From Haloarcula mannanilytica (GTDB lineage Archaea; Halobacteriota; Halobacteria; Halobacteriales; Haloarculaceae): a stretch of DNA of 64,000 nt. Below, in pieces: positions 1-64,000 of this stretch. Position 1 is the stretch's first letter. Each line of letters begins with the position of its first letter. The stretch spans positions 62,001 through 126,000 of the forward strand of contig NZ_BIXZ01000008.1 in NCBI RefSeq assembly GCF_005406125.1, read 5' to 3'. The notes below the pieces were generated by a model, which was not told the DNA's origin, did no database searches, and was given only the letters and a program-made list of their open reading frames with translations. Position numbers and translations under genes: made by a program.

Positions 1-1
1 T

Positions 2-58
2 GAGGAAGACGTTACTCGTGAACACCTGTTGGCCGCGGGCGAGGTTTCGAATCATTAG
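2..58 (+). CDS. 3' end of an unidentified gene (partial)
   Basis: An open frame enters from the left edge and stops at TAG 56-58. The 18 visible residues (EEDVTREHLLAAGEVSNH) read like a normal protein C-terminus with haloarchaeal codon use. The tail is loosely like the ends of sugar ABC-transporter ATPases, but that is only an impression. The rest of the gene lies outside the window, so function cannot be assigned. Confidence 0.4.
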   Translation, partial: EEDVTREHLLAAGEVSNH

Positions 59-167
59 CCGTCTGTTGGCCGTCGTCCCGGATGTGGGTATCGTTCTGTC
101 ACCGGCCGCAATGACGCACCCACAGGGCTATGTACGTGGATATGCAAACGGGGGATAGTAGAACATT

Positions 168-752
168 ATGTCAGATTCGGACCTACCTGTGGTGCTTATT
201 GTCGAAGACGAACCAGATGTTGCCGAGACGTACAAACTGTGGCTGCAACAGGAGTATGAGGTCCGCATGGCACAGAACGGTGACGAGGGCCTGGAGCAAC
301 TGGACGCGGATGTCGACGTGGTGTTACTCGACCGGATGATGCCCGGGCTCTCCGGGGACGAAGTGCTCGAACGGATTCGCGAGCGGGATCTGGGCTGTCG
401 AGTAGCGATGGTCACCGCCGTCGAACCGGACTTCGACATTCTGGAGATGGGCTTTGACGCCTACCTATCGAAGCCGATTCGCAGCGAACAGCTCCACGAG
501 ACGGTCGACAATCTGCTCGACCGTTCCGAGTACGACTCCCTGCTACAGGAGTACTACGCACTCGTCGAGAAGCAGGCGACACTCGAAGCGACGAAATCGA
601 GCGCGGAACTGGCGGAAAGCGACCAGTATGACGAATTAACCGAACGCGTCGCGGAGATGCGAGACGACCTCTCGGAGACGCTGGGTGGCATCGAAGACGA
701 TTCCGATTTCATCGCAACGCTTCGCGGACTGAGCGACGATGACGACAACTGA
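168..752 (+). CDS. Response regulator with receiver and HalX domains
   Basis: This 194-residue protein has a receiver domain over about residues 8-120: an acidic pocket in VEDEPD, a phospho-acceptor Asp in VVLLDRMMPG, and a conserved Lys in YLSKPI. It is followed by a charged helical segment (about 125-185) matching the haloarchaeal HalX domain. There is no DNA-binding domain, so it probably acts as a phosphorelay output or through protein contacts. A weak TATA-like stretch (gtggatatgc) lies about 26 nt before the ATG. The next gene follows within a few bases, so the two are likely co-transcribed. Family assignment is firm; the partner kinase is not in the window. Confidence 0.9.
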   Translation: MSDSDLPVVLIVEDEPDVAETYKLWLQQEYEVRMAQNGDEGLEQLDADVDVVLLDRMMPGLSGDEVLERIRERDLGCRVAMVTAVEPDFDILEMGFDAYLSKPIRSEQLHETVDNLLDRSEYDSLLQEYYALVEKQATLEATKSSAELAESDQYDELTERVAEMRDDLSETLGGIEDDSDFIATLRGLSDDDDN

Positions 753-762
753 GCGACAAACA

Positions 763-1422
763 ATGTATGATCTCACCTCAGTACTAGAGTTCGATGCGCT
801 CAGTGAGGTCCGGCCAGGGTCCAGCATCCTGATCTCCGGGCCGGCAATGAGCGGGAAGGAACGACTCGCACACGACATACTTGCCGACGGGCTGCGCAAG
901 GGGGACGGCGCAGTGGTCGTGACGACCGGTGACGGCGCGGGTAGCGTCGTCGAGGAGTTCCGATCCCTTGTTCCCGACCTCGATGACTCTCAACTCGGCG
1001 TCATCGACTGCCGAGGCGAGGGTGGCACGAACGAGGACGCAATCGGGAACGCCCACGTCCATCACGTCTCCTCGCCCGGCGACCTGACCGGGATCGGGAT
1101 CGGCATCACGAAAGCGTTGGAGGGGCTGCACAACGCCGGCAACGAACAGGGCCGTCTGGCGCTCGTGTCGCTGTCGACGATGCTGACCTACACCGACAAG
1201 AAGACCGTCTTCAAGTTCTGTCACGTGCTGTCCTCGCGGCTGGACTCCGCGGGCTACATCGGCGTGTTCACTATCGATTCCGGCGCTCACGACGACCAGA
1301 CGCTCCAGGTCATCAAGCAGGCCTTCGACGGGATGGTCGACGTACGTGACGCCGAAGGCGGTGGCCGCGAGGCCCGCGTCCTCGGCCTTGCCGGCGAGCC
1401 GACCGACTGGCAGCAAATCTGA
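763..1422 (+). CDS. KaiC/RecA-like ATPase-fold protein (HTR-like, DUF7504 type)
   Basis: About 219 residues with a degenerate P-loop (SGPAMSGKE), then alternating beta strands and helices as in RecA/KaiC-superfamily proteins; a hydrophobic strand ending SLSTM may be the Walker B strand but has no acidic residue. In haloarchaea such HTR-like proteins sit beside HalX response regulators and are thought to act in signal transduction rather than recombination. I start it at MYDLTS; an in-frame ATG at 739 overlaps the end of the regulator gene and is also possible. Operon with the upstream regulator is inferred from spacing. Confidence 0.75.
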   Translation: MYDLTSVLEFDALSEVRPGSSILISGPAMSGKERLAHDILADGLRKGDGAVVVTTGDGAGSVVEEFRSLVPDLDDSQLGVIDCRGEGGTNEDAIGNAHVHHVSSPGDLTGIGIGITKALEGLHNAGNEQGRLALVSLSTMLTYTDKKTVFKFCHVLSSRLDSAGYIGVFTIDSGAHDDQTLQVIKQAFDGMVDVRDAEGGGREARVLGLAGEPTDWQQI

Positions 1423-1497
1423 CACCACAGGGAGTTCGACCGCTGTCTCGCCGGTCCGGTGAGGAAGTATTTTGCCGCTCGGGGTCACCCACCCGAT

Positions 1498-2241
1498 ATG
1501 GACGTAACGCTGCTTGAAGCCACAGACGACCCCGAGGACCTCATCTGCAAAGCGGCCCGCAACGACTACAGTGACGAGTTCGTCGGCGGCCAATCGCTCG
1601 AAGAGACGATGGCCGACATCGAGGGCGACACCATCGACGAAAAGAAAGAGACGCTCATCGGCCATCTGCTCAGCCACGGCCACTTCGGCCCGTTCGAGCA
1701 CGCACAGGCGACCTTCGCAGTCAAAGGTGTCTCCCGCTCCTGTATGGCACAGATCACCCGCCACCGACACGTCTCCTTCGACGTGCAGTCGATGCGGTAC
1801 GTCTCCTTTGACGACGTTGACCCCGAGGCCGTCCGCGAGGGTGAACTGGTCGTGACGCCGCCGTCCGCGACGGACCCGGACTGGGTCGGCCGGAACCAGA
1901 AGAAATCAGACATCTCCGAGGCGGAGTTCGAGAAGCGCACGGAAATTTTCAAAGACACTATCGAGCAGGCCGTCGAGTCCTATCAGGAACTGCTTGAACT
2001 GGGAATGCCCCCCGAAGACGCCCGGTTCGTACTCCCCATCGGCACCAAGGTGAACATCGTGATGTCGATGAACGCCCGGATGCTGATGCACGTCGCGGAC
2101 ATGCGGGCCGCGGCGGACGCCCAGTGGGAGATACGGCAGATGACCGAGGAGATGCTCGACCTGGCCGCGGACTGGTGTCCCAAGACCTTCGAGTACTATG
2201 AGCGAGAGATGAAAGGGCGCAAGAACCGGCTCGCCCCCTGA
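1498..2241 (+). CDS. thyX: FAD-dependent thymidylate synthase ThyX
   Basis: This 247-residue protein makes dTMP from dUMP using methylene-tetrahydrofolate and reduced FAD. The ThyX signature RHR-X7-S is present at residues 88-98 (RHRHVSFDVQS), followed by MRY. The C-terminal part has the helices that complete the flavin and nucleotide sites (RFVLPIGTK, then MLMHVADMR). The start at 1498 is preferred over an upstream in-frame GTG because a TATA-like element (agtattttgc, 1466-1475) lies 28 nt before it, the normal spacing for a leaderless haloarchaeal transcript. Length is normal. No folate-dependent ThyA was seen in this window. Confidence 0.96.
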   Translation: MDVTLLEATDDPEDLICKAARNDYSDEFVGGQSLEETMADIEGDTIDEKKETLIGHLLSHGHFGPFEHAQATFAVKGVSRSCMAQITRHRHVSFDVQSMRYVSFDDVDPEAVREGELVVTPPSATDPDWVGRNQKKSDISEAEFEKRTEIFKDTIEQAVESYQELLELGMPPEDARFVLPIGTKVNIVMSMNARMLMHVADMRAAADAQWEIRQMTEEMLDLAADWCPKTFEYYEREMKGRKNRLAP

Positions 2242-2429
2242 CCGGACCAGTCACTTCTGACGGCAGTGCAGAACAGCCGTTTCTACCCGTGGACTTCGAG
2301 AATCCTTGATACCCACAACGGAAATAGCCGGATGAGAGCTGTTCCATGTGGTGAGCACTCAGGTCTCAGAGTATCAAAAGACGAAACCAGTACGACACAT
2401 TCATTACAGCACATCCTAGATAAACAATT

Positions 2430-2603
2430 GTGTCTTACGAGGTTGAACGTCCCACCCGTCGGTCGGGAACTGCGTCTGATGTGATGTGTGCTGTCGACGA
2501 TGTCGACGGCCAACAGCGGTTCGTCATCGCCGATATTGCCCACGATGACAGCTGGATTTCGATGGTAGCGGACGAGACCTGTACACTTACCGCCTGGCGA
2601 TAA
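2430..2603 (+). CDS. Short DUF7556-like haloarchaeal protein (57 aa)
   Basis: A 57-codon frame starting at GTG 2430 (stop in frame just upstream) and ending at TAA 2601-2603. The core reads VDDVDGQQRFVIADIAHDDS with WISM downstream. This resembles from memory the haloarchaeal DUF7556 family, short acidic proteins with a variable basic N-terminus and a VDDVDG..RFVIADI core. Function is unknown. An internal ATG at 2484 would remove the variable N-terminus. The upstream promoter is not obvious. A nested inverted repeat follows 18 nt after the stop. Confidence 0.7.
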   Translation: MSYEVERPTRRSGTASDVMCAVDDVDGQQRFVIADIAHDDSWISMVADETCTLTAWR

Positions 2604-2620
2604 CGGACGGCCGCCGGCTG

Positions 2621-2701
2621 ATACGGATTGTTGGAGCAATTTACCGTACGTGTCGACCCCAGAGTCGACACGTTCCGGGGATAATCTACAACAATCCGTA
2701 T
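2621..2701. repeat. Nested inverted repeat before aIF2-beta
   Basis: Outer arms are a perfect 13-bp inverted repeat: ATACGGATTGTTG at 2621-2633 and CAACAATCCGTAT at 2689-2701. Inside lies a second perfect 10-bp repeat, ACGTGTCGAC (2648-2657) and GTCGACACGT (2664-2673). The element ends about 6 nt before the TATA-like tract of the aIF2-beta gene. It could be a MITE-like dispersed element, a regulatory site or an RNA structure; the sequence alone does not decide. Confidence 0.8.
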
Positions 2702-2737
2702 GAAAAGTTTTTGTCGACTGCTCCGTGACGTACGCGT

Positions 2738-3142
2738 ATGGAATACGACGACATGCTTGACCGGGCGATGGAGGAAACACCCGAGATCGACGGCACGAGC
2801 GAACGCTTCGAGGTCCCCGATCCGGATGTGCGCCAGGAGGGCAACGCCACCGTCTACGAGAACTTCCAGTCGACGTGTTCCCGACTTGGGCGCGAGGACG
2901 ACCACGTGATGAAGTTCCTCCAGAACGACCTGGGGACGAGCGGTCACATCGACGAGAGCGGCCGGGCGCGCCTGACCGGCGAGTTCGACGCCGACCGCAT
3001 CGCGGCATCTATCGATGACTACGTCGATGAGTTCGTGCTCTGTTCTGAGTGTGGCCTACCGGACACCCAACTGGAACGAGAGCAGGGCGCGCTGTTGCTC
3101 CGCTGTGAGGCGTGTGGCGCACGCTCGGCGACGAGCGAGTAG
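2738..3142 (+). CDS. Translation initiation factor aIF2 subunit beta
   Basis: This 134-residue protein is the beta subunit of the archaeal eIF2-like complex that brings initiator tRNA to the ribosome. It has an N-terminal helix (YDDMLDRAM) that contacts the gamma subunit, a central alpha/beta domain (about 35-95), and a C4 zinc ribbon with Cys102, Cys105, Cys123 and Cys126. Length matches the family. A T-rich TATA-like element (gttttt, about 2707-2712) lies 26-30 nt before the ATG, suggesting a leaderless transcript. It converges on the small zinc-ribbon gene, with adjacent stop codons. Confidence 0.95.
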   Translation: MEYDDMLDRAMEETPEIDGTSERFEVPDPDVRQEGNATVYENFQSTCSRLGREDDHVMKFLQNDLGTSGHIDESGRARLTGEFDADRIAASIDDYVDEFVLCSECGLPDTQLEREQGALLLRCEACGARSATSE

Positions 3143-3322
3143 CTACTGCAGGCCTTTCAGCGTCTGCAAGTCGTTTTCCGTGCGGGTGAAAACGGCGAGC
3201 CGATGGCTCGCGTGACAGTTCGGACAGTGATAGGTCGTGTCGTGTCGCGGGAGGTTCGTCGGCGTCGACTCCCAGTCTTTCTTGCACTCAGGACAGAGTA
3301 ACCGCACATACGCTTCCTCCAT
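3143..3322 (-). CDS. Small zinc-ribbon protein (59 aa)
   Basis: A 59-residue protein with two CxxC pairs (LLCPECKKDW and YHCPNCHASH), forming one zinc ribbon with a short C-terminal tail (TENDLQTLKGLQ). Such small haloarchaeal zinc-finger proteins may bind nucleic acid or protein; nothing specific is visible. I start at ATG 3322 rather than the upstream GTG because a strong TATA box lies at 3349-3357 (CTTTTTATC on this strand), about 30 nt before this ATG. Its stop abuts that of aIF2-beta on the opposite strand. Confidence 0.8.
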   Translation of the reverse strand: MEEAYVRLLCPECKKDWESTPTNLPRHDTTYHCPNCHASHRLAVFTRTENDLQTLKGLQ

Positions 3323-3348
3323 GTATGTTACTGACACACACTATCAAT

Positions 3349-3357
3349 GATAAAAAG
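3349..3357 (-). promoter_or_regulatory. TATA box of the small zinc-ribbon gene
   Basis: CTTTTTATC on the minus strand, centred about 30 nt before ATG 3322. The spacing fits a leaderless or nearly leaderless haloarchaeal transcript and decides the start codon. Confidence 0.65.
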
Positions 3358-3395
3358 CCTTGGCGTTTCCCCACCGGTCTGCCTTCACCCAGATG

Positions 3396-4367
3396 TTAGG
3401 CCGGAAGGTCCTCGGCTTCGAGGAGCTCCTTGTACCGGTTTCGGATGGTCACTTCGGAGATGTCGGCCACGTCGCTGACCTGGCTCTGTGTGACCTTCTC
3501 GTTCGTCAGCAGTGCGGCGGCGTAGACGGCCGCGGCGGCGATGCCGACCGGGGACTTGCCGGAGAGCATCCCCGACTGGCGAGCGCCCTCGACGAGGTCC
3601 CGGGCCTGTCGCTGGGTCTCCTCGCTGAGTCCGAGGTCGGAGATGAACCGCGGCAGGTAGTGTTCCGGGTCCGCCGGCTGGACTTCGAGGCTGAGTTCAC
3701 GGACGATGTACCGGTAGGTCCGGGTGAGCTCCATCTTCTCGACGCGGGAGACGCGGGCCATCTCATCGAGCGACCGGGGGTTCCCAGCCATGCGGGCGGC
3801 CGCGTACAGCGCAGATGTCGCTACACCTTCGATGGACCGGCCCGGAAGCAGGTCGTCACCGAGCGCGCGGCGGTAGATGACGCTTGCCGTCTCGCGGACG
3901 TTCTGGGGGAGTCCCAGTGCGGAGGCCATCCGGTCGATCTCGCCCAGCGCCTGCTTGAGGTTGCGCTCCTTGGAGTCGCGGGTGCGGAACCGCTCGTTCC
4001 AGGTGCGGAGCCGCTGCATCTTCTGGCGCTGCTCGCTGGAGAGGGAGCGCCCGTAGGCGTCCTTGTTCTGCCAGCCGATGTTTGTCGAGAGGCCCTTGTC
4101 GTGCATCATGTTTGTCGTCGGCGCGCCGACGCGGGACTTGCGGTCCTTCTCGGCGGAATTAAAGGCGCGCCACTCCGGGCCGTGGTCGATCTCGTCCTCT
4201 TCGACGACCAGGCCACAGTCCTCACAGACTGTTTCGCCGTGTTCGGTGTCAGTCACGACGTTGCCGCTACATTCCGGACAGGCCTCTACGGCCTCTTGCT
4301 CGGTCGACTGTTCTGTTAGCTGCTCGTCTCGTTCTCGCGTACTGGTCCGCGTTGTTGATTCACTCAT
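3396..4367 (-). CDS. tfb: Transcription initiation factor TFB
   Basis: This 323-residue protein recruits RNA polymerase to TBP-bound promoters. It has an N-terminal zinc ribbon (Cys30, Cys33, Cys48, Cys51), a B-finger/linker (about 55-115, including FNSAEKDRKSRVGAP) and two cyclin-like repeats (about 125-215 and 220-315). The second repeat ends with an HTH (SQVSDVADISEVTIRNRY) that reads the BRE. Haloarchaea carry several TFBs, so this is one paralogue. A clear TATA box at 4446-4457 implies an unusual leader of about 55 nt. A second TATA-like element lies at 4526-4537. Confidence 0.96.
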   Translation of the reverse strand: MSESTTRTSTRERDEQLTEQSTEQEAVEACPECSGNVVTDTEHGETVCEDCGLVVEEDEIDHGPEWRAFNSAEKDRKSRVGAPTTNMMHDKGLSTNIGWQNKDAYGRSLSSEQRQKMQRLRTWNERFRTRDSKERNLKQALGEIDRMASALGLPQNVRETASVIYRRALGDDLLPGRSIEGVATSALYAAARMAGNPRSLDEMARVSRVEKMELTRTYRYIVRELSLEVQPADPEHYLPRFISDLGLSEETQRQARDLVEGARQSGMLSGKSPVGIAAAAVYAAALLTNEKVTQSQVSDVADISEVTIRNRYKELLEAEDLPA

Positions 4368-4445
4368 GATTTGAAGTCCTGTTCTGCCGGGTGCAGAAAT
4401 CTTAAGACCGTTTGGGGAAACTGTCTTACCCTATAGTTAGTCCGT

Positions 4446-4457
4446 AAAGTATATAAA
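4446..4457 (-). promoter_or_regulatory. TATA box upstream of tfb
   Basis: TTTATATACTTT on the minus strand, about 80 nt before the TFB ATG. Transcription should start near 4425, leaving an untranslated leader of about 55 nt, in contrast to the leaderless genes around it. A second element (GATTATATAC, about 4526-4537) lies further up and may be an alternative promoter. Confidence 0.6.
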
Positions 4458-4584
4458 CCTTTCGCCGATTTTTCGCAAGAATCGCCGGACGAAGCCGTGA
4501 TAGGAGATAACACGGCCCTCGGCAGTAGTATATAATCTTGTTGGTAGTAACCGACTTCTCGTGCGCAACACGTATATGTGGGAT

Positions 4585-4720
4585 TCCGGCGCTGGGTGGG
4601 CCAGCCAGCGGCCCTTCGGACGGCCGGCCCTCGCCGCGGTTTGCCACCGCCTGAACGCGACCGGGACCGTCCAATGAGTCCCGAATCAGGGGGAGTCAGC
4701 GTGTGGTTCCGCACACCGTT
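4585..4720 (-). ncRNA. Possible structured non-coding RNA
   Basis: The 473-nt gap between TFB and the next gene has no convincing ORF but holds a dense run of perfect stems: GTGTG/CACAC (4701-4716); nested CCTGA/TCAGG (4650-4654, 4686-4690) around GGGAC/GTCCC (4663-4667, 4678-4682); GCGGT/ACCGC (4636-4650); and GGGCCAGCC/GGCCGGCCC (4598-4606, 4622-4630, one mismatch that is a G-U pair in minus-strand RNA). A minus-strand TATA-like element (CTTTTTATAAC, 4733-4743) lies just upstream. It does not resemble 7S RNA, RNase P RNA or a tRNA as I know them. Strand and ends are inferred; TATA-like sequences also occur for the other strand. Confidence 0.4.
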
Positions 4721-4840
4721 GGGGGATGATGTGTTATAAAAAGCGATGTTACCAGTCGGCACAGTTTGACTACAGTTACATTCCAGATACAAACGGCCCT
4801 GGGTAGATAGGCCCCATTCGTGGAGTGTCCCTTCGGCCGC

Positions 4841-5143
4841 TCAATCGAGGGCAATCCACGCCAGAAACACCAGACCACCGAGTTCGAGGACGGCAACGAG
4901 TGTCATCGCACGTCCGGCGACGGGGGCGGCGCTTCGCAACAGGACAGCGACCTGCGGGTCGAGTACGTAGTAGTAGACGGACAAGCAGTTCTCGGCGAGC
5001 AACAGGAGCCCGAAGACGGTCAGTCCAAGGGCGTGTTTCGAGCGCACCGCCAGGTAGTTCCGCGCCCAGACCGACAGCAACACGACCAGCACGACGACGT
5101 TGAGCGCGGACGCAACACTCGCCGCGGTCATCCAGACTGCCAT
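4841..5143 (-). CDS. Small membrane protein (100 aa, about three TM segments)
   Basis: Hydrophobic segments at about residues 5-27, 38-62 and 75-98 (ending GGLVFLAWIALD), with a basic loop (RNYLAVRSKH) after the first. It has no recognised catalytic motif. It follows a winged-helix regulator gene by 55 nt on the same strand, and this pairing suggests a regulator/membrane-protein operon. The family is common in haloarchaea without a known function. Confidence 0.7.
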   Translation of the reverse strand: MAVWMTAASVASALNVVVLVVLLSVWARNYLAVRSKHALGLTVFGLLLLAENCLSVYYYVLDPQVAVLLRSAAPVAGRAMTLVAVLELGGLVFLAWIALD

Positions 5144-5198
5144 CTGTGCCCCCCTATGCCGGCCCGTTGTAAGACTCCGTTGCCGTTTTCAGCCATTG

Positions 5199-5474
5199 TC
5201 ACTCGATCTCCACGATGATTTCCTCGATGGTGTCCCAGTACTGTTCGGTCCTGTCCGTCAGCGTGTAGACGGACCCGTAGTCGCCGCCGGTGTTGTCGAC
5301 GACGCCGTTGTCAAGCAGCACGTCGAGGTGATGGCGGACCGTCTTGTAGTCGAGGTCAAGATCCTCTGCCAGTTGGTTGGCGTTCCGGGGCCGTTGCTTT
5401 AGGGCCTTGAGGATACGGGCTCTGTTCGGCCCGCCGCGGGTCCCGGAGAGAACGTACCAGAGGACACCCTCCAT
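5199..5474 (-). CDS. Winged-helix transcriptional regulator
   Basis: About 91 residues with an ArsR-like winged helix: helix-turn-helix around ARILKALKQRPRNANQLAE then LDYKTVRHHLDVL, and a wing (NTGGDYGSVYTLTD). The C-terminal helix may dimerise. I start at MEGVLWYV (5474) because a TATA element (GGATATAC on this strand, about 5502-5509) lies 28-35 nt upstream; the longer start at 5498 would sit inside or beside that promoter. It probably controls itself and the downstream membrane protein. Confidence 0.8.
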   Translation of the reverse strand: MEGVLWYVLSGTRGGPNRARILKALKQRPRNANQLAEDLDLDYKTVRHHLDVLLDNGVVDNTGGDYGSVYTLTDRTEQYWDTIEEIIVEIE

Positions 5475-5677
5475 CAATTCCCTACACTCTCCGGGCATAG
5501 GTATATCCACTGGCCGAATGCATGGTAGCTGCCTCCGAACGCAACTGCGATAGCTATCCGTCAGCGGAGAGCATCGGGGACCCGAGTCGACCTGGCCGCG
5601 GTCGGGCAAGGTAGTCGGTGGGAGCGGCAGTTCTGGCCGGCCGTCACGTCCGTACTCAGGATGTTGGGTAGGCCGGG

Positions 5678-6187
5678 TTACGGCAGCAACACGCCGTCGA
5701 TGGCGTGGACGAAGCCGTTGGAGGCCTCATTGTTCGTGTCGACGATATCGGCTCGGTCATCAAGGCGTACGGCTCCATCCACGTTATCGACCTCAATGTT
5801 TTCGCCGTTGAGTGTCGGCAACCGGGAGACGTTGGCGATAGAGTTCGCTTTGCGGCGGCCCGGTATCACGTGGTACAAGAGGATATCCGCGAGGTTGTCT
5901 TTATGCAGGAGTTCCGTCTTGGAAACACCGAGTTCGTGCAGCAGGGCTCTGAACGCCTCGTTCGTCGGTGCGACCACTGTTAGCTGTCTGTTTCCGTCGA
6001 GTGCCCCGACAAGGCCTGCTTCCCCGAGCGCTTCAACGAGGATTGTAAACCGGCGGTCACTCGAAGCAATGTCGACAATCGTCTCGCCCTCACTCGGCGG
6101 TGCGGCGCTAACGGCACCGACGCCACCGACTGCGACTGCTGTTCCGGCACCGATACTCCGCAGGATACTGCGTCTGGTCGGTTTCAT
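5678..6187 (-). CDS. Secreted fasciclin (FAS1) domain protein
   Basis: A 169-residue protein with a twin-arginine signal (MKPTRRSILRSIGAG, then a hydrophobic stretch ending AVSAA) followed by one FAS1 domain. The FAS1 motifs are visible: FTILVEALGEAGL, then LTVVAPTNEAF and the conserved YHVIPG, ending GFVHAIDGVLLP. FAS1 domains mediate adhesion or small-ligand binding outside the cell. The start at 6187 places the RR motif at the N-terminus; an in-frame GTG/ATG further up would bury it. Confidence 0.9.
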   Translation of the reverse strand: MKPTRRSILRSIGAGTAVAVGGVGAVSAAPPSEGETIVDIASSDRRFTILVEALGEAGLVGALDGNRQLTVVAPTNEAFRALLHELGVSKTELLHKDNLADILLYHVIPGRRKANSIANVSRLPTLNGENIEVDNVDGAVRLDDRADIVDTNNEASNGFVHAIDGVLLP

Positions 6188-6261
6188 GGAAACCCAGGCG
6201 ATTCGGAGGACTATTGACACTTAATCGGTTTCCGAACTGGGACCCAAATTCGACCATAGTT

Positions 6262-6546
6262 TCAGACCGTAAACAGGTGTCCCTCGGTCGGCACGTCGAA
6301 CAGGCCGATACGAGCGCCCGCGTCCAGCCACGCGTGTCCGTACGAGAACGACGCCAGGGCGTTGACCAGATCGTCGTCGTCCCGGAAGTGGCGACCGTCC
6401 TCCAGATACGACGCCGCCATCTCCTCACACTCCAGGGCGGCGTCGTGCATCGGTGTCCCGTCCGGCGGTGCAACTGATGCCGCATCGAGTGCCTCCGCGA
6501 GCAGTCCCTCATAACGGTCGGTCTTCTCTTCGAGGTCGGCGGCCAT
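6262..6546 (-). CDS. DUF357-like protein
   Basis: A 94-residue acidic, mainly helical protein (LEEKTDRYEGLLAEALDAAS and SFSYGHAWLDAGARIGLFDV). The pattern of an N-terminal coiled helix and a C-terminal helix with YGHAWLDAG matches archaeal DUF357, of unknown function. It is transcribed away from the thioredoxin reductase gene, and the roughly 100 nt between them must hold both promoters. Start at 6546 is the first ATG that keeps the family length. Confidence 0.75.
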   Translation of the reverse strand: MAADLEEKTDRYEGLLAEALDAASVAPPDGTPMHDAALECEEMAASYLEDGRHFRDDDDLVNALASFSYGHAWLDAGARIGLFDVPTEGHLFTV

Positions 6547-6647
6547 ATCCCCAGGGAGCGACGGCAAGGGCCTAAGCGTGTCGTCCCGTCTCGGGTTCGG
6601 CGCACGACAACACAAGCTAAATACGGCCAGATAGTCTAACTCAGTTA

Positions 6648-7697
6648 ATGACAGAATCGGTCGAACACCGACGACTTATCGTCGCTGGCACCGGCGCAGC
6701 GGGACTGACAGCAGCTATCTATGCCGCCAGAAGCAACAACGACCCCCTCGTTCTGGAGGGGGACGAACCGGGCGGACAGCTCACGCTGACGAGCGAAGTC
6801 GAGAACTTCCCCGGCTTTCCCGAAGGCCTCTCCGGACCGGAACTTATCAATAATATGAAGGAGCAGGCCGAACGGTTCGGAGCCGAACTCGAACACGGGA
6901 TCGTCGCCGACATCGACGACAGCGAGCGGCCGTTCCGCGTGGAACTGTCCAATGGTGACGTGTACACCTGCGACGCCTTCATCGCTGCCTCCGGGGCCAG
7001 CGCCCGGACACTTGGCGTCCCCGGCGAGGACGACCTGATGGGCTACGGCGTCTCGACGTGTGCGACTTGCGACGGCGCGTTCTTCCGCGGCGAAGACATG
7101 CTCGTCGTCGGCGGCGGCGACGCCGCCTTCGAGGAGGCCCACTTCCTCACGAAGTTCGCCGACACCGTTTATCTGGCCCACCGCCGCGAGGAGTTCCGCG
7201 CCGAGGACTACTGGATCGACCGCGTCCAGCAGAAGGTCGACGACGGCGAAATCGAAATCCTCCGTAACACCGAACTGCTTGAGATCCACGGCTCGGCCGA
7301 GGAGGGCGTCGATCACGTCACGCTGGCGGAAAACGACGAAGGGCATCCCTCGGAGAAACTCGACGACCCCGACACCGAGACCTACGACTTCGACGTGGGA
7401 GCCGTCTTCGTGGCCATCGGCCACACGCCGAACACCGACTACCTCGAAGACACCGGCGTCGAACTGGACGACACCGGCTACATCCAGACCCACGGCGGCA
7501 CCGGCGGCGACCAGACCGCGACCGACGTGGATGGCATCTTCGGTGCCGGCGACGTGGTCGACTACCACTACCAGCAGGCCGTCACCGCCGCCGGGATGGG
7601 CTGTAAGGCCGCCATCGACGCCGACGAGTACCTCGAATCGCAGGCCGAAGCCGCCGCCCAGGCGGAGTCCGAAGCCGCCGCGGAAGCCGACGACTAG
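6648..7697 (+). CDS. trxB: Thioredoxin reductase-like FAD/NAD(P)H disulfide oxidoreductase
   Basis: A 349-residue flavoprotein that should reduce thioredoxin-type partners. It has an FAD-binding motif (GTGAAGLTAA, residues 14-23), a redox-active CATC at Cys138 and Cys141 followed by DGAFF, a second dinucleotide motif (VVGGGDAAFEEA), and the C-terminal FAD contact (GIFGAGDV). Length is slightly above the usual 310-330 because of an Ala/Glu-rich tail after about residue 325, probably a halophilic surface extension. A TATA-like element (gctaaatacgg, about 6615-6625) lies about 30 nt before the ATG. The NAD(P) preference cannot be read reliably. Confidence 0.92.
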   Translation: MTESVEHRRLIVAGTGAAGLTAAIYAARSNNDPLVLEGDEPGGQLTLTSEVENFPGFPEGLSGPELINNMKEQAERFGAELEHGIVADIDDSERPFRVELSNGDVYTCDAFIAASGASARTLGVPGEDDLMGYGVSTCATCDGAFFRGEDMLVVGGGDAAFEEAHFLTKFADTVYLAHRREEFRAEDYWIDRVQQKVDDGEIEILRNTELLEIHGSAEEGVDHVTLAENDEGHPSEKLDDPDTETYDFDVGAVFVAIGHTPNTDYLEDTGVELDDTGYIQTHGGTGGDQTATDVDGIFGAGDVVDYHYQQAVTAAGMGCKAAIDADEYLESQAEAAAQAESEAAAEADD

Positions 7698-7762
7698 GCG
7701 TCTGTTTCTCTGTCCATCGCTACATCCACAGACCCTTTAGTGGGGACGACCGACTCTCCGGC

Positions 7763-8050
7763 ATGGCAACCGACACTGTCACGCTGACTATCGACGACGG
7801 CGAGGAGAGCGACGAACTCACAGTCCCGAGCGAACTCGTAGATATTCTCCGGGAGTCACCCGAGGAGACGGACGCCCAGGTCGTCGGCGACATCGCGATG
7901 TTCGGCATGACCCAGCGGATTCACAGTGCCGTCCACCACGCCCAGGGCGAGCCCGACGAAGAGATCGTCGCACTCGAAGAAGAGACGAGCGAACTGTTCG
8001 AGGAACGATTCGGGCAGTCCTTCGCCGAACTGACCGGCCACGACCACTAA
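7763..8050 (+). CDS. Conserved haloarchaeal acidic protein (95 aa)
   Basis: A short acidic protein with no membrane segment or known motif. The N-terminal beta part (TDTVTLTIDDGE) is followed by helices (VPSELVDILRESPEE; MTQRIHSAVHHAQGE; ELFEERFGQSFAELTGHDH). It is transcribed like trxB, 65 nt downstream, and may be cotranscribed. It has the look of a conserved haloarchaeal family, but I do not recognise a function. Confidence 0.75.
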   Translation: MATDTVTLTIDDGEESDELTVPSELVDILRESPEETDAQVVGDIAMFGMTQRIHSAVHHAQGEPDEEIVALEEETSELFEERFGQSFAELTGHDH

Positions 8051-8065
8051 TTCTGCCGGCCAGTT

Positions 8066-8725
8066 CTAGAGCTCCCAGTGAAGCAAGACGCCGTCGTCGA
8101 GCTGTTCGACGCCGGCCAGCTCCGGCTCCGGGAAGTCCTCGATGAAGCCGTCGCCGTCGGCCAGCGTCGGCGCGTCCCGACCGCCGATGACCTTCGGGCC
8201 GATGTAGACGAACAGTTCGTCGACCAGCGCCTCCGCTAGCAGGCCGAAGATGAGCTCGCCGCCGCCTTCGACCATGAGCTGGTCGATACCGTCGCCCTCC
8301 AGTTTTGCGAGTGTGGTCGTGAGGTCGACCCGGTCCTGTCCGGCGGCGATGACGTACGCGCCGGCGTCTTCCATCTCCTCGATGAAATCCGGCGGTGCGG
8401 CTTCGCTGACGAGGAGGTAGGTCTGGGCGCGGTCGTCCAGTACTGTGGCGTCCGGTGGTGTGCGGATGCGGGAGTCGGCCACGACGCGCGCTGGGTTTTC
8501 CGGGTCGCCGCGGTCCGTCCGGGCGGCGCGGCGGTCGGCGTCGTCGACGGTCAGCGAGGGGTCGTCGGCGAGAATCGTACCGACGCCGACCATCACGGCG
8601 TCGCTATCGGCGCGGAGCTGGTCGACGCGGTCGAAGTCGTCCGGGCCGGAGATAGCGATCTGTTCGCGGCGGCGCGAGGAGAGCTTCCCGTCGACACTCA
8701 TGGCGGCGTTGACGACGACGTGCAT
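8066..8725 (-). CDS. 2,5-diamino-6-(ribosylamino)pyrimidinone 5'-phosphate reductase
   Basis: A 219-residue RibD C-terminal/dihydrofolate reductase-fold protein, the archaeal riboflavin and F420-related enzyme that reduces the ribosyl side chain of the pyrimidine intermediate with NAD(P)H. Signature segments are NAAMSVDGKLSS near the N-terminus, DAVMVGVGTILADDPSL, ARVVADSRIRTP, and LMVEGGGELIFGLL, ending with FVYIGPKVIGGRDAPTLADG. Length fits archaeal RibD2/ArfC. I use ATG 8725 rather than the upstream GTG. Its neighbour upstream on this strand is an unassigned 152-residue gene. Confidence 0.92.
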   Translation of the reverse strand: MHVVVNAAMSVDGKLSSRRREQIAISGPDDFDRVDQLRADSDAVMVGVGTILADDPSLTVDDADRRAARTDRGDPENPARVVADSRIRTPPDATVLDDRAQTYLLVSEAAPPDFIEEMEDAGAYVIAAGQDRVDLTTTLAKLEGDGIDQLMVEGGGELIFGLLAEALVDELFVYIGPKVIGGRDAPTLADGDGFIEDFPEPELAGVEQLDDGVLLHWEL

Positions 8726-8769
8726 ACTCGTTCGTGCCACTGGCCGGCCAAACGGTTTGCGGGTTACGA

Positions 8770-9228
8770 TCAGGAGGAGGTGGTCTCAGGCTGCTTCGAG
8801 AGCTTCCGAACGTCGAGTTTCTTGACGGTGCCGTCGGCAGTTTTCAGCTTCAGCACCGTCTTTTTCAGTACCAGCTCGTCCACGTCGAGCGTCGTCTCCG
8901 TGCTCCAGCCCCGGAGTCTGACCATCCCTTCCTCGTCGATTTCGAGGAACGTGCGGGGCTTGCGCTGAGAGCCCATCGTCCACTCCTCGTCGCCGACGGA
9001 GAGTTCCTGTCCGCCGGTTTTCGACCAGCGGAACACGCAGGCGAACTGCTCGCGGGGTTCGTCCCCGCGGTCGTGGTCGACGCGGGTCAACTGCTCGAAG
9101 TCGACGCCGAAATGAGCGGCCCACAGCTCCAGGTACTCGAAGTCGAACTTCTTCGTGCCGTCGTTGTTCCGGCCGCTCCGCCAGATGACGTGGGACTCCG
9201 ATGGCTTCGACCCGAACATGCTACCCAT
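8770..9228 (-). CDS. Uncharacterised protein (152 aa)
   Basis: An acidic, beta-rich soluble protein with many charged residues; segments include FDFEYLELWAAHFGVDFEQL, GDEEWTMGS and a C-terminal basic patch (LKTADGTVKKLDVRKLSK). There are no cysteine pairs or catalytic signatures. I do not recognise the family. A 39-codon ORF ends 2 nt before this start, and the only good TATA element lies before that small ORF, so both are probably on one mRNA. The riboflavin reductase gene follows 44 nt downstream. Confidence 0.65.
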   Translation of the reverse strand: MGSMFGSKPSESHVIWRSGRNNDGTKKFDFEYLELWAAHFGVDFEQLTRVDHDRGDEPREQFACVFRWSKTGGQELSVGDEEWTMGSQRKPRTFLEIDEEGMVRLRGWSTETTLDVDELVLKKTVLKLKTADGTVKKLDVRKLSKQPETTSS

Positions 9229-9230
9229 GT

Positions 9231-9350
9231 TCAGACCTCCGGGGTATTGGTTGAATTATTTCTCTTGACATTCTCAATCCCGATCAGTCGAATAGCTCTA
9301 ATACCAGTCGTAATAGCCGCTCGAAACAGTCCAACACAGTCAGCGCTCAT
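9231..9350 (-). CDS. Candidate leaderless small ORF (39 aa) upstream of the 152-aa gene
   Basis: A 39-codon frame from ATG 9350 to TGA 9231-9233. A TATA box (CTTATTTATG, 9371-9380) is centred 25 nt upstream, the spacing of a leaderless transcript. The peptide has an amphipathic or hydrophobic middle (GLFRAAITTGIRAIRLIGIE) and a polar tail. Third positions are only about 45 percent G or C, unlike neighbouring genes, so it may be a leader ORF or recently acquired DNA rather than a conserved protein. It stops 2 nt before the next start, compatible with translational coupling. Confidence 0.4.
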   Translation of the reverse strand: MSADCVGLFRAAITTGIRAIRLIGIENVKRNNSTNTPEV

Positions 9351-9370
9351 ATCCTGAGAGATTACAGTAT

Positions 9371-9380
9371 CATAAATAAG
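9371..9380 (-). promoter_or_regulatory. TATA box before the 39-aa ORF
   Basis: CTTATTTATG on the minus strand, centred 25 nt before ATG 9350. It probably drives the 39-codon ORF and the 152-aa gene. Confidence 0.55.
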
Positions 9381-9471
9381 AATTGTGGGCGATTTTACCC
9401 TGGTGTGAAGTACCGTGTCATGCGCGGCCGGCCGAAAACGCTTTTGAGTGCTCCCGCCGAACCGTCGGTCG

Positions 9472-10752
9472 ATGTCTCTCGAAGACCATGCCGAGGAGCT
9501 CGCCTCCGACCTCGGTGTTGACAAAGAGGAGGTCACACGCGACCTGGAGAACCTCGTAAACTACTCCGTCCCGATGGACGAGGCAAAGCAGAGCCTCAGA
9601 CGGAAGTACGGCGATGGCGGTTCCGGCGGCGATAGCACGCCGTCGAGCAAGGCCATCAGCGAGGTCTCGACCGACGACTCGAACGTGACGGTCACCGCCG
9701 TGGTACTCACGTCGGGCCGCCGGTCCATCCAGTACAACGGGGAACAACACGTCATCCGCGAGGGCGAACTCGCCGATGAGACGGGGAAGATATCCTACAC
9801 CGCCTGGGACGGCTTCTCGGGCGATCTCCAGCCCGGCCAGACCGTCCAGCTGGGCAACGCCGGCGTCCGCGAGTGGGACGGCAAGCCGGAGCTCAATCTG
9901 GGCGACAGCACCGACCCCGAGGTGGTCGACGAGACCCTCGACATCGACTACGAGGTCGGCGGCCACGCCGCGCTGCAGGACCTCGCGCCGGGCGACCGCG
10001 GCATCACCGTCGAGGTGCAAGTGTTGGAGTGCGAGCAGAAGGTCATCGACGGCCGCGACGGCGAGACGACGATTCTCAGCGGTGTTCTCGGCGACGAGAG
10101 TGGGCGGCTCCCCTTCACTGACTGGGAACCCCACGAGGAAATCAAGGAAGGAGCGTCCGCTCGCCTCGAAGAGACGTTCGTCCGGGAGTTCCGCGGCGCG
10201 CCCTCGGTGAACGTCTCGGAGTTTTCGACGGTGACCGCGCTGGACCGCACGGTCGAAGTCGCCGAAGACGCCCCTCGGATGTCAATCCGCGAAGCCGTCG
10301 AGAGTGGCGGCCTGTTCGACGTGGAACTGGCCGGCAACGTCATCGAGGTCCGGGACGGCTCCGGCCTCATCGAGCGCTGTCCGGAGTGTGGCCGCGTCAT
10401 CCAGAACGGCCAGTGTCGCTCCCACGGCGCCGTCGAGGGCGAGGACGACCTGCGGACGAAGGCCATTCTCGACGACGGTACGGACACCGTCACCGCGGTG
10501 CTCAACGACGAACTGACCGCCCGGGTGTACGGCGGTGACCTTGATGACGCCCGCGAGCACGCCCGCGACGCGATGGATAAAGAAGTGGTCGCCGAGCGCA
10601 TCAGCGAGCGCATCGTCGGCCGCGAGTACGTCATCCGCGGGTCGCTGTCGGTCGACGAGTACGGTGCGAACCTCACCGCCTCGACATTTACCGAGGCAGA
10701 CGACGACCCGGCGACGCGTGCCCGGACCCTGCTTCAGGAGGCGGACACATGA
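9472..10752 (+). CDS. rpa: Replication protein A (single-stranded DNA-binding protein)
   Basis: A 426-residue RPA with several OB folds. OB fold 1 spans about residues 60-165 (NVTVTAVVLTSGRRSIQYNG onward), OB fold 2 about 175-270, and a third about 285-410, interrupted by a zinc finger (CPECGRVIQNGQCRSH). It binds and protects single-stranded DNA in replication and repair. The start at 9472 is supported by a TATA-like element (cgcttttgag, about 9439-9448) about 28 nt upstream. It heads a three-gene operon with an RPA-associated protein (ATGA overlap) and a phosphoesterase, as in other haloarchaea. Confidence 0.94.
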   Translation: MSLEDHAEELASDLGVDKEEVTRDLENLVNYSVPMDEAKQSLRRKYGDGGSGGDSTPSSKAISEVSTDDSNVTVTAVVLTSGRRSIQYNGEQHVIREGELADETGKISYTAWDGFSGDLQPGQTVQLGNAGVREWDGKPELNLGDSTDPEVVDETLDIDYEVGGHAALQDLAPGDRGITVEVQVLECEQKVIDGRDGETTILSGVLGDESGRLPFTDWEPHEEIKEGASARLEETFVREFRGAPSVNVSEFSTVTALDRTVEVAEDAPRMSIREAVESGGLFDVELAGNVIEVRDGSGLIERCPECGRVIQNGQCRSHGAVEGEDDLRTKAILDDGTDTVTAVLNDELTARVYGGDLDDAREHARDAMDKEVVAERISERIVGREYVIRGSLSVDEYGANLTASTFTEADDDPATRARTLLQEADT

Positions 10753-12533
10753 GCGAATCCGGAGACAGCGGCCCCGGCCGCCGGGAAGTTGCCCATCGTC
10801 TGTTCGCCGCGGAGTTCGACGACGCCGACTTCTCCTATTCCGAATCCGACGAGGAGCGCGCCCCGAACTACGTCGTCACGCCGACCGGCGCGCGGGTCAA
10901 CCGCCTGTTCCTCGTCGGCGTCCTCACCGAACTCGAACAGGTCAACGACGACGTGTTGCGCGCCCGCGTCGTGGACCCGACCGGCCCGTTTGTAATCTAT
11001 GCCGGCCAGTACCAGCCCGACGAACTGGCCTTCCTCGAAGCCGCCGACCCGCCGATGTTTGTCGCCGTCACGGGCAAGGCCCGCACCTTCCAGCCCGACG
11101 ACAGCGACCGGGTGTTCACCTCGGTCCGGCCCGAGAGTATCAGCGAAGTCGACGCGGACACGCGGGACCGCTGGGTCGTCCAGGCGGCCGAACAGACCGT
11201 CTCGCGCATCGGCCGAATGGCAAGCGCGAAACAGGCCGGCCTGACGGGCGACGAGCTCAGACTGTCGCTGCTCGATCAGGGCATCGACGAGAGCGCAGCG
11301 GCCGGCATCACGCTCGCACTGGACCACTACGGCACGACCGGCGACTATCTCGACGCACTGCGCACGACGGCGCTCGACGCCGCTCGTGTCGTCGCCGGTG
11401 ACACGGACGAAGCGACGGGGCTGTCGCTGTCACCGGACGACGGGTCCGACGACCCGATTCCGCTGCTTGCATCCCTCGACCTCGATACTGACGTTTCCAC
11501 ACCGGAGACAACCGGCGAAGACATCGACGCGGCGATAGATGACGAGTCCACGCCTGAAACGACAGCCGACGATGTGGAGATAGACGAGTCCAGCGGGATG
11601 GTCAGTAGCGAACCGGACGACAACGCAGCCGAAGCGGCGGACGCCGGTGCGCCCGCTGACGCCGCCGACGCCGAGCCGGCCCCTGGATCATCGGGCGCGC
11701 CGGCCGGCGACGAAGCGCTGGATCCCGACGCCGAGGCGGCCACGAGCGACGCCCCGGCAGAGACGCCGGAAACCGCGACCGACGCCGGAGCCGACGAGAC
11801 GACCGCCGGCGAGTCCGCGGGCGAGGACGCCCCCTCGACGCCCGCTCCGGGCGAGTCCGTGGACGAATCTCCGGCAACGAGCGAGCCGGCGACCGCAGAT
11901 GAGACGGTACCAGACGAGCCGGAATCGTCGTCAGAACCCGAATCGGACGACGACCTCGGCGAATTCGACCCCGAGTTCGAACTGGACGAGGACGAACGCG
12001 AGGAAATCGAGCAGGAGTACGGCACTGACTTCCAGACAGGGACGGAGGTCGAGGAACCGGGCGAAGCCGGCATCGAGACGCCGGACCCGGAGGAGGTGGC
12101 CGACGCGGCAGATGCAGGTGCGCCCGCTGACGCCGCCGACGCCGAGCCGGCCCAGGAGTCACCAGGGGCTCCGGCCGGCGACGAGTCACCGGAGCCGGAC
12201 GCCGATGCGGCCACGAGCGACGCGCCGGCAGAGACGCCGGAGACGGCAACAGAGGTTGGAGCCGACGAAACCACGGCCGGTGAATCCGCGGGCAGTGCCG
12301 ATGGGACGGCTGACGACGCTGCGGACTCGGCCGAGGACGTGGACCTCGAAGACGCCGTCATGGCGGTTATGGACGAACTCGACGACGGCAGCGGGGCCGA
12401 CCGCGAGGAGCTCTTGGCCGCGGTCGTCGACCGCTACGGGGCCGATGCCGATGCGGTAGACGACGCCATTCAAGACGCCCTGATGGGCGGTCGGTGTTAC
12501 GAACCCGACGACGGGAAGCTCACGCCGATATAG
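10749..12533 (+). CDS. RPA-associated OB-fold protein with long acidic repeat region
   Basis: This 594-residue protein begins with the RPA-associated OB-fold module (about 1-190: REVAHRLFAAEF; NYVVTPTGARVNRLFLVGVL; GPFVIYAGQYQP), which works with RPA. Residues about 210-530 are low-complexity acidic sequence rich in Ala, Asp, Glu, Ser, Thr and Pro, including two close copies of a block of about 62 residues. The last 65 residues form a folded helical domain (AVMAVMDELDDGSGADREEL... DAIQDALMGG) like that of other haloarchaeal family members. The ATG overlaps the rpa stop. Family members are usually shorter; the insert accounts for the excess. Confidence 0.9.
   Translation: MSESGDSGPGRREVAHRLFAAEFDDADFSYSESDEERAPNYVVTPTGARVNRLFLVGVLTELEQVNDDVLRARVVDPTGPFVIYAGQYQPDELAFLEAADPPMFVAVTGKARTFQPDDSDRVFTSVRPESISEVDADTRDRWVVQAAEQTVSRIGRMASAKQAGLTGDELRLSLLDQGIDESAAAGITLALDHYGTTGDYLDALRTTALDAARVVAGDTDEATGLSLSPDDGSDDPIPLLASLDLDTDVSTPETTGEDIDAAIDDESTPETTADDVEIDESSGMVSSEPDDNAAEAADAGAPADAADAEPAPGSSGAPAGDEALDPDAEAATSDAPAETPETATDAGADETTAGESAGEDAPSTPAPGESVDESPATSEPATADETVPDEPESSSEPESDDDLGEFDPEFELDEDEREEIEQEYGTDFQTGTEVEEPGEAGIETPDPEEVADAADAGAPADAADAEPAQESPGAPAGDESPEPDADAATSDAPAETPETATEVGADETTAGESAGSADGTADDAADSAEDVDLEDAVMAVMDELDDGSGADREELLAAVVDRYGADADAVDDAIQDALMGGRCYEPDDGKLTPI
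11637..11824 (+). repeat. Acidic repeat, copy 1
   Basis: Encodes the block beginning ADAGAPADAADAEPA and ending TTAGESAG. The second copy at 12108-12294 differs at a minority of positions. The two copies lie about 280 nt apart inside the RPA-associated protein gene and point to an internal duplication. Confidence 0.85.
12108..12294 (+). repeat. Acidic repeat, copy 2
   Basis: Second copy of the block at 11637-11824. It shares TSDAPAETPETAT and ADETTAGESAG and has small substitutions (for example PAPGSSGAP replaced by PAQESPGAP). Confidence 0.85.
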
Positions 12534-12605
12534 GACGGCGGGACCGGAGCGGAGCCGACGCCGTCACCGCGGTGCTTTTCTCGCCCCACAGCTAACGCAA
12601 TAGCG

Positions 12606-13355
12606 ATGCGTGTCGAACCGCTTCCCGGCGTTCCAGCGGCCACAGTTGATACTGACGGGGAGCGACTGCTGGCGGTGGCCGACTACCACGCCGGCATCGA
12701 GGCGGGGCTCAGATACGAGGGCGTCGAACTCCAGTCGGCCGCCGCGGACCGCCGGGAGCGATTGCTGGAGTGCCTAGAGCGCGCCCGTGCCGACCGGCTG
12801 GTGGTCATTGGTGACCTGGGTCACGCCATAGGCGACCCCTTCGAGGACGAGCGGGCGGAACTCGAAGCACTGTTCGACGCCCTCGACGTGCCCGTGACCC
12901 TGGTGAAGGGGAACCACGACAGCGACCTGGAGCCGGTCCTGGCCGACTTCGACGCCGATATCGAGGTGACGCCGGGACACGGGACCCGGATCGGCGCTGT
13001 CGGGTTCGCCCACGGCCACACCTGGCCCGCGCCGGACGTGCTCAACGCCGACGTTCTCTGTGTCGGCCACGAGCATCCGGTCGTCCGGCTGGAGGACAGC
13101 GTCGGCGGGACACAGAAGGAGCGGGCCTGGCTCCGCGGCGCGCTCGTGACCGACCCGTTCGTCGAACGGTTCGACCGGGCGGTCCAGGACTCGCCGGATA
13201 TCGTCGTCTTCCCGGCCTTTAACGACCGCTCCGGGGGAACCTGGGTCAACGTCGATGGTCAGGCGTTCCTGGCCCCGTTCCTGCCCGAGGGGATGGTAGA
13301 TGTTGAGGCGTTCCTGCTCGATGGCACGCGGTTGGGAGCCTACCAGCAGGTCTGA
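12606..13355 (+). CDS. Metallophosphoesterase of the RPA operon
   Basis: A 249-residue calcineurin-like phosphoesterase. Metal-binding motifs are LLAVADYHAGIEAG (DxH), VVIGDLGHA (GDxxH-like), VKGNHDSD (GNHD) and FAHGHTW plus VGHEHP (GHxH). This family is the third gene of the haloarchaeal RPA operon and is needed with RPA for DNA repair in relatives (established for Haloferax). It lies 72 nt after the RPA-associated gene on the same strand. Substrate is unknown. It converges on the fbp gene. Confidence 0.9.
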   Translation: MRVEPLPGVPAATVDTDGERLLAVADYHAGIEAGLRYEGVELQSAAADRRERLLECLERARADRLVVIGDLGHAIGDPFEDERAELEALFDALDVPVTLVKGNHDSDLEPVLADFDADIEVTPGHGTRIGAVGFAHGHTWPAPDVLNADVLCVGHEHPVVRLEDSVGGTQKERAWLRGALVTDPFVERFDRAVQDSPDIVVFPAFNDRSGGTWVNVDGQAFLAPFLPEGMVDVEAFLLDGTRLGAYQQV

Positions 13356-13374
13356 TCCGGGCATCTATTCCCGC

Positions 13375-14223
13375 TTACGCTTCCGACAGCGCCGTTTCGA
13401 GTTTATCTATCAGTTCGCTGTTGCCGAGGAAGGTTGGCGTGCGGTCGTGGATGCCGTCGGGTTCGACATCGAGCAAGGACTGCGAGCCGTCGCTGGAGGC
13501 CCCGCCGGCCGCTTCCACGAGGTACGCGAGCGGCGCTGATTCGAAGTGAACCCGGAGTTTGCCGTCGGGATAGGCCGTCGTCGCTGGATAACCGAACAGC
13601 CCGCCGTATTCGAGTACCTGCGCCAGGTCGGCGACGGTCGCCCCGCCGTAGCGGAGCTTCAGGTCCTGCTCGAACGATTGCGCGATGTCGTTGAACGCGT
13701 CGCTGCGTTCGCCGGTCTTGCCCGCTAAGCCGACCACCGTCGCTTCGTCGGGCAGGACGAACTGGCCCCAGCGCTCGCTGTGGCCGTCACGGAGGAGGTA
13801 CTCCTGGACGACATCGCGGTCGGCGCGGGCGATTGTCAGCGTCGTGTACGGCCCGTACAGGACCATCACCGACGCGACCATCTCGCGCCCCGGGGCCGGC
13901 AGTTCGGCGTCGTAGATGCCGATTATCGTCCCGACGGAGTTGTTCGAGGCGAGATTCGAAGACCCGTCGAGCGGGTCGATAGCGACGCTGTAGCCCTCGC
14001 CGCAGTCAACAATGTCAGTGCGTTCCTCGCTCGCGTACGCACCCACGCCGTCAATGTGGGCCAGCGCATCGAAAAACAGGTCATCCGCCCACACGTCCCC
14101 GCCGACCTGCTGCTCGCCGCTCGGGTTCTCACCGGCCGATCTGTTGGCGTAGTTCGCCAGGTTGCCGCTGACGTAATGGGCCGTATCCTTGACCGCCCGT
14201 TCGATTTCATCGAGCGTGTTCAC
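13375..14223 (-). CDS. fbp: Fructose-1,6-bisphosphatase class I
   Basis: A 282-residue gluconeogenic enzyme. The metal-binding signature [10 protein letters not shown] is present, together with the acidic motif before it ([13 protein letters not shown]) and the C-terminal [15 protein letters not shown] expected of the type I family. It starts with GTG 14223: an in-frame TGA lies just upstream, so no longer start is available. The best TATA element (14287-14294) sits 29 nt before a separate 13-codon ORF that overlaps this GTG, so translation may be coupled. Convergent with the phosphoesterase gene. Confidence 0.93.
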
Positions 14224-14261
14224 AGGCCATCACCGGCCGAAGTGGCAGAGGCGTCCATCAT
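14220..14261 (-). CDS. Candidate 13-codon leader ORF overlapping fbp start
   Basis: A short frame [13 protein letters not shown] from ATG 14261 whose TGA overlaps the fbp start codon as GTGA. A TATA box (GCCTTATA on this strand, 14287-14294) is centred about 29 nt before its ATG, where transcription would start at or near the ATG. It is too short to judge as a protein and is more likely a coupling or leader ORF. Alternatively it is chance and fbp has a 38-nt leader. Confidence 0.3.
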
Positions 14262-14398
14262 GGTTCCGCATATCTCCGGGCAACGGTATAAGGCTGTACC
14301 CGCCGCTCTCCCACACCGCCCACAGTGTCGGTTACCGACGGTGTGCGAGAAGGGGTGACACAACGTGTTTAACCCGGTGTAGTCGCTAGAAAGGGGCG

Positions 14399-17233
14399 AT
14401 GACTGACGGGGTCGCACGCGGCGACGACGCCTTTACTGCGCTCGGGCCAGCGGTGCGGAGCGCCCTCTCCGAGCGCGGCTTCACGACGCCGACCGACCCC
14501 CAGCGGAAGGCGATTCCGACCCTGGCCGCCGGGCGGGACGCGCTGGTGGTCGCGCCCACCGGAACCGGGAAAACCGAGACGGCGATGTTGCCGGTCTTCG
14601 ACGCGCTGGCCGAGTCCGAGGATCGCTTTGGCATCGGCGCGCTGTACATCACGCCGCTGCGGGCGCTCAACCGCGATATGCGCCAGCGACTGGACTGGTG
14701 GGGCGAGACGCTGGGGCTGGAAGTGGACGTTCGCCACGGCGATACCACGGACTACCAGCGCCAGAAACAGGCCAACGACCCGCCGGACGTGCTCGTGACC
14801 ACGCCCGAGACGCTGCAGGCGATGCTGACGGGGTCGAAGCTCCGGACCGCGCTGGAAGATGTCGAACATATCGTCATCGACGAGGTCCACGAACTCGCTG
14901 CATCCAAGCGGGGCGCACAGTTGACGGTCGGGCTCGAACGGCTCCGAGAACTGTCCGGGCAGTTCCAGCGCATCGGGCTCTCGGCGACTGTCGGCGACCC
15001 CAACGAGGTCGGCCGCTTTCTCACCGGCGGCCGGACGTGTGCCATCGTGGAGGTGGACATCGGCAGCCGGCTGGATATCGAAGTGGTTCGACCGCAGATT
15101 ACCGACCGTGACGAGGAACTATCGAGCACGCTCGTCACCGACGCGGGAACGGCCAGCCACGTCCGCTACATCGCGGACCGCATCGACGACCACGAGTCGG
15201 TCCTACTGTTCGTCAACACCCGCCAGACCGCCGAAGCGCTTGGCTCGCGGTTCAAGGAACTCGGGACCGACTTGGGCGTCCACCACGGCTCGCTGTCGAA
15301 AGAAGCGCGAATCGACGTGGAGGACCGCTTCAAGGCCGGTGACCTCGACGCCCTGCTGTGTACCTCCTCGATGGAACTGGGCATCGACGTGGGTCACGTC
15401 GACCACGTCGTCCAGTACGGCAGCCCCCGGCAGGTGTCCCGCCTCGTCCAGCGGGTCGGCCGCGCCGGCCACCGTCGGGACCTCGTGTCCTCGGGCACAG
15501 TCGTCACGACGGACACCGACGACACGCTGGAGGCACTGGCGATAGCGCGGCAAGCCGAAGCCGGCGACGTCGAGCCGGCCGAAATCCACGACGGCAGCCT
15601 CGACACCGTTGCCAACCAGATCGCCGGACTGGTGATGGACACCGGCGAGATACGGGCGATGCGGGCCTTCGAAATACTGACCCGCGCGTACCCGTTCCGG
15701 GATCTCGATGAGGCCCAGTTCAAGCAAGTCATCGAGGAGCTGGCGGCGAACAACGTCATCTGGCTCGATGAGGACCGGGACACCCTGGAGAAGCGCCGCG
15801 GCACCTGGCAGTACTTCTATCAGAATCTCTCGATGATTCCCGACGAAGCCACCTATGACGTGGAGGACGTGGCCTCGGGCCAGCAGGTCGGAACGCTCGA
15901 CGAGAAGTTCGTCGTCAACTTCGCCACGCCCGGCGAGGTGTTCGTCCAGCGCGGCGAGATGTGGCGCATCACGAATATCGACGAGGAGGAGGAAGTCGTG
16001 ACCGTCTCGCCCATCGAGGACCCTGCCGGTGAGGTTCCCTCGTGGGTCGGCCAGGAGATACCCGTTCCAAGAGCTGTCGCCGCGGAGGTCGGTGAACTCC
16101 GCCGCGTGGCTGGTCGACAGCTACAGGACGGAGCCGAGACTGCTGCCGTCGCCAAGGACGTGGCGACTCGCTACGCCGCCGGGCCAGAGACCGTCGCTGA
16201 CGGCCTCTCGCAGGTCGAAAAACACGAGGGGCCGATTCCCGACGACACGACCATCGTGGTGGAGTTCCACGGCCGGGAGGTCATCGTCAACGCCTGTTAC
16301 GGCCACAAAATCAACGAAACGCTGGGTCGGGTGCTCTCAGCGTTGCTCGGCCAGCGTGCGGGGTCGTCCGTGGCGATGGATGTCGACCCCTACCGGATTA
16401 CGCTTGAGGTCCCGCGGCGTATCACCGCCGGCGACGTTATCGAGGTCATCGAGGAGACCGACCCCGACCACCTCCCGGCGCTGATCGAACTGAGCCTCAA
16501 GAACGCCGACGCGCTGAAGTTCAAGCTCGCGCAGGTCGCGACGAAGTTCGGCTCGCTCAAGCGCTGGCGCGGCCGCGGGTCGACGGACTTCGGCCGCGAC
16601 CGCCTGCTGGCGGCCCTGGAGGACACGCCGATGTACGACGAAGCCCTGCGAGAGGTGCGCCACGAGGACCTGGCTATCGAAGCGACGGCCGACCTCCTCC
16701 GAGACATCCAGCGCGGCGACGTGGCGCTTGAAACGGTGGGCGAGCACACGCCGATTGGAACCGGCGGAAACTCCTCCGGGCGGGAACTCCTCTCGCCGGA
16801 GAACGCCGACGCCAGCGTCATCAAGACCGTCAAGGAGCGCATCCAGAGCGACCGCGTTATCCTCATGTGCCTGCACTGCAAGGACTGGGACCGGAAACAG
16901 CAGGTCAAGCGGGTGCGCGACCAGCCGTCCTGTCCACAATGTGGTTCCACCCGCATCGCCGCGCTGAACCCCTGGGCCGAGGAAGTCGTCTCGGCGGTCC
17001 GGACCGACGACAAGGACGAGGAACAGGAGAAAATGACCGAACGGGCCTATCGCTCGGGCTCGCTGGTCCAGAGCCACGGGAAGCGGGCAGTGGTCGCGCT
17101 GGCCGCCCGCGGCGTCGGCCCGCACAACGCCGCCCGCATCATCAACCGCCTGCGAGAGGACGAAGACGAGTTCTACCGGGACATCCTCCGGCAGGAGCGG
17201 GAGTACGCACGCACGCACTCGTTCTGGGGTTGA
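14399..17233 (+). CDS. lhr: Lhr-type DEAD/DEAH-box helicase
   Basis: A 944-residue superfamily 2 helicase of the large helicase-related type. Motif I is APTGTGKTET (about residue 55), motif Ia TPLRALNRDM, motif II DEVH, motif III LSATVGD, and motifs V/VI are MELGIDVGHVDHV and QRVGRAGHR. The region after about residue 430 has the Lhr winged-helix and beta-barrel domains. Near the C-terminus is a zinc-binding pair (MCLHCKDWD and SCPQCGS). Lhr proteins unwind DNA and RNA-DNA hybrids and act in repair. Transcribed divergently from fbp. Confidence 0.93.
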   Translation: MTDGVARGDDAFTALGPAVRSALSERGFTTPTDPQRKAIPTLAAGRDALVVAPTGTGKTETAMLPVFDALAESEDRFGIGALYITPLRALNRDMRQRLDWWGETLGLEVDVRHGDTTDYQRQKQANDPPDVLVTTPETLQAMLTGSKLRTALEDVEHIVIDEVHELAASKRGAQLTVGLERLRELSGQFQRIGLSATVGDPNEVGRFLTGGRTCAIVEVDIGSRLDIEVVRPQITDRDEELSSTLVTDAGTASHVRYIADRIDDHESVLLFVNTRQTAEALGSRFKELGTDLGVHHGSLSKEARIDVEDRFKAGDLDALLCTSSMELGIDVGHVDHVVQYGSPRQVSRLVQRVGRAGHRRDLVSSGTVVTTDTDDTLEALAIARQAEAGDVEPAEIHDGSLDTVANQIAGLVMDTGEIRAMRAFEILTRAYPFRDLDEAQFKQVIEELAANNVIWLDEDRDTLEKRRGTWQYFYQNLSMIPDEATYDVEDVASGQQVGTLDEKFVVNFATPGEVFVQRGEMWRITNIDEEEEVVTVSPIEDPAGEVPSWVGQEIPVPRAVAAEVGELRRVAGRQLQDGAETAAVAKDVATRYAAGPETVADGLSQVEKHEGPIPDDTTIVVEFHGREVIVNACYGHKINETLGRVLSALLGQRAGSSVAMDVDPYRITLEVPRRITAGDVIEVIEETDPDHLPALIELSLKNADALKFKLAQVATKFGSLKRWRGRGSTDFGRDRLLAALEDTPMYDEALREVRHEDLAIEATADLLRDIQRGDVALETVGEHTPIGTGGNSSGRELLSPENADASVIKTVKERIQSDRVILMCLHCKDWDRKQQVKRVRDQPSCPQCGSTRIAALNPWAEEVVSAVRTDDKDEEQEKMTERAYRSGSLVQSHGKRAVVALAARGVGPHNAARIINRLREDEDEFYRDILRQEREYARTHSFWG

Positions 17234-17252
17234 CGGCAGCCGCGACGCCAAC

Positions 17253-17999
17253 TTAGCTCAGTTCTCGAATCCGGTCTTCCAGCTGTGGCTCGACCGCGTC
17301 GGCGTCGGGCTTTGGTGCTTCGATGGTCAGTTTCGTGTGGCGCTCGTCGGTGTCGGTCATCTCCGAGAGCAGCCCGCCGCTGCGGTCGACCTCGACGTAC
17401 ACCGTGAGCCGGTCATCGTCGTCGAACACCGGGACAATTTCGACCTCATCGACTTCCCCGGCGAACTCGCCGTGTTGTGGCCGGAACTCGAACTCCTGAA
17501 CAAAGCTCGCCGAAGAAGTAAACAGGCTCCCGGCCGTCGCCTCACAGGACGAGGAGTGAAGCGTGAAGCCGAGCGAATCCAGCGCGTCGAACACCGCCTG
17601 CGTGCGGTGGGTCGGTTCGACCTCGATGTAATCCTCGTCGCCGGGGTCGACGGCCATCGAGATGTCGAGGCCGGTCTCGATTTCGACGGCCGTCGAGCGC
17701 GTGGTTACCGGGGTCTCGCGCGGGATGTCGATGGTGGTCTCGAAGCGGCGTTCCTCGTCGGCCGCGATGGTGAACGGCTCGGTGAGTTGCCACTGGTCGA
17801 TGATAGCGTCCTTGTACCCCTCGTCGGACTTGTACTCTGTTTCCAAGGCGAAGTAGACCGCGTCGATGTCCTGCGCCGTCGACCCGCCCTCGACGTGGAT
17901 ATCAGCCTGTACCGATTCGCCGGCCCTGACAGTATCCGTCGGCAGTATCGTCTCGACTGTCGCTGACCCGATACCGATTCTGGAGAGCACGTCTTTCAT
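17253..17999 (-). CDS. Spo0M-like (arrestin-fold) protein
   Basis: A 248-residue acidic protein starting MKDVLSRIGIGSATVETIL, the hallmark N-terminus of the Spo0M family. The family has an arrestin-like double beta-sandwich and was named after a Bacillus sporulation-control protein; the role in archaea is unknown, possibly linked to cell-surface or cytoskeletal control. The segment FTLHSSSCEATAGS is a family feature. It converges with lhr (20 nt between stops). A TATA-like element (actttatacc, about 18028-18037) lies about 30 nt upstream of the ATG. Confidence 0.9.
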   Translation of the reverse strand: MKDVLSRIGIGSATVETILPTDTVRAGESVQADIHVEGGSTAQDIDAVYFALETEYKSDEGYKDAIIDQWQLTEPFTIAADEERRFETTIDIPRETPVTTRSTAVEIETGLDISMAVDPGDEDYIEVEPTHRTQAVFDALDSLGFTLHSSSCEATAGSLFTSSASFVQEFEFRPQHGEFAGEVDEVEIVPVFDDDDRLTVYVEVDRSGGLLSEMTDTDERHTKLTIEAPKPDADAVEPQLEDRIRELS

Positions 18000-18105
18000 T
18001 ATTGTGTAATTCGCCCATCCTGTGGTATAAAGTTCAGGGCGGGATAGTACCGAAAGAATCGACGACTGCCGAGAGACTCAAGCCCCTTCACACGCAACGG
18101 GAGAT

Positions 18106-18714
18106 ATGGCCGACTGGCGCAAGGCGTCCGAGCCCGCCTGCCCGGAGTGTGGCGAGTCGCTGGAGCCGACAGCGATGGCCTGCCCACATTGTGAGGCGTC
18201 ACTACTCACAGATGAGCAGGCCGAGATGCTGGACGAACAACTGACTGAGACGCTTGAATCGATGGACTCCGGCACGCCGACGTGGGCCGTCGCGCTTACC
18301 GGCCTCTCGCTCGGCGTCGCTATCGCGCCCCTCGTGCTGTACGCCGTCGTCATCGTCGTGGGGGACCTTTCACTCGGCGTGGCCGTCGGCGTCCTTTTAA
18401 CCGGCTGGCTCGGTCCGGCGGCGTATCTCTCGCGGCTGCGCAACCCCAGTGAAGTGCTGGCCCGCGGGCTGTATCTCGTCGTGGCCGGCGTTGCTGTCGT
18501 CGTTCTCGCCGTTGGATACGAGGTGCTCCTGTCGGACGGGCCGTCGGTCGTCTCCGAACAGACGGCACTCGTGTCGCTCGTCCTCGCAATTCCGGCTGTA
18601 CTCGGGGTGCTTATAGCACGCCGTGCGGCCCGCCGGGCTGACCGACAGGCCCGGGGCGAGCCGGGGCCGCTGCACGAGCGGTTCAGTATCGACGACGACG
18701 AGCCCGGTAACTGA
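18106..18714 (+). CDS. Zinc-ribbon membrane protein (202 aa)
   Basis: The N-terminus carries a zinc ribbon (ACPECGESLEPTAMACPHCE, residues 9-28) followed by an acidic helix, then four hydrophobic segments between about residues 60 and 165 (WAVALTGLSLGVAIAPLVL; a second at 85-105; a third at 115-140; a fourth at 148-165) and a basic patch RRAARRADRQ. The ribbon should face the cytoplasm. Function is unknown. It lies 36 nt before the MutS-like gene, with which it is probably cotranscribed. Confidence 0.8.
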   Translation: MADWRKASEPACPECGESLEPTAMACPHCEASLLTDEQAEMLDEQLTETLESMDSGTPTWAVALTGLSLGVAIAPLVLYAVVIVVGDLSLGVAVGVLLTGWLGPAAYLSRLRNPSEVLARGLYLVVAGVAVVVLAVGYEVLLSDGPSVVSEQTALVSLVLAIPAVLGVLIARRAARRADRQARGEPGPLHERFSIDDDEPGN

Positions 18715-18749
18715 AAACGCCTAAGCGGGCCGCCGTTCTCCACCCGCCC

Positions 18750-20507
18750 ATGCGACTGGAGGAGTACTGGGGCATCGGCCCGAAAACGTCCGAGCTGCTC
18801 TCCGAGGAGCTGGGCGTCGAGCGGGCCATCGAAGCCATCGAGTCGGCGGATACACGCGCGCTAACCACGGCCGGCCTCTCCCGGGGGCGAGCGACGCGCA
18901 TCCTCCGGCGGGCGACCGGGGCCGAGTCGATGGACCTGCTCGCCACCAGAGACACCCGCGACGTGTACAAGGAACTGCTCGACCTCGCCGAGGAGTACGC
19001 GGTCACCGAGGGCGCGGCTGACAGCATCCGGGTGCTGACGCCGCTGCCGACCCGCGAGGCGATGGACGAGCGGCTCGACGACGTACTCGAAGCGCGGGAC
19101 ACGTGGGCCGACCTCTCCGAGGACGACCAGCGGGCCGTTCTCGACGCGTTCGACGCCTACGACGCCGCCGGGGGCGAACTGGCCGCGGTCGACGTGGCGC
19201 TCGCGCTCCGGGACACCGGCATCGAACGCGGCGTATTCGAACCGCTGGCGACAATCGACCGCGAGTCACTGTCGGCTGGCCGAGCGGCGCTTGCCGGCCT
19301 CGCTGGCGACGGGGAATCGGTCGGTGAGGGAGCCGACGAGGAACTCGACCGTCTGCGCGACCAACTGGGACAGATCGAGGACCTCGCGGCCGCCTCGATG
19401 GAGGTCGTCGAGGCCGTCCAGGACGGCGCACGTCGGCCCGACGAGTTCCAAGACGCGCTGTTCCGGCACGTCACGGGCGAGACGGGCATTGACGCCGCAA
19501 GGGTCCGGGACGCGATGCCCCGCGAGGCGACCGACGCCCGCGATTTCGTTGACGTGGCGCTCCGAGAACTCCGGAGTGGCCTCCGAAGCGACGTACAGGA
19601 GCGCGAACAGGCCGTCGCCGACCGGCTGGAAGACGACCTCGCGGACGCCCGCGAGGACATCGACGCCGCCGTCGAGGCGGTGGACGACATCGCCTTTTCA
19701 GTGTCGCTGGCGCGCTTTGCCATCGCCTTCGACCTGACGCGGCCCACCTTTGTCGAGGACCGCAAGACCATCGCGGTGAAGCGGGCCCGGAATCTGACTA
19801 TCGCCGACATGGAGAGCGTCCAGCCGATTACGTACGCCATCGGCGACCACACGCTGGAGTTAGACCGGGCGAACCAGCCGCCAAGCGGCGACCGCGTAGC
19901 CGTCCTGACCGGCGCGAACTCCGGCGGGAAGACGACCCTGCTGGAGACGCTGTGTCAGGTGCAATTACTCGCACAGATGGGGCTGCCGGTCCCCGCCGAG
20001 GCCGCCGAGGTGGGCGTCGTCGACACCGTCGTGTTCCACCGCCGGCACGCATCGTTCAACGCCGGCGTGCTCGAATCTACGCTGCGGTCGGTCGTGCCGC
20101 CCCTGACCGAGAGCGACCGGACGCTGATGCTCGTCGACGAGTTCGAGGCTATCACCGAACCCGGCTCCGCTGCTGACCTGCTGCATGGGCTGGTGACGCT
20201 AACCGTCGACCGCGACGCGCTGGGCGTGTTCGTCACCCACCTCGCCGACGACCTCGAACCCCTCCCGACTGAAGCCCGCGTCGACGGCATCTTCGCCGAA
20301 GGACTGAATCAGGACCTCGATCTGCAGGTCGACTACCAGCCACGCTTTGGCACCGTCGGGAAGTCCACCCCGGAGTTCATCGTCTCCCGCCTCGTCGCCA
20401 ACGCGAACGACCCCGTCGAGCGCAACGGGTTCGAAACGCTCGCCACGGCCGTCGGCGAGGAAGCGGTCCAGCGAACCCTTTCTGACGCGCTCTGGACCGA
20501 CGAGTAG
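18750..20507 (+). CDS. MutS-like ATPase with N-terminal helix-hairpin-helix
   Basis: A 585-residue protein with the ABC-type ATPase of the MutS family at the C-terminus: Walker A LTGANSGGKTTLLETL (about 383-398), Walker B LMLVDEFEAI and the later VFVTHLADD. The middle has the MutS clamp/lever helices (QEREQAVADRLEDDLADARE). The first 60 residues (YWGIGPKTSELLSEELG... GLSRGRATRIL) look like a helix-hairpin-helix DNA-binding domain. There is no mismatch-recognition domain and no Smr nuclease domain, so it is not a classical MutS1 or full MutS2. Haloarchaea carry several such MutS5/MutS2-like proteins, with roles not settled. Confidence 0.85.
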   Translation: MRLEEYWGIGPKTSELLSEELGVERAIEAIESADTRALTTAGLSRGRATRILRRATGAESMDLLATRDTRDVYKELLDLAEEYAVTEGAADSIRVLTPLPTREAMDERLDDVLEARDTWADLSEDDQRAVLDAFDAYDAAGGELAAVDVALALRDTGIERGVFEPLATIDRESLSAGRAALAGLAGDGESVGEGADEELDRLRDQLGQIEDLAAASMEVVEAVQDGARRPDEFQDALFRHVTGETGIDAARVRDAMPREATDARDFVDVALRELRSGLRSDVQEREQAVADRLEDDLADAREDIDAAVEAVDDIAFSVSLARFAIAFDLTRPTFVEDRKTIAVKRARNLTIADMESVQPITYAIGDHTLELDRANQPPSGDRVAVLTGANSGGKTTLLETLCQVQLLAQMGLPVPAEAAEVGVVDTVVFHRRHASFNAGVLESTLRSVVPPLTESDRTLMLVDEFEAITEPGSAADLLHGLVTLTVDRDALGVFVTHLADDLEPLPTEARVDGIFAEGLNQDLDLQVDYQPRFGTVGKSTPEFIVSRLVANANDPVERNGFETLATAVGEEAVQRTLSDALWTDE

Positions 20508-20645
20508 CGTTACGCCGTACCGGCGGTTGGCTGTGCTTTCCCTTCGACTGCCTCGGCGACGTTGTCCAGAAGCTGTCGAACCTGCGCCGACCGGGGACCC
20601 GGCTTCTGTTGCTGGTTTCGGGAAGGAATGGGGTGGAGGCCGTGC

Positions 20646-20957
20646 TTACGCGTCACCGGTCACGTCGACGCGATTGACCGCCATCACGCCGAACCCCGCC
20701 TGGAGGAGTTCGGTGCGGGCGTCGGCGGTGTTCCGGTCGTCGTCGACCCGCAGCGTCAGCGACACGTCGGCGTCGACCCGGATGTCGGTCCAGGTCGGCC
20801 GCACGCTCGTCACCCGGTCGACGGTCACGTCTTCGACGCCGTCGACGGCCGCGAGGACGCCAGCGACACCGGCTTCGAGGGTCTCGGACCCGCCACGCGG
20901 GACGCGCAGTGATACGTCGGCCGATACCTCGGTCGGGGAAGTCGCTTGCAGCGACAT
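20646..20957 (-). CDS. Uncharacterised small protein (103 aa)
   Basis: Starting at MSLQATSPTEVSADVSLRVP, the protein is acidic and alpha/beta with no cysteine: LEAGVAGVLAAVDGVEDVTV, a beta strand IRVDADVSLTLRV, then ELLQAGFGVMAVNRVDVTG. The pattern recalls a small ferredoxin-like fold but I do not recognise the family. Frame extension upstream is Arg/Pro-rich and unlikely to be coding, so I end it at 20957. No TATA element is evident in the GC-rich DNA before it. Confidence 0.6.
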   Translation of the reverse strand: MSLQATSPTEVSADVSLRVPRGGSETLEAGVAGVLAAVDGVEDVTVDRVTSVRPTWTDIRVDADVSLTLRVDDDRNTADARTELLQAGFGVMAVNRVDVTGDA

Positions 20958-21310
20958 AACGCCGACGGCCGGAGTCGAACCGGACCCGGAGGGCACTCGC
21001 CGGTCGAGTCGCGTCGGTCGGGGACTGCGCGGGTGGCGGGCGCGTGCGTCCGGCCTGCGAGGCCGGTCGAGGATTCCCGCATCGGGACGATGGGGAACCC
21101 GACGGCTGGACAGCGAGATGGCTAAACGGGACAGTACAGGCTCCGGGACGAGTGGCGAAACGCCGCCAGACCACACTGGACGGTGTGGGCCTCTCAGGTG
21201 GAGCGGCCGAGCGGGAAGCAGAGGCTCACCGCTCGACGGTGATCAGGTCGAATCGCTGCCGCAGTGCGGCGTCCGTGAGTGGGACGCCGGTCCCACGGCG
21301 GCGAACTGGG
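20958..21310. other. Non-coding GC-rich stretch
   Basis: About 350 nt with no convincing gene on either strand; overlapping frames are Arg/Pro-rich shadows. It holds several hairpin-forming segments, such as CCACAC/GTGTGG at about 21171-21188, GGCG AAA CGCC just before it, and GAGCGG/CCGCTC around 21202-21235, plus a T-arm-like element near 20970 (see rejected items). On the minus strand a short open frame ending LRQRFDLITVER near 21238 has protein-like composition and may be a relic. Confidence 0.5.
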
Positions 21311-21481
21311 CTATGATGCCACGAACGGGATCTTCACCGAGCGGGTGTCCGCGGCGGCCCGTCCCCCAATAAGGGGTGCATAGTCGACCGTAGCGGCGAG
21401 GCTACGTTCGATAGCCGACCGCCCGCTGTAGAGCCAGCGAGCGAACGACGTTGGCGCGGGAACGGGAATTGCGTAGGTCAT
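21311..21481 (-). CDS. Candidate small protein (56 aa)
   Basis: A 56-codon frame starting MTYAIPVPAPTSFARWLYSG and ending VKIPFVAS. Codon use is mixed to GC-rich at third positions. A TATA box (GGTTATATTT on this strand, 21509-21518) is centred about 32 nt before the ATG, close to leaderless spacing. It lies downstream of the copper ATPase gene on the same strand but has its own promoter. I do not recognise the family. A different frame just beyond its stop also looks protein-like, so the gene could be a frameshifted remnant. Confidence 0.5.
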   Translation of the reverse strand: MTYAIPVPAPTSFARWLYSGRSAIERSLAATVDYAPLIGGRAAADTRSVKIPFVAS

Positions 21482-21612
21482 GGGTCACCACGTCGGTGAA
21501 TGCGACGTAAATATAACCTGAACCGGTGATATATTAAATCTGTTTCAGACGTGCTACCAAACGACAGGCAATAACGGCGGTCGATGCCACGCTATCGGTC
21601 GACAGTGTAGTG

Positions 21613-23994
21613 TTAGTCGGCCGCTGCCGGGTGTTGTGTCGTGGCCGGGTTCTCGAAACCCGAATCGCTGTAGGAGGCTGTGCCAGCCAGTGTCCGCGTG
21701 GAGTTCCCGACAACGAGCAAGCTACTGGCCGTCATCGCCAGGGCCGCAAACAGGGGATTCAGGACGCCAAGCAGCGCAAGCGGGAGCGCCACGGCGTTGT
21801 AACAGAACGCCCACGCGAGGTTCTGGCGGACCCGCGAGCGCGTCGCAGCCGTCACCGCGAACACGTCCGGGACGGCCCGCAGGTCGTCCGCCGTGACGAC
21901 TGCATCTGCTGCATCAGCGGCCAATGACGTGCCCGAGGCCATAGCGATGCCCACGTCAGCGGTAGCGAGTGCCGGAGCGTCGTTGCTCCCGTCGCCGACC
22001 ATCGCGACGGTCCCACGGGACTGCAGTCGCTCGACGACCTCGGCTTTCGCCTCCGGCGGGACGCCGGCGAACACTTCCTCAACTCCCTCGTGGCGCTCGA
22101 ACGGCGTGGCGGCTTCAGGGCTGTCGCCGGTGATGACGACGACATCGCGGTCCCGGGCGAGCGTCGAGACGACTGATTCCCAGTGCGGGCGGAGCCTGTC
22201 GCCTGCGACGAACACGTCTCGCGCCTCGCCGTCCCAGCCGACGAGCGCCGGGACACGCCCGTTCTCTATCGCACGCTCGCACCGCTTCTGGAGGACGGCT
22301 GGTACGTCAAGGCCGAGGTCATCGAACAGTGCCGTCGACCCGACGGCGACGCGCTCGCCGTCTACCGTCGCGCTGACGCCCCGACCCGGGTGTTGCTCGA
22401 ACCCGGAGACTGACGCGTCGGGAACCGGGACGGCGTCTGTCACTGCCTCGGCGACGGGGTGGTCCGCGAACTGCTCGACCGCGGCCGCCCGAGCCATCGC
22501 CCGCTCGTCGGCCCGCTCCAGCAGGTCCATGTCGCCGGTCGTCAGCGTGCCCGTCTTGTCGAAGGCGACCACGTCCGCGTCGGTCGCCGTCTCGAACACC
22601 GCGTCACCGGTGACGACGGTCCCGCCGTCCAGCGCCCGGCGGATGCCGGCCGCGGTCGCCAGCGGCGTCGCCAACCCCAGCGCGCAGGGACAGGAGACCA
22701 CGAGCACCGCCAGCCCGGTCAGCATCGCGTCCGTGGGTGTCGCTCCGAAGACGAGGTGGCCGCCGGTGGCGAGGACTGCCAGGATGACCACCAGCGGCAC
22801 GAAGACGGCGGCGATGCGGTCGACCAGTCGCTGGACGCCGCCGCGAGTGGACTGGACTTCCCACAGCAGGTTCGTGAGCCGGTCGATGGTGCTCTCTGCG
22901 TCCGGCCCGACCCGGACGACGACCCCGCCCTGGGTCACCAGCGACCCTCCGATGACCTCGTCGCCGACGGTCGTCCGGACAGCCAGGGACTCGCCGGTGA
23001 CGAGCGACTCGTCGACGGCAGCGGTCCCCTCGACGACAGTCCCGTCGACGGGGATTCGCTCGCCGGAGCGAACGACGACTTCGTCACCGGCAGACAGCGC
23101 CCCCACGTCGACCGCTTCGTGACCCGCGTTGGTGCGACGCCTGGCGCTGTCGGCCCGCTGTGTCGTGAACTCCGTGAGGCGGTCAAGCGCGCCACGCCGG
23201 ACCCGGTCCTGATAGTAGTCGCCGACGGAGACGGCCATGACGATGACCGTCGCCACGTCGAAGTACACCTCAATGTGGCCCAGGATGACGGCGACGAGGC
23301 TGTAGAGGAAGGCGGTCCCGGCGGCCATCGCCACCAGCAGGTCCATGTTCGGCCGGCCAGCGCGCAAACTGACGTACGCCCCCCGAAGCAACGGCCAGCC
23401 GGTGTATCCGACCACGACGCCGGTCATCACGGCCATGTTCCACAGCAGGTAGTCGCCCGCCTGTCCCGCCGGGTCAAACAGCAACAGGGACTGGTCGACA
23501 CCGAGATACGCGGGGTAGAGAAAGAGGACGTACCACAGCATCGTCATCATCCCGAAGAAGCCGCCGACGATGAGACGCCCCTCCTGTTCGTACTCGTCGT
23601 CGCTCTCCGTGGCCTGGGGGCTGGCGTCGTAGCCGGTGCCCGCGACCACGTCCGGAAGGTCCGACTCGGAGAGCGCGTCCGGGTCGTAGGTGAGCTTCAT
23701 CGTCCCCGTCGGGTAGCTGGCGGCTGCAGCGGCGACGCCGTCGTGGTCCGTGGCTCGTGCTTCTAGGAACGCCTCACAGGTCGCACAGTGCATCCCGTCG
23801 ACGGAGAGGAAGGCCGTTTCGCCGTCAGCGTCGTCCGGGTCGGGTCCAGTATCGGCCGCGTCGCGGTCCTGGTTCGCCGGATCATCAAGCGTCCGGGCGA
23901 CTTCCAGACAGCCGCGACAACAGAACGTCCCCTCGACTGCTTCGTCAGTAACGGGCGTGTCGACCGGCAGGTCACAGAGCGTGCAGTGGGTCAT
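21613..23994 (-). CDS. Copper-type P1B ATPase (CcoI/CopA-like)
   Basis: A 793-residue cation-pumping ATPase. The N-terminus has a cysteine-rich metal-binding domain (CTLCDLPVDT... FCCRGCLEVAR) and an HMA domain (DGMHCATCEAFLEA). About eight TM segments include the copper-selectivity CPC (VVSCPCALGLA). Catalytic motifs are TGES, DKTGTLT (phosphorylated Asp), HP (DHPVAEAV) and GDGSNDAPAL. The N-terminal cysteine domain is typical of CcoI-like ATPases that supply copper for oxidase assembly. Its ATG overlaps the SafE-like stop (ATGA), and the oxidase operon lies next to this cluster, so it probably serves the ba3 oxidase. Start at 23994 follows from that overlap. Confidence 0.93.
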   Translation of the reverse strand: MTHCTLCDLPVDTPVTDEAVEGTFCCRGCLEVARTLDDPANQDRDAADTGPDPDDADGETAFLSVDGMHCATCEAFLEARATDHDGVAAAAASYPTGTMKLTYDPDALSESDLPDVVAGTGYDASPQATESDDEYEQEGRLIVGGFFGMMTMLWYVLFLYPAYLGVDQSLLLFDPAGQAGDYLLWNMAVMTGVVVGYTGWPLLRGAYVSLRAGRPNMDLLVAMAAGTAFLYSLVAVILGHIEVYFDVATVIVMAVSVGDYYQDRVRRGALDRLTEFTTQRADSARRRTNAGHEAVDVGALSAGDEVVVRSGERIPVDGTVVEGTAAVDESLVTGESLAVRTTVGDEVIGGSLVTQGGVVVRVGPDAESTIDRLTNLLWEVQSTRGGVQRLVDRIAAVFVPLVVILAVLATGGHLVFGATPTDAMLTGLAVLVVSCPCALGLATPLATAAGIRRALDGGTVVTGDAVFETATDADVVAFDKTGTLTTGDMDLLERADERAMARAAAVEQFADHPVAEAVTDAVPVPDASVSGFEQHPGRGVSATVDGERVAVGSTALFDDLGLDVPAVLQKRCERAIENGRVPALVGWDGEARDVFVAGDRLRPHWESVVSTLARDRDVVVITGDSPEAATPFERHEGVEEVFAGVPPEAKAEVVERLQSRGTVAMVGDGSNDAPALATADVGIAMASGTSLAADAADAVVTADDLRAVPDVFAVTAATRSRVRQNLAWAFCYNAVALPLALLGVLNPLFAALAMTASSLLVVGNSTRTLAGTASYSDSGFENPATTQHPAAAD

Positions 23995-24764
23995 GTCCAG
24001 GGCATCGGCAGGGGTGGTTTCGGGACAGCGATACCGAACGCCGCCAGCCCGTTCGACAGTGGAACGAGCGAGAGTACGATGAAGACGACGCCAAGCGCCC
24101 GGTGCAGCGTTGTGCGATGGCCCGGCGACAGCGTGCCGAAGGCGGTCCCGTAGGCAAACACTAGCGGAAACGTCCCGAGACCGAGCGCGGTCAGCGAGAG
24201 CCCGCCGGTGAGCGCGGAGCCTGTCGCGAACGCGTACAGGAACGCCGGGTACAGCAACGGACAGGGGAGCAGGCCGTGCATCGCGCCCAGCGCGACCATC
24301 CCCGGACCGTCGACCCACCGGTCGACTCTGTCGACGAGCGACGCGGAGAGTCGCTGGAACAGGTCGCCGACCAGCGGCAGCGACCGGGCCACGTCGACGG
24401 CGCGGCCACGCGAGAGATACCCCAGGCCGACGGTGATGATAACGAGCCCGACGACCACTCCCACGACCCCCCGGACGGCGGTCCCGAGGCGTGCCAGCCC
24501 GGCGACATCGTACAGAACACTCCCAGCACCGCCAAGCACAGTTCCGACAAGCGCGTAGCTCAGCGTCCGGCCAACATTGAACAAAGCGTGCTGGCGTATT
24601 TCGTGGCCGGAGACCGATCCGCCGTCATCCAGTCTCTCGGCGTAGGTGGTGACTAACGGGCCACACATCCCGAGGCAGTGGACACTGCCGACGAGTCCCA
24701 ACCCGACGAACGCCGCGATTCCGGCAGTCTCACCGGAGCTCAGCCCCGCCGTCCCGAACACCAT
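23991..24764 (-). CDS. SafE-type (sulfite exporter TauE/SafE family, COG2836) membrane protein
   Basis: A 257-residue membrane protein with about six hydrophobic segments. The N-terminal motif FVGLGLVGSVHCLGMCGPLV and the later VALGAMHGLLPCPLLYPAFLY are the paired HCxGMCGP and HGLLPC repeats of this family, whose members are linked to copper handling in cbb3-oxidase gene clusters. It lies between the 58-residue membrane protein (1 nt apart) and the copper ATPase (ATGA overlap), so the three form one operon. A role in copper delivery to the oxidase is inference from context. Confidence 0.9.
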   Translation of the reverse strand: MVFGTAGLSSGETAGIAAFVGLGLVGSVHCLGMCGPLVTTYAERLDDGGSVSGHEIRQHALFNVGRTLSYALVGTVLGGAGSVLYDVAGLARLGTAVRGVVGVVVGLVIITVGLGYLSRGRAVDVARSLPLVGDLFQRLSASLVDRVDRWVDGPGMVALGAMHGLLPCPLLYPAFLYAFATGSALTGGLSLTALGLGTFPLVFAYGTAFGTLSPGHRTTLHRALGVVFIVLSLVPLSNGLAAFGIAVPKPPLPMPWT

Positions 24765-24765
24765 G

Positions 24766-24942
24766 TCAGACCGTACTCGACTCTGATGGTTTTGTCATCC
24801 AGAACAGGCTACCGGCGATGATGACGACGCTGACCAGCGAAAGTGCAACGATTGAGCGCCCGGTTCCCTGCATGTAGTACGCAACCGGCGCGAGTCCGAG
24901 CAGCGCCAGTAATGTGACGATTCGGGGGCTTGAGGCAGACAT
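24766..24942 (-). CDS. Small two-TM protein of the oxidase/copper cluster (58 aa)
   Basis: Residues 7-24 (IVTLLALLGLAPVAYYM) and 31-49 (IVALSLVSVVIIAGSLFWM) are hydrophobic helices separated by a short polar loop. The start at 24942 is fixed by a TATA box (TTTTTATATGC, 24963-24973) about 26 nt upstream. It heads the minus-strand operon with the SafE-like protein and the copper ATPase and is divergent from the halocyanin gene. It may correspond to the small CbaE-type proteins near haloarchaeal ba3 oxidases; that link is inference. Confidence 0.75.
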   Translation of the reverse strand: MSASSPRIVTLLALLGLAPVAYYMQGTGRSIVALSLVSVVIIAGSLFWMTKPSESSTV

Positions 24943-24962
24943 ACACGGCCGTAGGTTAGAGG

Positions 24963-24973
24963 GCATATAAAAA
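24963..24973 (-). promoter_or_regulatory. TATA box of the copper-cluster operon
   Basis: TTTTTATATGC on the minus strand, centred about 26 nt before ATG 24942. It decides the short start of the 58-residue protein. Confidence 0.65.
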
Positions 24974-25108
24974 TCAGTGGGCCGTTCCTGGCGGCTGAAA
25001 AAACGGTTGGGGCTTTTTTGGCTGATAATCGGTCCATCCAGACATGGTACAGTACGAAACTCGTGGCACCGCGCTGCCAACTTCGCCCAAAGTACTGGGG
25101 GTGCGAAG

Positions 25109-26344
25109 ATGGCGCTGAACCGGCGACAGTTCGTCGGTGCCGCGGCCGGGACAGCGGCGCTGGCCGCGACCGGCACGGCAACGGCACAGGAGGAACCGGA
25201 CTACGGCGGCTGGTTCGACGACGTATCGAACTACGACGGCACTGTCGACCGCCGTGGCGAGGACACCGTCACTATCTCCGTCGGCGCACAGGGCAACAAC
25301 GGCGCGTTCGCCTTCGACCCGGCGGCGGTGATGGTAAATCCCGGCACGGAGGTCGTCTGGGAGTGGACCGGCGAGGGCGGCGGCCACAACGTCGTCTCCG
25401 ACGGCGACGGCCCCCTCGACTCCGGCGGTGCGGTCAGCGAGGCCGGCACGACCTACAGCTACACGTTCGAGTCGGAGGGGATTTTCAAGTACGTCTGTAC
25501 GCCCCACGAAGCGCTCGGTATGAAAGGGGCCGTCGTCGTTCGGCCCGGCGGCGGTAGCTCCGGCAGCAGTGGCTCCGGCGGCCAACAGCAGCAAGGCCCG
25601 CCGGCGAACCCGGACTACGGCGGCTGGTTCGACAACGTGTCGAACTTCGACGGGACCACGGTCGACAGAACCGACGCCGACAGCGTCGAGATATCGGTCG
25701 GCGCACAGGGCAACAACGGTGCGTTCGCCTTCGACCCGCCCGCAGTGCGGGTGACGCCCGGAACCGAGGTGACGTGGTCCTGGACTGGCGAGGGCGGCGG
25801 CCACAACGTTGTCTCGGACGGCGACGGGCCGCTCAGTTCCGGTGACCCGGTCAGCGAAGCCGGCACGACCTACAGCCACACCTTCGAAGAGACGGGCATC
25901 TACAAGTACGTCTGTACGCCCCACGCATCGCTCGGCATGAAGGGCGCTGTCGTTGTCGGTGGCCCGCTCGACGGCAGCGGTGGCGGCAGTAGCGGCGGAG
26001 GCGGGCAGGAGGGTGGCGATATCGAACTCTCCGGCCCGCAGTGGCTTCTCTCGGGGTCGGTTCTGCTCGCGTTCTTTTCGCCGCTGTTGTTCGCAGTCGC
26101 GATGCGACGCCGCCAGAACGGACGGCCGCCACAGACGGGTGGCGGTGGCGAACTGCGGCGGGCGACCGGCCCGGAGCCTGTTGAGGAGGCTGCGGAAACC
26201 GAACCGGCTGTCGAACTGGGACACGACGAGTACGACCCGAAGGGAACGGCGGCACTGGTCGCCTTCTACTTCGTGTTGATCGGCCTGCTGTGGGTGTTCA
26301 TGTACTTCGTCGAGTTCCTCGGCCGTGTCTCAATCATCGGGTGA
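25109..26344 (+). CDS. Two-domain halocyanin with C-terminal membrane region
   Basis: A 411-residue protein beginning with a twin-arginine-type signal (MALNRRQFVGAAAGT, then Ala-rich to TATAQ). Two plastocyanin-like domains follow (about residues 30-150 and 170-290), each with the type 1 copper ligands: His in GGGHNVVSDG, then Cys, His and Met in YVCTPHEALGMKG and YVCTPHASLGMKG. Glycine-rich linkers lead to two TM helices (about 312-330 and 380-403). It should donate electrons to the oxidase encoded downstream, 4 nt away. The tandem copper domains suggest duplication: the two are very similar. Confidence 0.92.
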   Translation: MALNRRQFVGAAAGTAALAATGTATAQEEPDYGGWFDDVSNYDGTVDRRGEDTVTISVGAQGNNGAFAFDPAAVMVNPGTEVVWEWTGEGGGHNVVSDGDGPLDSGGAVSEAGTTYSYTFESEGIFKYVCTPHEALGMKGAVVVRPGGGSSGSSGSGGQQQQGPPANPDYGGWFDNVSNFDGTTVDRTDADSVEISVGAQGNNGAFAFDPPAVRVTPGTEVTWSWTGEGGGHNVVSDGDGPLSSGDPVSEAGTTYSHTFEETGIYKYVCTPHASLGMKGAVVVGGPLDGSGGGSSGGGGQEGGDIELSGPQWLLSGSVLLAFFSPLLFAVAMRRRQNGRPPQTGGGGELRRATGPEPVEEAAETEPAVELGHDEYDPKGTAALVAFYFVLIGLLWVFMYFVEFLGRVSIIG

Positions 26345-26348
26345 TACC

Positions 26349-26921
26349 ATGCAGGTTCATAGATTCGAAAAAGTCTGGCTCGGTGCAGCGATACTGCTCA
26401 TCGTCGGGTTCATCGCGACCATCGCGTACGGGTCGGTCGGCGTCGGCGTCGGAATGGTCGACGACTCGGGCGGACAGATAAGCGCACAGGCGGTCCAGAA
26501 CGGGAACACCGGAACCCCGTTCGACGACCCCGGCGTCGTCAGGGAGGGCGAGGACCAGTACACCGTCTACGTCGTCGCCCGGCAGTTCCAGTTCGTGCCC
26601 GGCAGCGGGGACACGCCGATTCGCGTGCCCGCTGGTGCGAACGTGACGTTCAAAGTAACCAGTGCAGACGTGACACACGGTTTCTCCGTGGTTGAAACCA
26701 ACATCAACACGATGGTCATTCCGGGGCAGGTCTCCGAAGTCTCGGCCCGGTTCAACGAACCCGGAACCTACGGGCTCGTCTGTCACGAATACTGCGGTGC
26801 GGCCCATCACACGATGGGTGGTTCCGTCGAAGTCGTCCCGCCAGAGGAGTACGATATGCAGCAACAGGAAATCGAGCAACCCGAAGATGATGCACAGGCC
26901 CAAGAGGAGGCGGATCAGTAA
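26349..26921 (+). CDS. cbaB: Heme-copper oxidase subunit II (ba3-type)
   Basis: A 190-residue protein with one N-terminal TM helix (about 7-29) and a cupredoxin domain with the CuA site: an upstream His in SADVTHGF and the cluster VCHEYCGAAHHTMGG giving Cys, Cys, His and Met ligands. It passes electrons from halocyanin to subunit I. It ends in a Glu/Gln-rich acidic tail. TAATG overlap with the next gene indicates translational coupling. Symbol follows the haloarchaeal cba naming and is tentative. Confidence 0.93.
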   Translation: MQVHRFEKVWLGAAILLIVGFIATIAYGSVGVGVGMVDDSGGQISAQAVQNGNTGTPFDDPGVVREGEDQYTVYVVARQFQFVPGSGDTPIRVPAGANVTFKVTSADVTHGFSVVETNINTMVIPGQVSEVSARFNEPGTYGLVCHEYCGAAHHTMGGSVEVVPPEEYDMQQQEIEQPEDDAQAQEEADQ

Positions 26922-28609
26922 TGGTGTTCGTCGACTCCTATCCGAAAACGTCGAAGCTCGTCCGTAGCGAGTTCCTCGTGGCGTTTGCCGCCCTCGGTAT
27001 CGGTGCGTTGTTCGGCGTCATACAGGCGCTTCATCGCACCGGCGTGTTCCGGGGCTTCGTCAGCTCGGCTGACTACTACACGATTCTGACGGGCCACGGC
27101 GTCCTGCTGGCGCTCGTGTTTACCACCTTCTTCATCGCGGGACTGTTCACCTGGGCTGTCGCCAACAGTCTCGAACGCGAACTGCCACATCGCATCGCCT
27201 GGTCGGCTTTCTGGATAATGCTCACGGGGACGGTGCTCGCGGCCGTGTCCATCATCGGCGGCATCGTTGGCTCGCCGTCGATTCTGGGGCACGACCTCGA
27301 AGCCGACGTACTGTTTACCTTCTATGCGCCGATGAAAGCGCACCCGGCGTTCTACATCGGGGCCGCGCTCATCATCGTCGGCTCGTGGGTCGCGGGGCTA
27401 GCGTACTTCAAGGCGCTGTGGGACTGGCGCTCGGAGAACCCCGGCGAACGCATTCCCCTGCAGACGTTCATGGTCCTGACGACGATGCTGATGTGGTACA
27501 TCTCCACCATCGGCGTCGCCGTCGAGGTCGTCGTCTTCCTCATCCCGTGGTCGCTCGGACTCATCCAGAACATCGACCCGCTGCTGACGCGGACGCTGTT
27601 CTGGTACTTCGGCCACCCGGTCGTGTACTTCTGGCTCATGCCAGCGTACCTCGTCTGGTACACAATCCTGCCGAAGCTGGCCGGTGGGCGACTGTTCAGT
27701 GACCCGCTGGCTCGCGTCGTGTTCGTCGCCTTCCTGCTGCTCTCGACCCCAGTCGGCTTCCACCACCAGTACACCGACCCTGGCATCCCCTCGGGCTACA
27801 AATTCATCGCAATGACGAACACGATGTTCCTGCTGTTGCCGTCACTGCTGACCGCGTTCACCGTGGTCGCCTCGGTTGAACACGGTGCTCGCCAGCGGGG
27901 TGCGAGCGGCTACCTCTCCTGGCTCCGGGACCTGCCCTGGGACAAACCGGCCTTCTCCGGCTGTATGCTCGCCGGTCTGATGTTCGCCGCAGGCGGCTTC
28001 TCCGGCATGATCAACGCCGGGATGAACATCAACTACCTCATTCACAACACGATCTGGGTGCCCGGCCACTTCCACCTCACCGTCGGAACTGCGTTTGCGC
28101 TGACGGCCATGGCCATCAGCTACTGGCTGGTCCCACAGATCACCGGGAAGAAACTCCGACAGCGCAGTATCGCTACGCTCCAGCCCTACGTCTGGTTCGT
28201 GGGCATGGCGCTGATGTCGAACGCGATGCACCGTGCTGGTCTGGCCGGCATCCCGCGGCGGACTGCGGAGCCAACGTACGACGAGTTCGCGTTTGAGGGC
28301 GTCGCCGGAACGGTCGGCGAAATGCGTCTCCAGATCGCCATCGGCGGCTTCCTGCTGTTTGTCGGCGCTGCGATGTTCCTCATCGTGATGGCCGACACCC
28401 TGCTGGCTCGACGCGGCGGGACGCTGTCGGTCAACAGCAATATCCCGGAGCCGCTGTCCGGCCCGGACCACAGCCCGCGTATCCTCGACAACTACAAGCT
28501 CTGGACGGCTATCGCACTCCTACTCATCGTCATCGCCTATGGGCCGCCGCTGGCCAGTATGGTCGCTGACGGCCTGTTCGCTCCCGGTAGTCCGCCGATT
28601 CCCGTCTAA
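26921..28609 (+). CDS. cbaA: Heme-copper oxidase subunit I (ba3-type)
   Basis: A 562-residue catalytic subunit with about 13 TM helices. Haem and CuB ligands are visible: His in ILTGHGVLLALVFTTFF, the CuB/Tyr helix WYFGHPVVYFWLMPAYL, the pair GFHHQYTDP, and the haem-pair VPGHFHLTVG. The lack of the A-type K/D-channel signatures and the pairing with a CuA-only subunit II fit the B-family (ba3). It reduces oxygen and pumps protons in the plasma membrane. Overlaps subunit II by 1 nt. Confidence 0.95.
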   Translation: MVFVDSYPKTSKLVRSEFLVAFAALGIGALFGVIQALHRTGVFRGFVSSADYYTILTGHGVLLALVFTTFFIAGLFTWAVANSLERELPHRIAWSAFWIMLTGTVLAAVSIIGGIVGSPSILGHDLEADVLFTFYAPMKAHPAFYIGAALIIVGSWVAGLAYFKALWDWRSENPGERIPLQTFMVLTTMLMWYISTIGVAVEVVVFLIPWSLGLIQNIDPLLTRTLFWYFGHPVVYFWLMPAYLVWYTILPKLAGGRLFSDPLARVVFVAFLLLSTPVGFHHQYTDPGIPSGYKFIAMTNTMFLLLPSLLTAFTVVASVEHGARQRGASGYLSWLRDLPWDKPAFSGCMLAGLMFAAGGFSGMINAGMNINYLIHNTIWVPGHFHLTVGTAFALTAMAISYWLVPQITGKKLRQRSIATLQPYVWFVGMALMSNAMHRAGLAGIPRRTAEPTYDEFAFEGVAGTVGEMRLQIAIGGFLLFVGAAMFLIVMADTLLARRGGTLSVNSNIPEPLSGPDHSPRILDNYKLWTAIALLLIVIAYGPPLASMVADGLFAPGSPPIPV

Positions 28610-28633
28610 CACTACTTCACAACCACTCTCATC

Positions 28634-29182
28634 ATGTTTGACGACGTTGACGGTCCTGAGCAGAAAACGCTACTACGACTCCTCATCATCGTCGGGATCG
28701 GCCTGCCGATCCTCATCGAGGTCGTTACCTTCGGGAGTATGATGGGGCATCATCTGACGGGCGACGCTGGCGGCGAAACGGCCGCCGGGACCCCGACGGC
28801 GGAACCGACCGGTGCCGGCGTCGGTGATCCGATTCTCGAAGAGTCAGCGGTAACGGCCCGTATCGAGTCCGCATCTGTCGTCACAGCGGACGATGGGTGG
28901 CGGTTCACGCTCACGGTGAACGTGACGAACACCGCGTCCGATGCCGCGGCCGTTCGTCTCGACAGCGTCACTACCCGTAACGGACAAACACTCAACGAAG
29001 GTGCAAGCACCGAGCGGTTAGCGACGAATCAGACGGGAGCGGTGACAAAGTCGTGGCTGCTTCCGCCGGGGGAACGACCTGACACCGTCACTACGACTGT
29101 GCTCGTGTATCCAGACGATGGCACAGCCCAGTCGACACAGTACACCGTTGCACTCGGTGATATCCCCATCTCGAACCGCTAG
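28634..29182 (+). CDS. Membrane-anchored protein of the oxidase operon (182 aa)
   Basis: One N-terminal TM helix (about residues 14-35, LLIIVGIGLPILIEVVTFG) followed by MMGHHL, a Thr/Ala/Gly/Glu linker, and a beta-sandwich-like extracellular domain (about 70-180, WRFTLTVNVTNTASDAAAVR). It is 24 nt after subunit I and co-directional. Similar proteins occur in haloarchaeal ba3 operons; a structural or copper-related role is inference. It converges on the zinc-ribbon membrane protein gene. Confidence 0.75.
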   Translation: MFDDVDGPEQKTLLRLLIIVGIGLPILIEVVTFGSMMGHHLTGDAGGETAAGTPTAEPTGAGVGDPILEESAVTARIESASVVTADDGWRFTLTVNVTNTASDAAAVRLDSVTTRNGQTLNEGASTERLATNQTGAVTKSWLLPPGERPDTVTTTVLVYPDDGTAQSTQYTVALGDIPISNR

Positions 29183-29187
29183 CCGTC

Positions 29188-30453
29188 TCACCCATCGATT
29201 GGGTCACCACAGGACGGACAGGTGTCAGCAGCAGGCGGGAGCGACTCGCCACACTCGCCACAGTAAGACGGGCCGTCGTCGCGCCCGCCCGGCGTGAAAA
29301 CGGCCGTGTCGTCGATCCACTCCTCGTCGGCGGCGTCTTCTTCAACATCACCGTCGGCGGTGTCGGCCGCGTCACTATCGTCCTTCGTGGCCGTCGACGC
29401 CTCCGTATCGGTCTCGCCCTTCACAGCCGTTGGTTCCGCTGTGGCGTCCTCCGGAGACTGACCGTCGCCCTGTGTTGATTCGTGAGCAGGCGGTTGCGTC
29501 TGTGCAACCTCATCGGGCGAGAACACGCGCGTCCCGGTGTGTGCCGGCGTGGCGTCGTCGTCGGCCTCGTCCGCTGTGTCGGTCTCGTCCACAGGCTGTT
29601 CACGGGGTTCAGTGTCGGCAGCACGCTCGACAACCGCGGTCTCGTCAGCGTCCCGCGGACTGTCGACCGGTGGCATGATCGGAAACCGCTGGTCCGGGCG
29701 ACGCTGCGGGTTCGCAAGCGGCGCACGGGCTCTGACGACGGCCCCGGCCAGCAGTTGGACCAGAAGGTACACACTCGCCAGCACACCGGGAACGGCGATG
29801 CAGACAGCGCCGACCTGTGCTGCCGGGAGACCGAACAGTTGCAGCATCGTTTCGACCACGGGACCGACCCCAGCGTCCGCTATCCATGGGGACAGGCCGG
29901 GTTCCGTCATCGCATGGACGAGCCACGCAACCCCGAACGAAACCGCGCTCACGAACACCAGCAGCGACAGGAACGGCGGGGACGAAAGCGTGTACACGCG
30001 GTGTCCGTATGCGACGGTCCGAACGACCAGATGCACTGACCCGACCACCGCAAGTACCGTAAGCGGCAGCCACTGGCCGAGAATGACACGCAACAGGAGA
30101 CAGCCCAGAAGGACACACCCGGGAACAGCGAGCAACAGGCTGGGGTGGTCCAACCGGTACGCGCCGACGAGGTTCCCGTGCCTGTTCCGGAGCCGACGAT
30201 TGATCAGCGCGACACTCACCAGCCCCGGACCGACGAGCCAGAGACCGACAGCAAGAACAGTGCAAAACGAGAGGGCACCCCCCGTCGAGAAAACAGGTCC
30301 GTCAAGCCCGAGAGCACCCAATACTCGTCCAGTTGCGATCACCCAGCCGCCGTAGGCGACCCATGCCAAACCCATGCCGACGAACAGCCAGGTTTCGGCT
30401 CGCAGTAGTGCGGCGGACTCGCGGAGTTCCGACCCCAGTCGACCACGCTCCAT
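29188..30453 (-). CDS. Polytopic membrane protein with C-terminal zinc ribbon
   Basis: This 421-residue protein has about six or seven TM helices in residues 20-260, then an acidic low-complexity stretch (about 275-385, rich in Asp, Glu, Thr, Ala) and a final zinc ribbon (SYCGECGESLPPAADTCPSC). The ribbon resembles those of the neighbouring FHA protein. It is the last gene of the minus-strand signalling cluster, 40 nt after the FHA gene. Function unknown; its place suggests a membrane anchor or output for the kinase/phosphatase system. Confidence 0.75.
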   Translation of the reverse strand: MERGRLGSELRESAALLRAETWLFVGMGLAWVAYGGWVIATGRVLGALGLDGPVFSTGGALSFCTVLAVGLWLVGPGLVSVALINRRLRNRHGNLVGAYRLDHPSLLLAVPGCVLLGCLLLRVILGQWLPLTVLAVVGSVHLVVRTVAYGHRVYTLSSPPFLSLLVFVSAVSFGVAWLVHAMTEPGLSPWIADAGVGPVVETMLQLFGLPAAQVGAVCIAVPGVLASVYLLVQLLAGAVVRARAPLANPQRRPDQRFPIMPPVDSPRDADETAVVERAADTEPREQPVDETDTADEADDDATPAHTGTRVFSPDEVAQTQPPAHESTQGDGQSPEDATAEPTAVKGETDTEASTATKDDSDAADTADGDVEEDAADEEWIDDTAVFTPGGRDDGPSYCGECGESLPPAADTCPSCGDPIDG

Positions 30454-30493
30454 CGGTCTGATGTTTCCCGACCGGCCGCTTAACTATGGGTGG

Positions 30494-31696
30494 TTACGCC
30501 GCCCGAATCGTCATCGTGACGACACCGGACAGTTCGAGTTCGTCGCCCAGTTCGACCGGCTCCCGGTCGCCTTTCTGCATCGGGGTTCCGTTCAGCCGCG
30601 TCGGATTGTCACCCAGGTCGACTAAGTAGAACCCCTCCGGCTGGCGGTCGAACCGGACGTGTTCACGGTGGATCCGAACCGCTTCGTCTTCCGGCCGCCC
30701 GGCGTCAAGCAGCGCGGCCCGGATTTCTCTGCCGATACGGTCCCCGTCTTCGACGGCGATGTCTCGACCTTCGACGGAGAGAACGAGTGTGTCAGGCACC
30801 GGTTCGTCGTCTGACTGTGACGCAAGCGTCTCGACAGCGTTGCCAGCGGTCGCTGGCTCAGCCGCCGTCTCGTCGGTCGTCGACGGGCTGGACGCCGAAT
30901 CGGCCGTCGGCGTGTCACTCTCGCCGCGGTGAGCGTCTAGGTCCTCCCCACAGTTGACACAGAAGCTCGCATCGTCGTCGACAGGGGTGTCACAGGACGG
31001 GCAGGCGTCGAGTGATCCGTCGTCACCTGGCGTGATGTCTTGTACGTCGGCACCGCAATCGATGCAGAAATTCGCGTCGGCGTCGAGTTCCCGTTCGCAG
31101 TCCGGACAGGTGATCGTCGCTTCGTCGTCTGTTTCCGGATCCTCGTCAGTAGATGTGGGGCTCTCGCCGGTTTTGTCAGCCTCGTCGGTCTCCTCAGCCC
31201 CGTCGGCCTCGTCAGCCTCGCCGGTTTCGTCAACGCCGTCGGCCTCGTCATCGTTGCCAGCACTGTCAGAGTCATCGCCGGTTTCGGTGAGTTGGTCAGT
31301 ATCCCCGTCAGCGGCCGGTTCGGTCCGGTGGATATCCTCGGCGTTGTCTTCCGCTTTGCCCTCTGTTGCCGTCTCGTCCGTGCGTTCGGCTGTTGCAGTG
31401 TCCGAAGAAAATGCCTCGGCCGCCGACATGTCCTCGTTTCCGTCAGCGTCACCAGTGGACTCATCTACGTCGGTGGCTGCATCACTCGCGCCTTCTGATG
31501 AGGGTGTGTCGTCCGCGCCTTCCGCTATCAGGTCGGCATCGCTCGGACCCCCGTCGTCAGCGTCGAACTCAGTGGCGGTGTTGTCAGTGTGTTGCCACTC
31601 GCCACAGTCCGGGTTCGTACACCACCCACCGGCGACAGTCGGATCGAAATCCTCGTCGCATATAGGGCATTTTACGGTGCGGTCGGGTTCAGGCAT
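30494..31696 (-). CDS. Zinc-ribbon and FHA-domain protein
   Basis: A 400-residue protein. A first zinc-binding motif lies at residues 9-30 (CPICDEDFDPTVAGGWC then CGEW); a long acidic stretch (about 40-190) follows; two zinc ribbons come next (CPDCERELDADANFCIDCG and CPSCDTPVDDDASFCVNCG). The last 100 residues form an FHA domain (GDRIGREIRAALL, IHREHVRF, TRLNGTPMQKGD), which binds phosphothreonine. It is probably a reader of the kinase encoded upstream. It has its own TATA element and a palindrome in front, 60 nt after the PP2C gene. Confidence 0.9.
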   Translation of the reverse strand: MPEPDRTVKCPICDEDFDPTVAGGWCTNPDCGEWQHTDNTATEFDADDGGPSDADLIAEGADDTPSSEGASDAATDVDESTGDADGNEDMSAAEAFSSDTATAERTDETATEGKAEDNAEDIHRTEPAADGDTDQLTETGDDSDSAGNDDEADGVDETGEADEADGAEETDEADKTGESPTSTDEDPETDDEATITCPDCERELDADANFCIDCGADVQDITPGDDGSLDACPSCDTPVDDDASFCVNCGEDLDAHRGESDTPTADSASSPSTTDETAAEPATAGNAVETLASQSDDEPVPDTLVLSVEGRDIAVEDGDRIGREIRAALLDAGRPEDEAVRIHREHVRFDRQPEGFYLVDLGDNPTRLNGTPMQKGDREPVELGDELELSGVVTMTIRAA

Positions 31697-31707
31697 GGGT
31701 TTCGTTA

Positions 31708-31734
31708 GGCTCTAAAGAGCCAAGAAATAAAATA
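31708..31734 (-). promoter_or_regulatory. TATA box and palindrome of the FHA gene
   Basis: A TATA-like tract (TATTTTATTT, 31725-31734) lies about 33 nt before ATG 31696. Between them is the perfect palindrome GGCTCTAAAGAGCC (31708-31721), placed at the expected transcription start region, where a bound protein would block transcription. Confidence 0.5.
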
Positions 31735-31756
31735 CTTGCCCCACGAAACTTTCTCT

Positions 31757-32962
31757 CTATTCGTCTGTCATAATAACCGTATCGCGTTCGGACACGTCGA
31801 TATCAGGGTCGATATTCCGAACCGGCATCCCGCCGCTTTCCGGCGTTTCAGGGAGAGCGCTGTCGGCAAACATGAGCACAGAGATGTTGTCCTTCCCGCC
31901 GCGGTCGTTTGCCAGTGACACGAACTCACGACTCGCCGCATCGAGCGATGGGGCATCGAGGACAACGTCCCGGATTTCGTCGTCGGTGACGACCCGTTCG
32001 CGGATCCGTTCGGCCACCGCGTCGGCGTGGTCTGAGTCGACGTACTCCTCGTACAGCTCCGGCGCATCGGTCTGTGCGTCGATGAGTCCGTCGCTGGTCG
32101 CAAGCACCGTGTCTTCGGCGTACAGCCTGACCGTCCGTGTATCCACCTCGACGGTCGCCTCGTCGGGGTCCTCGTAGCCGGACCCGCCTAACGCGCGCGT
32201 GATCTCGTTGCCGTTCGGATGGACGTGGGCCTCGACGGAGTCGATTTCGTCGCTGTCGGCCCACTCCTGGACGACAGCGTGGTCCCTGGTCAGTGGCGAA
32301 ATCGTTCCACGCGCCCCGTTGACGACGTAGGCCCGGCTGTCACCGACCCAGCCGTAGTGGAGTTTGCCGTCGGCGTAGATCCCCGCGACAACCGTCGTGT
32401 AGGATTGAGTCCCGGTCTCGTCGGCGTACCGGATGATCTCCCGGTGGGCCGCCGTGATCGCCTCGGACACCGCGGTTTCGAGTTCCTGCTCACCGGGCGG
32501 GTCCGGGAGGACATCACGGGCCACATCTACGTCGAAGCCGCCAGGATAGCTCCGGGCTGTCCGGATCGCCACAGGAGCAAGGTGTTCAGCTACGATAGTG
32601 GTCGTGATGTACGACGCGATGTCGCCCGCGTCGTGCCCGCCGGCACCGTCGGCGACCACAAACACGCCGGCCGAGCGGTTCATCGGCCGACTGTCGCCGT
32701 CAGTGTCGGGCGTATCTGTCTCATCCGTCTCAGACGTATCCGTATTGTCCGTCTCAGACGTTTCTGTATCAGCAGCGTCCGCCGCTATCGCAGCGTCGGC
32801 TGTCCCGTCGCCCGCTGTAGGCGCGTTCGGGGACCGTGACCTGTCCTGGCCGCGGTACCCGTCCCGGTGTCCCTCCTCGAACACCACCAGTGAGACGCTG
32901 TCCTCGTTGATACCCTGTCCTCGCTTCCTGTCACCGATGTCGTAATTCGTGCTGTATCTCAT
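31757..32962 (-). CDS. PP2C-type Ser/Thr protein phosphatase
   Basis: A 401-residue phosphatase of the PPM family. Motifs are DRKRGQGINEDSV near the N-terminus, the metal-binding VVADGAGGHDAGD (about residues 101-113), YGWVGDSRAYVV, TSDGLIDAQ and GGKDNISVLMF. A linker of about 60 residues rich in Asp, Thr and Glu (residues about 45-90) is inserted between the first and second motifs. Its ATG overlaps the stop of the kinase gene (ATGA), strong evidence that the two are a matched pair that phosphorylate and dephosphorylate the same targets. Confidence 0.94.
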   Translation of the reverse strand: MRYSTNYDIGDRKRGQGINEDSVSLVVFEEGHRDGYRGQDRSRSPNAPTAGDGTADAAIAADAADTETSETDNTDTSETDETDTPDTDGDSRPMNRSAGVFVVADGAGGHDAGDIASYITTTIVAEHLAPVAIRTARSYPGGFDVDVARDVLPDPPGEQELETAVSEAITAAHREIIRYADETGTQSYTTVVAGIYADGKLHYGWVGDSRAYVVNGARGTISPLTRDHAVVQEWADSDEIDSVEAHVHPNGNEITRALGGSGYEDPDEATVEVDTRTVRLYAEDTVLATSDGLIDAQTDAPELYEEYVDSDHADAVAERIRERVVTDDEIRDVVLDAPSLDAASREFVSLANDRGGKDNISVLMFADSALPETPESGGMPVRNIDPDIDVSERDTVIMTDE

Positions 32963-34197
32963 GACTCCTCCGGATGGAACTCGAACGTGACGCCGTAGGT
33001 CGGATGGACGAGCGACACCAGGTCACCGTCCGTGAGTTCGACCGACTCCGGCGGGACGTTGCCGTGCCTGTCGGTCGGGTCCTCGCCCTCGGAGCGCAGG
33101 CGGTCGCGCCCGGGTGTCGAAAGAACCCGTTGCCAGCCGGCCCCTTTCTGGACGAACGTGCCGTTGAGGCTCCGGTCGTGGAGGTACCAGTCGCCGTCCT
33201 CGATGTCGAACTGGACCTGCACAGAGGAGATGTACTCCCCCTGTGGGTCCTCAATTGTTATCGATGCGGGGGGACCGTTCGCCCCTTCTCGGCCGATGGT
33301 ATCACCGGGTTCAACCGTGAACTGCCGGTCAGCCTGGATATACGTCACCGACGCCGTCGCGGGCGGCGTGGGGTCGCGCCGTTCGAGAACCTGTTTGAGA
33401 ACTGTCGCGTTCCGGTATCGGTCCCGGTAATGCGTCTGCGTGGCCCGTTCGACGATTTCCGCCAGGTAGTCCTCGCAGTCGGCCCCGAAATTTTGGGGGT
33501 TCACGCCGTCTTTCTTCGGGACGCTGCCCTTGAGCAGGAACAGGAGTATCTTCCCGATGGAATACACGTCCGACCACGGTCCCTGCCGAACGTCGGTCCG
33601 GCTGGCCTCGGCGACTTCGCGGGGCTTGAACGGCCCCAGAATCGTCGTCCCAGTGTTCCCGGAAGACGGGTCTCCCGTCGCGTCGAACCCCGTCGCCGTG
33701 TTGAAATCGATGAGCGTGGGTGTGATATCCGGCGTAAGCATCACGTTCTCGGGTTTCAGATCCCGATAGACGATTTCATTCTCGTGGAGAAAGCCCATCG
33801 CGTCACAGAGGTCGATGCCGATCTGGCGGACCTGCTCGCTGTCGTCGATTGGCCCGTGCTGGTCGATGACCTCGTCGAGTTCGATCCCGTCGACGATTAG
33901 CTGGACGACCAGGAACGGAACGTCGCGCTCCGTGACCTGGTCGTAGTAGTCCATCACGTTCTCGTGGCCGCCGGCCCGACGGATGCGCTCAAGCGAACCG
34001 ACCTCCTTTTTGAAGTACTCCTCGATGATGTCGGGGTCGTTCTGGGACTCGGTGTAGTTGGGGTATTTAACGGCAACCGTCTCGCCCGTCTCGATGTCTC
34101 TGGCGCGGAACGCCTTCGCGAACCCGCCTTTGCCGAGGAACTCACCGAGTTCGTACCGGCCGGCGATGACATCACCGCTTTCAGGTTCCCAGGTCAT
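32959..34197 (-). CDS. Ser/Thr protein kinase with C-terminal FHA domain
   Basis: A 412-residue Hanks-type kinase. The glycine loop is LGKGGFAKAF (residues 21-30), the ATP lysine Lys44 (VAVKYP), the helix C Glu65, the catalytic loop YRDLKPEN (144-151, Tyr in place of His), and the metal motif DFN (164-166, Asn in place of Gly). All catalytic residues are present, so it is probably active. The C-terminus (about 285-410) is an FHA domain (GDTIGREGANG, HDRSLNGTFVQKG), so it may bind its own or its partners' phosphothreonines. No TM segment. It sits between the vWA gene and the PP2C gene. Confidence 0.94.
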   Translation of the reverse strand: MTWEPESGDVIAGRYELGEFLGKGGFAKAFRARDIETGETVAVKYPNYTESQNDPDIIEEYFKKEVGSLERIRRAGGHENVMDYYDQVTERDVPFLVVQLIVDGIELDEVIDQHGPIDDSEQVRQIGIDLCDAMGFLHENEIVYRDLKPENVMLTPDITPTLIDFNTATGFDATGDPSSGNTGTTILGPFKPREVAEASRTDVRQGPWSDVYSIGKILLFLLKGSVPKKDGVNPQNFGADCEDYLAEIVERATQTHYRDRYRNATVLKQVLERRDPTPPATASVTYIQADRQFTVEPGDTIGREGANGPPASITIEDPQGEYISSVQVQFDIEDGDWYLHDRSLNGTFVQKGAGWQRVLSTPGRDRLRSEGEDPTDRHGNVPPESVELTDGDLVSLVHPTYGVTFEFHPEES

Positions 34198-34253
34198 GCG
34201 TCAGTTGTCGCTCCAACCTGCGACGCCGCTGCCGACCCCGTGGGCTGTTGGAG

Positions 34254-35438
34254 TCACTTCTGGATGCCGTCGTCAGTGACGATCTTCGTCGCCTTGTTCT
34301 GTTCCTTGCGGCCACCTTCCATCACAATCTGTGTCTCCCGCTCGGCCGTTTGGACGGCCTCGGTGTCCTCGCCGTGGATGCGCGTCATCCGCTCTAGCTG
34401 GGTCTGTGCCTCGGCGACGTTGCCCTTGCCGAGTTCGGTCTTGATGACCGTCTGGCGGTGGTCCACGTCGACCTGTTCGTTGTGTTCGGCCAGTTTCGCC
34501 TCGTCTTCGGTGTAATCAACCGTGATGGATTCCCTGGTCGTCTCACCACCGGCATTCAGCGTGACATCGGCCAGGGACACCGAGTCCCGAAGGTCGTGGG
34601 CTGGTGCGTGGATCTTCAGTACGACCCGCTGTGTCTCCCGTTCGAGGAGGTCGGGCAGCGGCACGACGGCCGCGTTGTCCTCCCAGTCAGGGTCCACGGA
34701 CTGGGTCTGTGGGAGCGACCGATACACCTCGCTGACCTCGACGCCGTCGGCCACGTCAAGTTCGAGGCGGGCGTCGGGCGCGACGACGGTACCGGCCTCT
34801 TCGACCGCGTCGCCGAAGAACGACTCGATGTCACCGGCGGCATCCAGATGGGTCCATTCGCCGCGGGCCACGGTCCCGAGCGTCCGGATGGTCTCCTCGC
34901 GGTAGTCGCTCCCGATGCCGGCCGCCTTTATTCGGATGCCCTCGCTGTCGATTTCGCGGGCCAGTTCGCCAAACGCCTCCGGGTCGTGGGAGTTGTCTTT
35001 CCCGTCAGAGAGGAGCAGGACCCGCCGGGCCGTGCTGTCGTCGCTGGGCAAATCACGCAGCGATGCCTTCGCTTCCAGCAGGCCGCTGTACATGTCGGTG
35101 CCGCCGCCGGCGGAGATATCGGCGACCGCGTCCACTGCCGTCTCGCGTGAAAGCGTCCCCCACCGCGTCGGCTCCAGTACCGTCGTGACCTCGTTGTCGA
35201 AGGCGATGATCGAGATGTAGTCGTCCTCGTCGAGCAGTCCGAACACCCACTCAGCGCCCGCGCGCGCCTGCTTGATGTCGTCGCCCGCCATCGACCCGCT
35301 CGCGTCGATGCAGAGAGCGATCTGTCGCGTGGGTTGTTCCTCCAGCCGTCCGGGTTCGACTTCGATTTCAGCGGTCAGTTTCGCCCCACCCGTCGGCACG
35401 TAGGGTCGGTTGACCTCACTCACGAGGGTAGCGGTCAT
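34254..35438 (-). CDS. von Willebrand factor A domain protein
   Basis: A 394-residue soluble protein whose vWA domain (about 38-215) has a complete MIDAS metal site: DASGS (residues 45-49), a Thr in GGGTDMYSG and an Asp in LLSDGKDNSHD. The following region (about 220-330) is beta-rich, and the end is a charged helical tail (ETQIVMEGGRKEQNKATK). It leads the signalling cluster, 56 nt before the kinase gene. vWA proteins with kinase and PP2C partners recall the TerY/TerP/PP2C triad of bacteria; orthology is not shown. A TATA box (35462-35471) and a perfect inverted repeat precede it. Confidence 0.92.
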   Translation of the reverse strand: MTATLVSEVNRPYVPTGGAKLTAEIEVEPGRLEEQPTRQIALCIDASGSMAGDDIKQARAGAEWVFGLLDEDDYISIIAFDNEVTTVLEPTRWGTLSRETAVDAVADISAGGGTDMYSGLLEAKASLRDLPSDDSTARRVLLLSDGKDNSHDPEAFGELAREIDSEGIRIKAAGIGSDYREETIRTLGTVARGEWTHLDAAGDIESFFGDAVEEAGTVVAPDARLELDVADGVEVSEVYRSLPQTQSVDPDWEDNAAVVPLPDLLERETQRVVLKIHAPAHDLRDSVSLADVTLNAGGETTRESITVDYTEDEAKLAEHNEQVDVDHRQTVIKTELGKGNVAEAQTQLERMTRIHGEDTEAVQTAERETQIVMEGGRKEQNKATKIVTDDGIQK

Positions 35439-35461
35439 ACTGTTAGTTGGGTCATACGGAG

Positions 35462-35492
35462 TAATTATATGTTTCCCTCAAATCGAGGGAAA
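35462..35492 (-). promoter_or_regulatory. Promoter of the signalling cluster with inverted repeat
   Basis: The TATA element CATATAATTA (35462-35471) is centred about 28 nt before ATG 35438. Directly upstream of it is the perfect 8-bp inverted repeat TTTCCCTC/GAGGGAAA with a 5-nt spacer (35472-35492), overlapping the BRE position. This is a good candidate operator for the cluster. Confidence 0.6.
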
Positions 35493-35542
35493 AAAGGTCC
35501 ACCCGCTACTCGGGCCGGTAGTCTGTAGCTACCAGCTGTCTC

Positions 35543-36166
35543 TCAGTAGTAGGTGCTACCTACATCACCTGTCTCGACTCGATTCCCGACCCAGAGAAGT
35601 GTGCCGAGCAGTGCCACGACAGTGATAGGGAGGAGCCACTGAAACAGCGAGAGGATTCCAGCGCTCGCCTGAACACCGACGACAAGCAGAACGGTCGGAC
35701 CACAGCAGGCGAATCCAGAGAGCAGACCCGGCAGGCCCGCCGCGGCCCCTGCGCCTGGGCCGAGACGGCAGGCTGACGGGCCGCGCCACGCAACGACGGA
35801 GACGGCCAAGTTGAGTCCGACCAGGGTTGCCAGGACGCCGCCAAGCAGGATGTTCAGCGGCGCGACGAGCAGTTCGACCGGGCCGGCGACTACCAGCGCG
35901 ACCGGTTCCCACTGGAACGGTCCGACCTGCCGGAACGCACGAGTGAGGGGGTTACTGACGACTGAGATCTCGTATCCAGGCTGGCCGAACCCGAGGTGTC
36001 TGAGGCCGACGAGATACGACAGGAAGTACGACAGTCCCGTCACGCCCAGCGTTACTCGCCCGTCGTTGCGGGTGAGTGCCCCCCGGAGCGCGATAGCCGT
36101 CCTCCGAAGCAAGCCTTCGATTCTGGCGGCTATACCGGGCTCACTCGGCGTGCTGTCAGTCGACAT
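35543..36166 (-). CDS. Polytopic membrane protein with CCGPTVL motif
   Basis: About 207 residues with five or so hydrophobic segments. A Cys-Cys pair sits in GFACCGPTVLLVVGVQ, recalling metal-handling or thiol membrane proteins, but I cannot assign it. The N-terminus (STDSTPSEPGIAARIEGLLRR) is cytoplasmic and basic. The start at 36166 overlaps the upstream DUF3179 gene by 11 nt, so the two are translationally linked. A function together with that secreted or lipid-anchored protein is inference. Confidence 0.75.
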   Translation of the reverse strand: MSTDSTPSEPGIAARIEGLLRRTAIALRGALTRNDGRVTLGVTGLSYFLSYLVGLRHLGFGQPGYEISVVSNPLTRAFRQVGPFQWEPVALVVAGPVELLVAPLNILLGGVLATLVGLNLAVSVVAWRGPSACRLGPGAGAAAGLPGLLSGFACCGPTVLLVVGVQASAGILSLFQWLLPITVVALLGTLLWVGNRVETGDVGSTYY

Positions 36167-37280
36167 ACGCACTCCCCGGATAGAAGCCAGCCCAGGCGAA
36201 CCACATCGCATCGAAGGCCAGTGAGCGGTCCAGCGGCAGTGAATCGGCGTCGTGTGTCGTTCCGTCAATCACGTAGCCGCCATCTGTCGCTTCGACCGTC
36301 ACCGACCCCGGGTTCGCGTAGACGTAGCCAGTCTCTAAGGCGGTGTCGGCAACGGCCACGTACGGTGTGTCCTCGATGCGGCCGGTCAGCACACGCTGCC
36401 TGAGCAGCGTCTCCTTGTCGAACGCAATCGCCCCGACCGCTGTCCGGGACCCGATAACGACGGCCTTCGGATGGGCACGCCCATCGCTTTGCAGCGGTTC
36501 GAACAGCGTCCGAGTACTCGAATAGTAGCCACGCGTCTCGTTGTACTGGCCGTACGGATCGACACCATACCGCCGTGAGAAGCCGGTGTCTTCGGTCAGG
36601 ACAGCGGTTTCCGGAAAGGCGCTGGACCAGCGTTTCCACGTCGTCCAAATCACTCGGAACTCCTGCAGCGACTCGCCCGTTAGTGGGCCTTTAATCGCCG
36701 TCGCCAGCATCTGTGGCCACCAGCTATCGGTGCCCCGGTCGTACATCGTCAGATTCGAGTTCACCAGCCGTCCGGAGACGCCGAACTCTGTCGGGCCGCG
36801 TTCGAACCCCTGTGCAGTGCCCGTCAGCGGGCAGTAGGTGATGGCGACAGAATCGCCGGCGATAGTGTCGTTGACGATCTCGTGGTGGACAAGAATGTAC
36901 TGCGGGTACGCTTTCGCTTCCCCATCGCGGACCACGCCGAACACTGGGTCGTCCGGATCGAGCGTTTCCGGTGGCGTGTCGGCAAACGTCGGGTCGTCGA
37001 TGGCCGGGATCCCGTCCTTGGGAACGCCGCCGCTGACAATGCTCTCTTCGAGAGTCCTAATGTCGTAGTCCAGATACAGTCGGCTGTCAGCTGTCGGCGG
37101 TTTGGACCCGTCGGACTGGTCGGTTGCCGTCGACACTGCGCTGGGCCCGGTATCGGCTCCGGACGCGGAACCGGTCCCAGCGGATTCAGCACCCGAATTG
37201 TCGTCTCCCACACAGCCGGCGCTGCCGAGAGTCACACCGGTACCGAACGTAACGAGAAGTTGCCGACGGGAGAGCCCCAT
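36156..37280 (-). CDS. DUF3179 lipoprotein
   Basis: A 374-residue protein starting MGLSRRQLLVTFGTG, a twin-arginine-type signal ending in a lipobox-like LGSAGC, followed by a Ser/Asp/Thr-rich linker. The main domain (from about residue 70) fits DUF3179: VFGVVRDGEAKAYPQYILVH and VAITYCPLTGTAQGF, then VSGRLVNSNLTMYDRGTDSW. The family's role is unknown; it is secreted or lipid-anchored on the cell surface. Start at 37280 places the signal at the N-terminus. It overlaps the next membrane-protein gene. Confidence 0.9.
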   Translation of the reverse strand: MGLSRRQLLVTFGTGVTLGSAGCVGDDNSGAESAGTGSASGADTGPSAVSTATDQSDGSKPPTADSRLYLDYDIRTLEESIVSGGVPKDGIPAIDDPTFADTPPETLDPDDPVFGVVRDGEAKAYPQYILVHHEIVNDTIAGDSVAITYCPLTGTAQGFERGPTEFGVSGRLVNSNLTMYDRGTDSWWPQMLATAIKGPLTGESLQEFRVIWTTWKRWSSAFPETAVLTEDTGFSRRYGVDPYGQYNETRGYYSSTRTLFEPLQSDGRAHPKAVVIGSRTAVGAIAFDKETLLRQRVLTGRIEDTPYVAVADTALETGYVYANPGSVTVEATDGGYVIDGTTHDADSLPLDRSLAFDAMWFAWAGFYPGSAYVD

Positions 37281-37376
37281 ACAGTGTGTGAGTTTGCCAA
37301 CCACTAAGTCTCGCGGTGAGGGGCCGGTAACTCCCTGTCTGTCCGCTCACCGCGGCAAGTACCGCGGCCGAACCAT

Positions 37377-38015
37377 CTAGCTGACGAGGTCAGCGACAAG
37401 CGATGAGACGTATTCCATTTCGTCCTCGTTTACGCCATGGCCCATTCCCTCGTAGATGCGTTCCTCTACGTCTCCGTTCAGTTGTTCGAAGACCGAAGCG
37501 GTGACATGAACGCGTTCCTCGGGGATATGCGGATCAACGTCGCTACAGCCCAGAAACACCGGCGTCTCCTCGATGTCACCCTCGTACTCACTTTCGTCGA
37601 TGGTTTCGCCGATGAGACCGCCACTGAGGGCCACCAGGCCGCCGTAGCGTTGTGGGTTGCGGGCGACGAACTCGCTTGCGAGACAGGCACCTTGTGAGAA
37701 GCCCAAGACGAGGACTTGCTTGGTCGGGATTCCGGCTTGCTCTGCTTCGGTGATAGCGTCCTCGATGGTTTGCAGTCCCGATGTCCGACCGGGTTCGTTC
37801 TGCTCGACCGGCGAGAGGAAGGAGTTGGGGTACCAGGTGTTGCGCGCGGCCTGGGGTGCAAGCAGTGCCAGCCCCTCCTGCTGGAACTCCGCCCCCATCT
37901 GGACGATACTTCGGGCAGTCGCACCTCGGCCGTGGACCAGTATCGCGGCCGCGCTGGCCTCTGACAGCGCAGTTCCCGCGGTTACGAGCTGTTGGTCCTG
38001 GTGTGGGCCGCTCAT
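37377..38015 (-). CDS. Alpha/beta-hydrolase (phospholipase/carboxylesterase type)
   Basis: A 212-residue esterase-fold protein with the catalytic serine in VLGFSQGACLASEF (GFSQG), an acid near FLGCSDVDPHIP and the His in YEGMGHGVNEDE. The oxyanion-hole region is AILVHGRGATARS. It matches the family of small esterases and phospholipase/carboxylesterase proteins. The frame extends upstream but that part is a shadow of Arg/Pro-rich sequence, so I start at MSGPHQDQ. The next gene upstream on this strand is a two-domain VOC protein. Confidence 0.88.
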   Translation of the reverse strand: MSGPHQDQQLVTAGTALSEASAAAILVHGRGATARSIVQMGAEFQQEGLALLAPQAARNTWYPNSFLSPVEQNEPGRTSGLQTIEDAITEAEQAGIPTKQVLVLGFSQGACLASEFVARNPQRYGGLVALSGGLIGETIDESEYEGDIEETPVFLGCSDVDPHIPEERVHVTASVFEQLNGDVEERIYEGMGHGVNEDEMEYVSSLVADLVS

Positions 38016-38181
38016 CGTTTTTCTCCCAGTTGGTGGCTGCGTCCTGTCAATATTTCCCGATCTGGTTCTGTTCCCATTCGTCCATCCTCTGAAGCAAGCC
38101 GCCGTGCTGTGTGCATACCCCAGGTAGCGGGCGGAGATACTTGACTTGGCACATCGATCAGTGTGCCGAAACGTCCCGATT

Positions 38182-39015
38182 TCAGGTTCGCAGTCGGAGT
38201 TCGATGTCGTCGCCATCCCGCACCGCGATGCCGGTGTCGGTTTCAGAGACGGCGTAGTCGGACCGGCGGAGACGCTCGCGTACCGCATCAAGGCTCGTTC
38301 GGTCGGGCAGCCGAACCTCGAACCAAGCCAGTCCCTGCCCGTGATGGGGCTCAGATCGCCCCTGCCAGACGTTGGCGCCGATATGATGGTGGTAGTCGCC
38401 GGCCGCCAGAAACACCGCACCGTCGTACGTAGCTCTGACTCGCAATCCGAGTGCGTCGGCGTAGAATGACCGGGCGGCCGCAACAGACGAGACCTCCAGA
38501 TGCACGTGTCCGATATCGGACCCGGCGGGCATCGACTGCTCGCCGGTCCCAACGGCGGAAACGGACTGCATATCAAGCGGTTCTGTCCCCATCTCGACAT
38601 GCTCGGACGGCGTCTCAGTCCACGACTCCTTGGGCCGGTCCCGGTATATCTCGACGCCGTTTCCGGCCGGGTCCGATAGATACAGCGCCTCGCTAACGCC
38701 GTGATCGGACGCACCGGAGAGCGTCCACACCGATTCGATACGGCGGAGTGCATCACCCAATGCGGATCGCGACGGAACGCGGAAGGCGATGTGGTACAGC
38801 CCGGTCCCTGCCGGACCTCTCGCCGGTGCGTCCGGCCGATGGATCAGTACCAGAAGCTCCCGGTCGCCCACACCGAGTACCGTCCGGTCTCTGCCCGAAT
38901 CCAGAACAGTCAGCCCCACGACATCACGATAGAAATCAACGACCGGGGACGACTCAGCGACGGTCAGCGCCACCCGTCCGATGTCGGATTCCGACGGGAG
39001 AGAGGATTTGTCCAT
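38182..39015 (-). CDS. Two-domain VOC (glyoxalase/dioxygenase) family protein
   Basis: A 277-residue protein with two vicinal oxygen chelate domains (about 10-125 and 150-275). The first has IGRVALTVAESSPVVDFYRD, VPSRSALGDALRR and DPAGNGVEIY; the second has IGHVHLEVSSVAAARSFYAD, YHHHIGANVW and a C-terminal DGDDIELRL. The arrangement matches CatE-like proteins that cleave catechols, but the metal ligands are only partly evident and substrate is unknown. Start at 39015 keeps a normal N-terminus. It may form an operon with the esterase gene, 166 nt downstream. Confidence 0.88.
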   Translation of the reverse strand: MDKSSLPSESDIGRVALTVAESSPVVDFYRDVVGLTVLDSGRDRTVLGVGDRELLVLIHRPDAPARGPAGTGLYHIAFRVPSRSALGDALRRIESVWTLSGASDHGVSEALYLSDPAGNGVEIYRDRPKESWTETPSEHVEMGTEPLDMQSVSAVGTGEQSMPAGSDIGHVHLEVSSVAAARSFYADALGLRVRATYDGAVFLAAGDYHHHIGANVWQGRSEPHHGQGLAWFEVRLPDRTSLDAVRERLRRSDYAVSETDTGIAVRDGDDIELRLRT

Positions 39016-39261
39016 ACCGATAGTAGGTGTAGACAGCCTATAATCCTGGGTGACAGCCGCCCAATCAGCAGTGGAAGAACGCAGCAGTCTCGCACCAGAC
39101 TGGTCTATCATCGCGGTTCAGGTCGAGAGACCACGTGGACACGCTGTTATAAGGATAATAAAATTCAGACACAACTGTTCACAATATATTTCGTTGCAGG
39201 AAATATCCATAAACTATTACGGAGTAAAGGCAGAGTCGTGTGTTAACCTTCATCAGAGTAG

Positions 39262-39270
39262 TACTATAAC
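39262..39270 (+). promoter_or_regulatory. TATA box of the UPF0058 gene
   Basis: TACTATAAC centred about 31 nt before ATG 39297; it supports the ATG over the upstream TTG. Confidence 0.5.
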
Positions 39271-39296
39271 CTTCGAGTTGCTACCTTGGGTTGACT

Positions 39297-39533
39297 ATGA
39301 AAAAGCAGGAGCTCATCCACCTTCACGGCCTGCTTGCACAGGTACAGAACCACTACGAAGCCGAATCCGGGACAGAAGTAGACCACGACGAATACGAGGA
39401 ACTGGGCGTCAAGCCGACATCGATTCACAAGTCGAAAACTGACCACAAGGCCGCTGTCTTTGCGATTGCTGATGGAATTGCATCTGAAATGTCTGACGAA
39501 GCTAAAGAGCCTGTTTCTGCCGCCGCGGACTAA
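39297..39533 (+). CDS. UPF0058 family protein
   Basis: A 78-residue acidic helical protein beginning MKKQELIHLHGLLAQV, the signature start of archaeal UPF0058. Later elements are DEYEELGVKPTSIHKSKTDH and AAVFAIADGIASEM. Function unknown; the family is widely conserved in haloarchaea. The TATA-like element 31 nt upstream fits a nearly leaderless transcript. Confidence 0.88.
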   Translation: MKKQELIHLHGLLAQVQNHYEAESGTEVDHDEYEELGVKPTSIHKSKTDHKAAVFAIADGIASEMSDEAKEPVSAAAD

Positions 39534-39670
39534 CGCTCGTCCGTAGTTTCTACGCAGTGTTCCCCGGAGAGCGACGCCATTAGTGACTGGATAACTACTG
39601 TCAGGCTCGTATCAGAACCGCCATACGCTCAAGAGGAACGAAGCTACACGACGCTCCCCGTCGGTCCCGC

Positions 39671-40129
39671 TTACTCGTCGATCAGTTCCTCAAACTCGGG
39701 CAACACGTCGTCCGACTCGTCCTCGGATTGGCTCGACGACGAGTCCTCAGCCGACGCTGTCTCCGTGGACGACTCGCCCTCGTCGGATTCCTCCGGGATC
39801 TCCTCGATTTCGAGCACGTCGAGCGGGATGTTTTCGAGCCGTTGCCCGATCTCCTTGCGGGCGATTCGGGCAGCGTGTTCGTCCCGTTCGACGTTGAACA
39901 CAGTCATCTCCAGTTCCAGTGCGACGAGGCTCTCGTCTGCAGCGAGGAAGGCCGGTTCGAGCGTCTCACCGCAGTGCGGGCAGTGGCGATCACCCATGTT
40001 GATCTCGACGTAGTTGAGATCGGGATTCAGCATCTCCCCCGTCTTCGAGATGGCGATGCGAACTGCCTCGTCCGCGGACGCCACGTCGTACACTGGGACT
40101 GCGGCCTCGACGACAACTCGGCAATTCAT
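39671..40129 (-). CDS. UPF0212/DUF555 protein
   Basis: A 152-residue protein with the DUF555 core: MNCRVVVEAAVPVYDVASAD, AVRIAISKTGEMLNPDLNYV and the zinc-like pair HCPHCGETLEPAF, followed by LVALELEMTVFNVERDEHAA. Only archaeal members are known and the role is unknown. A long acidic Ser/Glu tail (about 115-152) is typical of halophiles. A TATA element (40150-40157) lies 24 nt before the ATG, which fixes the start. Confidence 0.9.
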   Translation of the reverse strand: MNCRVVVEAAVPVYDVASADEAVRIAISKTGEMLNPDLNYVEINMGDRHCPHCGETLEPAFLAADESLVALELEMTVFNVERDEHAARIARKEIGQRLENIPLDVLEIEEIPEESDEGESSTETASAEDSSSSQSEDESDDVLPEFEELIDE

Positions 40130-40149
40130 ACACGCATGTTCGTTTTCCA

Positions 40150-40157
40150 ATATAATG
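40150..40157 (-). promoter_or_regulatory. TATA box of the DUF555 gene
   Basis: CATTATAT on the minus strand, centred about 24 nt before ATG 40129; leaderless spacing. Confidence 0.6.
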
Positions 40158-40379
40158 AAGGTTAGCCCTGAATCGGGGATCACCCCACACCCCATATATC
40201 GTGGTATAGAAGGACGGAAAGCACCGTTGAGTACCACAGGCGCGAGCGACGCGAGACATCACAACGGCAAAAATCAGTGACAGATGGAACAGATATAAAG
40301 ACTGCTGGTGGAGAGATGCCACCAAGCGTGTGAACGGAACTCGTAACGCCATTACCTGCGGGACCGTTCCGAACAGACA

Positions 40380-41288
40380 ATGGAACAGGGCGTCATCGAT
40401 GTCGGGTCACTGGCCGGCGGTATCGATTTGCAGGCAACTGTCGAGAGCGGACAGTCCTACCTTTGGAACCGGGAGGACGGCACAATGTATCAGCGCGACG
40501 GGGCGACCGGCAGCGACGCGTGGTACTGGACGACGGTCCGCCGTGACGGGTCGCCAGCGGTCCTCCGCGTCCGCCAACGAAACGGGGACCTCGAATGGGA
40601 GTCGACAGTTGACGCCGAGCGGGACCTCAGACGCCTGCTTCGCCTCGATGATGACCTCCCTGCAATAAGGGAGACAGCGCCAGAGGATGACGTGGTCCAG
40701 TCGGCCTATGATACGTTCTGGGGGATGCGGCTGGTGCAGGACCCGCCGTTCGGGACCCTCATCTCGTTCATCTGTTCGGCCCAGATGCGGGTCGCGCGGA
40801 TCCACAGCATGCAGCAGTCGCTCCGGGATGCGTTCGGCGAAGCGGTCGAATTCGACGGCCGGACGTACAACGCCTATCCGACGGCCGATGCGCTGGCCGA
40901 AACGACGGAGGAGCGGCTTCGGGACCTCGGACTGGGCTACCGCGCGCCGTACGTCCAGCGCACTGCGGAAATGGTCGCAACCGGCGAGGCTGACCCCGAG
41001 GAAACCGTGGGCCTCAGCTACGAGGACGCCAGGAAGTCGCTCACCCGGTTCGTCGGCGTCGGCGACAAGGTCGCGGACTGCATCTTGCTGTTCTCGCTTG
41101 GCTACCTCGAAGCGGTCCCGCTAGACACGTGGATCCGTTCGACCATCGAGGAGTACTACCCGGAGTGTGATCGGGGGAACTACACCGACACGTCCCGGGC
41201 CATCCGAGATGCACTCGGCGGCGAGTACGCCGGCTACACGCAGACGTACCTCTTCCATTATCTCCGAACGGGTAGTGACGAGAACTGA
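40380..41288 (+). CDS. ogg: 8-oxoguanine-type DNA glycosylase (OGG1 family)
   Basis: A 302-residue base-excision glycosylase. The N-terminal beta domain (SGQSYLWNREDGTMYQ) is followed by the helical domain with FGTLISFICSAQMRVARIHS and the helix-hairpin-helix GVGDKVADCILLFSLG, with catalytic Lys in VGDKVADC and catalytic Asp in PLDTWIRST. It removes oxidised purines and nicks DNA through its lyase activity. The arrangement is closer to OGG1 than AlkA because of the KVADC motif. Confidence 0.9.
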   Translation: MEQGVIDVGSLAGGIDLQATVESGQSYLWNREDGTMYQRDGATGSDAWYWTTVRRDGSPAVLRVRQRNGDLEWESTVDAERDLRRLLRLDDDLPAIRETAPEDDVVQSAYDTFWGMRLVQDPPFGTLISFICSAQMRVARIHSMQQSLRDAFGEAVEFDGRTYNAYPTADALAETTEERLRDLGLGYRAPYVQRTAEMVATGEADPEETVGLSYEDARKSLTRFVGVGDKVADCILLFSLGYLEAVPLDTWIRSTIEEYYPECDRGNYTDTSRAIRDALGGEYAGYTQTYLFHYLRTGSDEN

Positions 41289-41340
41289 CGCGGTGTGGTG
41301 GAGCGATAGTATAACAGAGCACGACGGCAAACCCCCGGAT

Positions 41341-41616
41341 ATGGCTCGCACGCGAGCACACGTGTTCGTCTCCGGTCGTGTTCAGGGCGTCTACTACAGA
41401 GCGACCACGCGGGAGCGCGCACAGGACCAGGGCGTCGACGGGTGGGTCCGGAACCTCGACGACGGCCGCGTCGAAGCGGTGTTCGAAGGCCCCGAAGACG
41501 ATGTGGACGCGATGGTCGAGTTCTGCCACGAAGGAAGCGACCGTGCAGACGTGACCGATGTCGAAGTAGAGTACGAGGACCCCGACGGCATCGACGGCTT
41601 CGAGGTCCGCTGGTAG
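41341..41616 (+). CDS. acyP: Acylphosphatase
   Basis: A 91-residue acylphosphatase with the characteristic VSGRVQGVYYRATTRERAQ (catalytic Arg) and GWVRNLDDGRVEAVFEG (catalytic Asn). It hydrolyses acyl phosphates; physiological role is unclear. Start at 41341: a TATA-like element (agtataac, 41308-41315) lies about 30 nt before it. Confidence 0.95.
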   Translation: MARTRAHVFVSGRVQGVYYRATTRERAQDQGVDGWVRNLDDGRVEAVFEGPEDDVDAMVEFCHEGSDRADVTDVEVEYEDPDGIDGFEVRW

Positions 41617-41662
41617 GCCGCCGTCCCGTAGCATTACTTCACTGGCGACCGAAGCCGCGAGT

Positions 41663-43108
41663 ATGCTCACTGGCTCCGAAATGGGTGTCGTCGACGAGAA
41701 CGCCGCCGCCCTCGGCGTCCCGCGCAAACAGCTGATGGAGTCGTCCGGTCACGCCGTCGCACGAGCGGTCCGTGCCCTCGCGGACCCGGGCGATGCGGTC
41801 ACCGTCGTCGCCGGGCGGGGGAACAACGGCGGGGACGCGCTCGTCACCGCCCGCTTTCTCGACGACTACGACCTCCACGTGCTCTTGCTGGGCCGCCCTG
41901 ACGCCATCTCGACGACGATTGCCCGGGAGAACTGGGAAGCACTCCAGCACGCCGAGTACCCTACGGAAACAGTCAAAGATGCCTCGGCGTTCGAACTCGG
42001 AACGCCCGACGTGGTCGTCGACGCGATGCTCGGGACAGGAATCGCCGGTGACCTCCGGGAACCGGAAGCGACGGCCGCTGCGGCGATGAGCGAGAGCGAC
42101 GCGACCGTACTCTCGGTCGATGTCCCGTCCGGTCTCGACGCGGAGACGGGACGGTTGGCCGACAACGCCGTCGACACCGACCACGTCGTCACGTTCCACG
42201 ACACGAAGCCCGGCCTGCCGGACCTCGACGTGCCGGTCACCGTGGCCGACATCGGCATCCCCGACGCGGCGGAGCTGTTCGTCGAGCGGGGCGACCTCAC
42301 GCGCCTCGAACGGGACCCCGCGAGCCACAAAGGCGACAACGGCGAAGTGCTGGTCGTCGGTGGCGGCCCCTACACCGGCGCGCCAGCGCTCGCGGCGCAG
42401 GCTGCACTCAGGGGCGGGGCCGACCTCGTCCGGGTCGCCTGTCCGACGGTTGTGGCCCGCGAAATCCAGTCCTACAGCGAGAACCTTATCCTGCGACCGT
42501 TCGACGGTGACCACCTCGCACCGCCACACGTCGACCGCCTCGCCGACCTGGCGGCCGACCACGACACCCTTCTTCTCGGACCGGGACTGGGCGACGCGGA
42601 CGCGACGCTGGAGGCGGTCGGAGACCTGCTGGCCGAGTTCGAGGGGACAGCGGTCGTCGATGCCGACGCGCTGTCGGTGGTGCCGAATATCGAAACGGAC
42701 GCAGAACTCATCTGCACGCCCCACCAAGGCGAACTCCGAGATATGGGCGGTGAGACCGCCGACGACTGGCGGGACCGCGCAGATCTCGTCGAGTCCTTCG
42801 CGGCGGACCTCGACCAGACGCTCCTGGTCAAAGGCCCCTACGACATCATTTCCGACGGCGAGCGGACCCGCGTCAGCCGCACGGGCAATCCGGGCATGAC
42901 GGTAGGCGGGACCGGCGACGTACTCGCCGGCGTGACGGGCGCACTCGCCTGCGTTCAAGACCCGATCGACGCGGCCGCCATCGCCGCCTACACCGTCGGC
43001 AGCGTCGGCGACCGCGTCGTCGATGACCGCGGCTACGGACTGGTCGCAACGGACCTGCTGGACGGCATCCCGCAGGTGCTGTGGCAGCGAGAAGCAACGG
43101 CGGAGTGA
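41663..43108 (+). CDS. nnr: Bifunctional NAD(P)H-hydrate repair enzyme (epimerase/dehydratase)
   Basis: A 481-residue fusion. The N-terminal epimerase (YjeF_N, about 1-210) has VVAGRGNNGGDALVTARFL and VDAMLGTGIAGDL. The C-terminal carbohydrate-kinase-like dehydratase (about 215-480) has NGEVLVVGGGPYTGAPALA, LLLGPGLGDADATL, and the terminal NPGMTVGGTGDVLAGVTGA with catalytic Asp. Together they repair hydrated NADH and NADPH. It is convergent with hflX. Length is as expected for the fusion. Confidence 0.95.
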   Translation: MLTGSEMGVVDENAAALGVPRKQLMESSGHAVARAVRALADPGDAVTVVAGRGNNGGDALVTARFLDDYDLHVLLLGRPDAISTTIARENWEALQHAEYPTETVKDASAFELGTPDVVVDAMLGTGIAGDLREPEATAAAAMSESDATVLSVDVPSGLDAETGRLADNAVDTDHVVTFHDTKPGLPDLDVPVTVADIGIPDAAELFVERGDLTRLERDPASHKGDNGEVLVVGGGPYTGAPALAAQAALRGGADLVRVACPTVVAREIQSYSENLILRPFDGDHLAPPHVDRLADLAADHDTLLLGPGLGDADATLEAVGDLLAEFEGTAVVDADALSVVPNIETDAELICTPHQGELRDMGGETADDWRDRADLVESFAADLDQTLLVKGPYDIISDGERTRVSRTGNPGMTVGGTGDVLAGVTGALACVQDPIDAAAIAAYTVGSVGDRVVDDRGYGLVATDLLDGIPQVLWQREATAE

Positions 43109-43114
43109 CCGCAG

Positions 43115-44425
43115 TCAGGCCGACGCACCGACCAGTTCCCCAGCTCTCGACCGGGACTGCTCGATGATGGCCGGCCGCGCCTCGAACTCGATGACCACTT
43201 GGTCGCCGTAATCGACCGTGTCGACGCTGGCGTGGTCGTGAATCCATGAGACCAGACTCATCGTGTCGTCGGTCATCGGGAGCACGAGGCGCTCACGCTC
43301 GTAATCCGGCAGTTCGTGGTCGATGCGGTCCGCCAGGTCATCGATGTTCAGCCCCTGCTTTGCGCTGACGGCAACGGGGTTCGGGGCCAGCGAGGAGAGG
43401 GCGTCTTTCTTCCGGCGGATTTCCTCGTCGTCAACCATGTCGGTCTTGTTGAGGACCGTGACGATGGGGGCCTCGTTGCGCTCGTACAGCGTGTCGTGGC
43501 TCGTCACCAGTTTCTCCCGGATCTCCTCGACTGATTCGGAGATGTCGACGACGAGCAAGACGAGGTCGGCGTGGTACACCGACCCGAGCGTGGACTTGAA
43601 CGACTCGACGAGCCAGTGGGGGAGATCCTGGATGAACCCGACAGTGTCGGTGACAAGGACCTCGCGCTTGCCGACCTCGGCGCGTCGCGTGGTCGTCCCG
43701 AGGGTCGTGAACAGACGGTCCTCGCTCTCGGCCGTCGTATCGAGGTCGGGATGCAAGTCGTCGTTCTCGTCGACATCGAGGTCGTCGGCGAGGCGTCGCA
43801 GGAGCGTCGACTTCCCGGCATTGGTGTAGCCCGCGAGGGCCACGAGGTCGAAGCCGGACTCCCGGCGCTGCTCCCGGCGGTGGCGCTCGGTCTCCTCGAT
43901 GGACTCCAGTTCGTCCCGGATGTTGGCGATCTGCTTTTTGATGTCCTCTTCGCGGGACTCGTCGTACTCGCCGAGGCCCATGAACCCCGGTCGCTCGTCG
44001 CGTTTGGCCAGGCTCGCTTTGGCCTCGGCCCGCGGGAGTTCGTAGCGAAGCTCCGCGAGTTCGACCTGGAGCTGGGCCTTCCGCGTCTGGGCCCGCTGGC
44101 CGAATATTTCGAGGATGAGCCGGAAGCGGTCGATGACGCGCACCCGCTCGGGGAGTTCGTTCCCGATGTTGTACGTCTGGTACGGGCCGAGCTGATTATC
44201 GAAGATGACGACAGCGACCCCTTCGCGGGCGACCGCGTTGCTCAATCGCGTTACCTTCCCCTCGCCGAGGTGGTACGCCGGGTCCTCCGTCCTGGTCTGT
44301 GTGATCTCGTCGACGACCTCGTACCCCGCCGCCCGCGCGAGGTCCCGAATCTCTTCGGTGTCGGCGGTGCCACTGTCGACACGTTTCGCGATGACCGCTC
44401 GTTCCGTGGTGTGTGTCGCCGTCAC
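43115..44425 (-). CDS. hflX: GTPase HflX
   Basis: A 436-residue ribosome-associated GTPase. N-terminal HflX domain (about 1-190) with FDNQLGPYQTYNIGNEL and RYELPRAEAKASLA. GTPase motifs are ALAGYTNAGKSTLL (P-loop), TTRRAEV, VLVTDTVGFIQDLP and VLNKTDMVD. It helps split or rescue stalled ribosomes in other organisms. A short C-terminal domain (about 370-436) is present as in archaeal members. Confidence 0.95.
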   Translation of the reverse strand: MTATHTTERAVIAKRVDSGTADTEEIRDLARAAGYEVVDEITQTRTEDPAYHLGEGKVTRLSNAVAREGVAVVIFDNQLGPYQTYNIGNELPERVRVIDRFRLILEIFGQRAQTRKAQLQVELAELRYELPRAEAKASLAKRDERPGFMGLGEYDESREEDIKKQIANIRDELESIEETERHRREQRRESGFDLVALAGYTNAGKSTLLRRLADDLDVDENDDLHPDLDTTAESEDRLFTTLGTTTRRAEVGKREVLVTDTVGFIQDLPHWLVESFKSTLGSVYHADLVLLVVDISESVEEIREKLVTSHDTLYERNEAPIVTVLNKTDMVDDEEIRRKKDALSSLAPNPVAVSAKQGLNIDDLADRIDHELPDYERERLVLPMTDDTMSLVSWIHDHASVDTVDYGDQVVIEFEARPAIIEQSRSRAGELVGASA

Positions 44426-44526
44426 TCGTTGGAAAACTACGGTGTCCGATTATTTAACCCCCGGGGTGGCTCCGATAGCTGATTCAATACGCACGCAAAA
44501 ACCGCAAAACCGGGTCGCAGCCGCGA

Positions 44527-46779
<2,253 letters not shown>

Positions 46780-46910
46780 TTATGAGTAAAGAAATGGCAT
46801 CGTGTGGAAAATATTTCCCCGAGTTCTACGGGAGAATCCTATTAGCAGTGGTTCGGTTCCCCCTGGTTCGTACCTGAGTATAAAAAGAGAGTTCCAGGGG
46901 AGCACAAAGG

Positions 46911-46920
46911 ATTTAAAAAC
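46911..46920 (+). promoter_or_regulatory. TATA box of the FUN14 gene
   Basis: ATTTAAAAAC centred about 25 nt before ATG 46940. A second element (gagtataaaaag, about 46875-46886) lies further upstream. The surrounding 46735-46939 stretch has no other clear gene. Confidence 0.55.
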
Positions 46921-46939
46921 AGGCAGTCAGGTACGCGGT

Positions 46940-47287
46940 ATGGGTGAGTTCGTACTGCAACTAGATGGGTTGGGCCTCCAGCAGATGGGCCTCGAATTCG
47001 GTGGTGGCGGCCTCATCGGCGGCATCATCGGGTTCGCCGCGAAGAAAGTCGCCAAACTCATCGCCGTCATCGTCGGCATCGAGTTGGCGCTGTTCAAGTT
47101 CCTGGAGACGCGTGGTATCCTCGAAGTGAACTGGAACGCGATAGGTGGGGCCGCACAGAACGCGACCGGCACGGCCGGGGACGCGGCGGCGGCCCAGCCG
47201 CCGTCCTGGGTCATGTCGCTGCTCTCGGCACTACCCGTCAGTGCCGGATTCACCGCCGGCTTCCTGGTGGGGTTCAAGAAGGGGTAA
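46940..47287 (+). CDS. FUN14-family membrane protein
   Basis: A 115-residue protein with glycine-rich hydrophobic segments: GGGGLIGGIIGFAAKKVAKL then IAVIVGIELALFKFLE and a C-terminal FTAGFLVGFKKG, the pattern of archaeal FUN14-like proteins. Roles are unknown; eukaryotic relatives are mitophagy receptors. The start at 46940 is chosen because a TATA element lies 25 nt upstream; the longer frame to 46802 is mostly non-protein-like. Confidence 0.85.
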   Translation: MGEFVLQLDGLGLQQMGLEFGGGGLIGGIIGFAAKKVAKLIAVIVGIELALFKFLETRGILEVNWNAIGGAAQNATGTAGDAAAAQPPSWVMSLLSALPVSAGFTAGFLVGFKKG

Positions 47288-47302
47288 CGCGACGCCGCGG
47301 CG

Positions 47303-48031
47303 TCAGCCGCGCGTACTGATGTCGTCTTCGTCTTTGATTATTTGGGTCTCTGCCTCGCCACTGGTGTGTTCGTTCACCACGTCGTAGAAGTCGTTTTGCA
47401 GGCCGGCTGGGAACGTCATGACGCCGACCCACGACCCGTCGGACTGCCACTCCTCGCGTTCGAGGTCGCCGAACTGCCGGATCTGTGCCTGGGCGCTCCC
47501 GGCGTAGTCCGCTGGGACCTGTACGGCGACGGTGACCTCGTCGAACCGGATGGGAATGACCGGCCGGAGCGCATCGAGGGCGTCGTCGACCTGTGCCTCG
47601 ACGGGCTCCATCGGGTCGACCCTGAAGTCCGTCTCTTCGAGCGCAGACTCGATGCGCTCCGGTGGGTGTGGCGCGTCGTCCATCTGTGGGTTGACCGCGT
47701 TGCGCGTGATCCGCTGGATGAGCTGTTTGTGCTTTTGCTCTTGCATCTCGCGGCGCTGGTCGGCCGTGATCTGGATTTCGCCCCGTTTGATGACTTCGGG
47801 GATAATCGCCATCGGATCGGTAGTGTCGAACACCTCTTCGAGCATGTTCTCGGGCGGTCGGTCCCCCCGCGAGGCGTCTTCGAACACGTCCTCTGCCGCG
47901 ATGACATCTTCGAGGTCCCCGTCGAAGTCATCACGTTTTATCGCTAGCGCAGCGTCCGGATCCACCAGTACCTCGAACCGCTGACCGTGGGATTCGAGGC
48001 GCGCCGTCACCGCCTCGTCAAGCGATATCAT
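47303..48031 (-). CDS. Ribosome maturation protein SBDS homologue
   Basis: A 242-residue SBDS/Sdo1 protein, acting in release of initiation factor 6 from the large ribosomal subunit. Domain I (about 1-90) has MISLDEAVTARLESHGQRFE and VLVDPDAALAIKR; domain II (about 95-165) is helical with ITADQRREMQEQKHKQLIQR; domain III ends with FPAGLQNDFYDVVNEHTSGE. Start at 48031 is the conserved MISLDEAV. It lies 82 nt after psmA and ends the superoperon. Confidence 0.94.
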   Translation of the reverse strand: MISLDEAVTARLESHGQRFEVLVDPDAALAIKRDDFDGDLEDVIAAEDVFEDASRGDRPPENMLEEVFDTTDPMAIIPEVIKRGEIQITADQRREMQEQKHKQLIQRITRNAVNPQMDDAPHPPERIESALEETDFRVDPMEPVEAQVDDALDALRPVIPIRFDEVTVAVQVPADYAGSAQAQIRQFGDLEREEWQSDGSWVGVMTFPAGLQNDFYDVVNEHTSGEAETQIIKDEDDISTRG

Positions 48032-48113
48032 ACCCGTTGGTAGCAGTGGGCCAGTTAAAGGCCTTACTGCGTGACGGAGAAAGTCCAGTCGCCCGCGAGG
48101 GCCGTCGGAAGCG

Positions 48114-48896
48114 TTACTCTTCGGTGTCGTCGTCTTCGTCGTCCGCGTCGACCTCCTCCTCGCCAGTGTCAAGTAGGTCGGCCTCCGCGAGGTGGGCTTC
48201 CTTCTCCTCGTCGGTCAGCTGACCGAAGGTCTCCGTGTCGGCATCGACCGTCGCGACGCCGATGCCTTCCGGCGTGAGTCCGTCCTCGTTGACCGAGGCG
48301 AGAGCGGCCAGCGCGAGGTCGACGCCCTCGTCGAGGTCCATGCCCTCGTCGTAGTGCTCTTCAAGATAGTCCCGGATGTCGCCGCGGTCGGCCCCGACGG
48401 CGAGGGCCTTCCACTCGTAGGGCGTCCCGGAGGGGTCGGTCTCGAACAGGCGCGGCTCGCCGTTGACGATGCCGCCGATGATGAGCGCGACGCCGAACGG
48501 GCGCGCGCCCCCGACCTGCGTGTACTGCTGGATGTAGTCGGTGATTTCCTTGGTGAGGGTCTCGACGCCGACCGGCTCGCCGTAGCGCAGCTGGTTCACC
48601 TGTGCCTGCCGGCGGGCGAAGTCGATGAGCTGTCGAGCGTCGGCGACGTGGCCGGCCGAGGCGATGCCGATGTGGTCGTCGGCCTTGTGGATCTTCTCGA
48701 CGGAGGAGCGCTCCATCAGCGGCGACCGGATGCGCTTATCCACGGCGAGAACGACGCCGTCACTCGTTCTGACGCCGATGCTTGCTGTGCCGCGTTTGAC
48801 CGCTTCGCGGGCGTATTCGACCTGGTAAAGGCGTCCGTCCGGGGAGAAGATAGTGATCCCGCGGTCGTAGGCCTGCTGTTGGTTTTGTCCCTGCAT
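48114..48896 (-). CDS. psmA: Proteasome alpha subunit
   Basis: A 260-residue alpha subunit of the 20S proteasome. The alpha signature DRGITIFSPDGRLYQVEYAR (residues 11-30) is complete and the YGEPVGVETLTKEITDYIQQ helix is present. It forms the outer ring and gate, without catalytic activity. A long acidic C-terminal tail (about 215-260) is typical of haloarchaea. Only 2 nt separate it from the RNase P gene upstream. Haloarchaea have two alpha paralogues; which one this is cannot be decided. Confidence 0.96.
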   Translation of the reverse strand: MQGQNQQQAYDRGITIFSPDGRLYQVEYAREAVKRGTASIGVRTSDGVVLAVDKRIRSPLMERSSVEKIHKADDHIGIASAGHVADARQLIDFARRQAQVNQLRYGEPVGVETLTKEITDYIQQYTQVGGARPFGVALIIGGIVNGEPRLFETDPSGTPYEWKALAVGADRGDIRDYLEEHYDEGMDLDEGVDLALAALASVNEDGLTPEGIGVATVDADTETFGQLTDEEKEAHLAEADLLDTGEEEVDADDEDDDTEE

Positions 48897-48898
48897 AG

Positions 48899-49384
48899 TT
48901 ATCGGAAATCGAGTGCTGTCGCGCCGACGAACGCGCCGTCGGAGGCCGTTTCGACATCGTAGCGCGGCGGCCGAACCGTAGCCCCCCGGTCTGCGTTCTC
49001 GAACACGACGTGTCTCTGTTCAGTGGGTTCCGGCGGCCCGCGTATATACTTTTCTTCACAGGCGCGCACGGTGCCGCTAATCCCCCGGACACGGACCCGA
49101 ACCTCGTCGTCGTCGATGCTGTCGACACAGGCAAGCGCCGCGCGGGCCGGGTCCGTTTGGCCGCGTCTGGTCCGGACGATTGCCTCAGCCGTGCCGTCGT
49201 AGTCGTGGAACTGGAGGACTGTCATATCCGTCTCGGCGCTACCGGTGTCACCCAGCAGATTCTGTGCGGCGTACCACACCGCCCGCTGGAACGCCCGGCG
49301 GTCGAGTGACGCCGTCGGCCACGTCTCGATGCCGACGGCGAGATAGCGCCATCGGGGCCGGAGATGTTTCGGGAGGTGTTTCAT
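48899..49384 (-). CDS. rnp2: RNase P protein component 2 (Pop5/Rpp14 family)
   Basis: A 161-residue protein beginning MKHLPKHLRPRWRYLAVGIE, a typical archaeal Pop5 start, followed by RRAFQRAVWYAAQNLLGDTG and GISGTVRACEEKYI. It is one of the protein subunits that assist the catalytic RNA in tRNA 5' maturation. It sits between rnp3 and psmA in the conserved superoperon. The last 35 residues are a haloarchaeal extension. Confidence 0.92.
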   Translation of the reverse strand: MKHLPKHLRPRWRYLAVGIETWPTASLDRRAFQRAVWYAAQNLLGDTGSAETDMTVLQFHDYDGTAEAIVRTRRGQTDPARAALACVDSIDDDEVRVRVRGISGTVRACEEKYIRGPPEPTEQRHVVFENADRGATVRPPRYDVETASDGAFVGATALDFR

Positions 49385-49465
49385 ACGCCGGGATTGGGGC
49401 GGAGGACAATGAGCGGTGCGATGTGGCTACTTGCAGTCCTTGTGGTCAACAGATCGACAGCGTAG

Positions 49466-50185
49466 CTACTCCCCGTTATCACCGACTTCGTCTGGGCCGT
49501 CCTCCAACCGAACGCCCGGTTCGATGACGGCGTCGCTCTGGCGTTCGCGGTTGCGCTCCACGACCCGACCCCACTCTGCCAGCCCCTCGCGCACGGTGTC
49601 GGCGTCGAAACCGATCGTCTCGCCCACGGCGATGATGTCCCGCGGCGCACGGATTTGCAGGTGATTGGTCGGCGACGCTGAGATGACAAAAGGCGCACCC
49701 GCATCCTCGACCAGTTCCCTGAGCTTCCGGAGTTCCTTGATGGCCCGGACGCGACTGCCCCCGGAGGCCCGGAGCACTGGGCCGAAATCAAACTCGACGC
49801 GGACGCCGTTGTCGGCTGCCGCGTTCGCCAGCACGTGGTTGAAATCGCCGTCCTCGCGCATCGGGTGAGCGAGTACGTCGACGGTCGGTTGCTCGACCGC
49901 GAACCGGTTGATGCGGCGGTCGCCGCCGTGGACGACGACAACCGTCCGGTCGCTCCGGTAGTTCCCGACGAAGCCGCTCGCCCGCGAGGGGTCCTCGGCC
50001 CGGACCTCGACGCCGGCCGCAACGTCGATGTCGTACGCGTCGCTGATTTCGTCGGCGTCGTAGTCCGCTTGTGCGTCGCCGTGGTTCCTGACGACGATGC
50101 CGTCATAGCCCGAGTCGGCGGCCGTCAGCACGTGCCGGGCGACGGTGCTGTCGCCGTCGGGGTGGGCGTAGACGGCCTCGTACAT
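49466..50185 (-). CDS. rnp3: RNase P protein component 3 (Rpp30 family)
   Basis: A 239-residue TIM-barrel protein of the PHP/Rpp30 family. Typical segments are MYEAVYAHPDGDSTVARHVL, GYDGIVVRNHGD, TVVVVHGGDRRINRFAVEQP and VDVLAHPMRE. It partners Pop5 in RNase P. I start at ATG 50185 (a GTG one codon earlier is possible); this overlaps the stop of the RNA-binding protein gene. The tail after about 220 is acidic and poorly conserved. Confidence 0.93.
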   Translation of the reverse strand: MYEAVYAHPDGDSTVARHVLTAADSGYDGIVVRNHGDAQADYDADEISDAYDIDVAAGVEVRAEDPSRASGFVGNYRSDRTVVVVHGGDRRINRFAVEQPTVDVLAHPMREDGDFNHVLANAAADNGVRVEFDFGPVLRASGGSRVRAIKELRKLRELVEDAGAPFVISASPTNHLQIRAPRDIIAVGETIGFDADTVREGLAEWGRVVERNRERQSDAVIEPGVRLEDGPDEVGDNGE

Positions 50186-50610
50186 CACAACTCCTCTAGG
50201 AGTTCGCGAGCGTTCGCCACGGCTTTCTCCCGCTTTGCGGGGTAGGCCTCGACTTTTGCCCGGAGCGTGATGCCGTCCCCGCGTTCGACATCGCCGCCAA
50301 ACGCGGTCTGTTTGTCGAAAGTGAGAAAGAACGAACAGTTGTCGTCGACCCGGTCGTCAAGTTCCGCACGCACGGCGTCGATGTCCGGCGCTGACGCTAC
50401 CTGCGTGAGCACGTGGCGAATGTCGTCCGCGTTCTCGACGCGGGCCGAGAGGACGACGATGCGGTCGCCGTAGTGCCCCTCGCTCTGTGCGCGTTCGATG
50501 GGGTAGTCCTCCGGCAGGAACGTCCGGAGCGCTCCCTCGACACGCTTGCCGTCCTCTGTCGCGTAGCAGAAGGTCCGGAGGTCGACGTAGTGGAACGGAA
50601 CCGACGACAT
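50185..50610 (-). CDS. RNA-binding protein (COG1325, exosome-associated type)
   Basis: A 141-residue protein with the COG1325 pattern: PFHYVDLRTFCYATEDGKRV, FLPEDYPIERAQSEGHYGDR, VVLSARVENADDIRHVL and CSFFLTFDKQTAF. It is predicted to bind RNA and is encoded with RNase P subunits in archaea. It overlaps rnp3 at 50185. Length is normal. Confidence 0.9.
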   Translation of the reverse strand: MSSVPFHYVDLRTFCYATEDGKRVEGALRTFLPEDYPIERAQSEGHYGDRIVVLSARVENADDIRHVLTQVASAPDIDAVRAELDDRVDDNCSFFLTFDKQTAFGGDVERGDGITLRAKVEAYPAKREKAVANARELLEEL

Positions 50611-50617
50611 CGAGGCC

Positions 50618-50803
50618 CTACTCGTCCTCGGCGGCTTCGAGGTTGTCCTCGGGGACGCCCTGCTCCTGGCCGTCCTCGAAGGAAACCGTGTAGTTGGCGT
50701 CGCCGAACATGGTTTCGACGACCTGCGTGATGGTGCCTTCCTGGCCGTCGTAATCGCTGTGCTCGTCGTGGAGAATAACGCTGTCGTCCTCTTCGAATGC
50801 CAT
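50618..50803 (-). CDS. Small KOW-like acidic protein (61 aa)
   Basis: A 61-residue acidic protein: MAFEEDDSVILHDEHSDYDG, then GTITQVVETMFG and NYTVSFEDGQEQGVPEDNL. A small beta-barrel (KOW or DUF1918-like) is likely; function unknown. It lies 7 nt before the RNA-binding gene and could be the first gene of this superoperon. The longer upstream frame overlaps the NUDIX region and is not coding. Confidence 0.8.
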   Translation of the reverse strand: MAFEEDDSVILHDEHSDYDGQEGTITQVVETMFGDANYTVSFEDGQEQGVPEDNLEAAEDE

Positions 50804-50854
50804 ACCCGGCGGTACTCGGTGGCTCGTCAAAAAGGGACTGATTCCGTGTCGAAG

Positions 50855-50862
50855 GCTTATAG
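50855..50862 (+). promoter_or_regulatory. TATA box before the NUDIX leader ORF
   Basis: GCTTATAG centred about 28 nt before ATG 50886, the expected distance for transcription to start at that ATG. Confidence 0.55.
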
Positions 50863-50885
50863 GCACCTCGCGCCAACTGCTTGCC

Positions 50886-50960
50886 ATGAGCAGCACGGCA
50901 GGGGTCCCCGGATACTCGTCGCCCTCACCACGGGCGCTGACACAGCGTTCGGACAGATGA
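50886..50960 (+). CDS. Candidate 24-codon leader ORF overlapping the NUDIX start
   Basis: A frame of 24 codons, starting MSSTAGVPGYSSPSP and ending QRSDR, whose stop TGA overlaps the NUDIX ATG (ATGA at 50957-50960). Its ATG is at the predicted transcription start of the promoter at 50855-50862. It may act as a leader ORF that couples translation to the NUDIX gene. A non-coding 70-nt leader is the alternative. Confidence 0.35.
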   Translation: MSSTAGVPGYSSPSPRALTQRSDR

Positions 50961-51526
50961 CGAGCGTCGACGACCTGTGGTTTCTCGCCGACGGCGCGTG
51001 CCAGACTGCCGAGCAGACGTATCACCAGCTCCGGGAGGGCTACAGCGGCTACGTCGAGTTCACGCGCCACCGCAACGTCCCGCGAAACCGGTTTCGGGAC
51101 GTTGCCATGGCCGCACGGGACCACGGCGCGCCCTACGGTGCACACACGCTCGCCTACAGACCCTCCGGCGAACTCCTGCTCGTCCGCCACGAAGGCGTCG
51201 ACATGTGGGTTCTCCCCGGCGGCGAACTCGACAGCGACGAGTCCTTTCAGGAGGCCGCACTGCGGGAGTTAGGCGAGGAAAGCGGCATCGAGGCGAGCAT
51301 CGAGGGGCTGGCGATGCTCGGACGGGTCGAGTTCTACTGCGACGGCAACATGGCCTGGGGCGTCCTGCCGGTGTACGAGGCGCGGGCGGAGACGACCGAC
51401 ATCGCCGTCGACGACCCCGATCAGGAGATCAGCGAGGCCCGGTGGTTCGATGAACTGCCGGCCGATACGCGCGACCGCGAGGAGATTCTGACGTGGCGCG
51501 GACAGCGATTCGGCGGCGGGGCGTAG
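50957..51526 (+). CDS. NUDIX hydrolase
   Basis: A 189-residue NUDIX protein. The NUDIX box is present: GGELDSDESFQEAALRELGEE (GX5EX7REXXEE) at about residues 92-113. The preceding segment GAPYGAHTLAYRPSGELLLVRH is the usual first strand region, and GMLGRVEF-like LAMLGRVEFYCDG follows. It hydrolyses nucleoside diphosphate-linked substrates, specificity unknown. The N-terminal 60 residues are an extra helical domain. Upstream in-frame sequence is non-conserved, so I start at 50957. Confidence 0.88.
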   Translation: MTSVDDLWFLADGACQTAEQTYHQLREGYSGYVEFTRHRNVPRNRFRDVAMAARDHGAPYGAHTLAYRPSGELLLVRHEGVDMWVLPGGELDSDESFQEAALRELGEESGIEASIEGLAMLGRVEFYCDGNMAWGVLPVYEARAETTDIAVDDPDQEISEARWFDELPADTRDREEILTWRGQRFGGGA

Positions 51527-51533
51527 TCTTTCG

Positions 51534-51917
51534 TCAGGAAAGCGTAACAACGTCCATCGTATCGCTGAAAGCCTCGAAATCATCGTCAACGGTCACAAGT
51601 ATGTCGCCTGTCGACTGCGCAGTCGCGGCTATCATCGTATCTCTGGGCGACACTGGCGTTCCTGCGTCCAAGAGGTCCGCCTGGAGATTCGCTGCCTCAA
51701 TTGCTATCGATTCCGTGAAATCGAGTGCTTGAACGCGCCCAAAGGCCTGCCGGGTCTGAAATACGTCCGTCTTCCCGGGTCCGAATACTTCTCCCTCTAA
51801 AACCTCGTAGACACAGATCGAGGCGGTGAAAAGAGTGTCTTGGTCGTCGACGAAGGTCACGACCGAGTCGACGCCTTCGAGATAATCGATAATAACCGAC
51901 GTGTCCAGAAACGTCAT
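51534..51917 (-). CDS. vapC: VapC-type PIN-domain toxin
   Basis: A 127-residue PIN domain nuclease. The acidic residues of the active site are in MTFLDTSVIIDYLEG (Asp5), VYEVLEGE, SPRDTMIAATA and VTVDDDF. PIN toxins cleave RNA. Its start overlaps the antitoxin stop by 4 nt. Convergent with the NUDIX gene. VapBC pairs are frequently mobile, but nothing here marks the borders of an island. Confidence 0.92.
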   Translation of the reverse strand: MTFLDTSVIIDYLEGVDSVVTFVDDQDTLFTASICVYEVLEGEVFGPGKTDVFQTRQAFGRVQALDFTESIAIEAANLQADLLDAGTPVSPRDTMIAATAQSTGDILVTVDDDFEAFSDTMDVVTLS

Positions 51918-52117
51918 CTATCCCGCCCGAAGCTATCCTTTGACTCTTTGAGCCGTTCGCGTGCGGCATCGGCTTTTTCCGAACTCCACACCCCGGATTC
52001 CATCGAATCGCCATCACGAGCCAACCGTGCCAGAAGCTCGTCGTACGATTCTCCCTCTCGCTTCAGCCGTTCGAGAAGGGCCTTGGTATCCTCGGAAACC
52101 CGGATCGTCGTACTCAT
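51914..52117 (-). CDS. vapB: VapB-type antitoxin
   Basis: A 67-residue ribbon-helix-helix protein (MSTTIRVSEDTKALLERLKR) with a charged C-terminal toxin-binding tail (KADAARERLKESKDSFGRD). It should neutralise VapC and repress the pair. A TATA-like element (52140-52147) and an inverted repeat (52120-52136) lie just upstream. Confidence 0.9.
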   Translation of the reverse strand: MSTTIRVSEDTKALLERLKREGESYDELLARLARDGDSMESGVWSSEKADAARERLKESKDSFGRDR

Positions 52118-52119
52118 GC

Positions 52120-52147
52120 GTATATGTCAAGTATACACTACTATATT
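52120..52147 (-). promoter_or_regulatory. vapBC promoter with inverted repeat
   Basis: TATA-like GAATATAG (52140-52147) is about 26 nt before the vapB ATG. The inverted repeat GTATA-N7-TATAC (52120-52136) covers the expected start site and is a plausible autoregulatory VapB site. Confidence 0.5.
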
Positions 52148-52159
52148 CGTTTCGGGTAT

Positions 52160-52984
52160 CTATTCTGGCCCGAACGACTGCCCCTCACGCGCGTCGGCGT
52201 TCATCCGCCGGATGGTCGCGCGGGCGTTGCTGGCATCGTAGCCGAACAGCACGGTCTCGGCGTACTCTTCGGCCACCTCGACGGCCTTCGAGAGGTCGTC
52301 CACGTCCACATCGACGGCGTACAGTTCGATGCTAAAGGGCGTCGAGAGCCGGTCCTGCCACCCCTTGGCGAGAATCTCCAGCCAGTAGGTCGTCGAGTAC
52401 GCCATGTCGTAGATGGGGACGACGAACTCGTCGACGTACTCGGCGATGTCGTCAACGGCGACGCCCGAGCGGGCTTCGAGGTGGCCGGGGTAGGGGTCGG
52501 GATACAGCGTGAGATACAGGTCGCCGGGAACGCGGTCGCGGGCCGCGGCGACGAACTCCGTGATGACGTTACTGCGCCAGGCCGACCAGTCCTCAAATTC
52601 GCTGTCGGCGAAGCGCTGCTCGCAGCGGTCGCAGTGGCAGTACTCGTCTCGTGGGAACCCAACGTCGTCGAGGCGAACGTCCTCGTTGACGGCCGCTGCC
52701 TCCTCAATGATATCGAGCAGGCCCTCGCGGTAGCGGTCGTGGGTCGGGCAGACGTACGTCCAGTCGAAGTACGGCTGGTTCCGGGTCGCCGGTGTCCCCT
52801 CGTCGTCGAACGCGAGCAGGTCCTCCTCGCTCTCGACCGCGTTGTCGCCGAAGCAGGACACCATGTTCACCGCGCCTTCGATCGGTTCGACAGCGCGGCC
52901 GGTCACGTCCTTGACCTCGTAGAACGCCCGGTCGAACTCGGACCACTCCGTCTCCTCCTCGTTACGGGTGACGACGCCGTACAT
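52160..52984 (-). CDS. Uncharacterised protein with a CHCDRC motif (274 aa)
   Basis: A 274-residue acidic alpha/beta protein. Aromatic, Asp/Glu-rich segments alternate with helices (QPYFDWTYVCPTHDRYREG, DLYLTLYPDPYPGHLEAR, DEFVVPIYDMAYSTTYWLEI, FSIELYAVDVD), consistent with a TIM barrel of the glycoside hydrolase-like kind. A possible zinc site lies at EYCHCDRCEQRF. I do not recognise the family and assign no activity. The frame upstream of 52984 is Arg/Pro-rich and not coding. Confidence 0.75.
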   Translation of the reverse strand: MYGVVTRNEEETEWSEFDRAFYEVKDVTGRAVEPIEGAVNMVSCFGDNAVESEEDLLAFDDEGTPATRNQPYFDWTYVCPTHDRYREGLLDIIEEAAAVNEDVRLDDVGFPRDEYCHCDRCEQRFADSEFEDWSAWRSNVITEFVAAARDRVPGDLYLTLYPDPYPGHLEARSGVAVDDIAEYVDEFVVPIYDMAYSTTYWLEILAKGWQDRLSTPFSIELYAVDVDVDDLSKAVEVAEEYAETVLFGYDASNARATIRRMNADAREGQSFGPE

Positions 52985-53171
52985 ACACGCTGGTACGGCG
53001 GTTCGCCGGGTAAGGGTTCGGAAAGCGACGGCGCTGTCGCTGGGGGCGCAGAAGCCGAAAAAATACCGCCGACCGGCGGGGTTCGATTCCACCCCCGCGA
53101 TGCCACAGAGGACCAGCGGGCAGGGCGGCCGACAGTACATTTCAGGGGCGATACAGCCGATACGAGCAGGC

Positions 53172-53240
53172 TTACCGCTTGACGTAGTACGCGAGGGCAA
53201 GCGCCATGACCGCGACCAGGGCGATGAGTTTCTTTTGCAT
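53172..53240 (-). CDS. Candidate 22-residue membrane microprotein
   Basis: A 22-codon ORF starting MQKKL and ending YYVKR, with about 15 hydrophobic residues (LIALVAVMALALAY) between basic ends, the profile of a single short membrane helix. A TATA box (CTTTATAACT on this strand, 53261-53270) is centred about 26 nt before the ATG, right for a leaderless mRNA. It lies between ThiC and the CHCDRC protein gene. Function unknown. Confidence 0.6.
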   Translation of the reverse strand: MQKKLIALVAVMALALAYYVKR

Positions 53241-53260
53241 CGTTTCAATAAACGAATACC

Positions 53261-53270
53261 AGTTATAAAG
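53261..53270 (-). promoter_or_regulatory. TATA box of the microprotein
   Basis: CTTTATAACT on the minus strand, centred about 26 nt before ATG 53240. Confidence 0.6.
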
Positions 53271-53283
53271 AACTATCGCCGTG

Positions 53284-54726
53284 CTAATCGTCGGCACGGC
53301 CCTCTGTGTCAGTGGGTGTCTCGCCGTCAGGGTCGGGAATATCCGCCCCGTCATGGGTGCCGACCGGCGGTCGGTTCACCTCCGCTGCAGGGGAGTCGGC
53401 GGGGTCAGTTCGGTCGTCGGCGTCAGCCTCAATTGCGTCCATCTCGCCGTCCTCGCGCGCATCCTGGTCGATACGCATCGAGCAGAACTCCGCGCCACAC
53501 ATCGAGCAAAAGCGTGCCTCCTTGTAGTTGTCACCGGGAAGCGTCTGGTCGTGGTACTCCCGGGCGCGTTCGGGATCAAGCGCCAGGTCGAACTGCTCGC
53601 GCCAGTCGAAGGCGTACCGCGCTTCCGAGAGCGCGTCGTCCCAGTCCCGCGCGCCCTCTCGCCCGTTGGCTACGTCGGCAGCGTGGGCGGCGATGCGGTA
53701 GGCCGCGAGGCCGTCCCGCACGTCGGATTGCTCCGGGAGGCCGAGGTGCTCTTTGGGAGTCACGTAACAGAGCATCGCCGCACCGGCCCGCGCCGCTTCC
53801 GTCGCGCCGATGGCGCTCGTGATGTGGTCATAGCCGGGCGCAACGTCGGTCACGAGCGGGCCGAGCACGTAGAACGGGGCGCCGTCACAGACTTCCTGCT
53901 GGCGCGTGACCTGCTCGGCGACCTGGTCCATCGGGACGTGGCCCGGCCCCTCGACCATCACCTGCACGTCGTGGTCCCAAGCCGTTCGGGTGAGTTCTCC
54001 GAGCGTGTCCAGTTCGGCGAACTGTGCGTCGTCGCCGGCGTCGGCGAGACAGCCCGGGCGGAGCCCGTCGCCGAGGCTGAAGGTCACGTCGTACTCGCGG
54101 AATATCTCGCAGATGTCCTCAAAGTTCGCGTACAGGGGGTTTTCCATTCCGTTTTCCTCCATCCACTGTGCGAGGATGGAGCCGCCGCGGGAGACGATGC
54201 CCGTCTTCCGGCCGTCGGTCAGGGGCAGGTGTCCCATCCGGACGCCAGCGTGGATGGTCATGTAATCGACGCCCTGTTTCGCCTGCTTCGCAATGACATC
54301 CAGCAGTAGTTCGTGGGTGATGTCACTCGCATCGCCGGCGCGTTTCACTGCTTCGTAGATGGGGACCGTTCCGATTGGGACCGGGGAATGCTCGACGTTA
54401 GCCGACCGAATTTCGTCGAGATTGCTGCCGGTCGAGAGGTCCATCACCGTGTCCGTGCCGTAGTGGACGGCGGTGTGGAGCTTCTCCAGTTCGCCCTCGA
54501 TGTCGCTTGTTTCCTCGCTGTTGCCGATGTTTGCGTTGACCTTCGTCGCAAACTCCCGACCGATAATCATCGGGTCGAGCGCGTCGTGGCCGACGTTCGA
54601 CGGGATAACCGCCTGTCCGTTGGCGACCTGCTGGCGGACGAACTCCGGGTCGACGCCCTCCCGCTCGGCGACTCGCGCCATCTCCTCAGTGACGGTCCCG
54701 TTTCGGGCGGCTGCTATCTGCGTCAT
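53284..54726 (-). CDS. thiC: Phosphomethylpyrimidine synthase ThiC
   Basis: A 480-residue radical SAM enzyme that makes the thiamine pyrimidine unit HMP-P from AIR. The C-terminal cluster motif [18 protein letters not shown] holds the three cysteines for the [4Fe-4S] cluster. Core elements include [23 protein letters not shown] and [19 protein letters not shown] start at ATG 54726. A TATA box (54751-54759) lies about 30 nt upstream and the gap between them is filled by a palindrome. The acidic tail after about residue 430 is a haloarchaeal extension. Confidence 0.95.
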
Positions 54727-54730
54727 AATC

Positions 54731-54750
54731 ACTAGGTAATACTACTTAGT
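54731..54750. promoter_or_regulatory. Palindromic operator candidate at the thiC start
   Basis: The sequence ACTAGGTAATACTACTTAGT (54731-54750) is an imperfect 20-bp palindrome of the form ACTARGTARTAYTACYTAGT. It sits between the TATA box and the ATG, covering the transcription start. The position fits a repressor or regulator of thiamine genes, for example ThiR, known in Haloferax; that identity is inference. Confidence 0.6.
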
Positions 54751-54759
54751 TATAAATTT
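54751..54759 (-). promoter_or_regulatory. TATA box of thiC
   Basis: AAATTTATA on the minus strand, about 25-33 nt before ATG 54726; the operator palindrome lies directly downstream. Confidence 0.6.
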
Positions 54760-54844
54760 GCGGTGAGCGGTGACGGTAAAGACACCCTGTCAATACTGGG
54801 ACCGACCCAAACACCGATGTACGCCAACGAGAAATAAGCGAACA

Positions 54845-55726
54845 ATGGCCCAACGGACCCGTCGCGCGGTGCTGGCGGCACTGGGGAGCGGTATCGCCGC
54901 GACGGCGGGCTGTGGGGCGTTCGGGCAGGAGCGCGTAGACGTGCTGGTCGCGGGGAGTCTACAGAACGCGGCCAGCGAAACGCTCCAGTCCGGGACGGAT
55001 GTCAGTCTCGCTGTCGAAGCCCGGGGCTCGGTGCAGGCCGCGCGCCTGGTCGCCGACGGGAAGCGCGACCCGGCCATCGTCGCGCTGGCGGACCCGGCCC
55101 TATTCGACCGGGTCATGGACACCGATTGGCACGCCGTGGTCGCCAGCAACGAGCTGGTGCTGGCGTACAATCCACAGACGGACGGCGGTGCGCGCGTCGC
55201 GGACGCGGACCCGTGGTACGGCCCGCTCCGGGGGGACGACGTATCACTGGGCCGGACCGACCCGACGCTCGACCCGCTGGGCTACCGGACGCTGTTCGTG
55301 CTCGATCTGGCCGCCGACTACTACGACGAACCGGGACTGGCCGACGCGGTTCTCTCGCCGGACCAGACCTACCCCGAGACGCAACTGCTCGCGCAGTTCG
55401 AGACCGGGGCCGTCGACGCCGCCTTCGTCTACCGGAGCATGGCTATCGAGCGGGACTATCCCTTCCGGGAGTTCACGCCGGAGATACACCTGGGCGACCC
55501 CGCTCACGCAGAGCGGTATCAGGCCGCGAGCTACGAACTGTCGGATGGCACGACACTCACCGGCAGCCCCATCGAGTACGGTGCCGTCCGGCGTGACGAC
55601 GACGGAGCAGCGCGTACAGCCTTCGAGACAGTCCTCGCCAGTGACTGGCTCGCACCACACGGATTTACCGTCCGCGAGGCGTATCCTCGACTAGTGGGAG
55701 ATGTCCCGAGCACTGTCACGCAGTGA
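54845..55726 (+). CDS. Molybdate/tungstate ABC transporter binding protein (ModA/WtpA type)
   Basis: A 293-residue periplasmic-type binding lipoprotein: twin-arginine-like start (MAQRTRRAVLAALGSGI) and a lipobox (ATAGC). The binding fold has VLVAGSLQNAASETLQ, EARGSVQAARLVADGKRDPA and GRTDPTLDPLGYRTLF (oxyanion contacts). The DPLGY motif is typical of tungstate/molybdate proteins. It overlaps the permease gene downstream by 26 nt. No TATA box is obvious. An ATPase gene is not adjacent. Confidence 0.9.
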   Translation: MAQRTRRAVLAALGSGIAATAGCGAFGQERVDVLVAGSLQNAASETLQSGTDVSLAVEARGSVQAARLVADGKRDPAIVALADPALFDRVMDTDWHAVVASNELVLAYNPQTDGGARVADADPWYGPLRGDDVSLGRTDPTLDPLGYRTLFVLDLAADYYDEPGLADAVLSPDQTYPETQLLAQFETGAVDAAFVYRSMAIERDYPFREFTPEIHLGDPAHAERYQAASYELSDGTTLTGSPIEYGAVRRDDDGAARTAFETVLASDWLAPHGFTVREAYPRLVGDVPSTVTQ

Positions 55727-56501
55727 GACCAGGGCCGGCCACACGGTCGGGGTACGCGAACTCGTCCCCGTCCTGGGAGCGGTGCTGCTGCTGTACTTCG
55801 TCGTCCCGGTGGCGGTGCTCGTGCTCACGTACTCCCCGACGGCGCTGTTTTCGAGTCTGACGGAGACGTACGTCATCAACGCCGCAATCACCTCTCTCGT
55901 CGCCGCGCTCGGCAGTACCACCATCGCCGTCGTGTTCGGCCTGCCGCTGGCCTACTGGCTCTCGAAGAACACCGGCGCGCTGGCGACCGCCGCGATGGGG
56001 GCCGTCGTCCTGCCGCTCGTCCTCCCGCCGGTCGTCAGCGGGATGTTGCTGCTGACCGTCGTCGGCCCGAACGGCCTCGGCGGCCTCACCGACCTGGCGC
56101 TGACGCGGTCGCTGCTGGGCGTCGTCGCCGCCCAGACGTTCGTCGCGTCGCCGTTTTTCGTCGTCACCGCCAAGGCGGCCTTTGATGGCATCGACGACCA
56201 CCTCGAAGAGGCCTCCCGGTCGCTCGGGCGCGACTGGGTGGGGACGATGCGCTCGGTGACGATTCCGCTCGCAAAGCCCGGCCTGCTTGCCGGCCTCGTG
56301 CTGACTTTCGCGCGTGCGATGGGCGAGTTCGGCGCGACAATGATGCTTGCATACTACCCGCGGACGCTCCCCGTCCAGATTTGGGCCTCGTTCATCTCGG
56401 ACGGCCTTGACGCGGCGCTGCCCGTAGCTGTCGTCCTGCTCGGCGTTGCGCTCGGGACGCTGTTGATAGTCCACGCACTGCGAGCGACGCCGTGGCGGTA
56501 G
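55701..56501 (+). CDS. Molybdate/tungstate ABC permease (ModB/WtpB type)
   Basis: A 266-residue permease with about six TM segments. The EAA-type cytoplasmic loop EEASRSLGRDWVGTMRSVTI (about 170-190) contacts the ATPase. TM1 is near 19-40 and the last TM near 236-258. It starts inside the end of the binding protein gene. The TnpB element begins immediately after its TAG. The usual ModC ATPase is absent from the window. Confidence 0.92.
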   Translation: MSRALSRSETRAGHTVGVRELVPVLGAVLLLYFVVPVAVLVLTYSPTALFSSLTETYVINAAITSLVAALGSTTIAVVFGLPLAYWLSKNTGALATAAMGAVVLPLVLPPVVSGMLLLTVVGPNGLGGLTDLALTRSLLGVVAAQTFVASPFFVVTAKAAFDGIDDHLEEASRSLGRDWVGTMRSVTIPLAKPGLLAGLVLTFARAMGEFGATMMLAYYPRTLPVQIWASFISDGLDAALPVAVVLLGVALGTLLIVHALRATPWR

Positions 56502-56513
56502 GGACCGAGTGAA

Positions 56514-57746
56514 CTACCCCTGCCTACTCGCCGCCTTCGGCGGCTCCTTGAGGCAGGGGCTTCCTGCTTCCACGACGCACTTTGTAGACACAACGGTGTC
56601 CACAGGGAGCGCAGTCTCCACAGGCGTTGATTCGGAGTATCCCACTCCTACGTCTTCGAGGCCGCGAGAAAGAATGTTCCACGCCGCGTTCGCATCTCTG
56701 TCCGCCTCGAACCCACACGACGGACATGAATGTTCGCGCACCCACAGCGGTTTCTCAGTCGAAACGCCGCAGGATGCACACTCTTTCGTCGTTCCACGGG
56801 GGTTCACGGCGACGAAGTGCGTTCCTTCGCGCTCGCACTTGTATTCGAGCATCCGCAGGAACATCCCCCACGCCGCACCCGCACGGTTGCGCGAGTTGCC
56901 CGGTAGTTCCACCAAACCCTTCGCGTCCAAATTCTCTACGGCCACAAAATCGTATTCGCGGGCGTAGTAGTTCGAGAGTTTGTGGAGGAAGTCACGGCGC
57001 TTGTTCTTCAACTCGGCGTGTCGTTCGGCCACGACCCGGCGTTGTTTCTCCCAATTCGCAGAGCCGTGCTGTTTCCGCGAAAGGTTGCGCTGTGCGCGTT
57101 CCAACCGCTCGCGCTCGTCGCTGAAGTCAGGACTCTCGATAGCGTACCCGTCGGTGTCGTGAGCGTACTTCAGGATGCCTACGTCAATCCCGACGACTTT
57201 CTCGGGTGTCTCTGGTTTCTCGGGCGTGGATTCTTCCACGTCAATGCCGAACGTGGCATACCACTCGCCCGTAGATTCTTGCTTGACCGAGACTTGCTTG
57301 ATGGTCGCGTTCTCGGGAATGTCTCGGTGGAGGTGAATCGGTATTTCTCCGATTTTGCTCAACCACAACACGGGCCGACCACTCGTATTCTTGAGTTTGA
57401 AGCCGGACTGGTTGTAGGTGAACGACCGATACTCTCGGGGCAGTTTCCACTTGAGCATCCCCACGGCGCGTCCGTTCTCTTTCTGCGCTTTCAGTGTGGA
57501 GAGGTTGTCGTAGACGCGCTTGACAACCATTTGCAACACTTTCGAGTGAACGTCTCCGAGGTCGTCCCACCATGATTTCAGGTCGGGGAGTGTGCCCTGT
57601 ACCTTGTAGCGGGCGGGAATCTCGTCTGACTCGTTGAGTTTGTAGAGGACGTGGTTATACAGTTGCCTACAAGTATCGACGTGGTGCAGAAGCGTCTCCG
57701 CGAGGGCTTCCGGTGGGTCAAGCCGATACTTGTAGTTGTAGTGCAT
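56514..57746 (-). CDS. tnpB: TnpB RNA-guided nuclease-like protein
   Basis: A 410-residue TnpB. RuvC catalytic residues are present: Asp in VGIDVGILKYA, Glu in VAVENLDAKGL and Asp in ADRDANAAWN. The zinc finger has CASCGVSTEKPLWVREHSCPSC. The N-terminal region (MHYNYKYRLDP, then a helical bundle) is normal. The gene is intact, with no frameshift. In related systems TnpB uses a guide RNA (omega RNA) made from the right end; here the hairpin-rich 3' end of the gene (56517-56559) is the candidate. The gene follows the small RHH-like gene with an adjacent stop and start. Confidence 0.93.
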   Translation of the reverse strand: MHYNYKYRLDPPEALAETLLHHVDTCRQLYNHVLYKLNESDEIPARYKVQGTLPDLKSWWDDLGDVHSKVLQMVVKRVYDNLSTLKAQKENGRAVGMLKWKLPREYRSFTYNQSGFKLKNTSGRPVLWLSKIGEIPIHLHRDIPENATIKQVSVKQESTGEWYATFGIDVEESTPEKPETPEKVVGIDVGILKYAHDTDGYAIESPDFSDERERLERAQRNLSRKQHGSANWEKQRRVVAERHAELKNKRRDFLHKLSNYYAREYDFVAVENLDAKGLVELPGNSRNRAGAAWGMFLRMLEYKCEREGTHFVAVNPRGTTKECASCGVSTEKPLWVREHSCPSCGFEADRDANAAWNILSRGLEDVGVGYSESTPVETALPVDTVVSTKCVVEAGSPCLKEPPKAASRQG

Positions 57747-57872
57747 CTATGATTCTCGTGCCTCGATAAGTTCGTCCAGTTTCTCTTGAACGAATGAGGA
57801 GAGATTCAGGTGATTGTCCTGAATCCACTCCTCTTGGTCGTCGCGGATGGAGATGTTTTTGCGAGTTGTCAC
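57747..57872 (-). CDS. Small RHH-like protein upstream of tnpB (41 aa)
   Basis: A 41-codon frame with GTG start, beginning TTRKNISIRDDQEEWIQDNH and ending LDELIEARES. The sequence (basic N-terminal strand, two helices) resembles a ribbon-helix-helix regulator. A TATA element (CTTATTTATG, 57893-57902) is centred about 25 nt upstream, so translation is probably leaderless from GTG. Its TAG abuts the tnpB ATG. Similar small genes precede some haloarchaeal tnpB genes. Confidence 0.75.
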   Translation of the reverse strand: MTTRKNISIRDDQEEWIQDNHLNLSSFVQEKLDELIEARES

Positions 57873-57892
57873 AACATATTATACACAAAATA

Positions 57893-57902
57893 CATAAATA
57901 AG
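57893..57902 (-). promoter_or_regulatory. TATA box of the TnpB element
   Basis: CTTATTTATG on the minus strand, centred about 25 nt before GTG 57872. It should drive the small RHH-like gene and tnpB. Confidence 0.55.
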
Positions 57903-57959
57903 AGTTGTGATTGCGTGGGCCGGGCGACGAACGTGTTTGAGAATCGTGCAGCGCTGTAT

Positions 57960-58025
<66 letters not shown>

Positions 58026-58050
58026 GCCTAATTCCAGTAAAAGGGCCGAC

Positions 58051-58878
58051 TTACCGCTCGTGCGCCCAGAACTCCTCGTCGACAGTGACCTCCTTCTTGA
58101 ACAGCGGCACTTCCTCCTTGAGACGGTTGATGCCGTCCTCGACCGCGCGGAACGCCTCGCCCCGGTGCCCGGCCAGGATGACGACGAAGACGATGTCCTC
58201 GCCGGCCTCGACCACGCCGGTCTTGTGGTGCAGGCGGACCGCGTAGACGCCGTCACGCGCTTCGAGGTCCCGGCGGAGCGCGGCCATCTTCTCAGCGGCG
58301 ACCTCGTCGTAGCGCTCGAACTCCAGAAACTCTGTGGGCGGGTCCTCCGGCTCCTCCTGTGCGCGGACGCGCCCGGTGAAGGTCGCAATCGCGCCGGAGT
58401 AGGCTTCGTCCGGGTCCCGCTTGATATCTGCGACGAGCGTCTCCAGCGTGATGTAGGGGTCCCGTTCCTCCAGCGCCACGACGATTTCATCGAGGTCAGC
58501 GTCCGCGCCGTGGGGTGCGCGGTGGACAACGGGGTCGGCTGCCTCGCGGTCGCCCAGGACGACCTTCGGTATCGCCGCGTCCGAATACCCCTCGACGAGC
58601 GCGTAGTCGTAGTCCGGTGCGAGCGCGTCCAGCGTCTCATCGAGCGTCCGCGACTCGCCGGTGGCGTACCACTCGCCGTCGTCGGTGAGCGCGACCGTCT
58701 CGGCAGCGCCGGCGTCACGGTGGCGCGCGGTGTCCTTCCCGTCCGTGTCCACGTCCGGCGGGTGCGTACAGTGTTTCACCGTCGCGACGCGGCCGGACGG
58801 AGCGAGGCGCTCGGTCAGCCGCTCGACCAGCGTGGTCTTCCCCGTCTCGGAGTGGCCGACGATTCCCAGCACGTGCAT
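58051..58878 (-). CDS. MobB-MoaE fusion protein
   Basis: A 275-residue fusion. The N-terminal MobB part (about 1-135) is a P-loop GTPase-type domain (GHSETGKTTLVERL) that helps make the guanine dinucleotide form of molybdopterin. The MoaE part (about 140-275) is the large molybdopterin synthase subunit: ERYDEVAAEKMAALRRDLEA, VRLHHKTGVVEAGEDIVFVV, LAGHRGEAFRAVED and the terminal PLFKKEVTVDEEFW. Start at 58878 is the ATG just before the P-loop. It stands alone beside the TnpB element and the remnant hairpin. Confidence 0.92.
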   Translation of the reverse strand: MHVLGIVGHSETGKTTLVERLTERLAPSGRVATVKHCTHPPDVDTDGKDTARHRDAGAAETVALTDDGEWYATGESRTLDETLDALAPDYDYALVEGYSDAAIPKVVLGDREAADPVVHRAPHGADADLDEIVVALEERDPYITLETLVADIKRDPDEAYSGAIATFTGRVRAQEEPEDPPTEFLEFERYDEVAAEKMAALRRDLEARDGVYAVRLHHKTGVVEAGEDIVFVVILAGHRGEAFRAVEDGINRLKEEVPLFKKEVTVDEEFWAHER

Positions 58879-59042
58879 GGGCGGCTCTAACACAGGAACG
58901 TAGATAGGCCTTGTTCCTGACCGCAGGGCCAAAGCGCCACCGCTGGGCAGTAGCCGACGCAGTGTCTGGCTCCCACGGTACGGCGTGGGCGGGCGACGGA
59001 CGGCGACCTTACATTGATTACCGCCTGGAGCATAGCGGCGCT

Positions 59043-59702
59043 ATGACCGTGGTCGCCGAGTTCACAATCGACTCGGACGAATTCATTCTCGGGAAGGTGC
59101 TGGCCAGAGGAGACAACACACACGTAGAGATGGAGCGGGTGGTGCCTGCATCGGGGCGGGTGATGCCGTACATCTGGGTCCACGGCGGGGCGTTCGACGA
59201 GTTCGAAGCCGCCGTCGAGTCGAGTACGTACGTCCACGAGCTCCGCTCGCTGGACCGCGTCGGGGAAAGCGCCCTCTACCGCGTCGAGTGGGCCGAGGAC
59301 GTGGAGAGCCTCATCTACGGCATGTCGGAGACGAACGCCACGATTCTGGAGGCCAGGGGCAATGACCAGTGGTTCTTCCGCATCCGGTTCGACGACCACA
59401 GCGGGCTCACGAACTTCCACAACTTCTGTACCGAAAACGGCATCGTGTTCCAGCTGGAGCGCGTGTACACGCTCGCCGAGGAACACGACGACGGGTACGT
59501 GTTCGACCTGACCGAGTCACAGCGGCGGGCGCTCGTCCTGGCCGTCGAATCGGGCTACTTCGAAGTACCACGGGGGACGACGCTGGGCGAACTCGGAGCG
59601 GAACTCGGCGTCTCGGAACAGTCCGTCTCGGAGAGCATCCGCCGCGCGACGAACAAGGTACTCCGCGCGGTCATGTTCGACTCGCCGAAGTGGCGCGGAT
59701 AA
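59043..59702 (+). CDS. HTH-10 (bat-like) transcriptional regulator
   Basis: A 219-residue protein with the bacterio-opsin activator arrangement: N-terminal domain (MTVVAEFTIDSDEFILGKVL... VMPYIWVHGGAF), a central sensor-like region and a C-terminal HTH-10 (LTESQRRALVLAVESGYFEV then TLGELGAELGVSEQSVSESI). It probably activates target genes in response to a signal such as light or redox. The start at 59043 gives the normal N-terminus. Confidence 0.92.
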   Translation: MTVVAEFTIDSDEFILGKVLARGDNTHVEMERVVPASGRVMPYIWVHGGAFDEFEAAVESSTYVHELRSLDRVGESALYRVEWAEDVESLIYGMSETNATILEARGNDQWFFRIRFDDHSGLTNFHNFCTENGIVFQLERVYTLAEEHDDGYVFDLTESQRRALVLAVESGYFEVPRGTTLGELGAELGVSEQSVSESIRRATNKVLRAVMFDSPKWRG

Positions 59703-59774
59703 CAGGCATCCGCATATAAATGGGTGAAATAACAGGTAATATCGCCTTACCCTTCCGGTCCGTCTCCCTAACAG

Positions 59775-60122
59775 ATGTCCAAGAGAGACACACTGAACTG
59801 GAGCTCGGTATTCGACTGCCTAGCGAACGACGAACGGCGGACCGTCCTGAGCTTCCTACTCGACGAGGGTGGCCAGGTATCGATAACCGACGTGGCCACA
59901 CACCTCGCAGTCGACGAGGACGACGCCGACGCGGTCCACCGGGCGCGCGTCCACCTGCACCACATCCACCTCCCGAAGCTCAGCGCCGCGGGACTCATCA
60001 CCTGGAGCCGCGACCAGGACACAGTCCGGGAGACACCGCTCGCGTACCAACTCCCCGTCGGAGCCATCACGACCGCCTCGGCGACCGCAGCCCAGGACGG
60101 TGAAAGACAGACGAGCGACTGA
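59775..60122 (+). CDS. Winged-helix regulator (DUF7344-like)
   Basis: A 115-residue protein with a winged helix: SSVFDCLANDERRTVLSFLL, then ISITDVATHLAV-like sequence (VSITDVATHLAVDEDD) and RARVHLHHIHLPKLSAAGLI with the wing. DUF7344 domains are common haloarchaeal regulators. It lies between the bat-like gene and a HalOD1 gene (9 nt downstream), forming a small regulatory cluster. A TATA-like element is at about 59710-59717 with a leader of roughly 30 nt. Confidence 0.85.
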   Translation: MSKRDTLNWSSVFDCLANDERRTVLSFLLDEGGQVSITDVATHLAVDEDDADAVHRARVHLHHIHLPKLSAAGLITWSRDQDTVRETPLAYQLPVGAITTASATAAQDGERQTSD

Positions 60123-60131
60123 TACGAGGAG

Positions 60132-60407
60132 ATGTCAGGTACCGAAGACGGCGGCGAAGTCGTGGACTCGGTGACCGAGCCGTACGAATCTATCACCGAA
60201 GTCCTCGTCCGAGCCGTCTCGACAGCAAGCGACTGTGACCCCATCGACCTGCCCCCGCTGGCAGAAACTGTGGACGCGGACGTGCTGGAAGCGCTGTTCC
60301 CCGCGCCGGACAGCGACCTGACGGTGTCGTTCGAGTTCGCTGGGATGGATATCGTCCTGCAGAGCCCGGCGACGGTGTACGTACAGCGGGTGTCCCTACC
60401 CGAGTAA
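60132..60407 (+). CDS. HalOD1 output-domain protein
   Basis: A 91-residue protein matching the haloarchaeal HalOD1 domain: SITEVLVRAVSTASDCDPID, LPPLAETVDADVLEALF and DLTVSFEFAGMDIVLQSP. These domains follow sensory modules or stand alone, with unknown output. It follows the winged-helix gene closely and is convergent with moaC. Confidence 0.85.
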   Translation: MSGTEDGGEVVDSVTEPYESITEVLVRAVSTASDCDPIDLPPLAETVDADVLEALFPAPDSDLTVSFEFAGMDIVLQSPATVYVQRVSLPE

Positions 60408-60437
60408 CCGGGCTGGCTGTGGCCCGCTCCGCGGGAC

Positions 60438-60911
60438 TCAGCGCTCGACGGTCTTCTCGACAACACGAATGTCCTGAATTGCCGTCGTCGGATACTCGCC
60501 GTCCTCGTCCTTTTCGTTGGCCTTCACCATGTCCCAGACCACGTTGAGACCGGTCGTCACGCCCTCCAGCGCCTCCATCTCGCAGCCGGTCTTCCCGACC
60601 GTCTCGACGGCGACCGTTATTTCGACGGCCTCATCGCCGACGGTGAACTCGACTTCGACGTTCGTGATCGGTATCTGGTGGCACATCGGCACGGTCTCCC
60701 AGGTGTGTTTGACCGCCTGTATCGCGCCGATGCGTGCCGTCGTCAGCACGTCGCCTTTCTCCACCTCGTCGGCGTCAATGGCTGCCAGCGTGGACTCAGT
60801 GAGTCGAATCTGGCCGCGCGCGACCGCGCGGCGCTGGCTCTCGGCCTTGTCGCCGACATCGACCATCTGGGCGTCCCCCTCCTCGTCGACGTGCGTGAAC
60901 TCCTCGGACAT
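60438..60911 (-). CDS. moaC: Cyclic pyranopterin monophosphate synthase MoaC
   Basis: A 157-residue Moco enzyme that finishes cyclic pyranopterin formation after MoaA. Signature segments are ARIGAIQAVKHTWETVPMCH (active-site region) and GKTGCEMEALEGVTTGLNVV. The ATG at 60911 starts with MSEEFTHVDEEG. It is close to moaB (45 nt downstream of its stop), in the same direction, so the two form a molybdopterin operon. MoaA is not in the window. Confidence 0.96.
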   Translation of the reverse strand: MSEEFTHVDEEGDAQMVDVGDKAESQRRAVARGQIRLTESTLAAIDADEVEKGDVLTTARIGAIQAVKHTWETVPMCHQIPITNVEVEFTVGDEAVEITVAVETVGKTGCEMEALEGVTTGLNVVWDMVKANEKDEDGEYPTTAIQDIRVVEKTVER

Positions 60912-60955
60912 AGCTACCCGTAGCCGACCCCGGCCCAAAACCGTGCGGGTCCGCG

Positions 60956-61570
60956 TTACCGCCGGACGAGTCCCAGCAGGTGGCCCACGGCCGGTGCGAC
61001 CAGTTTCTCCGCGCCCGTCCGGGCGGCGTTCTCGCTCCCAGGCAGACAGAACACCAGGCGGTCGTCGACGACGCCGGCGGTCGCCCGCGAGGCCATCGCC
61101 ATCGGCCCGACCTCCTCGTAGGAGAGCCAGCGGAACAGCTCGCCGAAGCCGGGTATCGGCCGGTCGAACAGCGGTTCGATGGCATCGACGGTCACGTCGT
61201 CGGGCGTGAGTCCGGTCCCGCCGGTCGTCAGGACCACGTCGACGCCGTCATCGAGCAGCGCGGCGACGGCATCCTCGATGGCATCCATCTCGTCGGCGAC
61301 GAGACGGCGCTCGACGATTTCGTGGCCCGCGTCCTCACAGGCCTCGGCGATGACATCACCGGCCGGGTCGTCGTCCAGCGTTCGCGAGGAGGAGACCGTG
61401 AGAACGCCGATTCCAACCCCTTCGGCGTCGTGAGCATGGTGGTCATCGTGGGCGTGGTCCTCGTGGCTGTGGTCGTGGCCTCCATGGCCGTGGTCGTGAC
61501 CATTGTCGTGGTCCGCGTGGCTGTGACCTCCTTCGCCGTGACTGGCGTCCCCGTCGTGATCGTGTCCCAT
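60956..61570 (-). CDS. moaB: MoaB-like molybdopterin adenylyltransferase with His-rich N-terminus
   Basis: A 204-residue protein. Residues about 1-48 are very rich in His, Asp, Gly and Glu ([20 protein letters not shown], then [16 protein letters not shown]), a metal-binding pattern not part of normal MoaB. The MoaB domain begins near residue 50: [60 protein letters not shown] and [17 protein letters not shown]. It activates molybdopterin with AMP. Start at 61570. Confidence 0.93.
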
Positions 61571-61672
61571 ACCCGGTATGACAGCCGGCGTGGAAATATA
61601 CCCTCGGCTGCGTGGCTGGCGACTCACGAGGACCCGCGACGGCTCGATAGCCGAATTAGCGACCCCAGCGTC

Positions 61673-62170
61673 TCACTCGTAGTACGGCAGGCGCTCGACG
61701 ACCTCCGCGAAGGCGACGTTCTCGCGGACCTGCTCCATCTCGACGCGGAGGCGCTCGCCGACCTCTGCATCGGAGACGATGACGACGTAGCCGCCGTCAA
61801 TGCGCGCGACGCCGTCGCCTTTGTCGCCGATGTTGTCGATCTCGACCACGCGCGTCTCGCCCTCGGCAACCGGCGGGCCTGTAGGGGCAAACTCCGGCTC
61901 GCCGGTCGGCTCGTCGGAGCGGGATTCGGACTGTTCGGGTCGGGCCTGTGGCTGAGGCTCGGACTCGGAGCGGGATTGGGGCTGTGACCGGGACTCGGAT
62001 TCGGACTGGGGCGGCACGACATCGGAGTGGAACAGTGCGATCCGGTACAGGGTCTCAGGGGCCAGCGTTCCCAGCTCGACCTCCTGTTTCGGAATCTCGA
62101 TCACGTACGAGTCGTCGTGCTCCTCGACGGGTGCGGTAAAGAGACAGTGAAGATCTGAATCGGTCGCCAT
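61673..62170 (-). CDS. TRAM-domain protein with low-complexity linker
   Basis: A 165-residue protein. An N-terminal beta region (about 1-55, DSDLHCLFTAPVEEHDDSYV) is followed by a Ser/Gln/Glu/Arg/Pro-rich linker (about 54-85), and a TRAM domain (about 100-162: GETRVVEIDNIGDKGDGVAR, IVSDAEVGERLRVEMEQV). TRAM domains bind RNA, and haloarchaea have many small TRAM proteins. The repeated linker is unusual (see findings). Confidence 0.88.
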   Translation of the reverse strand: MATDSDLHCLFTAPVEEHDDSYVIEIPKQEVELGTLAPETLYRIALFHSDVVPPQSESESRSQPQSRSESEPQPQARPEQSESRSDEPTGEPEFAPTGPPVAEGETRVVEIDNIGDKGDGVARIDGGYVVIVSDAEVGERLRVEMEQVRENVAFAEVVERLPYYE

Positions 62171-62312
62171 TTCTATAATTAGTTAAACTAGCACCGGAAC
62201 TGCATTGATTCTGGTGTTTTCGATCCGCCAGTAACCGGTGGCGTGTGCTGGCCGGGACAGGCCGCGCATGGTCTCTGATCGGAGGATCGTATCCGACTAC
62301 TTTGAGCGACGA

Positions 62313-62630
62313 CTATTCGAACTCGAACAGTCGACGGAGTTCGCGTTCGATGGCGTCAGTGAACGCCGACAGAACCGTCTCGAAGCTCGCTTCGTCGCCC
62401 GGCAGGGACTGTGCGCGGGTCGCGGTATCGTCCGGGAGTCGGATGTGGAACGTCCCGTCGCCCTCGTACACCGGCTCGCTCTCGCTGAGAATCTGCCGGT
62501 CGATCCCGCGGAGAATCTCGGAGTCGTACTGGCCGTGCAGCTCCTGATATGCGTTCGAGTACGCCGTTTCGAGCTCTTCGAAGTAGTGGACGTATTTCTC
62601 CTCGAACTTTTCGGCGTCGAACTCGGTCAT
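62313..62630 (-). CDS. DUF5783-like protein (105 aa)
   Basis: A highly acidic helical protein: FDAEKFEEKYVHYFEELETA, SNAYQELHGQYDSEILRGID, then the beta segment GTFHIRLPD and a C-terminal helix (FTDAIERELRRLFEFE). It matches the haloarchaeal DUF5783 pattern as I recall it; function unknown. A 140-nt gap separates it from the TRAM gene. Confidence 0.75.
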   Translation of the reverse strand: MTEFDAEKFEEKYVHYFEELETAYSNAYQELHGQYDSEILRGIDRQILSESEPVYEGDGTFHIRLPDDTATRAQSLPGDEASFETVLSAFTDAIERELRRLFEFE

Positions 62631-62697
62631 GGCTGCAATGTCGCCGGGCGAAGGTAAAGGGTTCTAGCTTCCAGAGCCACCGGTTACGAACGGTGTG

Positions 62698-63363
62698 TCA
62701 CCGGTCGCCCGTAACCCCGGTTTCGGCGGCGAACTGCGTGAAAAAGTCGTCCATGAACTCTCGTCGGGTTCGACCGAGCCGCTGACCGGGCGGCGTATAC
62801 AGCCTATCCAGGCGTTCCCGTGCCCACTCCCGCAGGAGTTCGATATCCGGGACATCCGACGAGGGCAGTTCGGCACCTGCCGCGTCATCGATGATGGCGT
62901 ATTTCTCGCCCGTTCGTCCCGACCGCTCGCCGACGATACAGGCCATGCGAACGAGCCCGCGTGCCCCGGCGGCGTCCAGTTTGTCGGCATCGAAGAGGAG
63001 TTTCGCTTCGAGCGTTTCCGGTTACGGGGAACTGGACCGGATACTGTGCGTTCGGATGCAGTGTTTGATAGCCTCGATGCGGTCGGTGGGCACCGACTCG
63101 GCCGTGAGGAGCCCCGCGGCTTCCGCGGTGGCCCACTCGTCGTGGTCGTCGATTTCGCCCGAGCGCTCGCGGGGCCGGCCGATATCGTGGAGCCACGCCG
63201 CGGCGGCGAGGACCCCCCGGTCGACCGGTCGGTCACAGGTGTCCGCTAACCGAAGCGCGACATCTCGGACCCGTTTGGCGTGAAACTGATCGTGTGCTGG
63301 GAGGGCGTTTTCGTAGTACGGCAGCGACAGCGTTCGTGCAAGAGGTACCAATTCCTGTGTCAT
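62698..63363 (-). pseudogene. HD-domain hydrolase interrupted by in-frame TAA
   Basis: The HD phosphohydrolase frame starts at ATG 63363 (TQELVPLARTLSLPYYENAL, AHDQFHAKRVRDVALRLADT, AAAAWLHDIGRPRERSGE) and continues to THSIRSSSP, then TAA at 63022-63024. The same frame continues PETLEAKLLFDADKLDAAGA, the conserved end of the HD domain (with its final metal Asp), to 62698. So a full gene would be 222 codons with one premature stop. Either a genuine nonsense mutation (most likely GAA to TAA) or a sequencing error. Truncated product would lack the last Asp. Confidence 0.85.
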
Positions 63364-63447
63364 CGGCGGCGGTGGCACCTCGCTCGCCGGCTGGGATAAC
63401 TGCTGTGAAATGACCCTCGTTCGTTGACACGAGTGGAGACGGCCCAA

Positions 63448-63999
63448 TCAGCAGGTGTCAAGCAAGTCATCGAGAAGCTTCCGCTGGGCGGCAGCGAGAT
63501 GTTCTGTGAACGTTGAAGTGGAGATATCCAGCGCGTCGGCCACGTCGCCGGCGGTCGCCTCGCGCGGGTGCTCGAAGTAGCCCATCTCGTGGGCCCGACC
63601 GAGGACCTCGCGCTGGCGCTCGGTCAGTTTCGCACGGTCGAGCACGACTGGCCGGTCCGTCTCCGAGGACGCGTCTTCCAGCAGTCGCCGGAGTTTGACG
63701 GTCTCACCTTCCGACTTGAGATCGGCGACAATCTCCCGTAGGGTCGGCATATCCTCGACGAGAAACGTAACAACGATAGATTCGGTGTCAGCCGAGAACT
63801 CCTGAACGACGCAGCCGGCCGCTTCGATACGTTCACACACACAGCCCTGTTCGGCCGCCCGAGACAGTTGGAAGACGTGTCGCTGGTCGTACGCGAAGAT
63901 GTGGTCCACAGTCTGGCGTTCGCTCTGTAGCACTCTCGGAGAGTCATGACCACCCTTCAGAGTGAACTCTTCGAGAACACGGTTGGTACCACCACTCCG
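63448..63999 (-). CDS. HTH-10 family regulator, 5' partial
   Basis: The frame is open from the window end (63999) to the stop at 63448: TNRVLEEFTLKGGHDSPRVL, then FAYDQRHVFQLSRAAEQGCV, and a C-terminal HTH-10 (LTERQREVLGRAHEMGYFEH; TAGDVADALDISTSTFTEHL). A GTG at 63933 could start a 161-residue form, but protein-like sequence continues to the edge, so the true start is probably beyond the window. The signal sensed is unknown. Confidence 0.85.
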   Translation of the reverse strand, partial: RSGGTNRVLEEFTLKGGHDSPRVLQSERQTVDHIFAYDQRHVFQLSRAAEQGCVCERIEAAGCVVQEFSADTESIVVTFLVEDMPTLREIVADLKSEGETVKLRRLLEDASSETDRPVVLDRAKLTERQREVLGRAHEMGYFEHPREATAGDVADALDISTSTFTEHLAAAQRKLLDDLLDTC

Positions 64000-64000
64000 T

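Follow-up and report, generated by a model that had tools for sequence, protein, structure and literature searches.

The question raised by this locus is whether an FHA-bearing kinase, a phosphatase, a zinc-ribbon/FHA protein, a vWA protein and a membrane protein, encoded side by side in Haloarcula mannanilytica, make up a single signalling circuit and, if so, which known system it resembles. Within the window (the whole stretch of DNA analysed, 64 000 nucleotides), a check of the open reading frames placed a compact run of five genes at 29188-35438, all on the minus strand and in the order vWA, kinase-FHA, PP2C, zinc-ribbon/FHA and membrane protein, with intergenic gaps of about 56, -4 (an ATGA overlap), 60 and 40 bp respectively (Table 1). 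Pfam assigned VWA (E 1e-15), Pkinase (3e-28) together with FHA (4e-7), PP2C_2 (1.5e-10) and a double zinc ribbon (6e-12) to the encoded proteins. The gene content listed in an earlier note on this DNA therefore stands: five minus-strand genes for a vWA protein whose MIDAS is complete, an FHA-bearing Hanks-type kinase, a PP2C overlapping the kinase gene, a protein with three zinc motifs and FHA, and a membrane protein with a zinc ribbon. Our favoured explanation, which we consider probable, is that these genes encode a self-contained, membrane-anchored phosphothreonine module of the ArnA/ArnB type that has its own kinase and phosphatase.

Table 1. Features of the five-gene run (positions are those of the window).
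Feature	Position	Strand	Remarks
vWA protein, ArnB-like, 394 aa	34254..35438	-	vWA domain, beta-sandwich and C-terminal helical bundle; MIDAS intact
vWA C-tail motif T384-K-I-V	34278..34289	-	candidate phosphothreonine FHA ligand
Kinase-FHA gene	32959..34197	-	
Hanks-type kinase domain of kinase-FHA gene	33373..34155	-	catalytic residues kept; DFN replaces DFG
FHA domain, kinase C-terminus	32962..33306	-	GR, S and NGT invariant
PP2C phosphatase, 401 aa	31757..32962	-	metal-binding motifs NED, DGAGGH, SDG and GGKDN; ATGA overlap with kinase
PP2C C-terminal tail RDTVIMTDE	31760..31786	-	candidate phosphothreonine FHA ligand
Zinc-ribbon/FHA protein, 400 aa	30494..31696	-	Cys motif at the N-terminus, then an acidic linker of low confidence and a double zinc ribbon; FHA at the C-terminus; layout resembles that of ArnA
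FHA domain of zinc-ribbon protein	30497..30796	-	profile matches GarA, Rad53; Foldseek matches are FHA domains
Membrane protein, 421 aa	29188..30453	-	about six hydrophobic helices (23-240); C-tail long and acidic, with a zinc ribbon at the C-terminus
Membrane-protein tail motif TRVFSP	29515..29532	-	candidate phosphothreonine FHA ligand
Second membrane-protein tail motif TAVFTP	29290..29307	-	takes the form DDT[AS]VF in Haloarcula and its closest relatives

The vWA protein is the part most readily placed. Its MIDAS residues (D45/S47/S49/T114/D145) are invariant across 27 orthologs, and its predicted structure has a pLDDT of 92.6. The best PDB match of the vWA profile was Sulfolobus ArnB in entry 8S05, the ArnA-ArnB complex (E 2.4e-22), with its paralog ArnE (5A8J) among the next; the fold matched that of ArnB over its full length with TM scores of 0.73/0.75, and only a Catenulispora vWA protein (4FX5), ArnB and ArnE gave full-length matches with TM >0.65. 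By sequence and fold, these three are the closest solved relatives of the window vWA. Two marks of an ArnA/ArnB module, a three-domain vWA protein with an intact MIDAS and a zinc-ribbon/FHA partner encoded nearby, are thus both present, and in the same five-gene run. The three Cys-pair zinc motifs of that partner are conserved in orthologs and the zinc part of its profile matches ArnA. Pfam scored no FHA domain in the window copy because it is too divergent; an ortholog profile matched FHA domains, those of GarA and Rad53 among them, with E values of about 1e-5, and Pfam itself recognized FHA in one ortholog (4e-7). We note, as points against the favoured explanation, that the Haloarcula domain has a His in place of the usual phosphate-contacting Ser and that the arginine of the GR motif is lost in one ortholog (L045).

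The enzymes also retain catalytic and metal-binding motifs, with exceptions. Kinase residues K44, E65, D146, K148, N151 and D164 are invariant in 21 orthologs, in which HRD reads YRD and DFG reads DFN/DFT; these deviations count against the favoured explanation, and the activity of the kinase is a prediction. Simple PP2C motif patterns were unmatched in some Natrinema/Halovivax-type phosphatases. The earlier suggestion that the set may supply a phosphothreonine writer, eraser and reader together with a membrane component is supported by the domains present, by the retention of catalytic residues and by the synteny.

Among 292 sampled Halobacteria genomes, strong PP2C matches (E <1e-50) and very strong vWA profile matches (E <1e-140) fell in the same 39, and none of the genomes listed as lacking a match belongs to the same genus. 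A scan of named genomes covering Haloarcula, Halomicroarcula, Halomicrobium, Halosimplex, Salinibaculum, Natrinema, Halovivax, Halobiforma and others, including Haloferax gibbonsii and Halorubrum ezzemoulense, yielded 36 haloarchaeal vWA loci, and kinase-FHA and PP2C genes adjoined the vWA gene in all 36. Most of these loci also have the zinc-ribbon/FHA protein, and the membrane protein is found in those of the Haloarcula-like type; some lineages are rearranged, with the zinc-ribbon/FHA gene upstream and a second kinase downstream. The earlier note had staked its reading on the five genes being found together in some other genome, and synteny proved to be conserved in many genera. Haloarchaea also gave eight weaker vWA matches; in the seven of these that were fetched, neither a kinase nor a PP2C lay within about 10 kb. 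In the same phylum outside the class Halobacteria there were only partial vWA-domain matches. In Haloarcula the operon adjoins coxB, coxA and a copper-transporting ATPase gene, from which it might be supposed to regulate cytochrome oxidase or copper/respiratory genes next to it and not to act as a general switch. We consider this very unlikely, as these neighbours are kept in most fetched Haloarcula loci and in one Halomicroarcula locus (L082), but in most other genera the module lies in different neighbourhoods without cox genes, and it therefore travels as a unit.

A four-gene counterpart of the operon exists in bacteria. Profile searches found an ArnB-like vWA protein in 55/81 sampled genomes from Armatimonadota, the phylum of L111, and in 17/79 from Planctomycetota, the phylum of L115. 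In 12 fetched Armatimonadota loci (L199, L205-L212 and L218-L220) the vWA, zinc-ribbon-FHA and PP2C genes stand in tandem, with the kinase next in line in nine of them and membrane FHA proteins in several; four other loci (L201-L204) have the vWA gene without PP2C. As in haloarchaea, Thr motifs occur in flexible ends of the proteins, such as EKTL[MIV]G at the end of the vWA protein and, in N-terminal ends, DRTQ/ERTV. The Armatimonadota set differs from that of Haloarcula in the membrane segment of its kinase, in the extra membrane FHA proteins of several loci and in the canonical FHA domains (two in L111) of its zinc-ribbon protein. A literature search found no description of the Armatimonadota operon or of a haloarchaeal ArnAB-like operon.

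Further indications that the proteins work together come from their tails. The pLDDT of the vWA protein falls from 72 to 42 across its last 14 residues, and 53 of 60 orthologs have T-x-[IVL]-[VFYIM] within their last 18 residues (the other seven are without it) compared with a shuffle expectation of 4%, these and the following counts being drawn from related orthologs and hence not independent events; in the Natrinema/Halovivax group the tail reads TTVVYD or TTVVFD. A regular expression found [DEHR]R[DEQA]T or RQDT in the tails of 38 PP2Cs and three more were recognized by eye (QRETV, QRETV and NRATV), with a C-terminal [DE]-R-[DE]-T-V characterizing the Haloarcula-like group. The PP2C motif is absent from Natrinema/Halovivax/Haloferax-type phosphatases, and all three of these that were scanned carry a fused FHA domain. 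In the membrane protein, T308, R309, V310 and P313 are invariant in 14 aligned orthologs, and T-x-V-[FY] is found in 33/34 tails; T-x-V-[FY]-x-P has a shuffle p of about 0.001 per sequence, and the acidic tail is freely variable apart from T-R-V-[FY]-[ST]-P. The Thr motifs are therefore conserved islands within the otherwise variable tails of all three proteins. They resemble known FHA ligands, as far as can be judged from sequence, although conservation of such short motifs may have other causes. Given these motifs, and the fused FHA domain where the PP2C motif is absent, we propose that the proteins of the module carry their own FHA ligands. A genome-wide search for TRV[FY][ST]P gave four places, one of them the membrane protein itself; two others lie in globular-looking open reading frames (one reads TRVFWP) and the last in a doubtful frame, so that no new candidate substrate emerged.

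The tails also bear on a simpler explanation, that these are signalling genes which happen to be co-located, the kinase and PP2C acting globally and the vWA and FHA proteins having other, unrelated functions. PP2C/kinase pairs are common in bacteria and often act globally, which counts in its favour; however, the vWA and PP2C proteins have an identical phyletic pattern (39/39), their adjacency is conserved in haloarchaea and again in Armatimonadota, and three partners share tail motifs, and we therefore regard the absence of a shared circuit as unlikely. For the self-contained module we propose the following sequence of events. The kinase, as writer, would phosphorylate threonines in the short flexible tails of the vWA protein, PP2C and the membrane protein; the FHA domains of the kinase and of the zinc-ribbon protein, as readers, would bind the phosphorylated tails, and this binding may assemble the proteins on the membrane protein. 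PP2C, as eraser, would remove the phosphates, perhaps after recruitment through its own tail, and the vWA/zinc-ribbon-FHA pair could act as the output switch, alternating between a loose and a tight state in the manner of ArnB/ArnA. Haloarchaeal phosphorylation signalling is hardly mapped, and the module offers a compact circuit with a named writer, eraser and readers, the predicted phosphosites of which (TRVFSP, DTVIM and TKIV) make it testable; Haloarcula species with genetics carry it. The module also links the Sulfolobus ArnA/ArnB switch to a broader operon that bacteria possess as well.

Another possibility, raised by the earlier likening of the genes to TerY/TerP, is that they form a TerY-P-type triad acting in metal stress or anti-phage defence. 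Published work places TerY-P triads alongside defence systems and reports TerY-P-like modules that act as stand-alone defence (PMC11090510); the same three functional classes (vWA, PP2C and kinase) are present here, and the Haloarcula kinase matches PD-T4-6 and other kinase models in PADLOC. The PD-T4-6 matches, however, extend over the kinase domain only, and PADLOC is uninformative for the window vWA and PP2C, which it did not match, because the R478 TerY and PP2C controls were also unmatched. TerY vWAs are single-domain proteins unlike the three-domain, ArnB-type window protein, whose profile gave R478 TerY 27-40 bits compared with 120-134 for Armatimonadota/Planctomycetota vWAs; the R478 PP2C and kinase gave no match (PP2C at E 10). 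In the vWA tree, TerY separates from the haloarchaeal and Armatimonadota/Planctomycetota vWAs with support of 100/100; ArnB falls on the opposite side from TerY, in a position that is unsure because of its very long branch. The Haloarcula vWA and PP2C belong to other subfamilies than those of the ter locus, there is no TerY-C domain, the kinase is fused to FHA and not to a C-terminal zinc ribbon or OB fold, and there are extra FHA components. No Ter, helicase or nuclease genes were recognized near the operon (open reading frame list and Pfam), and the module is present in every sampled genome of the genus, unlike a patchy defence island. The likeness to TerY/TerP is thus poor; we reject membership of the TerY-P family, given the distance of the R478 proteins by profile and tree, and consider a role of that type highly improbable. 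The Ppk/PppA/Fha set of type VI secretion does not fit either: as the earlier note had observed, no secretion genes were found among the window neighbours scanned with Pfam, and related loci likewise showed no recurrent family of secretion genes next to the module.

The Sulfolobus ArnA/ArnB system is the closest comparison. There, Ser/Thr kinases (ArnC/ArnD) and the phosphatase PP2A act on ArnA/ArnB (PMC6509490, PMC12852372, PMC7472852), ArnB carries its phosphates in the C-terminal helical bundle and is recognized by the FHA domain of ArnA (PMC6509490, PMC12852372), and the pair represses archaellum genes in Sulfolobus under rich conditions and ups pili genes in Saccharolobus islandicus (PMC6509490, PMC10470591). 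Both systems combine a three-domain vWA partner and a zinc-ribbon/FHA partner with Ser/Thr kinases and a phosphatase. In Haloarcula, however, all parts lie in one operon, the phosphatase is a PP2C instead of PP2A, the kinase carries its own FHA, and the set includes several zinc ribbons as well as a membrane protein. The candidate Thr ligands lie in tails (T384 in the vWA protein) whereas the mapped ArnB phosphothreonines lie in the helical bundle, and the Arn mechanism therefore cannot simply be copied. No archaellum genes were found among the genes examined next to the Haloarcula operon; as the phosphatase is a PP2C, we file the module as an Arn-like variant, not as Arn. The view that such a set is little described in archaea holds for haloarchaea, in which ArnB-like structures have been noted in Halorubrum (PMC12852372), but not for archaea at large, since it overlooked the well-studied Sulfolobus pair. 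The module is real, conserved and, within haloarchaea, little described, and three points are new: the relationship to ArnB/ArnA inside an operon complete with writer and eraser, the matching operon in bacteria and the conservation of Thr motifs in the tails.

The GarA/OdhI switch likewise has an FHA reader with a Thr motif, the longer form of which in GarA, ETTSVF, resembles the DDTSVF of membrane-protein tails in the Haloarcula group, although there motif and FHA lie in one protein and neither a vWA protein nor a zinc ribbon takes part. The GarA motif ETTS is phosphorylated by Ser/Thr kinases (PMC12321487), and the Thr motifs of the module are similar to it. Perhaps, and we offer this tentatively as somewhat short of an even chance, the tail-and-FHA operon is common to Armatimonadota and haloarchaea, its self-read ligands giving a self-assembling membrane complex, with Sulfolobus ArnA/ArnB as a reduced branch of that operon.

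Weaker haloarchaeal vWA matches (loci L156-L162) form a second group of homologues, at 27-34% identity, and neither a kinase nor a PP2C was found within about 10 kb of them. Modules of the Natrinema/Halovivax type (L047, L049, L099) carry the zinc-ribbon/FHA gene upstream of the vWA gene. The small membrane protein and DUF3179 neighbours are retained beside the operon in most Haloarcula loci and likewise in several Halomicroarcula-type loci. At the Haloarcula rara locus (L081, 14127-15313) the membrane protein gene appears to be split into two overlapping frames, possibly by a frameshift or sequencing error.

Additional genes in and beside the modules
Feature	Locus	Position	Context
Second kinase with FHA	L047 (Natrinema/Halovivax-type)	11012-12238	directly 3' of PP2C
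Second kinase with FHA	L049 (Natrinema/Halovivax-type)	11312-12526	directly 3' of PP2C
Second kinase with FHA	L099 (Natrinema/Halovivax-type)	13014-14201	directly 3' of PP2C
Small membrane protein and DUF3179 protein	window	35543-37304	adjoin operon

The Armatimonadota operon (L205-L212, L218-L220) runs in the order vWA, zinc-ribbon-FHA, PP2C, kinase. At several of these loci, genes for membrane-bound FHA proteins lie upstream of it; in L211 and L219 the zinc-ribbon-FHA protein starts with a J-domain-like stretch.
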